DNA of 32,060 nt from Paludibacteraceae bacterium. GTDB lineage: Bacteria; Bacteroidota; Bacteroidia; Bacteroidales; Paludibacteraceae. Within the stretch, counting starts at the first letter, position 1, and the number at the start of each line of letters is the position of its first letter. Below, in pieces: positions 1 to 32,060 of this stretch. The stretch lies in NCBI GenBank assembly GCA_017649925.1, contig JAGCFX010000086.1, forward strand, positions 1-32,060, given 5' to 3'. The notes beneath the pieces are model-generated. The model was given only the letters and a program-made list of their open reading frames with translations. It was not told the DNA's origin and did not search any database. The translations under genes and the position numbers were made by a program.

Positions 1-2827
1 AAATATTGATACGCGGAGGACGAACAAACTGCACAGCCCAACGACCGCCTATTGCAGAATAGATTTGTTCATGCGCTGCATATATGCAATAACCGAAATT
101 GCTGTTAGGCCCTCCAGGTTGGAAATAATCATGCCGCTCGGTACCTATACGCACTAATCCTAACGTTAAGTCCGCGAGCCAATATTCTCCGTGTGTATAT
201 ATGGCATCCTGAATAGTATAGTCCTTATTAACCAACTGTAGTTGATTCTCATTGGTCAATAAGCACAACTGTTTGTCGCTTGTATATCCCAATAATTGTC
301 CGTCAGCAACATGTATCCAACTGATGGCCTGCGGAACAACCAACTGCCATGCGTCTCCTTGACGACAATAGAGTGAATCATGCTGCAAAGTATAAATCTT
401 TCCATTGTGTACGACTGCAGATTGAAGTTGGTCCGTCGTTGGTGCCGAAGCATGCCAGAAGGTATAATCTGCCAAGTTGTCTTTTAATGCAGCGCTATAC
501 ATATTGTCGGCAGTAAAAGCGAAAATCGAATCATGCAATTCTACAATATGACTTACATCTAACGCCGCCGCCTCTTCTCCTATATAATATGTATCCACCA
601 CTTCACCTTTGCGTGGATTAATCACAACGATACCAAACGGCATCGCCAGATACACATATTTTGAGCCAATAGTGATGCTATTGACAGTCACTGCTAACGA
701 ACCGGCTTTCATGTAGATATCTGGGATTTGCGTCACTTCTCCGTCATCATTAAGCAAGTCTATGCGCCCGTTGTCATAAACAATAACCAAGTATCCGGAT
801 GATGCGTCATAGGCAATATGTGCCACCGTATTTCCATTCAACCCGGTAGATTTATTCCAATATTCAATACTCTCATCGATCCTGTTTACACTAAACAACG
901 AGCCATTGGCAAGAGCAAAAACGCGCTGAGGAGTTGCAGCTAGTTCGGTAGGCTCATTATAAGACAAATGCAATCTCCATTGTTGCATACTGCCATATTC
1001 TTGATATACATCTTCTTCATCAGTTGGGAGGCCCTCAGGTTCCGCATATGGAGCGAATTCCACCAGTCCTTCCGATGTTCCTATGAATAATTGATTAGTT
1101 TCGGTCATCCAACACAAAGACAAAATTTCATTGCTTGGCAATGGACTATTGTCCGTGGAGTAATGTACTAAAACAGAAGTTAAATCCGAAGAAAGGCAAT
1201 ATAAACCCGAATTCTTTGTTCCAACTAATATATTGGATTGGTTGTCTTCTATTATGCAATTAACAGGCTCTTCATTGAAAATATCGTAACGGTCCTCAAT
1301 TGGAGCATCTATGCGGACAATATCGCACTGACGGCTGCCGGCGAGAAGCGTCTCCGGCTTATTGATGTTATACAGTCCCTTCTCTGTTCCTAACAGCAAA
1401 ACACCCGTCTTGATTTGATAGAGGCTATGTATTCGACCGATTAGAAGATTGTTGCCTTGTTTGTCAATAAATTCCGAAACTTGCACTGCCTTATCATCCG
1501 ACAAATTATCTACCGTTCCATTATCATTAAAAACACCTATACCATTCGCAACGGACGATATAATCTTTATATTGGGGTTGGTAATAGAGAATAGCAAATC
1601 TTTGGAACGAGCAAAACCTTTGCACGCATCATTGGAAATTGCAAGCCAACTACCATCCTTCTTATATACCTTAATTCCATGTTCCGAATTATTGAGCATC
1701 CAAAGGTTTCCTTGGGAATCAAAATGCAATCCATCTACCCACACATAGGGTGCTCCTGCTCCAAGAATGATAGGTTCTAACGCACTATTTGATGGCATAT
1801 AGTGGCGAAAGAAGGTATCTTTTCTAAACTCCATCAATCCGTATCCAAAACTGGCCACAAAGAAATGAGAGATATCTGTCGGGTCAAACGCGATGTCGCA
1901 ATAGTCAGTACTCCCATTGATGCCCAAATGCGAAGCCATATACTGAGGATCGTAGTTTTTCCATTGATTGTTGTCTTTCAACATTATCTCGCCTAGACGG
2001 TTGTAAAATGGAATTTCATAACCGCCTTGCAGCATTCCTAGTCGTTGCCCGATGGCACGCATCCGGTACGGTATATTACTCAGCGGACCTTGCGGCTTAT
2101 ACGTCAGTCGCTCTGTGGCGGTAAATCGTACTATTCCTTCTGCTTGTCCGGCGTACCAATTACTTGTTGCATCCGAATAATGTACACCTTTCTCCGTCTC
2201 CGGTGCCACACGCCCGCTCCGCAACTCGCGCTTCCAATAGGTGTAATCAACGAGATTATCCTTCAGTGCGCCGCAAAAAACACTATCCGCTGTGAACGCA
2301 TAGATACTATCCCCGCGCACTAACACATCCTGCACATCCGTCTCCTTGCCGTTTGGTCGTAGCCAATAACTATCTACCAACTTGTTCTCGCGTAAGTCAA
2401 AGGTCTGCACTCCGTATGCCGTGGATAAATAAGCCGTACGCCCGCAAATTGTTAGGTTATTAATCGTCTTGCGCTGTGTCATATCCTTATCATACAACGC
2501 GCCCACATATTTCACGCCACGCGAGGACAACAAATCTATCTTACCAGTCCCGTAGCAGATGATTAGCTGTTTACCTGCATCGTCATAATGAATACAAGTG
2601 ATGCCTGTACCATGCAAACCCGACTGACGGTTATACACCCGAATTTGCTCCGTTTGCTTGTCCACGCTATACAGGCTGCCATCCGAGATGGCATACACGC
2701 AATCCGGACTCATCGCAATCTGTGTCACGTTGTTATACGCAAAATGCGTCGTCCAGCGCTCACCAAAAACGGGCATGCTAAACAAAGCACACAGAACACC
2801 AATCCCTATGTATCGACCTCTTAACAC
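1..2827 (-). CDS. porZ: PorZ-like type IX secretion protein with two tandem modules (partial, 3' end beyond left edge)
   Basis: I read an uninterrupted minus-strand frame from a GTG at 2827-2825 to the window edge (942 codons, no stop). The GTG overlaps the end of rdgB, and the first ~22 residues form a signal peptide (hydrophobic GIGVLCALFSM, then PVFG). Mature sequence starts ERWTTHFAYNNVTQ and carries beta-propeller-type repeats typical of PorZ, the surface protein that works with the PorU sortase to attach A-LPS to type IX cargo (family knowledge). Landmarks in module 1 are GSLYSVDKQ, FTADSVF (about residue 178) and ALKDNLVDYTYW. Module 1 ends near residue 600 at VEFAPYAEP. Instead of the expected FPNPV-type C-terminal domain, a short acidic linker leads to a second start-like segment, QQWRLHLSYNEPTELA (W617), then GSLFSV, FTADNMY and ALKDNLADYTFW. 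About 326 residues of module 2 are in the window. Normal PorZ is about 780 residues, so this is a tandem or fused form. Family call good; function of the fusion unknown. Confidence 0.8.
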   Translation of the reverse strand, partial: MLRGRYIGIGVLCALFSMPVFGERWTTHFAYNNVTQIAMSPDCVYAISDGSLYSVDKQTEQIRVYNRQSGLHGTGITCIHYDDAGKQLIICYGTGKIDLLSSRGVKYVGALYDKDMTQRKTINNLTICGRTAYLSTAYGVQTFDLRENKLVDSYWLRPNGKETDVQDVLVRGDSIYAFTADSVFCGALKDNLVDYTYWKRELRSGRVAPETEKGVHYSDATSNWYAGQAEGIVRFTATERLTYKPQGPLSNIPYRMRAIGQRLGMLQGGYEIPFYNRLGEIMLKDNNQWKNYDPQYMASHLGINGSTDYCDIAFDPTDISHFFVASFGYGLMEFRKDTFFRHYMPSNSALEPIILGAGAPYVWVDGLHFDSQGNLWMLNNSEHGIKVYKKDGSWLAISNDACKGFARSKDLLFSITNPNIKIISSVANGIGVFNDNGTVDNLSDDKAVQVSEFIDKQGNNLLIGRIHSLYQIKTGVLLLGTEKGLYNINKPETLLAGSRQCDIVRIDAPIEDRYDIFNEEPVNCIIEDNQSNILVGTKNSGLYCLSSDLTSVLVHYSTDNSPLPSNEILSLCWMTETNQLFIGTSEGLVEFAPYAEPEGLPTDEEDVYQEYGSMQQWRLHLSYNEPTELAATPQRVFALANGSLFSVNRIDESIEYWNKSTGLNGNTVAHIAYDASSGYLVIVYDNGRIDLLNDDGEVTQIPDIYMKAGSLAVTVNSITIGSKYVYLAMPFGIVVINPRKGEVVDTYYIGEEAAALDVSHIVELHDSIFAFTADNMYSAALKDNLADYTFWHASAPTTDQLQSAVVHNGKIYTLQHDSLYCRQGDAWQLVVPQAISWIHVADGQLLGYTSDKQLCLLTNENQLQLVNKDYTIQDAIYTHGEYWLADLTLGLVRIGTERHDYFQPGGPNSNFGYCIYAAHEQIYSAIGGRWAVQFVRPPRINI

Positions 2828-3459
2828 TCTAACACTTTAACAAGTTCTTCCAAAGCTCTTGCTCTATGACTGATATTATTTTTTACTTCTGACGGCAACT
2901 CGCCGAAAGTCTTGTCATAACCTTCCGGCTTAAAAATAGCGTCATACCCGAAACCACTTGTCCCGCGTTCCTCCTCCGTCATAACTCCGCGGACTACGCC
3001 TTCTACTTGTATCCTTTTCTGGCCTTCGATTCCTACCTCAGTACAACGGATCAGCGTTATCACCGTCTTAAATTGACATCCGCGATCTACCTTGTCCGCC
3101 AACTCACGCAATGCCTTTGCTCTATTTGCCGCGTATGTCTCCATCTCCGGCAAATGAACGCCTGTCTCGAGCTCTGCCCAACGAGCCGTATAAACACCCG
3201 GCTCGCCATTCAGCGCATCAATCTCCAAACCCGTATCATCCGCAAACACACCGTCTATAACCAATCTACCATTCACCAATAACCAATCATAAACGGCTTT
3301 AGCCTTTATAAGGCTGTTCTCCGCCAACGTGCTACCCGTCTCTTCTATTTCAGACTCAAAACCGATATCCTTCAGACTCAACACGTTAATCCCTGCGGGC
3401 ATGATTTCCCGCACTTCCGCCAACTTATGCGCGTTATTTGATGCAAAAACCAAATTCAT
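2821..3459 (-). CDS. rdgB: XTP/dITP diphosphatase (non-canonical purine NTP pyrophosphatase, RdgB/HAM1)
   Basis: This cytosolic Ham1-family enzyme (212 residues) hydrolyses dITP, XTP and ITP to monophosphates and keeps damaged purines out of nucleic acids. The N-terminal signature MNLVFASNNAHKLAEVREI and the later FADDTGLEIDALNGEPGVYTAR, GTSGFGYDAIF and SHRARAL segments are the classic substrate-binding and catalytic blocks in the normal order and at normal length. A GTG 12 bases upstream (3471) is in frame, but I chose the ATG at 3459 because it overlaps the preceding gene's stop as ATGA and has AAGGAA just before it. The stop overlaps the GTG start of the porZ-like gene, so DUF2147, rdgB and porZ look co-transcribed and translationally coupled. 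Confidence 0.95.
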   Translation of the reverse strand: MNLVFASNNAHKLAEVREIMPAGINVLSLKDIGFESEIEETGSTLAENSLIKAKAVYDWLLVNGRLVIDGVFADDTGLEIDALNGEPGVYTARWAELETGVHLPEMETYAANRAKALRELADKVDRGCQFKTVITLIRCTEVGIEGQKRIQVEGVVRGVMTEEERGTSGFGYDAIFKPEGYDKTFGELPSEVKNNISHRARALEELVKVLEC

Positions 3460-3890
3460 TTCCTTATCCACGTCTGGTTTCGTCCTAAAATACCGCGTTT
3501 GTCCAAAGAACCGCGCAATACCAACTTCCCGTCTTTCGGATAGATCTTGCCGTAGTAGAACTTGCCGGATTCCGGGTCAAGCACCTTACCGCCCTCCAGT
3601 TGGTTCTTTTCTTTGTTGTACGACATCCCGCGGATGATCACCAATCCCTCCAACGGCACATTATAATCCTCGCCCTTGCATTGGTCACACTTCAAGCCCG
3701 CTGGACCGACAAGCATCTTTGCTACCTTGCCGTAATACAATCCATCCGAACCTTTGTAGATGCGGACGATTGAAAAATTATCTCCGGTCTTATCATCAAC
3801 CGTCTTCCAATCGCCTAAAATACTGTTCACTTGTGCTCCGACGCCTGTCACTGACAGCACAAACAGAAGTGTTAATAGTTTTCTTTTCAT
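3456..3890 (-). CDS. DUF2147 family secreted protein
   Basis: The 144-residue product has a Sec signal peptide (KRK, then LLTLLFVLSVTGVGA, cleavage before QVN). The mature part shows the DUF2147 pattern: ILGDWKTVDDKTGDNFSIV near the N-terminus, YYGKVAKML, a Cys pair in LKCDQCKGED, and a C-terminal GKLVLRGSLDKRGILGRNQTW. Members are small periplasmic or exported beta-rich proteins of unknown function, so no biochemical role is assigned. It is the first gene of the DUF2147-rdgB-porZ operon, driven by the promoter at 3943-3973. Its TGA stop is embedded in the rdgB start (ATGA). Confidence 0.88.
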   Translation of the reverse strand: MKRKLLTLLFVLSVTGVGAQVNSILGDWKTVDDKTGDNFSIVRIYKGSDGLYYGKVAKMLVGPAGLKCDQCKGEDYNVPLEGLVIIRGMSYNKEKNQLEGGKVLDPESGKFYYGKIYPKDGKLVLRGSLDKRGILGRNQTWIRK

Positions 3891-3942
3891 TGTTTATCGT
3901 ATTTCTATGCCTTGAGCATTATAAAGTTACATAAATCGGCTG

Positions 3943-3973
3943 CAAAGATACAACAAATTTTTGAAATGTGCAA
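3943..3973 (-). promoter_or_regulatory. Bacteroidota promoter for the DUF2147-rdgB-porZ operon
   Basis: On the minus strand a CTTGC -33 box (TTGC at 3970-3973) is followed by 19 bases and TATCTTTG at 3943-3950, matching TAnnTTTG. Transcription would begin close to 3937, leaving a leader of about 45 nt before the ATG at 3890. Confidence 0.8.
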
Positions 3974-4149
3974 GATTTTAACCGAAATAATTCATCTGTG
4001 CTTGCATAGGGAAGTTACTTCGGTTAAAAGATTGCCGTTTGCACAACAGTGCGAACGTTCCTTCGAAGGGGTCCCCATGTATGGGGGAGGAGGTCGAAGG
4101 TACAAAACTTTTTGACTTGTGACTATTCTCGTAACTTTTTCGAGCCAAA

Positions 4150-4215
4150 CACGACAACGAGTCGATAACGAGTCGATAACGACACGGCAACGAGACGGCA
4201 ACGACACGGCAACGG
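4150..4215 (+). repeat. Tandem array of six 11-bp units
   Basis: The units are CACGACAACGA, GTCGATAACGA, GTCGATAACGA, CACGGCAACGA, GACGGCAACGA and CACGGCAACGG, exactly contiguous. The GTCGATAACGA unit matches CTCGATAACGG in the second array at 31682-31747 at 9 of 11 positions, so the two arrays appear to be one family. Confidence 0.85.
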
Positions 4216-4287
4216 ACTGAGGGAACATGCATCTGTCGTAATGAAAAGGACCAAGTAAAAAAAATACAAAATAGGAGTGTGACGGGC

Positions 4288-4315
4288 AAAAAAAGTGACC
4301 CACAATGTGAGTCAC
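4288..4315 (-). terminator. Intrinsic terminator downstream of the surface-protein gene
   Basis: On the minus strand, GTGACTCACATTGTGGGTCAC folds as GTGAC and CAC arms against GTG and GTCAC with single mismatches, followed by seven T residues. It lies about 95 bases past the stop of the gene ending at 4409. Confidence 0.75.
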
Positions 4316-4342
4316 TTCGATAGTTCGTCAAGTAGTTTATTC

Positions 4343-4374
4343 GTTGAGCAGTTGAGCAGTTGAATAGTTGAGTA
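4343..4374 (+). repeat. Four 8-bp tandem units (GTTGAGCA family)
   Basis: GTTGAGCA occurs twice, followed by GTTGAATA and GTTGAGTA, just past the 3' end of the surface-protein gene. Related TTAGTTGATAAG sequence continues to the stop codon. This is low-complexity intergenic DNA of a kind common in Bacteroidales. Confidence 0.7.
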
Positions 4375-4408
4375 ATTTATTAGTTTACTCGCTGATTAGT
4401 TGATAAGT

Positions 4409-7342
4409 TTACTTTACCAGCGCGCCTTGCGCATTATAAGTCTTCTCCCCGCGGATTATATACATTTGTCCATCGCGGAGCACCTTCAGCCCCCTTCCTT
4501 TCAGGGAAGGGTCGGGGTTAGGCTCCTCAACGCCAGTGGCAGTGCCGGTGGTGGTGAACTCGCTGCTATAGGATGCCAATACGGCATCTTGGTCGTCTTT
4601 GGCTTGGAGCGTAAGGGCGTAATGCGTTGCGCTGTTCAGACCCGTTACTGTGAACTGCAAACCGTTAGCGGTCATTTTCGCTGCCGGTGCATGGCGGTTG
4701 CCGTTCTTGCCCGGCGCAAAAGCAATGCCTGTCAACTGGCCGTTGCCGTTGAAGATCAGGGTGCAGAAAACAACTCCGTCTTTGGTTATCTCAATCGTAT
4801 AAGTAGCTGCATTCTCCGAAGTCGGCCAGGTAACTGTTGCTGCATTGTCTTGGGGTTCAACTTTCACATCATTGTTCAGCACAGTGGCTTCCTCGGCGCC
4901 GATGGCGTACGTGTAATAGAAATCTCGCCAAACGGCGGCAGCCTTGTACATATCAATCGAACTCGGCAGAACATACAGTTTGCATTCAAACTTATCCACT
5001 CCGTCAAAAGCCGTGCTGTACGCATTAGTCGGCGTTTGGCGGTAGTTGAAGATCGTTTCGAGGTTCTCGCAGTTATAGAACGCGTTGTTATAAATGGTCT
5101 TCACGGACTCGCCGATGATTACTTTCTTCAATGTGCTGATACCTGCAAAAGCGTTTTCGCCGATGGCGGTGACGGAGTTACCGATAACCAGTTCCTCCAT
5201 TTCGCCCGGTGCTTCTACGCCAAACTGCATATTCTCCGTGAACTCGCCGGCATTGCCGACAGTCAGCACTTTGTTAGCCGGATCGTACGACCAAACGAGT
5301 GCGAAGTCTTTTCCGCAAGTACCTACGCGGTCATACGCAAACTCTGCCGTAAAGGTGGTGTCTTGGGTTATCTGCGCAATACGCGGATTGTCTTTCAGTC
5401 CATCCGACCATTGTGTGAAATGGTAACCGTAGTTCGGAACGGCTGTCAATTCGTCGAAGTCCAGATATTCCACTTGTGCGTTGCCGTATATATATCCTTG
5501 TGTTGAATTGGTTTCTGTAGATATAGTATATACATTCTTCGCAAAAGTAGCGGTATAGGTCTTGTCTTCCGTAACAGAAACTGTACGTGGATTAGAAGTG
5601 TTATTGTCATTCCATTTTACAAAATGATATCCGTAATTAGCTGTTGCTGAAATTTCCACTTCGTCAAGATACAATGCCGATTTACCGCCTACCGTTGTTC
5701 CCCATTCGGGATTAGCGGAAGTGGTAGAAATGCTATAGGTGTTTTTCGCAAACTCTGCCGTGAAGGTGGTGTCCTGAGTTATCTGCGCAATACGCGGATT
5801 ATCGGTATTGCCATCACTCCATTGAGCGAAATGATAACCGTAGTCGGATGAAACAGAAAGTGTTACTTCGTCCAAGTATTCCGCAGAACTATTGCCGGAG
5901 ATAGAGCCGTGCTCTGCATTCGTGGTGATGGAATACATATTTTTCGCAAAAGTAGCAGTAAAGGTTGTATCTTGGGTTAATGGAAATATATACCGCGGAT
6001 TATCCTTACTGCCGTCAGACCATTGAGAGAACTGATATCCATAATTCGGAATCGTGTGTAATTTTGCAGCACTATTGAATATCATACTCGCTTCTCCAAT
6101 AGTTGCGCTTGCATTATTACTAGGGCGAATAATGGCAATTTCATCGAATTCTGGATTCCAATCATTACTGCCGCCTTCGCGGTATAGATATAGAGAGGAT
6201 AAAGTATCAACTGATGCCGGAAGTTCTATTATAAGGTTTCCTGTGATGCCTGTCGCATTTTCCGGATATGTATAAAACAATTTGTCAGAATTAGGAGCCT
6301 CATATAATTGGCAACTTCCTGATATATCCGCCGCTTTTGTAATGTGGACGACAAATAGATCTCCTTCGTGCAATGTGCCGGCAGCAAATTGTATTCCAAA
6401 ATAATTATTTCTATTTAGTTTTGTTTTCCCTTGTGATATATTTGTGGAAATACTTCCGGAAACAGAACCTATTACTGCCCTTTCGATTGTAGTTGCTTTC
6501 AATAACATAGTTCCGCCGTTTTCTATGGATACGTTTCCTCTTTCTGGAGAATCAGCGGCTCCGAAAATGGTATATTCGTTTGTATTATGTTCAAACTCTG
6601 CAGTAAAGGTTGTGTCTTGGTATAAATTAAAAGTACGCGGATTGTTGGTATTTCCATCTGACCACTGTGTAAAATTATAACCGTAGTTCGGAACGGCAGT
6701 AATCAACGTATCATCGCATATTGTTGGAACGACAACACTGCCCATCATCATTTCATTTACAAGCCCTGTAACAACAAAACCCAACGGCCCATATTTTATC
6801 TGAGAAGCATAATTAGACCATGCTGTCTTATATGCATCTAATGTTCCGCAAGGAACATGAATTGGACAATTATTTGTATAATTATTAAAGGCATTAGTAC
6901 CCAATGCTGGTGGCGTTTCTGCCTCAATCGTTACATAGGTCAAACCGCTGCAACTTTGGAAAGCCGAACTTCCAATGCTTGTAACGCTATTGGGAATCGT
7001 CACAGAGGTCAAACTACTGCAATTAAGGAAAGCCTTCACTCCAATGCTTGTAACACTATTGCCAATCGTCACTGAGGTCAAACCGCTGCAATCACGGAAA
7101 GCATAATCTCCAATGCTTGTGATGGCATATGTTACCGCATTATATACCACTGAAGCAGGAATAACTACGGAACCAGAATACTCTAAGTAAGTAGAATACG
7201 AACTCCCGCGATAAGTAACTGAAGCAGTTTTAGTGCTGGTATCAAAATCATACCAAATACCATCGACTTGAGTGTCGGAAGCAAACATCGTTCCCACGCT
7301 TGCTGCTACAGCGAGCAATAGGGTAAAAATTTTTGTTTTCAT
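4409..7342 (-). CDS. Secreted leucine-rich-repeat / InlB-like-repeat surface protein with T9SS-type tail
   Basis: I start it at the ATG at 7342, giving [22 protein letters not shown], a clean signal peptide; in-frame ATGs upstream would spoil it and run into the preceding gene. Domain order (977 residues): a BspA/LRR_5 block with IGDYAF, IGVKAF and IGSSAF repeats (about 70-150); five InlB/Listeria-Bacteroides-type units with the signature YGYxFxQWSDGxxxNPR and QDTTFTAEF (about 200-690), with a ~130-residue beta-rich segment between units 1 and 2; a second LRR_5 block with VTAIGENAF and VKTIYNNAF; a fibronectin III-like domain; and a tail [20 protein letters not shown] resembling short sorting tails on Bacteroidales exported proteins. 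It is probably a cell-surface or secreted adhesin; the ligand is unknown. The linker before the tail ([10 protein letters not shown]) is encoded by a palindromic repeat. The stop is followed by a terminator at 4288-4315. Confidence 0.88.
4490..4520. repeat. Palindromic CCCTTCC / GGGAAGGG repeat inside the surface-protein gene
   Basis: The plus strand reads CCCTTCC-TTTCA-GGGAAGGG. In the gene it encodes the linker PDPSLKGRG immediately before the C-terminal tail. The same sequence read in other frames gives the PPSFQGR-type peptides that recur where such palindromes invade genes, which suggests a dispersed repeat rather than protein-derived sequence. Exact limits are approximate. Confidence 0.55.
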
Positions 7343-7346
7343 TGTT

Positions 7347-8177
7347 TTAAAATATTTTTTCATTATCAATTTTCTCAACATATATTCCAATTTTGAGGCC
7401 GGAGTTCATCACTGCGTTAATTATTGTTCTCCATGTTTTATCCAACTTACTTGTTGTCGTCAATGGCTCATTTGCAAATGTTTTGCCATACCAACTGTTC
7501 TTCGCCTTCCTTCCGAACATAGTATATACATCGAGTACTGGTTTCTTGAATTTCAGGGAGATAATTGCATCTGCACCCTCCTCATTACACGCAGGAATAC
7601 ATGGAACAAAACTATAGTACTTTGTATCTTTATTATACATAATTCCATCATAAAAGCAATCTGGAATTTTAGGAGATAATGGATCTATAGAGGCCAATCT
7701 GTATTGATCATGAGTTGGAACTAGTCCACATGGAACGGGTTTATTTACAACTATGATAGTATCAAACTCAAATTTAGAGTCCGATATAAAATGTCCAAAT
7801 ACGATTATGTCACCATGCTGATACTTTTGTCTTTTGATTTCACAACATATATTGCGAAAACATCCATATACATACGGGTCTGTATCTAAGGCGCCCATAG
7901 GCATAGAAGGTAGGTTCTTTACCGGTTTTATGTCATAATGAACACCCTTAGGCTTTGTTTTGCTAATATATGTTGATTGTGAATATGGTTCATATTCTCC
8001 CCAAAAGTACAAAAGACAAGATTTTTGAATGCCGTTGTCTAAATAGATACCGTCACGTTTGATGAATTTTCTCTTATGTTTTGTTGTGTTCCATGGATGT
8101 TGATTAATGCTTCCTAACGTCCTTTTCCGGTACCCTGGTTCATTAATAGGATGATTACAAAAAAATAATCTTGCCAT
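7347..8177 (-). CDS. Hypothetical protein, AT-rich orphan
   Basis: The 276-residue soluble-looking protein has no signal peptide or membrane segment, and I do not recognise it. Features visible in order: a basic, aromatic N-terminus ([16 protein letters not shown]), [13 protein letters not shown] near residue 60, [15 protein letters not shown] near residue 100, [21 protein letters not shown], and a C-terminal half with several Lys and Trp. The WGE.EP ... DTDP.V.G ... FG....F..DT..VV pattern reminds me of an uncharacterised family, but I cannot name it. One sampled line is about 32% GC against about 45-48% in neighbouring genes, which suggests recent acquisition. The stop lies 4 bases before the surface-protein ATG. 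No TAnnTTTG promoter lies directly upstream; the nearest is that of the putative RNA at 8265-8563, so readthrough from it is possible. Confidence 0.75.
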
Positions 8178-8264
8178 AAATTCAAGTTGTTAAGTTTTAG
8201 CCTACTCTTTATTGGATTTTCGGCATTCTCCGTTATATATTATAGTTCGCACATACACATACAT

Positions 8265-8302
8265 AAAAAAGCGCAGACTTCGCTATTGCTCATCTACGCG
8301 CT
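8265..8302 (-). terminator. Terminator-like hairpin ending the putative RNA
   Basis: On the minus strand AGCGC(GU)AGA pairs with UCUGCGCU, closing an imperfect inner stem, followed by six T residues at 8270-8265. The 5' arm includes GCGTAGAT, which can alternatively pair with the RNA's 5' end. It sits 88 bases before the orphan gene's ATG. Confidence 0.6.
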
Positions 8303-8563
8303 AGGACCCTCGAACTGTCCCTCTAGTCAAATAAACAACAATGAAACCTACGCCGATATGACAAACTGCCTGCTGTAGAACGGCAGGCAAGTATATAAGT
8401 CATACCCGTAGGCATCTATCGTTACTTTGTCTCTGACTAGATTTTACTTGTGAAAAGTGTTCGAGGCTTTTCGCGCGTCAACAACAAAGCGTCAATAAAC
8501 GCCTTCCAATATGTTAAAATCCACACCCCTCAGAAGAGACACATCCCTTCGGCGTAGATTTTC
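8265..8563 (-). ncRNA. Putative ~300-nt structured RNA or leader with alternative helices
   Basis: A strong promoter (8569-8600) points into a non-coding stretch that ends in a hairpin plus T6 (8265-8302). Helices I can draw: long-range AAUCUACGCCGA (8560-8549) with UCGGCGUAGGUU (8356-8345), 12 pairs with one G-U; GAAAAG/CUUUUC hairpin (8452-8472); GCGU/ACGC hairpin (8489-8502); perfect UGCCUGC/GCAGGCA hairpin (8367-8389); and CUA+GGAC/GUCC+UAG hairpin (8301-8324) with a UUCGA-containing loop. The 5' segment AUCUACGC can alternatively pair with GCGUAGAU (8299-8292), which lies in the terminator's 5' arm. I looked for and did not find tmRNA (tag, CCA end), RNase P, SRP, TPP or cobalamin signatures. 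It could be a free small RNA (for example a 6S-like or Bacteroidales-specific RNA class) or a switch-like leader for the gene at 8177. Folded by eye only. Confidence 0.5.
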
Positions 8564-8568
8564 GGGTG

Positions 8569-8600
8569 CAAAGGTACAAATAATTTTTGAATTGTGCAAA
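8569..8600 (-). promoter_or_regulatory. Bacteroidota promoter of the putative RNA
   Basis: The minus strand has TTTGC at 8600-8596, 19 bases, then TACCTTTG at 8576-8569. It is a near-perfect -33/-7 match with an expected start near 8563. It diverges from the plus-strand promoter 25 bases away. Confidence 0.85.
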
Positions 8601-8624
8601 AAAAATACGTTTTTTCAATAATTA

Positions 8625-8656
8625 TTTGCATATGTCCAATTTTTGTTGTACCTTTG
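8625..8656 (+). promoter_or_regulatory. Bacteroidota promoter of the DUF5606-nif3-zinc ribbon operon
   Basis: TTTG at 8625-8628, 20 bases, then TACCTTTG at 8649-8656. The start codon follows at 8687. Because the promoter lies inside the longer frame beginning at 8594, that upstream start is excluded. Confidence 0.85.
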
Positions 8657-8686
8657 CACTCGGTTTTAAAATTAGCAACACAAACT

Positions 8687-9106
8687 ATGCTGAAAAATAT
8701 CCTTGCTATCACCGGTAAACCGGGCTTGTACAAACTCATCAGTCGCGGCAACAACATGCTTATCGTTGAGTCTCTTGTTGACGGAAAACGTATGCCTACT
8801 TATGCGCGCGACAAAATCGTGGCACTCAGTGATGTTTCCATGTTCACGGACGCTGATGATATCGCGCTGAGCGAAGTACTGACCAAAGCCGGAAAGAAAG
8901 AAGGACTGAAGGCGGTGGCACTAGACCCGAAGAAGGCATCTAACGAAGAAGTGCAGACATGGTTTGACGCTGTGCTGCCTAACTGGGATCGTGATCGCGT
9001 TTATCCATCCGACATCCGCAAACTCATACAATGGTACAATATCCTCATCAATGCCGGCATCACTGACTTTAAAGCCGAAGAAGCCGCGGAAGAGGAAAAG
9101 AAATAA
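8687..9106 (+). CDS. DUF5606 family protein
   Basis: The 139-residue cytosolic protein begins MLKNILAITGKPGLYKLISRG, the characteristic start of the Bacteroidota DUF5606 family, followed by RMPTYARDKIVALSDVSMFT, LSEVLTKAGKKEG and VYPSDIRKLIQWYNIL. It ends in an acidic/lysine-rich tail (EEAAEEEKK). Function is unknown in the family. I chose the ATG at 8687 because the promoter ends at 8656 and the conserved N-terminus starts there. The next gene starts at the base after its TAA, so it heads a three-gene operon. Confidence 0.9.
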   Translation: MLKNILAITGKPGLYKLISRGNNMLIVESLVDGKRMPTYARDKIVALSDVSMFTDADDIALSEVLTKAGKKEGLKAVALDPKKASNEEVQTWFDAVLPNWDRDRVYPSDIRKLIQWYNILINAGITDFKAEEAAEEEKK

Positions 9107-9871
9107 GTGCTCTTACGAGCCATTATCGATAGCATAGAATCTGTAGCGCCACGGAGTGCCCAGGAACAATGGGATAACTCGGGAATGCAGGTAGGTGACA
9201 CAGGACGAGATATTCAGTCCGTCCTCTTGACCACAGACGTTACGCCGGCGGTGGTCGATGAGGCTATTATGCGCGGTTGCCAACTCATCGTCTCTCATCA
9301 TCCGCTTCTTTTCCACGGACTCAAACAAGTCTGCGGACAAACACCACAGGCCAAAGCCGTGGAAATGGCTATCAAACATGATATCGCTATCTATTCTGCA
9401 CATACCAGCCTTGATTGTGTCTCTGGCGGAATCAACACGCGCCTGGCTGACAAACTCAAACTAACCGATGTAAAGCCGTTAATGGAAAATGGATTAGGTG
9501 CTATCGGGAAATTACCAAATCCTGTAACTTTTGCCGATTTCATCGGACATATACGCGCGATATTAAATTGTACGTACGTGCGCTATACGCGCGCGAAGAA
9601 ATCGGAGATACAAACGGTCGCTCTCTGTGGCGGCGCTGGCGCTGAATTCATCAACGAAGCCATCGCACAAGGTGCGGATGTTTACCTCACAGCCGATTGT
9701 AAGTATCATGACTTCTGCGACGCAGACGGACAAATAGGATTGATTGATATCGACCATTGGATCTCCGAACGACACGCACGGGAAATATTCCGCGACATAC
9801 TCGCGCCGCTTGGTATTCAATGCTTTATCAGCGAAAAAGATCAAACACCGATACAAATACTAAAACAATAA
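9107..9871 (+). CDS. Nif3-like dinuclear metal center hexameric protein
   Basis: This is a Nif3/YqfO/YbgI-family protein of 254 residues. It starts with GTG immediately after the DUF5606 stop; GAGGAAAAGA just upstream can serve as ribosome-binding site. Family metal-binding features are visible: SHHPLLF (His64-His65), YSAHTSLD (His99, Asp103), GGIN, and in the C-terminal part ADVYLTADCKYHDF and GLIDIDHWISE with the final His/Glu ligands. Related proteins form toroidal hexamers with two metals per subunit; the reaction is debated, with GTP cyclohydrolase-like and other roles proposed. This is the single-domain form without the PII-like insert of longer homologues. The zinc-ribbon gene follows after 4 bases, a pairing I believe is common in Bacteroidota. 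Confidence 0.93.
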   Translation: MLLRAIIDSIESVAPRSAQEQWDNSGMQVGDTGRDIQSVLLTTDVTPAVVDEAIMRGCQLIVSHHPLLFHGLKQVCGQTPQAKAVEMAIKHDIAIYSAHTSLDCVSGGINTRLADKLKLTDVKPLMENGLGAIGKLPNPVTFADFIGHIRAILNCTYVRYTRAKKSEIQTVALCGGAGAEFINEAIAQGADVYLTADCKYHDFCDADGQIGLIDIDHWISERHAREIFRDILAPLGIQCFISEKDQTPIQILKQ

Positions 9872-9875
9872 TATT

Positions 9876-10613
9876 ATGGCAAGAACTAAAGAATTAACCG
9901 TTGAGGACAAACTTAAACTCCTCTTCGATTTGCAGCAAGTGGACTCAAAAATCGACAACTTGCGCACATTGGCAGGTGAACTGCCGCAGGAAGTGAAAGA
10001 TATGGCCGATGAGGTGGAAGGTCTGAAAACCCGTTTGGCTAATATCGAGAATGAAATCAAAGATTGTGAGACACAGATCTCAGATCATCGCGTACGCACC
10101 GAGAATGCCAATGCATCCATCTCGCGCTACAAAGAGCAACAAAACACCGTGCGTAACAACCGCGAATTCGACAACCTGAACAAGGAAATCGAGTATCAGG
10201 AACTGGAGATTGAGGCTTCGCAACGTAAGATCAAACACTTCAGTGCTGAATTGGAGGCTCGTTTGGCAGACAAAGCCAAAACTACAAAAGATATCGAGGA
10301 ACGCACCGTTGATTTGAATCAGAAACGCTCAGAGTTAGACCAAATCCTCGCAGAGACAAAGGCTGAAACAGAGAACCTCATTCTCAAAGCTGCTGATTTG
10401 GAGAAGAAAATGACAGATGAGCGTCTGTTGGCTGCTTTCAAACGTATCCGTAAAAATGCGCACAACGGACTTGCTGTCGTTAAGATTGAGCGTGACTCTT
10501 GCGGTGGTTGCCACGCAAAAATCCCCGCACAGCGACAGTTGGATATCCGTATGCGTAAGAAAATTATTGTATGTGAGTTCTGCGGACGTATTCTCGTTGA
10601 CCCTGAACTCTAA
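9876..10613 (+). CDS. Coiled-coil zinc-ribbon protein (C4-type, CT398/DUF164-like)
   Basis: The 245-residue cytosolic protein has a long heptad-rich coiled coil (about residues 10-200; for example LKTRLANIENEIKDCETQIS) followed by a C4 zinc ribbon with CxxC pairs at Cys209/Cys212 (CGGCHAKIP) and Cys233/Cys236 (CEFCGR). This is the architecture of the CT398/DUF164 family, thought to act in nucleic-acid or flagellar/secretion-chaperone contexts in other phyla. The role here is unassigned. The last 50 bases, including the second CxxC, overlap the 3' end of the convergent CPBP gene. Confidence 0.92.
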   Translation: MARTKELTVEDKLKLLFDLQQVDSKIDNLRTLAGELPQEVKDMADEVEGLKTRLANIENEIKDCETQISDHRVRTENANASISRYKEQQNTVRNNREFDNLNKEIEYQELEIEASQRKIKHFSAELEARLADKAKTTKDIEERTVDLNQKRSELDQILAETKAETENLILKAADLEKKMTDERLLAAFKRIRKNAHNGLAVVKIERDSCGGCHAKIPAQRQLDIRMRKKIIVCEFCGRILVDPEL

Positions 10614-11457
10614 TCAACCATACCAATCCGCATACAACGATTAGGCTGATAACGCCTAACCACCAGGTTGAGCCGGCACCGATTGTGTCGGCCCAACTTT
10701 TTTCATTTTCCCCGATTTCATCGAACAAATAATAGCACAATACAGCCAATCCGTTGTTCGTAAAATGCATCACTATCGGCACCCACAAACTACCTGTCCA
10801 TACAAATACATAGCCGAACAATGCACCCATCAACATACGCGGTACAAAGCCGTAGAACTGCATATGTATCGCTGAGAAAACAATCGCCGTCACCCAAATT
10901 GCCACGTGAACCTTTGTATATTGCGCGTTGACACGTTGTCCGTCAGATATGATTTGTTGCAGTGTTCCTCTAAAAGATAGCTCCTCTGCCATTGCCGGCA
11001 ACAATGCCAACAAACCGATATTGATTAGCAATCCCCACACGCTGTCGGTCTTCAAAAATTGTTCCGTCAAAACCGCAGCTGCATCTTCCTGAGCTCTCAA
11101 AAATTCTTCGATGAATTCGAGACTTTTTGGCAAAACGACGCGACTGTTCAGATCCGCCAATAGGTTTATTCCCGGCACAGCACAAATCATAATTACGACA
11201 GCCAACCCAAATACTTTCCAGTTTGCTCCACGTGTTATTCCTAACCATGTGAAAGGTTTATGATCATCATCCCATAGCCACGCGCATATTATAGGAGGTA
11301 GTAAAAAAGTACCGAATGTCTGTAACAGCTGTAACCATTTAAGTGATGCCGTCTCTTTACTTCCATCGCATGCTACGCGCCATGTAAACATAGCCACCGC
11401 TGTTAGCACTGACATAACACCCAACCACACCAATATCTTTATCCATTTTGATTTCAT
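10564..11457 (-). CDS. CPBP family intramembrane glutamic endopeptidase
   Basis: The 297-residue polytopic membrane protein has about seven hydrophobic segments and the three CPBP/Abi motifs: EELSFRG (Glu158, Glu159, Arg163), FSAIHMQF (His198) and MHFTNNG (His231), matching the Rce1-type glutamate/histidine active site. Homologues process prenylated proteins or bacteriocin-related peptides; the substrate here is unknown. The ATG at 11457 is preferred over an upstream ATG because AAAGGCGAAAG precedes it and the promoter (11479-11510) lies between the two. It ends 50 bases inside the convergent zinc-ribbon gene. Confidence 0.92.
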   Translation of the reverse strand: MKSKWIKILVWLGVMSVLTAVAMFTWRVACDGSKETASLKWLQLLQTFGTFLLPPIICAWLWDDDHKPFTWLGITRGANWKVFGLAVVIMICAVPGINLLADLNSRVVLPKSLEFIEEFLRAQEDAAAVLTEQFLKTDSVWGLLINIGLLALLPAMAEELSFRGTLQQIISDGQRVNAQYTKVHVAIWVTAIVFSAIHMQFYGFVPRMLMGALFGYVFVWTGSLWVPIVMHFTNNGLAVLCYYLFDEIGENEKSWADTIGAGSTWWLGVISLIVVCGLVWLIRVQGQREYVRRTHIQ

Positions 11458-11478
11458 ACTTTCGCCTTTTAAACGCTG

Positions 11479-11510
11479 CAAAATTACTTTATTTTTTTTA
11501 TATACGCAAA
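11479..11510 (-). promoter_or_regulatory. Bacteroidota promoter of the CPBP protease gene
   Basis: The minus strand has TTTGC at 11510-11506, 19 bases, then TAATTTTG at 11486-11479. The start codon lies 21 bases further on. Confidence 0.8.
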
Positions 11511-11544
11511 TATTTGTACAAAAATGCAAAAAAATTCATAAAAA

Positions 11545-11576
11545 TTTGCGTATGTCAAAAAAAAGCAGTACCTTTG
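11545..11576 (+). promoter_or_regulatory. Bacteroidota promoter of the tRNA gene
   Basis: TTTG at 11545-11548, 20 bases, then TACCTTTG at 11569-11576. The mature tRNA begins 21 bases later. Confidence 0.82.
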
Positions 11577-11597
11577 CACCCGCTTTTGAAAAAGCAT

Positions 11598-11671
11598 GGC
11601 GGGATAGCTCAGCTGGTTAGAGCGCATGATTCATAATCATGAGGTCCCCGGTTCAATCCCGGGTCCCGCTA
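11598..11671 (+). tRNA. tRNA with anticodon CAT (probably elongator Met)
   Basis: A 74-base cloverleaf fits: acceptor GGCGGGA/TCCCGCT with G1-T72 wobble, D arm GCTC/GAGC with AGCTGGTTA loop, anticodon stem CATGA/TCATG with loop TTCATAA (anticodon CAT), and T arm CCCGG/CCGGG with loop TTCAATC. The discriminator is A and no CCA is encoded. The G1-T72 end pair and loop sequence favour elongator tRNA-Met, but a CAT anticodon could also mark lysidine-modified tRNA-Ile2 or initiator. Confidence 0.95.
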
Positions 11672-11673
11672 CG

Positions 11674-11700
11674 AAAACCACTCGACGAGTGGTTTTTTTT
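11674..11700 (+). terminator. Intrinsic terminator of the tRNA
   Basis: AAAACCACTCG and CGAGTGGTTTT form a perfect inverted repeat around a central A, followed by a run of T residues. It begins three bases after the tRNA end. Confidence 0.92.
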
Positions 11701-11708
11701 GTCAAATA

Positions 11709-11740
11709 TTTGCATATTTGAATAATTTGTAGTAATTTTG
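11709..11740 (+). promoter_or_regulatory. Bacteroidota promoter of the thioredoxin-antiporter operon
   Basis: TTTG at 11709-11712, 20 bases, then TAATTTTG at 11733-11740, with the ATG at 11764. It begins directly after the tRNA terminator. Confidence 0.82.
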
Positions 11741-11763
11741 CACCCGATTTAATTTGGATAAGT

Positions 11764-12210
11764 ATGCGTATACGTATTTGGACAATAGTTTTAGCGTGCG
11801 CGCTGGCCGTTCTTCCTATAGTGAGAAGCGCAGCAGATGACGTTGTGTACATCACAACAGAGCAGTTCCGTGCACGTATTTTTGATTACAAGGTAGAGAA
11901 AGATTGGAAATACAAAGGAGACAAACCTTGCGTTATTGATTTCTATACCACTTGGTGCGGTCCGTGCAAACGTTTGGCGCCCATCATGGAAGAAATGAGC
12001 CAGAAATACTGCGACCAAGTGAAGTTCTACAAAGCCGACACAGAACGTGAGCGCGAGTTGGCATATGTTTTTGGCATCAGCAGTATTCCGCAAGTGCTGT
12101 ATATTCCCAAAGAAGGTAAACCGATGTTGCTGAAAGGTTTATATCCGAAGGAGGAAATTGTGAAAATCATTGATGAGTTCCTTCTAAAAGAGAAAGAAGC
12201 AAAAAAATAA
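11764..12210 (+). CDS. Exported thioredoxin-family protein
   Basis: The 148-residue product has a signal peptide (MRIRI then WTIVLACALAVLPIV, cleavage near SAADD) and a thioredoxin fold with the canonical redox motif WCGPC (Cys65, Cys68) after VIDFYTT, plus the cis-proline block GISSIPQVLY. It should act in the periplasm as a disulfide reductase or relay; partners are unknown. Six bases separate it from the antiporter gene, so the two are co-transcribed from 11709-11740. Confidence 0.92.
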   Translation: MRIRIWTIVLACALAVLPIVRSAADDVVYITTEQFRARIFDYKVEKDWKYKGDKPCVIDFYTTWCGPCKRLAPIMEEMSQKYCDQVKFYKADTERERELAYVFGISSIPQVLYIPKEGKPMLLKGLYPKEEIVKIIDEFLLKEKEAKK

Positions 12211-12216
12211 AGACTA

Positions 12217-13818
12217 ATGCACGTCGAATTGGTATTATTGATATTGTCGCTGCTGTTTTTTGTCAGCATTTTTGCGGACAAGATCGGCTATAAGTACGGT
12301 GTACCGGCATTGCTGCTGTTTCTTGCTGTGGGAATGCTATTCGGTTCGCACGGTGTGGCTGCTCTATTTGGCGGCAATAGCATTGAGATAGAAACCGGAA
12401 CGGCTCAAGCGATCAGTACGTTGGCGATGTGTATCATCCTTTTTACGGGTGGTATGGAGACGCGTATCAGCGACATCAAGTCTGTTCTTGCGCCGGGTGT
12501 GACCTTAGCCACATTAGGAGTTCTCATCACCTGCGCCATCACGGGAATCATCATCTATTATATCTTCGGTTGGCTTCATGCGGTGACAACCGTATCCATA
12601 TGGCTGGCATTGCTGATGGCAGCAACGATGTCGAGTACCGACAGTGCAAGCGTCTTCTCCGTGCTCCGCACCAACGGTATCGGTCTGAAACACAACCTGC
12701 GACCTTTGTTGGAGTTGGAGTCCGGTGCCAATGACCCGATGGCATACGTGCTGACAACAACCTTAATAGGCGTTGTACTGACGGCTGAGAAAGAAGTCAC
12801 GGCGCTACCCATCATCCAAACAATCGTCATTCAACTCGTGATGGGTTCTGTTCTCGGTTTTGCATTCGGCGAAGGGCTGGTACAACTCATGCGCCGTGTC
12901 AAATTAGGCAACGAAGCACTCTATCCTATCATGGTGCTTACAGCTTGCATCTTCATCTTCGCCATCACATATTACTTGCAAGGCAACACTTATCTCGCCG
13001 TCTATGTGGGCGGTTTGATTATCGGAAACAACAAGTTCACCCGCAAGCGCCAGACGCGATCGTTCTTCAACGGTTTGACATGGCTCAGCCAGTTGGTGAT
13101 GTTCCTTATGTTAGGTCTGATGGTGGAACCGAGCGAACTGCTCAACTATCGAGTATGGCTGCCGTGTCTGATTATCAGTATTGTGATGATTTGCATCTCA
13201 CGTCCGATAGCGGTGTGGCTGTGTATGTTGCCGTTCCGTAACTATCGCCAACGTGACAAGGCGATGCTCAGTTGGGTGGGACTCAAAGGTGCTGTGCCGA
13301 TTATCTTTGCCATCATGTGTAAGTCACAAGGTGTGCCATACGCTGACCTTATCTTCAATGTTGTCTTCCTCTGCACAATCGTATCTTTGCTCGCACAAGG
13401 CACTACACTAACGATGGTAGCAAAGAAACTGGCACTGGACACAAAACCGGAAACGGAGCGCACGTTGGAGCATTTCGATATGGATCTACCCGATGAGATT
13501 CAGTCCTCGGCGCGAGAGGTAGAAGTGACAGAACGCATTTTAGAGCGCGGCAACACGTTGCGCGAACTCAATATACCACCGCGGACGCTGATCATCATGG
13601 TACGCAGAGGCGAAGATTTCTTCGTGCCGACAGGTGCCAGTGAGTTGCAGTTAGGTGACCAACTGCTTGTCATCAGCGACAAAGATGCAGAGGCTACTTA
13701 CAAGCACATGACCGATGAGGCGGAAGAAGATGCAATCTGGCGTGCAGAAGTGCGCCGCAAAGCAAAAGCGCGCTTCGACAAGGCAACGGCGTGGATGAGA
13801 AAGAAACCGAAGAGTTAA
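12217..13818 (+). CDS. Potassium/proton antiporter (CPA1, NhaP2/CvrA-type) with C-terminal RCK-C domain
   Basis: The 533-residue inner-membrane protein has about twelve hydrophobic helices in residues 3-395. CPA1 ion-binding blocks are visible: SSTDSASVFSVL (139-150) and ESGANDPM (168-175, the ND ion site), and VGLKGAVPIIFA later. A cytosolic tail follows with an RCK-C/TrkA-C-like domain (NTLRELNIPPRTLIIMVRRG to GDQLLVISD, about 450-490), the module that senses ligand in NhaP2-type K+/H+ exchangers. It likely exports K+ (or Na+) for protons and contributes to pH and ion homeostasis; ion specificity is inferred from architecture only. It is second in a four-gene run. Confidence 0.92.
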   Translation: MHVELVLLILSLLFFVSIFADKIGYKYGVPALLLFLAVGMLFGSHGVAALFGGNSIEIETGTAQAISTLAMCIILFTGGMETRISDIKSVLAPGVTLATLGVLITCAITGIIIYYIFGWLHAVTTVSIWLALLMAATMSSTDSASVFSVLRTNGIGLKHNLRPLLELESGANDPMAYVLTTTLIGVVLTAEKEVTALPIIQTIVIQLVMGSVLGFAFGEGLVQLMRRVKLGNEALYPIMVLTACIFIFAITYYLQGNTYLAVYVGGLIIGNNKFTRKRQTRSFFNGLTWLSQLVMFLMLGLMVEPSELLNYRVWLPCLIISIVMICISRPIAVWLCMLPFRNYRQRDKAMLSWVGLKGAVPIIFAIMCKSQGVPYADLIFNVVFLCTIVSLLAQGTTLTMVAKKLALDTKPETERTLEHFDMDLPDEIQSSAREVEVTERILERGNTLRELNIPPRTLIIMVRRGEDFFVPTGASELQLGDQLLVISDKDAEATYKHMTDEAEEDAIWRAEVRRKAKARFDKATAWMRKKPKS

Positions 13819-13842
13819 AAGCAAAAAAAAATAGCATTAGAT

Positions 13843-15387
13843 ATGGCAAAGAAAACCGTCTTTTTGACCGGAGCTACCGGCACAATGGGTTACGCAGGCA
13901 TGATGGAGATTCTGCAGTACCCGAAGCAATATAACCTGCGCATCCTTGCACGTCCTAGCAAGAAAAACAAGGAGTTATTGGCTCCGCTGTTGGATAAATA
14001 CGCTGCATTGCATGTCGTTTGGGGTGACCTGACCAAATATGCGGACGTGCTCAAAGGTGTTTCCGGCGCACAGATTGTACTGCATGTCGGTGGAATGGTT
14101 TCGCCGCAGGCGGACTATCGTCCCAAAGCAACACTGCGCACCAATATCTCTGCTGCAGAGAACATTACGAAAGCCGTGTTGGCACAGCCGGCTGACAAAC
14201 AACCGAAAGTGGTTTATATCGGTTCTGTAGCCCAGATGGGTGACCGCCGCGAACCGCTGCATTGGGGACGTGCCGGCGACCCGATCTGTGTTTCTGCTTA
14301 CGATCATTATGGTCTGACCAAAGCACAGGCAGAGCGCATCATCACGGATTCCGGCATTAAGACTTGGGTATCGCTCCGTCAATCGGGCATCCTCTATCCG
14401 GCGATATTAAAGAACTACGACCCTATCATGTTCCATGTGCCTATCCGTGGCGTCCTCGAATGGGCAACAGTGGAAGATAGCGGTCGATTGTTAGAGCGCG
14501 TTTGCCGCGACAACGTACCGGAGGAGTTCTGGAAACGCTATTACAATATCGGTTCGGGAAAAGAATACCGTTTGTCAAACTATGAGTTCGAGTGCTTGTT
14601 GCTCGAGGCTATTGGCTGCCCGCGCCCGGAGAAGATATTCAACGCCAATTGGTTTACCACCCGCAATTTCCACGGCATGTGGTATATTGACGGTGATAAG
14701 TTAGAGGATATACTGCACTTCCGCGCGAACGTGCCGGTTAAAGAGTACTTCGCGAAGATGGCAAAAGCCGAGTCTCTGCCATGGGGTATTAAGTTTGCTT
14801 CCAAAACGCATATCGCCAAGTTATTCCCGCATTGCGTAAAAGCCGCGATGTGGTTCATGGCTAACAGCAAAGAGCATGGCACGCAATGGTGGATCAAGCA
14901 TAACAAAGAAGCACGCATTCATGCGTATTACGGTTCGCTGGAGGCATACAAGGCTATTCCTGATTGGAAGCATATGGACCTAAGTCATAACAGCGAGGAG
15001 TATCCGTTGCTCAAACATGGCTACGATGAGTCTAAGCCAATGGCGGAACTGACACTTGAAGATCTGCAGCAAGCAGCCGCCTTCCGTGGTGGCAAATGTC
15101 TGGCCAAACGCTTTAAGAAAGGCGATTGGGACTCCAAGCTCAAATGGGAAGACGCGGAAGGACGTACGTTTGAAGCTTCGCCACGCTTGATTTTGTTGGG
15201 CGGACACTGGTCTCCGTTCGACATGCCATATCCTTACGCACACGAACCAAAGGAGAAACAGATCCCGTGGCATTGGGATCGCGTAGCAAGAGAGAACCCG
15301 TTCTTCGCACAGCTATGGGCTCCGCTGCACGACAAAAACGAAGATAACGTATACGGTTCGGAAGTTTTTGAAGGTTGGGAGAAATAA
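13843..15387 (+). CDS. NAD-dependent epimerase/dehydratase family protein with extended C-terminus
   Basis: The N-terminal ~300 residues are an extended short-chain dehydrogenase: FLTGATGTMGYAG Rossmann motif (10-16) and catalytic Tyr156-x3-Lys160 in YGLTK. Typical family enzymes act on nucleotide sugars or other hydroxyl substrates with NAD(P); the substrate here cannot be told. The protein is 514 residues, about 180 longer than a plain epimerase. The extra part contains a segment (GDWDSKLKWEDAEGRTFEAS, then GGHWSP) that resembles a zinc-ribbon-like module with the Cys/His ligands missing. No signal peptide. The gap to the antiporter gene is only 24 bases. Confidence 0.88.
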   Translation: MAKKTVFLTGATGTMGYAGMMEILQYPKQYNLRILARPSKKNKELLAPLLDKYAALHVVWGDLTKYADVLKGVSGAQIVLHVGGMVSPQADYRPKATLRTNISAAENITKAVLAQPADKQPKVVYIGSVAQMGDRREPLHWGRAGDPICVSAYDHYGLTKAQAERIITDSGIKTWVSLRQSGILYPAILKNYDPIMFHVPIRGVLEWATVEDSGRLLERVCRDNVPEEFWKRYYNIGSGKEYRLSNYEFECLLLEAIGCPRPEKIFNANWFTTRNFHGMWYIDGDKLEDILHFRANVPVKEYFAKMAKAESLPWGIKFASKTHIAKLFPHCVKAAMWFMANSKEHGTQWWIKHNKEARIHAYYGSLEAYKAIPDWKHMDLSHNSEEYPLLKHGYDESKPMAELTLEDLQQAAAFRGGKCLAKRFKKGDWDSKLKWEDAEGRTFEASPRLILLGGHWSPFDMPYPYAHEPKEKQIPWHWDRVARENPFFAQLWAPLHDKNEDNVYGSEVFEGWEK

Positions 15388-15421
15388 AAGTGATTAGTAA
15401 AAGCCAACAAATTGCTGATTT

Positions 15422-16189
15422 ATGCAACGATTAGGGATAATAGGAGTATTGCTGTGCTTATGCGCGATGGGCGCGTGGGCAGATGATGCAACGAAACCGG
15501 GTTATCAGATTGAAGACAACACATTTTTCGACCCTTCGCACAAGGAAATGCGCGAAGAGAGTTATCAGTTCAGCGTGGATTATCGTCTTGAGGTGGGATT
15601 TGCGCAGAACTGGCAACGTCCACACGACATCACTTTTGCTGAGCGCTACCTGCATGGTATCCGTCTCGGCGCCAACTTTACCTTTAACCTCCCGTTGCAT
15701 TTCGGCATCCAGACCGGCGTGATATATACCCTGCTCTTCGGTCAAAACGACCAACATTGGCGTTCCGTAACAGCACCTACTACCCAAGAGGAGTATATTA
15801 CCCATAATGTATTGGCTCACAATCTGACCGTCCCTGTGCGAATGACCTATACGATACCTGTTTGGAAAAAAATGAATATCCTCTTCTATACCGGTCCACA
15901 GTTACACATCGGATTGGCGCAAAATGATTACATGAAAACGCATCTGAGTGATCCCGCCAAAGATTGGTTGGTTTCGCAGAACATACCGGTTGATCCATAT
16001 GACCGCATGAAAGATGAGTTGGTGCGAGCCAATATACAATGGGGTATCGGCGCAGGTATTGAATGGGATAAATACCGCTTACAAGGCGGTTATGACTTTG
16101 GCTTGAACAACATGGTAAAGCACCCCAAAATAAGCGGACAATACATGTCCGAATGGGGATGGTTCGTAAGTTTCTGCTATAAGTTTTAA
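15422..16189 (+). CDS. Outer-membrane beta-barrel (porin-like) protein
   Basis: The 255-residue product has a signal peptide (MQRLGIIGVLLCLCAMGAWA, then DDATKPG). The mature chain shows alternating amphipathic strands (for example RLGANFTFNLPLHFGIQTGVIYTLLFG and LTVPVRMTYTIPVW) and ends in an aromatic strand, WFVSFCYKF, with terminal Phe as expected for BAM recognition. This is the small barrel type annotated as outer-membrane beta-barrel/porin family in Bacteroidota; the cargo is unknown. It is last in the run and faces the MBL gene tail to tail, six bases away, with no visible terminator. Confidence 0.85.
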   Translation: MQRLGIIGVLLCLCAMGAWADDATKPGYQIEDNTFFDPSHKEMREESYQFSVDYRLEVGFAQNWQRPHDITFAERYLHGIRLGANFTFNLPLHFGIQTGVIYTLLFGQNDQHWRSVTAPTTQEEYITHNVLAHNLTVPVRMTYTIPVWKKMNILFYTGPQLHIGLAQNDYMKTHLSDPAKDWLVSQNIPVDPYDRMKDELVRANIQWGIGAGIEWDKYRLQGGYDFGLNNMVKHPKISGQYMSEWGWFVSFCYKF

Positions 16190-16195
16190 TGGAGT

Positions 16196-16801
16196 TTATC
16201 GGCGTTCTGCGGCGATGGTGGTTGCATCACCATGGCCGGGGAAAACGCGCGTATCCGATGGTAAGGTCATCAGACAATCCAATGAATCAATGAGTTGTCT
16301 GATGTCTCCTCCGGGCAAGTCTGTGCGACCATAACCCATATGAAAGAGCGTGTCTCCAGAAAGTAGAATGTTGTCATTCGGCCAATAGAAACATACGCTA
16401 CCGGGCGTATGACCGGGCGTGTGAAGAATGGAAAATGGAATTTCTTTGTCGTTAAGCGGTTCTATCGGAAACGGTTGCGCGATAGCATGAATGCCGAAAA
16501 GGTCATATTGACCTTGCATAGCAGTTGCCATCGGTATATCCGCCTCGTGCAGCAAAACGGAGGTATGCCATTTCTCACAGGCCCACGCAGCTCCCCATAG
16601 ATGGTCAAGATGCCCGTGAGTAGCCAAGATTGTCACGTTTGACGGCGCACACTGGAGTTCTTTCTCGATATACGTACAGAGTGCCTGTTGCTCATATTGA
16701 GAATAGCAAGCGGGGTCGATGATGAACACCTGTTGACCATTGCTCACCACGTAAGTGTTGGTCTGAAAAGGACCAAATATAAACGATTTTACTTCCAGCA
16801 T
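16196..16801 (-). CDS. MBL-fold metal hydrolase (glyoxalase II-like)
   Basis: The protein is about 201 residues long. The zinc-binding motif THGHLDH (HxHxDH) is followed by HTPGHTPGS and a C-terminal FPGHGDAT with the last His ligands, the glyoxalase II-like subclass of the metallo-beta-lactamase fold. It is likely a cytosolic thioester or related hydrolase; the substrate is unknown. I favour the ATG at 16801, preceded by TCAGGA; an ATG nine bases upstream (16810) is also possible. Either start overlaps the end of the radical SAM gene, so the two are translationally coupled. Confidence 0.92.
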   Translation of the reverse strand: MLEVKSFIFGPFQTNTYVVSNGQQVFIIDPACYSQYEQQALCTYIEKELQCAPSNVTILATHGHLDHLWGAAWACEKWHTSVLLHEADIPMATAMQGQYDLFGIHAIAQPFPIEPLNDKEIPFSILHTPGHTPGSVCFYWPNDNILLSGDTLFHMGYGRTDLPGGDIRQLIDSLDCLMTLPSDTRVFPGHGDATTIAAERR

Positions 16802-17754
16802 TCCTGACATATTTGCGGTTGTTGACGGATAGCAGCGCGGCGAAAAGCAAGGGATGGTTCATTCCCAAACAACTCGTTCATATGCGCGCTCATTATATTT
16901 CCGTACGCATGCGCGTGCGCTTTGTCATAACAACAAGGTAGCACTTCGCCATTGGTAGTGATCACACATCCGCTCCATGCTCGCAGACATGATTTGTGGA
17001 GTTTGCGACGATGATAAAGACCGTCTGAACCTTGAATATACCGGCTGTAACGAGGATTGGACGGCATCAACGGATGACCGTTTTTGTAGTTATACAATTG
17101 TGCCGTTTTGAAAACCAGACGATCTGCTCCGAGTGCTTTGTACTGGCGCTTAAACTGCATCCACTCGTGCTCGTTTGTCCGCAAACGCAGACATTGCAAT
17201 TCAATGAGCGTACGGCTGTGAAGACGCGCTTTGGCGTCACGAAGATACTGCAAAGCGGCCTTGCATTTCTCTATGTCTCCTCCTATACGGTAGGCATTAT
17301 ACGTCTCAGGAGTAAGCCCGTCCATGGAGATGATGATACGGTTGAGACCGGCAGCCACGAGACTTTCCGCCAACTCCGGCGTGAGAGCTTGAGCATTGGT
17401 GCTAACGATGGTGTACAAACCTGCTTCATGCGCCTCTGCAATCATCTGCGGCAGATTGGGATTGAGTAACGGCTCACCCTGAAAATAAAATTGCACAGTG
17501 AATGCATACGGTGCCACCTCGGCCAATACCCGCTCCCACACTTCACGCGGCATTATCCTTTCACCCTTTACTTTGGGCTTTTCTCCCTGCCCCACCGGAC
17601 ATTCCGGGCATCGCAACTGACACACAGCCGCAGGCTCAACGGAAACAAACAAAGGCCTATGAAAGATACGCACTGAGCCGAAAAGACTCAGTGCATAACT
17701 CGCATAGCACTTCAGTGCATTAATGCAGCGCGATTTTGTTAACGCGACGCTCAT
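16789..17754 (-). CDS. Radical SAM / SPASM-domain protein
   Basis: The radical SAM core carries CQLRCPEC (Cys-x3-Cys-x2-Cys, binding the 4Fe-4S cluster that cleaves S-adenosylmethionine), then FYFQGEPLLNP, VSTNAQAL and IISMDGLTPETYN. A C-terminal SPASM-like part has CLRAWSGCVI, VLPCCYDK and a closing CQECWK, enough Cys for auxiliary clusters. Such enzymes often mature peptides or modify cofactors, but no peptide substrate gene is visible nearby. The long open frame extends to 17907; I chose the ATG at 17754 because upstream sequence is antisense to rpiB coding DNA and not family-like. This start still overlaps rpiB by 35 bases, so it is uncertain. Confidence 0.88.
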   Translation of the reverse strand: MSVALTKSRCINALKCYASYALSLFGSVRIFHRPLFVSVEPAAVCQLRCPECPVGQGEKPKVKGERIMPREVWERVLAEVAPYAFTVQFYFQGEPLLNPNLPQMIAEAHEAGLYTIVSTNAQALTPELAESLVAAGLNRIIISMDGLTPETYNAYRIGGDIEKCKAALQYLRDAKARLHSRTLIELQCLRLRTNEHEWMQFKRQYKALGADRLVFKTAQLYNYKNGHPLMPSNPRYSRYIQGSDGLYHRRKLHKSCLRAWSGCVITTNGEVLPCCYDKAHAHAYGNIMSAHMNELFGNEPSLAFRRAAIRQQPQICQECWK

Positions 17755-18169
17755 GACGACCGCCTTCAAAATCCGTCTGGAAGAAGGTACGAACGATATC
17801 CAGTGCCTTAACCGCCGAAATAAAGTTAGCCGGCAAACCCAGTACATTGGCATTGTTATGCTGACGAGCCAATTCCGCCAACTTTGTGTCCCAACAAAGC
17901 GCGGCACGGATACCTTGGTGCTTGTTGGCGCTCATACAGATACCGTTACCTGTCGAGCAGATGACAATTCCGAACTCGAACTCTCCTTTCTCTACGGCCT
18001 CTGCCAACGGATGAGCAAAATCCGGATAGTCACAACTCTCGGTGTTATAGCAACCGAAATCTTTCACTTTGGCGCCATTGTCTTCCAGGAACAACTGCAC
18101 TTGTTGCTTTAACGGGAAACCAGCGTGGTCACTTGCCAACGCAATGGTCATTTCTGAAAACGATTTCAT
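17720..18169 (-). CDS. rpiB: Ribose 5-phosphate isomerase B
   Basis: The cytosolic enzyme (149 residues) interconverts ribulose 5-phosphate and ribose 5-phosphate in the non-oxidative pentose phosphate pathway. Diagnostic RpiB/LacAB blocks are present: ASDHAGFPLKQ near the start, DFGCYNTESCDYPDF, the active-site Cys in CSTGNGICMSANK, GIRAALCWD and ARQHNNANVLGLPANF. Length is typical. A second Met (18151, MTIALASDHAG) could also be the start. It lies between marC and the radical SAM gene in a minus-strand operon. Confidence 0.96.
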   Translation of the reverse strand: MKSFSEMTIALASDHAGFPLKQQVQLFLEDNGAKVKDFGCYNTESCDYPDFAHPLAEAVEKGEFEFGIVICSTGNGICMSANKHQGIRAALCWDTKLAELARQHNNANVLGLPANFISAVKALDIVRTFFQTDFEGGRHERRVNKIALH

Positions 18170-18199
18170 ATATTTCTATTGTTAAATGTTTACTGCAAT

Positions 18200-18811
18200 T
18201 TAGAACACTGCGGCCAAGTTGCCGAACATCAGTTTACATGCAATCGCCAACACGATAATTCCGAAAAACTTCCGGATAATATAGAGCGCCGTGGTGCCCA
18301 AATATTTCGTCAACCAATTTGTACCAATCAGCACTAAGTACAGTACTATCATGCATAGAATCAACGAAATACACAGGTTTCCAATGCTATATTCTGCCGT
18401 AATTGCCAGCAGTGCCGTGAACGCACCAGGACCGGCGTACATCGGAAAAGCCAATGGCACGATAGTGCTTGCGCTTCCGATTTCTCCCTCCAACTTATCG
18501 TTCTGGAAAATCACGATATCCAAAATCATTTCCAGCGCCATCAGGAAGATAACAAAACCTCCGGCAATAGCAAAATATTCAATCTGCACACCGAAGAGTT
18601 TCAAAATCCATTCGCCTAAAAAAAGGAACGCCATCAATATGACAAGACTGGCGATGCATACGTTAAGCGCATGAATCTTAATGCCCTTTTGCTGCATAGC
18701 AATCGTGACCGGGATATTGCCGAAAGGATCTATAATCGCTATTAGAAAAATAAATGACGACAGTACCTGCCAAATATCAAATTCACCGAAAAACTGAACC
18801 CATCCATTCAT
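18200..18811 (-). CDS. MarC family integral membrane protein
   Basis: The 203-residue protein has about six transmembrane helices. MarC/UPF0056 features are DPFGNIPVTIAM in the first third, FALALEMI-like LMALEMILDIVIF, and PLAFPMYAGPGAFTALL, the conserved PLA.P...GPG block. Family function remains unknown; the historic multiple-antibiotic-resistance association is not supported. It is first gene of the operon marC-rpiB-radical SAM-MBL and is transcribed from the promoter at 18843-18873. Confidence 0.93.
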   Translation of the reverse strand: MNGWVQFFGEFDIWQVLSSFIFLIAIIDPFGNIPVTIAMQQKGIKIHALNVCIASLVILMAFLFLGEWILKLFGVQIEYFAIAGGFVIFLMALEMILDIVIFQNDKLEGEIGSASTIVPLAFPMYAGPGAFTALLAITAEYSIGNLCISLILCMIVLYLVLIGTNWLTKYLGTTALYIIRKFFGIIVLAIACKLMFGNLAAVF

Positions 18812-18842
18812 AGTATCTATAAGATTTTTTCAAATTTGGGCA

Positions 18843-18873
18843 CAAAATTAGTGAAAAATTTGCATATATGCAA
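18843..18873 (-). promoter_or_regulatory. Bacteroidota promoter of the marC operon
   Basis: The minus strand has TTGC at 18873-18870, 19 bases, then TAATTTTG at 18850-18843. The -33 box is half of the palindrome TTGCATATATGCAA shared with the efp promoter. Confidence 0.8.
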
Positions 18874-18890
18874 GAATTTTTGTAATTTTG
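18859..18890 (+). promoter_or_regulatory. Bacteroidota promoter of efp
   Basis: TTTG at 18859-18862, 20 bases, then TAATTTTG at 18883-18890. The ATG follows at 18938. It overlaps the divergent marC promoter almost completely in its -33 region. Confidence 0.82.
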
Positions 18891-18937
18891 CAGCGATTTT
18901 TCAAAAATAGGTACTAAAAATTATACATTTATAGGTT

Positions 18938-19501
18938 ATGATTAACTCACAAGACATCAAAAACGGCGTATGCATTCGCATGGACGGCCGTCTGTATTTC
19001 GTAATTGAGTTCCTTCACGTTAAACCGGGAAAGGGTAACACAATTATGCGTGTTAAGTTTAAAGATGTAGTGGATGGCCGCGTTTTGGAGCGCCGCTTCA
19101 ACATCGGCGAGAAACTGGAGGATGTACGCGTTGAGCGCCGCCCGTATCAGTTCCTTTACAAAGAAGGTGAAGATTACATCTTCATGAATAACGAAACATT
19201 TGAGCAAGTGCCTATTGCGCATGACCTCATCACGGGTGTGGATTTCCTCAAAGAAGGTATGACGGTGGAGGTTGTTTCCGATGCTACCAGCGAGACTATT
19301 CTGTTTGCTGAGTTGCCGACCAAAGTAGAGTTGGCTGTCACGTATACCGAGCCGGGTCTGAAGGGCGATACCGCTACCAACACACTCAAGCCTGCTACAT
19401 TGGAGACCGGTGCAGAAATTCGCGTTCCGCTGTTCATCAATGAAGGCGAGATTGTTCGCGTTGACACGCGCGATGGCTCCTACTGCGAGCGCGTTCGTTA
19501 A
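18938..19501 (+). CDS. efp: Elongation factor P
   Basis: EF-P rescues ribosomes stalled at polyproline by entering the E site. The 187-residue, three-domain protein shows the KOW-like N-domain with the modification loop HVKPGKGNT (Lys32 at the tip, the position lysylated in other bacteria; no modification gene is seen here), [25 protein letters not shown] in domain II, and the C-terminal [29 protein letters not shown] signature. It is a single-gene transcript flanked by its own promoter and a hairpin terminator. Confidence 0.97.
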
Positions 19502-19526
19502 AAATACACGAAAAATGACAAAAAGA

Positions 19527-19557
19527 ATGGCATACACTTGCGTATGTCATTTTTTTT
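19527..19557 (+). terminator. Terminator of efp overlapping the ileS promoter
   Basis: ATGGCATAC pairs with GTATGTCAT (nine pairs including one G-T) around loop ACTTGC, followed by seven T residues. The loop contains the TTG of the ileS -33 box, and the T-run lies in its spacer. Confidence 0.82.
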
Positions 19558-19568
19558 ATGTAATTTTG
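19538..19568 (+). promoter_or_regulatory. Bacteroidota promoter of the ileS operon
   Basis: TTG at 19538-19540, 20 bases, then TAATTTTG at 19561-19568. The chosen ileS ATG is at 19610; the longer frame from 19538 overlaps the promoter itself and is not used. Confidence 0.8.
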
Positions 19569-19609
19569 CGCCGTTTTATAAAACGGCAAGCAAAAAGTTA
19601 TACAAAATA

Positions 19610-22600
19610 ATGAAACATTTTAACGAATACAAGCAATTAAACCTCCCTGCGTTGAGCCGTGAGATGCTGGAACAATGGGAGAAAGAGGATTTATTTGGGA
19701 AGAGTGTAACCACGCGGGAGGGACACCCGCAGTTTTTGTTCTTTGAGGGACCTCCTTCCGCGAACGGCAAACCGGGTATTCACCATGTCATGGCGCGTAC
19801 TATCAAGGACACTTTCTGCCGATTCAAAACGATGCAGGGTTATCAAGTGCGCCGCAAAGCCAGCTGGGACACGCATGGTCTGCCCGTGGAGTTAGGCGTG
19901 GAGAAAATGCTCGGCATTACCAAAGAAGACATCGGCAAAAAGATTTCCGTGGACGAATACAACGCCGCCTGTCGGCGCGAGGTGATGAAGTACACCAAAG
20001 AATGGACGGAATTGACCAAGCAGATGGGATACTGGGTGGACCTGGAAAACCCGTACATTACCTACGACAACAAATATATTGAGACCTTGTGGTATCTGCT
20101 CAAGGAATTATACAAAAAAGGCTACCTCTACAAGGGCTATACGATCCAACCCTACTCGCCTGCAGCAGGAACAGGACTTTCGTCGCATGAGCTCAACCAA
20201 CCCGGTTGTTACCGCGACGTCAAAGACTTGACCTGTACGGCGAAGTTCCACCTCAAAGATGGTCGATATATCATCGCCTGGACCACAACGCCATGGACGC
20301 TGCCTTCCAACACTGCCCTTTGCGTCGGTCCGAAAATCGATTATGTGGAAGTGAAGACGCCTGCAGGCGATTCTATTATTCTTGCGGAAGCACGATTGGA
20401 GGCTTATAAAAAAGAGTTGTGCGAAACGGATGCTGACGGCAATGTGTTGGCGCCGCACATCGTCGCGCGCTACAAAGGAGCCGAACTCGTTGGACTTGAG
20501 TACGACCCGCTCTTTCCGTGGGTAAATCCGGGAGAAGGTGCTTACCGCGTGATTGCAGGTGACTACGTCACAACGGAAGACGGTACCGGTATCGTGCATA
20601 TCGCGCCTACCTTTGGTGCAGATGATAAGAAAGTGGGAGATGCCGCCGGCGTGCCGGGTTTGTACATGCAGACCAAGAACAACGGCCCTCGACCCATGGT
20701 GGACTTTACCGGAAAGTACTGGAAGATTGAAGATCTTGACCCTGAATGGGTTAAAACAAACGTCAACACCGAACTCTACGGCAAGTACGCAGGTCGGTTC
20801 GTAAAGAACGCGTATGACCCGAATTTAACGGAGAAAGATGAGACGCTTGACCTCCATCTTTGCTTGGAAATGAAAGCCGACGGACGACTGTTCAAAACAG
20901 AGAAACATGTGCACAGTTATCCCCACTGCTGGCGTACCGACAAGCCTGTCATCTACTATCCGCTTGACTCGTGGTTCATCAAATCCACGATGGCGCGCGA
21001 GCAGATGATTACGCTTAACCAGACCATCAATTGGCAACCGGAATCGACAGGCACAGGACGTTTCGGGCAATGGCTCAACAACCTCAACGATTGGAACCTT
21101 TCCCGCTCGCGTTATTGGGGAACACCACTGCCTATCTGGCGTACGGAAGATGGAACGGAAGAGATTTGCATCGGTTCCATTGCCGAACTTTTTGCCGAGA
21201 TCGACAAGTCCGTCAAAGCCGGATTCATGAAAGCCAACCCGTGGCCGAAACATGTTGTAGGCGACTATTCCAAAGCTAACTATGACCCGGCAATCATCGA
21301 TCTCCACCGTCCATACGTGGATGCCATCATTCTCATTTCGCCTTCCGGCAAACCCATGAAGCGTGAACTCGACCTCATTGATGTTTGGTTCGATAGCGGC
21401 GCCATGCCATACGCGCAAAACCATTATCCGTTCGAGAATGCAGATGCGCCGCGCACGGCCGACTTTATCTCGGAAGGTGTGGACCAAACACGCGGTTGGT
21501 TCTTTACGCTGCATGCCATCCACACCATGATTGAAGGAACCGTGGCTTACAAGAACGTCATCTCCAACGGACTTGTGCTGGACAAGAACGGCAACAAAAT
21601 GTCCAAACGCCTGGGCAACGCCGTTGATCCGTTTGGCGCACTGGATACCTATGGAGCGGATGCCGTGCGTTGGTACATGCTCACGAACTCTGCGCCGTGG
21701 GAAAACCTCAAATTCGATCCGGAAGGCGTAGATGAGATTCGCCGTAAGTTCTTCGGAACGCTCTATAACACCTACGGATTTTTCGCCCTTTATGCCAACG
21801 TGGACGGCTGGGAAAGTACGCCAAATCAGACTGGCGAGACAGAATCGAAAGACTATCGGAACGAGACTATCTGCGGAGCATGTGCTGAAATTGACCTGTG
21901 GATTCTCTCCAAACTGAACTCGCTCGTCAAAGAAGTGACAGAAGCCTACGAAGCCTACGAACCCACCAAAGCAGGGCGGGCAATTAGCGATTTCGTACAA
22001 GATGACTTGTCCAACTGGTACGTACGTCTGAACCGCAAGCGTTTCTGGGGCGGTGAGATGAATGCCGACAAACAAGCGGCATATCAAACACTCTATACCT
22101 GCCTCAAGACGGTTGCCCAACTCATGGCTCCGAACGCGCCGTTCTTTGCCGATCGTCTATACCGCGACCTGACGGGCGAAACCGTACATCTAAGCGAGTG
22201 GCCGAAAGTGAACGAAGCACTCATCAATACTCAATTGGAGCGCCAGATGTACCTCGCGCAACAAGCTACTTCGATGATTCTCAGCCTTCGTAAGCGCGCA
22301 GAGAAGAACGTGCGTCAACCGTTGCAGAAAGCCGTTATCCCAACGCCGGACAAGGAGACTACGGATGCGCTGCTGCATGTTGCCGACCTCATCAAGAACG
22401 AGGTGAACGTCAAGGAACTCGTCATTGTTCCGGCAGAGCAGTCGGAGATTCGGCTCGTCAAAAAGATCAAACCGCAGTTCAAAGTGCTCGGTAAGAAAGT
22501 CGGCGCAGACATGAAAGCGGTGGCTGCAGAAATAGCTTCGATGACTCAGGATCAGATCGCACAGATGGAAACCGAAGGCAACTATCAACTGTCAACTGTC

Positions 22601-22969
22601 AACTATCAACTTGTTCCCGAGGATGTGGAGATCGTTACGGAAGACATGCCGGGTTGGTTGGTAGCGAACAACGGAATCCTCACTATTGCGCTGGATATTG
22701 AACTGACGGAGGAACTGATCGAAGAAGGCATCGCACGCGAGTTGGTGAACCGTATTCAAAACCTGCGTAAGTCGTCCGGTCTGGAGATTACCGACCGCAT
22801 TGCTATCATACTCGAGGACCGCGATGAGATTCATAATGCCGTGCTGCATTGCGGCGATTATATCGCTTCGCAAGTACTGGCCACATCGCTCACGCTCGCC
22901 AAAGAAGTGCAGGGCGACACGCTCGAAATGGATGGATATACAATCAATATTAACATAAAAAAGTCGTAA
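19610..22969 (+). CDS. ileS: Isoleucyl-tRNA synthetase
   Basis: This class Ia synthetase charges tRNA-Ile. The 1119-residue length fits the long Bacteroidota/eukaryote-like IleS. Visible motifs: the HIGH-equivalent PSANGKPGIHH (about residues 49-59), WDTHGLPVE, the editing-domain TTPWTLPSNTALCVG, WYVR and WFDSGAMPYAQ blocks, and KMSKRLGN near residue 663; then the anticodon-binding region (LSNWYVRLNRKRFWG) and a C-terminal IARELVNRIQNLRKSSGLE segment. Within the C-terminal region, residues about 990-1001 (NYQLSTVNYQLV) are encoded by a 7-bp tandem repeat, an oddity discussed in the findings. First gene of a five-gene run ending at 29156. Confidence 0.97.
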   Translation: MKHFNEYKQLNLPALSREMLEQWEKEDLFGKSVTTREGHPQFLFFEGPPSANGKPGIHHVMARTIKDTFCRFKTMQGYQVRRKASWDTHGLPVELGVEKMLGITKEDIGKKISVDEYNAACRREVMKYTKEWTELTKQMGYWVDLENPYITYDNKYIETLWYLLKELYKKGYLYKGYTIQPYSPAAGTGLSSHELNQPGCYRDVKDLTCTAKFHLKDGRYIIAWTTTPWTLPSNTALCVGPKIDYVEVKTPAGDSIILAEARLEAYKKELCETDADGNVLAPHIVARYKGAELVGLEYDPLFPWVNPGEGAYRVIAGDYVTTEDGTGIVHIAPTFGADDKKVGDAAGVPGLYMQTKNNGPRPMVDFTGKYWKIEDLDPEWVKTNVNTELYGKYAGRFVKNAYDPNLTEKDETLDLHLCLEMKADGRLFKTEKHVHSYPHCWRTDKPVIYYPLDSWFIKSTMAREQMITLNQTINWQPESTGTGRFGQWLNNLNDWNLSRSRYWGTPLPIWRTEDGTEEICIGSIAELFAEIDKSVKAGFMKANPWPKHVVGDYSKANYDPAIIDLHRPYVDAIILISPSGKPMKRELDLIDVWFDSGAMPYAQNHYPFENADAPRTADFISEGVDQTRGWFFTLHAIHTMIEGTVAYKNVISNGLVLDKNGNKMSKRLGNAVDPFGALDTYGADAVRWYMLTNSAPWENLKFDPEGVDEIRRKFFGTLYNTYGFFALYANVDGWESTPNQTGETESKDYRNETICGACAEIDLWILSKLNSLVKEVTEAYEAYEPTKAGRAISDFVQDDLSNWYVRLNRKRFWGGEMNADKQAAYQTLYTCLKTVAQLMAPNAPFFADRLYRDLTGETVHLSEWPKVNEALINTQLERQMYLAQQATSMILSLRKRAEKNVRQPLQKAVIPTPDKETTDALLHVADLIKNEVNVKELVIVPAEQSEIRLVKKIKPQFKVLGKKVGADMKAVAAEIASMTQDQIAQMETEGNYQLSTVNYQLVPEDVEIVTEDMPGWLVANNGILTIALDIELTEELIEEGIARELVNRIQNLRKSSGLEITDRIAIILEDRDEIHNAVLHCGDYIASQVLATSLTLAKEVQGDTLEMDGYTININIKKS
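22579..22614 (+). repeat. 7-bp tandem repeat inside ileS
   Basis: Units CAACTAT, CAACTGT, CAACTGT, CAACTAT and CAACTTG follow one another in frame within the ileS C-terminal region. Such ACTGTCA-type repeats are common between Bacteroidota genes but unexpected inside an essential synthetase. Confidence 0.8.
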
Positions 22970-22974
22970 GAAGT

Positions 22975-23568
22975 ATGAAAAAATTCAGCAAATTAGCCTT
23001 ACTTGTTATCGCAAGTGTAGCATTATTCAGTTGTGGCGGAGGAGGCCGTTCGTCCGAACCCACGTATTATCTGTCTGATCTGCAGGGACTTTGGCAAGAC
23101 CGCAAAGACACTACTCACTACATTCGCTTTACCAAAGAGCAAAGTGATGAACCAAACTATTTGTATGGTCGCGAATGGACAGAGGCGGATGATGTGTATG
23201 AGAGCGATTTGTATAAGTTCGTTTATACCGAAGACTCGCTTCATATTGATTCGCTTCGCTTTGATACCATTCAACTGGTGGATACTTTCAAGATTGATAC
23301 CATTCACGTGGATACCATGATTCTGGTGCGTGACAGCGCGCTTGTGCCGACTTATGGTAACGGATGGTTCAAATACTGGCTGGAGTCCAAAGGTGACCTG
23401 CATGAGATTCACTTGATGGACAATCACGGCGCTGAGATTCCGAAGGAGTATATTATCAGTTACTTGTCATCCTCGCGTCTTGAGTATTACGAAAAAGACG
23501 CCACTTACAATACTTTCCGCTTTGAGAAGGTAATTGAAGTCCAAGCTATCAAACCGCGTAGATATTAG
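22975..23568 (+). CDS. Hypothetical lipoprotein
   Basis: The 197-residue product has a lipoprotein signal (KKFSKLALLVIASVALFSC, lipobox Cys20 followed by GGGGRSS, no Asp at +2). The mature part starts with a YLSDLQGLWQDRKDTTHYIRF segment reminiscent of small lipocalin-like or DUF-type Bacteroidales lipoproteins, and contains a run of DT-rich strands (DTIQLVDTFKIDTIHVDT). I do not recognise a family. It lies five bases after ileS and five bases before the AsmA-like gene. Confidence 0.85.
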   Translation: MKKFSKLALLVIASVALFSCGGGGRSSEPTYYLSDLQGLWQDRKDTTHYIRFTKEQSDEPNYLYGREWTEADDVYESDLYKFVYTEDSLHIDSLRFDTIQLVDTFKIDTIHVDTMILVRDSALVPTYGNGWFKYWLESKGDLHEIHLMDNHGAEIPKEYIISYLSSSRLEYYEKDATYNTFRFEKVIEVQAIKPRRY

Positions 23569-23572
23569 GCTT

Positions 23573-26539
23573 ATGAAAACGGCTCTAAAAATTATCGGTT
23601 GGACGCTGTTGGGGATTGTCTTGACAGTTATTATCACTGTGTTGATAGCGATATACGTTGTCTTCACGCCCGAACGTCTGACTCCTGTTGCCCGCCAAGC
23701 CGCAGCGAAGTTCATCACTTGCGAGCATGAGATTGGAGAAGTCGATCTGACCTTCTTCTCCACTTTCCCTCGCTTCGGTCTGCGCGCGGACGGGTTGTTA
23801 CTCATCAATCCCAAGGAAGGTGCACAAAGCGATACTGTTGTGGAAGCCAAACATCTGACGGCGACGGTCGATGTGATGGAGTTTCTGAACAACAATAACC
23901 TGCATGTGCACGAGGCTATACTGGACGGTGCGCGCGTCAATTTCTACATCGCACAGGACGGGACAACCAACCTGACGGATGTCTTTGTCTCCTCTCCGGA
24001 CACGGTGCAGGAAGAAGACACCACTGCCTTCAAACTGCCGTTTGATGCGTTGCAGGTGGACGGATTGCGTATTCTGGCCAAACAAATCACGTTTGTGGAC
24101 GACAAGGATACCATCAATGCCTCGCTGGGCGAAACCGAACTGAGCGCGAAAGCGGAGAGTTGGGATGACATGCTCGTGACTTTGGATGCCCAAAATGTGT
24201 GCGCGAGTCTCAAGGGAGAGACCTATGCGGACAATCTGCATGTCGAAATGATTGCACCGATGGCGATGAACCTCGATTCCATGCATTTTGCTTTTGACGG
24301 CGCACGACTGGCTGTCAATGACTTCGGTATTCGTTTGGAAGGAGAAGTGACGCTGGGCGATGACATCGACTTGGACGCTCGGCTCGAAACCGGCAAATGG
24401 AAGATTGAACCGCTCTTGGCGCTGGTGCCGGAGAAGTTCACCAAAGCCATCAAAGACTTCAACCTCAGCGGCGACATCGAACTGGACGCAACTGCCAAAG
24501 GACAAATCGGCGAGAACAAAATGCCGGTAGTGACGCTGCATAAACTGAATGCCAACGTGTGGAAGTCCAAACTCGAGGCAAAAGGTGTTATCAGCGATAT
24601 TGAATCCGACATGCTGCTCGACTTGCATCTCGCACTCAATGCCAATATTCCGGATTTCAAAGGCTTCTTGCCGAAGAACATGAAGATCGACGGTCGTACG
24701 AAAGGAAAGGCGGACGCCAAACTGCGCCTGAGTCACATCACCAACATGCAACTGCACAAGGGTAAGATTGCTGCAGACCTCGACCTCACGGATATTCATT
24801 TCGCAATGGATAGCATGACGGCTGACCTGCCGAAGACGCACGCCAAGATACAAATCCCGAATGCCCAACCTTCCAAACCGAAAGTGAACTGGGCACGCAT
24901 AGATTTGGAGACCGATCAGATAGACTTCGAGATGGCTACGCCGCTCAAGACGGCTCTAAAGGCATCGGCTATACAATTAGAAGCAGGAAACGTGCTCTCC
25001 AAAGATCCGGTTATCTATGCGGCTGTTGGTTTGCAAACCGACAAACCGCTGGTGGTGGAGATGGACTCCATGGGCGGAACGGTGGATGCTCCGAAACTGA
25101 AAGCGTACGTGGAGTATAACACCAAGAAAGACGGAGACCTCCAGCTCGCGCAAGCCGAGATTGCATGTAATGCCCTCAAAGGTTTCTTCAAAGATATCAA
25201 CGCAGACCTGAAGGCAACGGAGTTGTCGGCTTCGATGAGTGGCGGCAAGAAAGCTTCTGCAAAACTGAAGACGCAGGCTCTCAAAGCCAATATGGGTGCA
25301 GAACTGAATGCCAAGACAGACAACCTGGCGCTCGAAGTAGGCGCGCAGTACAATCCGAAAGGAGAAAACGCGTTGCTGCAATGGAATCCACTACTCAAGA
25401 TCAACCTCAAGAACGGTGAACTGCAGATGCCTGAGCGTTTGCCGGAAACCGTTTATATCCCGTCGATAGAGTTCCGGTACTCCAACCAGGAGATGGATAT
25501 TGCCAACTCGCGTATTGAAGTCGGTAACTCGGACCTCAGCCTCAAAGGTAATGTCCGTAATATCGGCCGTTGGTTCAAACACGAGGATATTCTCCGCGGT
25601 AAACTGGAAGTCGTTTCCGAGCACTGCGATGCCAACCAGTTGATGGCTTGGTTCAGCGCAGACGAAGGAAGTGAAGAGAAGCCGACGGAGCAGAAACAGG
25701 AGGAGAAACCCGCCGAAAGCGCAGAGAGCGGACCGTTCCTTGTGCCTACGGACGTGGACCTCGCGCTGAATACCCATCTGCAAGAAGTGGAGTTCCTCAA
25801 CCAGGTGGCTACAAACCTCAAAGGTGGTATCTATATCAAAGACGGAACGGTTATTCTTGACGAAGTCGGTTTCGTTTGCCGTGCAGCCAAACTGCAGTTG
25901 ACGGCAATGTACCGCACGCCGCGCCGCAACCACCTCTACCTCGGATTGGACTATCATATGATTGATGTCGATATAGACGAACTGATGTCCATGATTCCTA
26001 ATCTGGAGCAGATGGTACCGATGCTCAGTTCCTTCAAGGGTGCGGCGCAGTTCCATTTGGCGGCAGAGACCTATCTCAACAGCCAGTATCAACCCAAACT
26101 GAGTACGCTTCGTGGAGCAGCTTCACTGACAGCGAAAGATCTTGTGGTGCTGGATGGCGAGACCTTCGACGAGATAGCCAAACTGCTGATGTTCAAGAAG
26201 AAGACGGAGAATAAGATCGATTCCATCAATGCAGAAATAACGGTTTATAAGAATGAGATTGACGTCTATCCGCTCTGCGTACAGATGGATAACTACATGG
26301 TGGCTCTTGGCGGACGCCATAACACCGACCTCAGTTTCAACTATGATATCAACGTTCTCAGCCCTATTTATCTGGGCGTGAATGTCAGCGGTACGATGGA
26401 TGACTTGCATATCAAACTCGCCAAGTGTAAGTTTGCGCAAGATTTCAAACCGCATTGGTATCAGAAAGCGGACAACCAGTCCCGTGAACTGCGTGAACGA
26501 ATCAAACAATCAATGGAGAAAAACGTACGAATACAATGA
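23573..26539 (+). CDS. AsmA-like envelope protein
   Basis: The 988-residue protein begins with one N-terminal transmembrane anchor (WTLLGIVLTVIITVLIAIYVVF) and continues with long beta-rich repeats typical of the AsmA/TamB/YhdP superfamily: FSTFPRFGLRADGLLL near the start and the C-terminal LSFNYDINVLSPIYLGVNVSGTMDD block that matches the AsmA C-terminal region. Family members form periplasm-spanning grooves implicated in phospholipid transport and outer-membrane homeostasis; transport here is inferred. A low-complexity EEKPTEQKQEEKPAES linker sits near residue 705. I chose ATG 23573, directly before the hydrophobic anchor; the frame extends 13 codons upstream into the lipoprotein gene. The stop overlaps the next start (ATGA). 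Confidence 0.9.
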   Translation: MKTALKIIGWTLLGIVLTVIITVLIAIYVVFTPERLTPVARQAAAKFITCEHEIGEVDLTFFSTFPRFGLRADGLLLINPKEGAQSDTVVEAKHLTATVDVMEFLNNNNLHVHEAILDGARVNFYIAQDGTTNLTDVFVSSPDTVQEEDTTAFKLPFDALQVDGLRILAKQITFVDDKDTINASLGETELSAKAESWDDMLVTLDAQNVCASLKGETYADNLHVEMIAPMAMNLDSMHFAFDGARLAVNDFGIRLEGEVTLGDDIDLDARLETGKWKIEPLLALVPEKFTKAIKDFNLSGDIELDATAKGQIGENKMPVVTLHKLNANVWKSKLEAKGVISDIESDMLLDLHLALNANIPDFKGFLPKNMKIDGRTKGKADAKLRLSHITNMQLHKGKIAADLDLTDIHFAMDSMTADLPKTHAKIQIPNAQPSKPKVNWARIDLETDQIDFEMATPLKTALKASAIQLEAGNVLSKDPVIYAAVGLQTDKPLVVEMDSMGGTVDAPKLKAYVEYNTKKDGDLQLAQAEIACNALKGFFKDINADLKATELSASMSGGKKASAKLKTQALKANMGAELNAKTDNLALEVGAQYNPKGENALLQWNPLLKINLKNGELQMPERLPETVYIPSIEFRYSNQEMDIANSRIEVGNSDLSLKGNVRNIGRWFKHEDILRGKLEVVSEHCDANQLMAWFSADEGSEEKPTEQKQEEKPAESAESGPFLVPTDVDLALNTHLQEVEFLNQVATNLKGGIYIKDGTVILDEVGFVCRAAKLQLTAMYRTPRRNHLYLGLDYHMIDVDIDELMSMIPNLEQMVPMLSSFKGAAQFHLAAETYLNSQYQPKLSTLRGAASLTAKDLVVLDGETFDEIAKLLMFKKKTENKIDSINAEITVYKNEIDVYPLCVQMDNYMVALGGRHNTDLSFNYDINVLSPIYLGVNVSGTMDDLHIKLAKCKFAQDFKPHWYQKADNQSRELRERIKQSMEKNVRIQ

Positions 26540-28638
26540 AAAAAGGATTTATTTTTGGATTAATGGCCATGACCATGCTGGCATGTACAAACAAAACGGG
26601 GGACAACCCGTTGCTGAACCAACCGGAGACGCCGTTCGGTGTTCCCGCGTTTGACCAAATCAAGTTAGAGCACTATCTTCCGGCTTTCGAGGCAGCCATC
26701 GCTGAGCAGAAAGAGGAAGTGGAGGCTATAGTCAATAACGAAGCCGAACCGACTTTCGAGAATACCATCGTGGCGCTCGACCGTACCGGTTTGCTTCTTG
26801 ACCGCGTTGTAGGTGTATTCTTCAACGTTCTCGAGGCGGATGGTAACGATGATATGAATGAGATTGCCGAGAAAGTGAGCCCGATGCTCAGCGAACTGAG
26901 TGACGGCATCATCCTCAACGACAAACTCTTCCGGCGCGTTAAATCCGTTTACGACCAACGCGAGCAACTCGGTCTTAACCCCGAGCAGATGCGTCTGGTG
27001 ACGGAGACTTACAAGTCGTTTGCCGACAATGGTGCCAACCTGCCGGAGGATAAGAAAGAGCGCCTCAAAGTTATCAACCAGGAACTTGGTCTGCTCTCTC
27101 TCCAGTTCGGAAACAACGTAGTGGCAGAGACCAATGCTTGCCAACGCTTTATCAAAGACGAGGCGCAACTCAAAGGTCTGCCCGAGAGTGCCAAAGCCGC
27201 TGCTGCAGAAGAAGCGGAAGCTGCCGGTCATCCGGGAGAATGGCTCTTCACGCCCAAACGCACATCCTTCACACCGGTCCTCCAGTACTGCGAGAATCGC
27301 GAGCTGCGCAAACAGCTGCTGATGGACTATACCACGCGTGCTAACCACGACAACGATCATGACAACAAAGCAGTCATCATTCGTGAAATGGAACTGCGCA
27401 TCGAGAAAGCCCAACTCTTCGGTTATGACAATCCCGCTGACTATATCCTGGCTGACTGCATGGCGAAAAACCATCAGACGGTGGATGCTTTCCTGCAATC
27501 CGTATGGAAACCGTCTCTCGCGGCTGCCAAACGCGAAGCAGCTGCCCTGCAGGAGTTGTTAGAGCAAGACTTCCCCGGAGAGAAGCTCCAGCCTTGGGAC
27601 TGGTGGTTCTATGCCGAGAAACTGCGCAAAGCCAAATACGCTTTGGATGAAGAGGAAATCAAGCCGTATTTTGAACTCGATAACGTTCGCAAGGGCGCTT
27701 TCGGCGTGGCTAACAAACTCTACGGCCTGCAATTTGAGAAACTGGAGAACATGCCTGTCTATAACCCCGATGTAGAGGTCTTTAAAGTGACCGAAGCAGA
27801 CGGCTCGCTGGTAGGCATTCTCTACACCGACTATTTCCCTCGCGCAGGCAAACGCCCGGGCGCATGGATGAACCAGATCCTGCCGCAGTATATCGATGCT
27901 GAGGGCGTGGATCATCGTCCGGTTATCATCAATGTAGGTAACTTCAATAAGCCAACGGCGGGCAACCCGTCTCTCCTCTCTATGGATGACGTAGAGACGC
28001 TGTTCCATGAGTTCGGACATGCATTGCACGGACTGCTCTCCAAAGCGCATTACAAGAGCCTCAGCGGAACGAATACGCCGCGTGACTTCGTGGAACTGCC
28101 TTCGCAATTCATGGAGAACTACGCTTACGAACCCGAGGTACTCAAGACCTACGCGTTCCATTATCAGACGGGTGAAGTGATCCCGGATAGTCTGATCGCC
28201 AAGATCAATGCTGCCGGTAAGTTCAACCAAGGCTTTGTCACCACCGAATTGCTCTCCGCCTCTATCCTCGACATGGATTTCCATGAGTTGACCACTGCCG
28301 AGGGACTGGATGTCAATTCGTTTGAGGCAGCGAGTCTGGAGAAGATGGGAATGATTGATGAGATCATCGTGCGTTATCGCCCGACTTTCTACAATCATAT
28401 CTTTACCACGGGCTATGAGGCAGGTTACTACAGCTACACATGGGCTGCTGTGCTTGACGCAGATGCTTTTGCTGCCTTCAAAGAGACAGGTAACCTGTTT
28501 GACGAAGCGACGGCCAAGCGTTTCCGTCACTTGTTGGAGCAGGGCGGTACGCGTGACGCGCAAGAGTTGTATCTGGAGTTCCGCGGAAAAGAAGCGGACC
28601 CAAAGAACCTTCTCCGTCGCAAAGGATTTATTGAATGA
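26536..28638 (+). CDS. M3-family zinc metallopeptidase lipoprotein (peptidyl-dipeptidase Dcp-like)
   Basis: The 700-residue protein has a lipoprotein signal (KKGFIFGLMAMTMLAC, Cys17) and the M3/thimet-oligopeptidase fold. The zinc motif HEFGHALHG is near residue 490, and FVELPSQFMENYAYE downstream supplies the third zinc-ligand Glu. The substrate-lining YYSYTWAAVLDADAF block and C-terminal GGTRDAQELYLEFRG are also typical. It likely trims short peptides in the periplasm or at the inner face of the outer membrane. The exported lipid-anchored form is common in Bacteroidales, whereas E. coli Dcp is cytosolic. Translationally coupled to both neighbours through ATGA overlaps. Confidence 0.95.
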   Translation: MKKGFIFGLMAMTMLACTNKTGDNPLLNQPETPFGVPAFDQIKLEHYLPAFEAAIAEQKEEVEAIVNNEAEPTFENTIVALDRTGLLLDRVVGVFFNVLEADGNDDMNEIAEKVSPMLSELSDGIILNDKLFRRVKSVYDQREQLGLNPEQMRLVTETYKSFADNGANLPEDKKERLKVINQELGLLSLQFGNNVVAETNACQRFIKDEAQLKGLPESAKAAAAEEAEAAGHPGEWLFTPKRTSFTPVLQYCENRELRKQLLMDYTTRANHDNDHDNKAVIIREMELRIEKAQLFGYDNPADYILADCMAKNHQTVDAFLQSVWKPSLAAAKREAAALQELLEQDFPGEKLQPWDWWFYAEKLRKAKYALDEEEIKPYFELDNVRKGAFGVANKLYGLQFEKLENMPVYNPDVEVFKVTEADGSLVGILYTDYFPRAGKRPGAWMNQILPQYIDAEGVDHRPVIINVGNFNKPTAGNPSLLSMDDVETLFHEFGHALHGLLSKAHYKSLSGTNTPRDFVELPSQFMENYAYEPEVLKTYAFHYQTGEVIPDSLIAKINAAGKFNQGFVTTELLSASILDMDFHELTTAEGLDVNSFEAASLEKMGMIDEIIVRYRPTFYNHIFTTGYEAGYYSYTWAAVLDADAFAAFKETGNLFDEATAKRFRHLLEQGGTRDAQELYLEFRGKEADPKNLLRRKGFIE

Positions 28639-29156
28639 AACGCCACACGCAAGTGATATTATACCACCTTTTGCCGGTAGTCTTTTGGCTGCTGGCAATT
28701 GGCGGTTCGCTTGTGCCGCTGATCTTACGGTCCGGAGAAGCCGGTTTCGCTGTTCACTATCTGTGGAGTTACCTTGTTGCTGCGATAGTCATGCTCTGTT
28801 TTCTTGTTGTCGGGCGCGTGCGGAGACATGAGAGTTCGGTGGAGCAGTGTTTTCTTGTGGCTATATTGCTGAGCATCGCTTCTTTTTGGCTACCCTCGGT
28901 ACTGTTTGTCATCCTTCCTGTCTGGATATACCTTATCTACCGCAATATCTTCGACCTCCGCTCGTTCGTGGCTACACTTCTCGGCTTTGCGCTGGTGGCG
29001 GTTTGGGTAGTTCTTTTCATCTACCTCGGCTGGCTTTCTAACCCTTGGGCACAGTTCTTTGCAAAAGAAAGCGCCTACGGATGGATTCCCGTCGGCGCTA
29101 TCTTCATTGCTTGGTTCGCCTCTACCATTGCACGACAAAACCTGCGTGTACGTTGA
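28635..29156 (+). CDS. Hypothetical membrane protein
   Basis: The 173-residue protein has about five hydrophobic helices (LLPVVFWLLAIGG, YLVAAIVMLCFLVVG, FLVAILLSIASFWLPSVLF, FVATLLGFALVAVWVVLFIYL, WIPVGAIFIAWFAS) and a basic C-terminus. I recognise no family motif. The ATGA overlap with the M3 peptidase gene argues that it is translated. Its final 35 bases overlap the convergent TonB receptor gene. Confidence 0.75.
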   Translation: MKRHTQVILYHLLPVVFWLLAIGGSLVPLILRSGEAGFAVHYLWSYLVAAIVMLCFLVVGRVRRHESSVEQCFLVAILLSIASFWLPSVLFVILPVWIYLIYRNIFDLRSFVATLLGFALVAVWVVLFIYLGWLSNPWAQFFAKESAYGWIPVGAIFIAWFASTIARQNLRVR

Positions 29157-31431
29157 TGCCCGCTTGCGCGTAGTACCATACGCAGCGGCTTCCGTCCAGA
29201 AAACGACTGGCTTCGGCACCGCCGTTGCTCGCATATTTGGCGTTGAAGATATTATTCAACTGGCATAGCAGTCTCACGTCCGGAACTCCTTTCCGCGTAG
29301 AAAACCATTTTTTCATCGGCAGGTCATATTGCAGGTTGACGTTCGTCGTGGTATAGGCCCGTAGCATAGCCGCTACATCCTGGGTGTTGTCCAAGAACTG
29401 CCGACTGACTACATTCGTTTGAATGGACCCCATAAAACCGGCATATTCGAATGTAAAGAGACTCATCGCGGTGATGGTAGGCGAGAAAGCGATCGTCACC
29501 GTTCCTTCGATGCTATCCAGCCCTACCCAATTCCAGTCGTTCTGGTTATCATATACGTCGATATACTGCTTGTAGTTCAGCAGTTTGTTGCGGCTGACAA
29601 CGATGTTCCCTTCCCATCTAAACCAGTCGGTTATACGCACGCCAGCCATCAGTTCGGCACCCATACGGTAGGAATCCTTGACGTTGGTCGTCTTCATCGC
29701 TCCCACATCGTTGTATTCGCCGGTCAGCACTAATTGGTTGTCATAATCCATGAAATAGAGGTTCAGACCTATATTAAAACGCGTGTGCGTGTACGCATAG
29801 CCTAACTCATAGTCATACAGCGTCTCTGCCTTCGGCATGTTGGTCCATGTCTGCGTCAAGGGGTCCCATCGCGCGTTCTCTTTGTAGTTGTTTCGGCTTG
29901 GGTCGCGGTTAGCGATCGCGAACGAAGCGGATAGCAGATGCCCGCCGTTCTGGTACGTCAAACCCGCTTTCGGATTGAAGAAATGATAGTCGGCTACCAG
30001 CGGCAGATCTTCCATATTCTCGTCATTGATACCATCGCGGCTATAGCGGATATAGCGGTATTGCAGGTCGCCGTAAACGGCTAATTTCTCTTGCGGCTTG
30101 TTGATGATGCGCCAGTTGGCTTTCGCGTAGGAGTTGACGTCTATCTTGTTCGCGGAGTTGCGGTAGTATTCATAGTGAACAGGCAGCGGCTGTAAGGTCG
30201 GTTTAGCCAAATAGTCCAGAATACCCCAGTGGTACCCGATATAGTTATTGCCCGCTACGCCCAATTGCACATCCGCTACCTCCGACAGATACTTACCCGA
30301 CACCAGAAAACCCACATAATGGTTATTCAGATGCTTCATGTATAGACCGTAACTCTTGTCTTTCGGGCTGCTGACCATGCTCGGGTCGGTCAATCCCCAA
30401 TAGCTGTATTTCTTCTTCTTGTATTGCTCGTAATACCCGCTGCCGTGCGTGTAATGGGCTGTCGCCGTCAGACTCCATTGAGGCGTAAAACGATGGTTGA
30501 TGGTCAACTGTCCGTGCTGCTGGGCATAGTTATCCGTCTGGTTCGGGTAATAAACCGTTGAGTCCGAACCGTCGGATGCCGGCACCGTATATTCGCCCGC
30601 AGGGTTATAGCGTCTGTCCGCACCGTTACGGCCGTAGGCCACATCGTAACTCACACCTTCCCAACCCATGCCGGTCTTCTCCGCTCCGCCGAAAGCGCGG
30701 AGTATCACATGCGTCTTGCTGCCGTACCAACCGATATCGCCGTAGTAACTGTATAAATCGCTTTTAGTGCGGTAGAGGAAGCCGTCGGAGTTGACTTTCG
30801 TAAAACGCGCGTTGAGCATCCATCGGTTGGCAATAGCGGCGTGCGCACTTACCATCTCGCGGAACGTGTTGTACATACCGCCGTTGAATGCCAGTTTGAT
30901 ATGACTCGTGCTGTCCAGCATGTTCGTCTGCATGTTCAGACCCGCACCGAAAGCCGAACCGCTGGTACTCGTCCCCACGCCGCGCTGAACGTCCATCTGC
31001 GATATAGAGGATGTCATGTCTGTCATGTTCACCCAAAAGACCGTTTGGCTCTCCTGATCGTTCAGTTGCACCTCGTTGACCGTCATGTTGATTCGCGTAT
31101 GGTCCGTACCGCGCACGCGGAAATACGTGTAACCAATACCCAGACCGTCATCACTCGTCACCTGCAAACCCGGAGTCGTGCTCAATAGGTACGGTAAGTT
31201 CTGACCCGTATTGGTGCGGTTCAACTCGTCGTTCTTGATGATGGCGGTGGAGAGCGTCGTCTGTTGTACGCGTTTGACACTCACCTCTATGTCCTCCATC
31301 TGATGCATCAGGATAGTCAGGGTGTCCTCATTCGTCTGCGCAAAGGCAGGCATTACAATAAGGCTTGCTGCTACGCAGCATGCCATCCGATAAACGATAA
31401 ACGATAAACGATAAACTTTACAATGTTTCAT
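29122..31431 (-). CDS. TonB-dependent outer-membrane receptor
   Basis: Residues 1-26 (from ATG at 31431) form an odd signal peptide (see findings), ending PAFAQ. A plug domain follows: TAIIKNDELNRTNTGQNLPYLL, TPGLQVTSDDGLG, YFRVRGTDHTRINMTVNEV, QRGVGTSTSGSAFGAGLNM. A large 22-strand-type barrel follows, ending in HAGFVVQW with terminal aromatic. There is no CarboxypepD-like N-terminal extension and no SusD partner next door, so this is not a SusC glycan system. It resembles siderophore, haem or cobalamin-type receptors, but the ligand is undetermined. ATG 31446 is an alternative start; AAAGGA lies just before 31431. Confidence 0.92.
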   Translation of the reverse strand: MKHCKVYRLSFIVYRMACCVAASLIVMPAFAQTNEDTLTILMHQMEDIEVSVKRVQQTTLSTAIIKNDELNRTNTGQNLPYLLSTTPGLQVTSDDGLGIGYTYFRVRGTDHTRINMTVNEVQLNDQESQTVFWVNMTDMTSSISQMDVQRGVGTSTSGSAFGAGLNMQTNMLDSTSHIKLAFNGGMYNTFREMVSAHAAIANRWMLNARFTKVNSDGFLYRTKSDLYSYYGDIGWYGSKTHVILRAFGGAEKTGMGWEGVSYDVAYGRNGADRRYNPAGEYTVPASDGSDSTVYYPNQTDNYAQQHGQLTINHRFTPQWSLTATAHYTHGSGYYEQYKKKKYSYWGLTDPSMVSSPKDKSYGLYMKHLNNHYVGFLVSGKYLSEVADVQLGVAGNNYIGYHWGILDYLAKPTLQPLPVHYEYYRNSANKIDVNSYAKANWRIINKPQEKLAVYGDLQYRYIRYSRDGINDENMEDLPLVADYHFFNPKAGLTYQNGGHLLSASFAIANRDPSRNNYKENARWDPLTQTWTNMPKAETLYDYELGYAYTHTRFNIGLNLYFMDYDNQLVLTGEYNDVGAMKTTNVKDSYRMGAELMAGVRITDWFRWEGNIVVSRNKLLNYKQYIDVYDNQNDWNWVGLDSIEGTVTIAFSPTITAMSLFTFEYAGFMGSIQTNVVSRQFLDNTQDVAAMLRAYTTTNVNLQYDLPMKKWFSTRKGVPDVRLLCQLNNIFNAKYASNGGAEASRFLDGSRCVWYYAQAGINVHAGFVVQW
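31389..31416. repeat. Four perfect 7-bp repeats (GATAAAC) in the TonB receptor signal peptide
   Basis: GATAAAC occurs four times in tandem on the plus strand. In the receptor frame it encodes VYRLSFIVYR, the N-region of the signal peptide. Confidence 0.9.
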
Positions 31432-31509
31432 TTCCTTTAACAGCATTATCTGTTCAAGTTCGATGGGTATAATCTCAGCCTTTCAGCACCCCTCTAACGA
31501 ATTTGCGTG

Positions 31510-31540
31510 CAAAGGTACTGCTTTTTTTTGACATGTGCAA
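31510..31540 (-). promoter_or_regulatory. Bacteroidota promoter of the TonB receptor gene
   Basis: The minus strand has TTGC at 31540-31537, 19 bases, then TACCTTTG at 31517-31510. The leader to the start codon is about 70 nt. Confidence 0.8.
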
Positions 31541-31574
31541 GTTTATTTCAATTTTTATAAAAAACGACGAAAAG

Positions 31575-31599
31575 TGTATATATACATAGTATATATACA
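31575..31599. repeat. 11-bp perfect inverted repeat upstream of the TonB receptor
   Basis: TGTATATATAC and GTATATATACA flank ATA. It lies about 35 bases upstream of the receptor -33 box, a position suited to an activator or repressor site, or it may be only an AT-rich cruciform-prone element. Confidence 0.7.
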
Positions 31600-31620
31600 G
31601 GAGAAGCGAGGTTTGTGCAA

Positions 31621-31747
31621 AAAAGGACCAAGTATCCTATGGACATCCTGTGGATATATTATGGGTATCTTGTGGTTCAGTCTCGATAACGGCTCGATAT
31701 TGACTCGATAATGGCTCGTAAACGGGTCGAAGATGGCTCAGTAGCGA
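31621..31747 (+). repeat. Shared 14-mer and 11-bp-periodic array
   Basis: AAAAGGACCAAGTA (31621-31634) also occurs exactly at 4244-4257. It runs into 11-bp-spaced units: TATCCTATGGA, CATCCTGTGGA, TATATTATGGG and TATCTTGTGGT (31633-31676), then CTCGATAACGG, CTCGATATTGA, CTCGATAATGG, CTCGTAAACGG, GTCGAAGATGG and CTCAGTAGCGA (31682-31747). Confidence 0.8.
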
Positions 31748-31759
31748 GCTGAAAATGCG

Positions 31760-31853
31760 ATGAGACTGTGAGACTCTGATACTCTTGCTATAACGCTCGC
31801 AAAGTCAGCCAGTTATGCGCAGAAAAGAATCCCAAAGAGTCTCAGAGTCTCAT
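31760..31853. repeat. 18-bp inverted repeat pair
   Basis: ATGAGACTGTGAGACTCT (31760-31777) and AGAGTCTCAGAGTCTCAT (31836-31853) are reverse complements at 17 of 18 positions, separated by 58 bases. Each arm is itself a near-repeat of GAGACT. Confidence 0.75.
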
Positions 31854-31981
31854 TTGTATTATGCAAAGGTTGTTCCCTTTTATGCACAAAAAGGAATAAG
31901 TCTAGCTCAAAAAGGGAACAAGTGAAACGAACTATGTTAAAAAATATAAAAAAGTGATCTTTTAAATACCAAAATGGAGGA

Positions 31982-32059
31982 TTAAGGTTTCTGTGAAACA
32001 AAACCATCGACATAATCTGTGTCGTTTTTGACGACAGCAAAGCATTGTCTGATGACCTT
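31982..32059 (-). CDS. C-terminal end of a gene entering from the right (partial)
   Basis: A minus-strand frame is open from the window edge for 25 codons and stops at 31984-31982. The peptide ends VIRQCFAVVKNDTDYVDGF then VSQKP. The composition looks protein-like, and the sequence faintly recalls C-termini of IS110-type transposases, but 25 residues are too few to assign a family. Confidence 0.4.
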   Translation of the reverse strand, partial: KVIRQCFAVVKNDTDYVDGFVSQKP

Positions 32060-32060
32060 G

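Follow-up and report, generated by a model that had tools for sequence, protein, structure and literature searches.

A multi-copy family of Bacteroidales leader RNAs whose fold is predicted to oppose an intrinsic terminator

The leader locus

The window is the whole 32,060-nucleotide stretch of contig JAGCFX010000086.1 from a Paludibacteraceae bacterium (assembly GCA_017649925.1) that was analyzed here. On its minus strand, a promoter, a leader RNA ending in an intrinsic terminator, and a DUF805b element precede a gene (Table 1) whose product had no Pfam, PADLOC, or NCBIfam match. A large BspA-type leucine-rich-repeat and InlB-repeat protein is encoded directly after this first gene (4409-7390, minus strand) and is possibly on the same transcript. 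The initial annotation, made from the letters of the window, had described a non-coding stretch with a promoter before it and a hairpin plus T6 at its end, and both signals were found, at 8600-8569 and 8299-8265, respectively. It had also remarked that the following co-directional gene has no visible promoter of its own; no TAnnTTTG occurs from the terminator to the ATG.

The segment 8567-8265 had a folding energy of -116.3 kcal/mol compared with -81.2 ± 4.9 kcal/mol for 100 dinucleotide-preserving shuffles, none of which was as low (z = -7.1). The terminator hairpin by itself had an energy of -13.4 kcal/mol. A generic terminator scan returned no sites; its rule accepts loops of 3–8 nt, and the loop of this terminator is larger. 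Comparison with Rfam had been proposed as a check, and no known RNA family matched the leader: cmscan with Rfam 15 at the gathering score placed no family over it in the window, and the matches overlapping it at E ≤ 10 were far under the gathering scores of their families. At the same gathering score, no family lay over the RNA in 20 loci of the genus, 20 of the order, 14 further loci, L272, or L273.

Table 1. Features of the leader locus in the window, with partner strands and sequences
Feature	Span	Strand	Elements	Remarks
Promoter	8569..8600	minus	TTTG 8600-8597, 20 nt, TACCTTTG 8576-8569	Bacteroidetes-type
Whole leader RNA	8265..8566	minus		About 300 nt; 5' end placed by the promoter
P0, local 5' hairpin	8516..8562	minus	AAAATCTACGCC 8562-8551 with GGTGTGGATTTT 8527-8516	Minimum-energy fold
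Alternative 12-bp helix	8345..8560	minus	8560-8549 with 8356-8345	Sequence and variable-position association
Conserved single-stranded or hairpin block		minus	ACATATTG 8514-8507, GCGTTTATTGACGC 8502-8489	Near-invariant columns of A1
P1, closing helix	8296..8478	minus	ACGCGC 8478-8473 with GCGCGT 8301-8296	3' strand shares 8299-8296 with terminator arm
P2 hairpin		minus	GAAAAG 8472-8467 with CTTTTC 8457-8452	Kissing strand CCTCGAAC 8466-8459 in loop
P3 helix	8323..8440	minus	CTAGTCA 8440-8434 with TGACTAG 8329-8323	Covariation
Central domain P4	8343..8429	minus	8429-8399 with 8362-8343	Apical hairpin 8387-8369
P5 hairpin		minus	GGAC 8320-8317 with GTCC 8307-8304	Loop GTTCGAGG 8315-8308 kisses P2 loop
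Pseudoknot	8286..8338	minus	TTGTTTAT 8338-8331 with ATGAGCAA 8293-8286	Latter strand in terminator loop
Intrinsic terminator	8265..8299	minus	GCGTAGA 8299-8293, TCTGCGC 8277-8271, T6 8270-8265	
DUF805b element (RF02914)	8199..8233	minus		40.2 bits (gathering 35.6); between terminator and gene
Downstream gene	7347..8177	minus		276 aa

Conserved fold and its overlap with the terminator

Fifty homologous copies were aligned with MAFFT (alignment A1). RNAalifold predicted 65 pairs on A1, 24 of which had at least one both-sided change. For the structure made up of P1, P2, the kissing helix, P3, P4, and P5, 94.7% of cells were paired and both-sided changes were present in 26 of 50 pairs; the covariation score was 0.387 compared with 0.172 ± 0.006 for shuffles and 0.058–0.088 when the structure was slid along the alignment. 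Both sides changed in all eight alignment pairs of P1 and all six of P3. Eleven of the 18 P4 pairs were invariant, in part because the A1 copies were selected by anchors in that region. A ranking of column pairs made without a structure placed all of its ten best in P1, P2, P3, or the kissing helix, and 29 of its best 60 were mostly canonical against a background of 24%, with noise lower in the list. Covariation analysis had been called for at the outset, and compensatory changes were found to keep the folds in the 50 copies; on this comparative evidence, the predicted leader structure in the window is confirmed as real and beyond chance. The three interior hairpins seen in the initial annotation are all conserved parts of it, with 8472-8452 corresponding to P2, 8320-8304, which has UUCGA in its loop, to P5, and the 8389-8367 region to the apical hairpin of the core.

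The same anatomy was recovered further afield. When 48 wider relatives were fitted to covariance model R1, which was built from 34 copies, all from the genus of the window (alignment A4; the fit favors the structure of that model), 95.8% of cells were paired and 32 of 41 pairs had both-sided changes, including all 14 pairs of P1 and the kissing helix. Stems of at least 3 bp flanking the kissing loops were present for P2 in 47 of 48 relatives and for P5 in 48 of 48. Stems of at least 4 bp were counted in 41 relatives for P2, compared with a mean of 27.2 (maximum 34) when strands were swapped, and in 39 for P5, a modest excess over the swapped mean of 31.3 (maximum 37). Thirteen of 14 short forms also had the kissing-loop hairpins despite differing kissing sequences; L252 failed. 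Because the flanking stems are present in both sets, the kissing helix is taken to join two hairpin loops. The pseudoknot duplex had an energy of -11.4 kcal/mol with its own strands compared with -7.95 ± 0.40 kcal/mol with swapped strands in the 48 relatives, 44 of which reached the complementarity cut. Comparison of the copies shows the predicted leader fold to be a junction closed by a variable P1, in which P2 and P5 flank a central domain and are joined by kissing loops of 6–7 bp; a pseudoknot completes it.

To compare the fold with the terminator, each of the 50 copies was folded over the 60 nt preceding its T-run, with the last base asked to pair. The predicted folds, with a mean energy of -20.4 kcal/mol, contained a hairpin that reached the T-run with its 5' arm in the P1 and/or kissing columns in 48 copies; L010 and L030 failed this strict test. 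Two terminator layouts were found on different bases: that of the window, GCGTAGA...TCTGCGC, and GCGAAGGCCTC...GAGGTCTGCGC. Because the terminator 5' arm overlaps the P1 3' strand and/or the kissing strand in the 48 copies, the fold and the terminator should be mutually exclusive. The early description of a structured RNA with mutually exclusive helices, the terminator among them, was right in kind. The antiterminator it proposed, in which the 5' strand forms 8 bp with 8299-8292, is complementary in the window and rare elsewhere: both exact motifs occurred together in only 2 of 123 copies (exact motifs counted; 9 of 132 copies lacked the anchor and were left out), and it was rejected as a conserved feature. 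Judged from the alignments, the conserved competitor of the terminator is P1 (8478-8473 with 8301-8296).

The 5' strand has two candidate partners. For the local hairpin P0, complementarity in 82 copies from the genus was 6.87 with own strands compared with 6.46 ± 0.08 with swapped strands; for the alternative 12-bp helix, the values were 7.50 and 7.34 ± 0.03, which support it weakly. This 12-bp helix had been named in the initial annotation as one side of the switch, and that claim stood in part. It is present in the window sequence and covaries across copies, but the complementarity is absent in L040 and L041, which keep the local 5' hairpin. Both strands were readable in 110 of 130 copies, the other 20 being without a readable 5' motif. 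Strands of the CTACGCCG type occurred 57 times with core CGGCGTAGG and once with core A, and strands of the CTACGCTG type occurred 35 times with core A and 17 times with G, as predicted by pairing in the 12-bp helix; kinship among the copies inflates these counts. Because the 12-bp helix crosses P1 and the kissing helix, it would fit the terminated state.

Family distribution and genomic context

At E ≤ 1, a DNA search of 101 genomes, the window's own and 100 relatives, gave matches in 85; the strong ones belonged to the window's genus, where a genome often had several, and matches in other families were weak. Of 178 genomes of the genus, 85 contained the exact pattern. When named genome contigs were scanned by pattern, at least 118 stretches were found; among the matches listed, nearly all were Paludibacteraceae or Bacteroidales assemblies, many labelled as ruminant or other herbivore gut, and other labels were Bacteroidia from pig, Paludibacter sp., Candidatus Colicola equi, and one Holosporaceae. 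Most of the weak 28-nt matches belonged to a variant subfamily that differs in sequence but shares the topology: of 20 such stretches, 15 combined a GCGTTT-type block with a comparable RNA, or with the 5' part of one, and the block was absent from four.

With R1, 60 of 61 genomes of the genus had matches at E ≤ 0.01, 566 in total (median 8 per genome, range 0–28; at most 34 candidates scored per genome). The window's own genome had 14 credible copies at E < 1e-4, of which nine were weaker and mostly of 172–194 nt. In Bacteroidales, with at most seven candidates scored per genome, matches at E ≤ 0.001 were found in 67 of 295 genomes (61 of 244 good ones) from 40 of 183 genera; two of the 67 genomes belong to the window's genus, its own genome being one of them, and the two or three weakest matches (E 5e-4 to 3e-7) are doubtful. 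The class sample gave 7 of 198 genomes, two of them within Bacteroidales, and the phylum sample 4 of 198, one of them the window's own. Among the class- and phylum-level matches, L263, L264, and L270 have the anatomy and look real; L265, L266, L267, L269, and L271 looked spurious by anatomy and were rejected as members. R1 E-values near 1e-4 are unsafe because class and phylum matches at that level look spurious; calibration of the model was short. As judged from these searches, the leader belongs to a multi-copy family of predicted cis-acting leader RNAs of Bacteroidales, about 160–300 nt long.

A search with L222 found an identical copy on two plasmids, one from Phocaeicola dorei and one from P. 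vulgatus. No annotated feature lies over it, and in P. dorei an annotated gene begins 66 nt after the match. The plasmid search with L227 gave no match, nor did searches of phage records with L227 and with the Phocaeicola copy. In viral contigs, the genus pattern gave no match and the two order-level patterns gave 1 and 0. One IMG/VR contig with a copy is L272 (IMGVR_UViG_3300021319_000137), in which, by eye, the RNA lies upstream of a frame (after 640) with a GHVGHGKTTL GTP-binding motif, elongation factor Tu-like.

The first ORF after the RNA was on the same strand for 94 of 132 distinct copies and on the opposite strand for 8, at a median distance of 91.5 nt; the remaining 30 were too short or had no ORF and were left unjudged. 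A full promoter was found upstream of 110 of 129 copies and none upstream of the other 19. Between terminator and ATG, over 75 intervals each at most 200 nt long, there was no full promoter and a single -7 element (two in shuffles). By a crude hydrophobicity rule for export, 50 of 72 downstream products of at least 150 aa were signal-peptide-like compared with 67 of 273 among the remaining ORFs at these loci (Fisher p = 5e-12). The downstream proteins were diverse, with 54 Pfam families over 91 proteins, the commonest in seven; the best 25 of the 54 include LRR_5 (7 of 91), LRR_8 (4), CsgG (4), WG repeat (3), and Flg_new_2 (3). No dominant family linking the targets by pathway was seen among the 91, and PADLOC gave single-member matches only among the best 25 of 37 families listed, with no link to defense.

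The order of leader RNA, DUF805b element, and gene recurs at other loci, with DUF805b near the copy in 6 of 20 loci of the genus and 3 of 14 further loci; a simple pattern found a DUF805b-like motif 3' of 16 of 127 copies. In L170 (G051:C37:115700-117700, about 890-1240), the 5' domain and GCGTTTATTGACGCTTG are followed by a different sequence and then by a DUF805b-like motif, suggesting that this 5' module may be combined with RNAs of other kinds. A repeated element, cactgggctcaacagtgtaaaaaagtgag, lies upstream of the RNA match in L253, L254, L255, L258, L259, and L250, with a relative, CGCTGGCACCGACAGCGTTAAAAAGCGGTG, in L175; in the repeated-element copies of this genus, a promoter was often not seen adjoining the RNA. 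An element like TTGCGCCCGACACGAATTAGGG precedes start codons in L182, L185, L193, L240, and L255 and was found in 1 of 127 of the strict copy set.

Interpretation and comparison with known RNAs

We consider the leader to belong to a Bacteroidales terminator-leader family unlisted in Rfam 15, with a fold that opposes the terminator in the manner of an ON-type riboswitch and is stabilized by a ligand, and assign this reading a probability of roughly 0.6. It would probably represent a widespread class of riboswitch-like terminator leaders whose genes are switched on when the RNA is folded. Polymerase would start at the promoter of the leader; if the kissing-loop junction folds and P1 is held closed, the terminator would be blocked and the gene transcribed, and if the junction stays unfolded, transcription would end at the T-run. 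Pairing of the 5' strand with the core 3' strand in the 12-bp helix would break the core and favor termination. Most likely, the fold would be stabilized by a ligand, as in ON-type riboswitches. The RNA forms a conserved, structured domain 5' of a gene and, in the predicted folds of 48 of 50 copies, a structure that excludes the terminator. The targets are without a shared pathway, unlike those of most riboswitches, and this counts against the riboswitch reading; pathway-linked targets are usual for riboswitches without being strictly defining.

The diverse targets and many paralogues point to a general signal, to a protein, or to several ligands acting via different central domains. A wider and tentative proposal is that the copies may form a new superfamily of kissing-loop riboswitches in which the P1-P2-P5 frame stays constant and the central sensor is exchangeable; one genome would then carry twelve or more paralogous switches, possibly responding to different signals, that determine which surface and secreted proteins gut Bacteroidales produce. 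Alternatively, the same terminator switch could be controlled by a protein, a ribosome, or an antitermination factor in place of a small molecule. Such a general factor would suit 54 Pfam families among 91 proteins and a median of eight copies per genome, but the near-invariant central core would suit a small ligand equally, and we regard this version as rather unlikely.

Less probable still is that the copies are stand-alone trans-acting RNAs, with the terminator as a mere 3' end and the next gene incidental. Copies do have their own promoter and terminator, and multi-copy sRNA families exist in Bacteroides, such as the 65–70-nt FopS RNAs (PMC11697453); against this stand the orientation of the first ORFs (94 co-directional, 8 opposite), the lack of a promoter before the gene in all 75 intervals, and the mutual exclusion of fold and terminator. 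That a mobile or selfish element landed before genes by chance is very improbable: the copies are many, one is on two Phocaeicola plasmids and one in an IMG/VR contig, but the three patterns gave 0, 1, and 0 matches in viral contigs and phages gave none, the copies are mostly 70–85% alike and so not recent, and their orientation and gene spacing are conserved. A leader-peptide attenuator was rejected as the least credible. An ATG is recurrent in the core (in 119 copies), but the frame it opens runs for a median of 22 codons and stops ahead of the terminator in 110 of the 119; the enclosing hairpin also varies in length modulo 3 (60/31/28), and, judged on this ATG, there is no conserved short reading frame.

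As a leader RNA in 40 of 183 sampled genera, with eight matches in the median genome of one genus, often before exported proteins, and not in Rfam 15, the family would be an abundant, unassigned cis-regulatory RNA. Bacteroidales are major gut bacteria, and to our knowledge few RNA switches are known from them. With its competing helices named and covarying, the switch lends itself to direct testing. The cultured human-gut isolate P. dorei CL06T03C03 has a copy on its plasmid pBdorCL06T03-4, with the leader at about 53931-54182 of NZ_CP072250.1.

No description of the leader RNA was found in searches of open-licence PMC literature (including PMC7366714 and PMC10994844), a large 2017 catalogue of bacterial RNA motifs being covered only as far as it is included in Rfam. 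In crcB (fluoride) and pfl, predicted terminators overlap the conserved structure, so a stabilized fold should raise expression (PMC2864571). The leader resembles these ON-type riboswitches in the overlap of its terminator with the conserved structure; it differs in its fold, larger size, greater number of copies, lack of a shared target pathway, and lack of an Rfam match. FopS sRNAs of Bacteroides thetaiotaomicron are a trans-acting family with sigma-ABfr-type promoters (PMC11697453). Like FopS, the leader is a multi-copy noncoding RNA family of Bacteroidales with promoters of this type, but at about 160–300 nt it differs in length and in being a leader. DUF805b RNA is a 35-nt element after the terminator in the same leader, and the leader RNA itself has no RF02914 match. 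Purine and lysine riboswitches combine a closing helix P1 with a loop-loop contact. The leader likewise has a closing P1 and kissing hairpin loops; unlike those riboswitches, it has no Rfam match, its kissing helix is 6–7 bp long, and a large central domain lies between the two hairpins.
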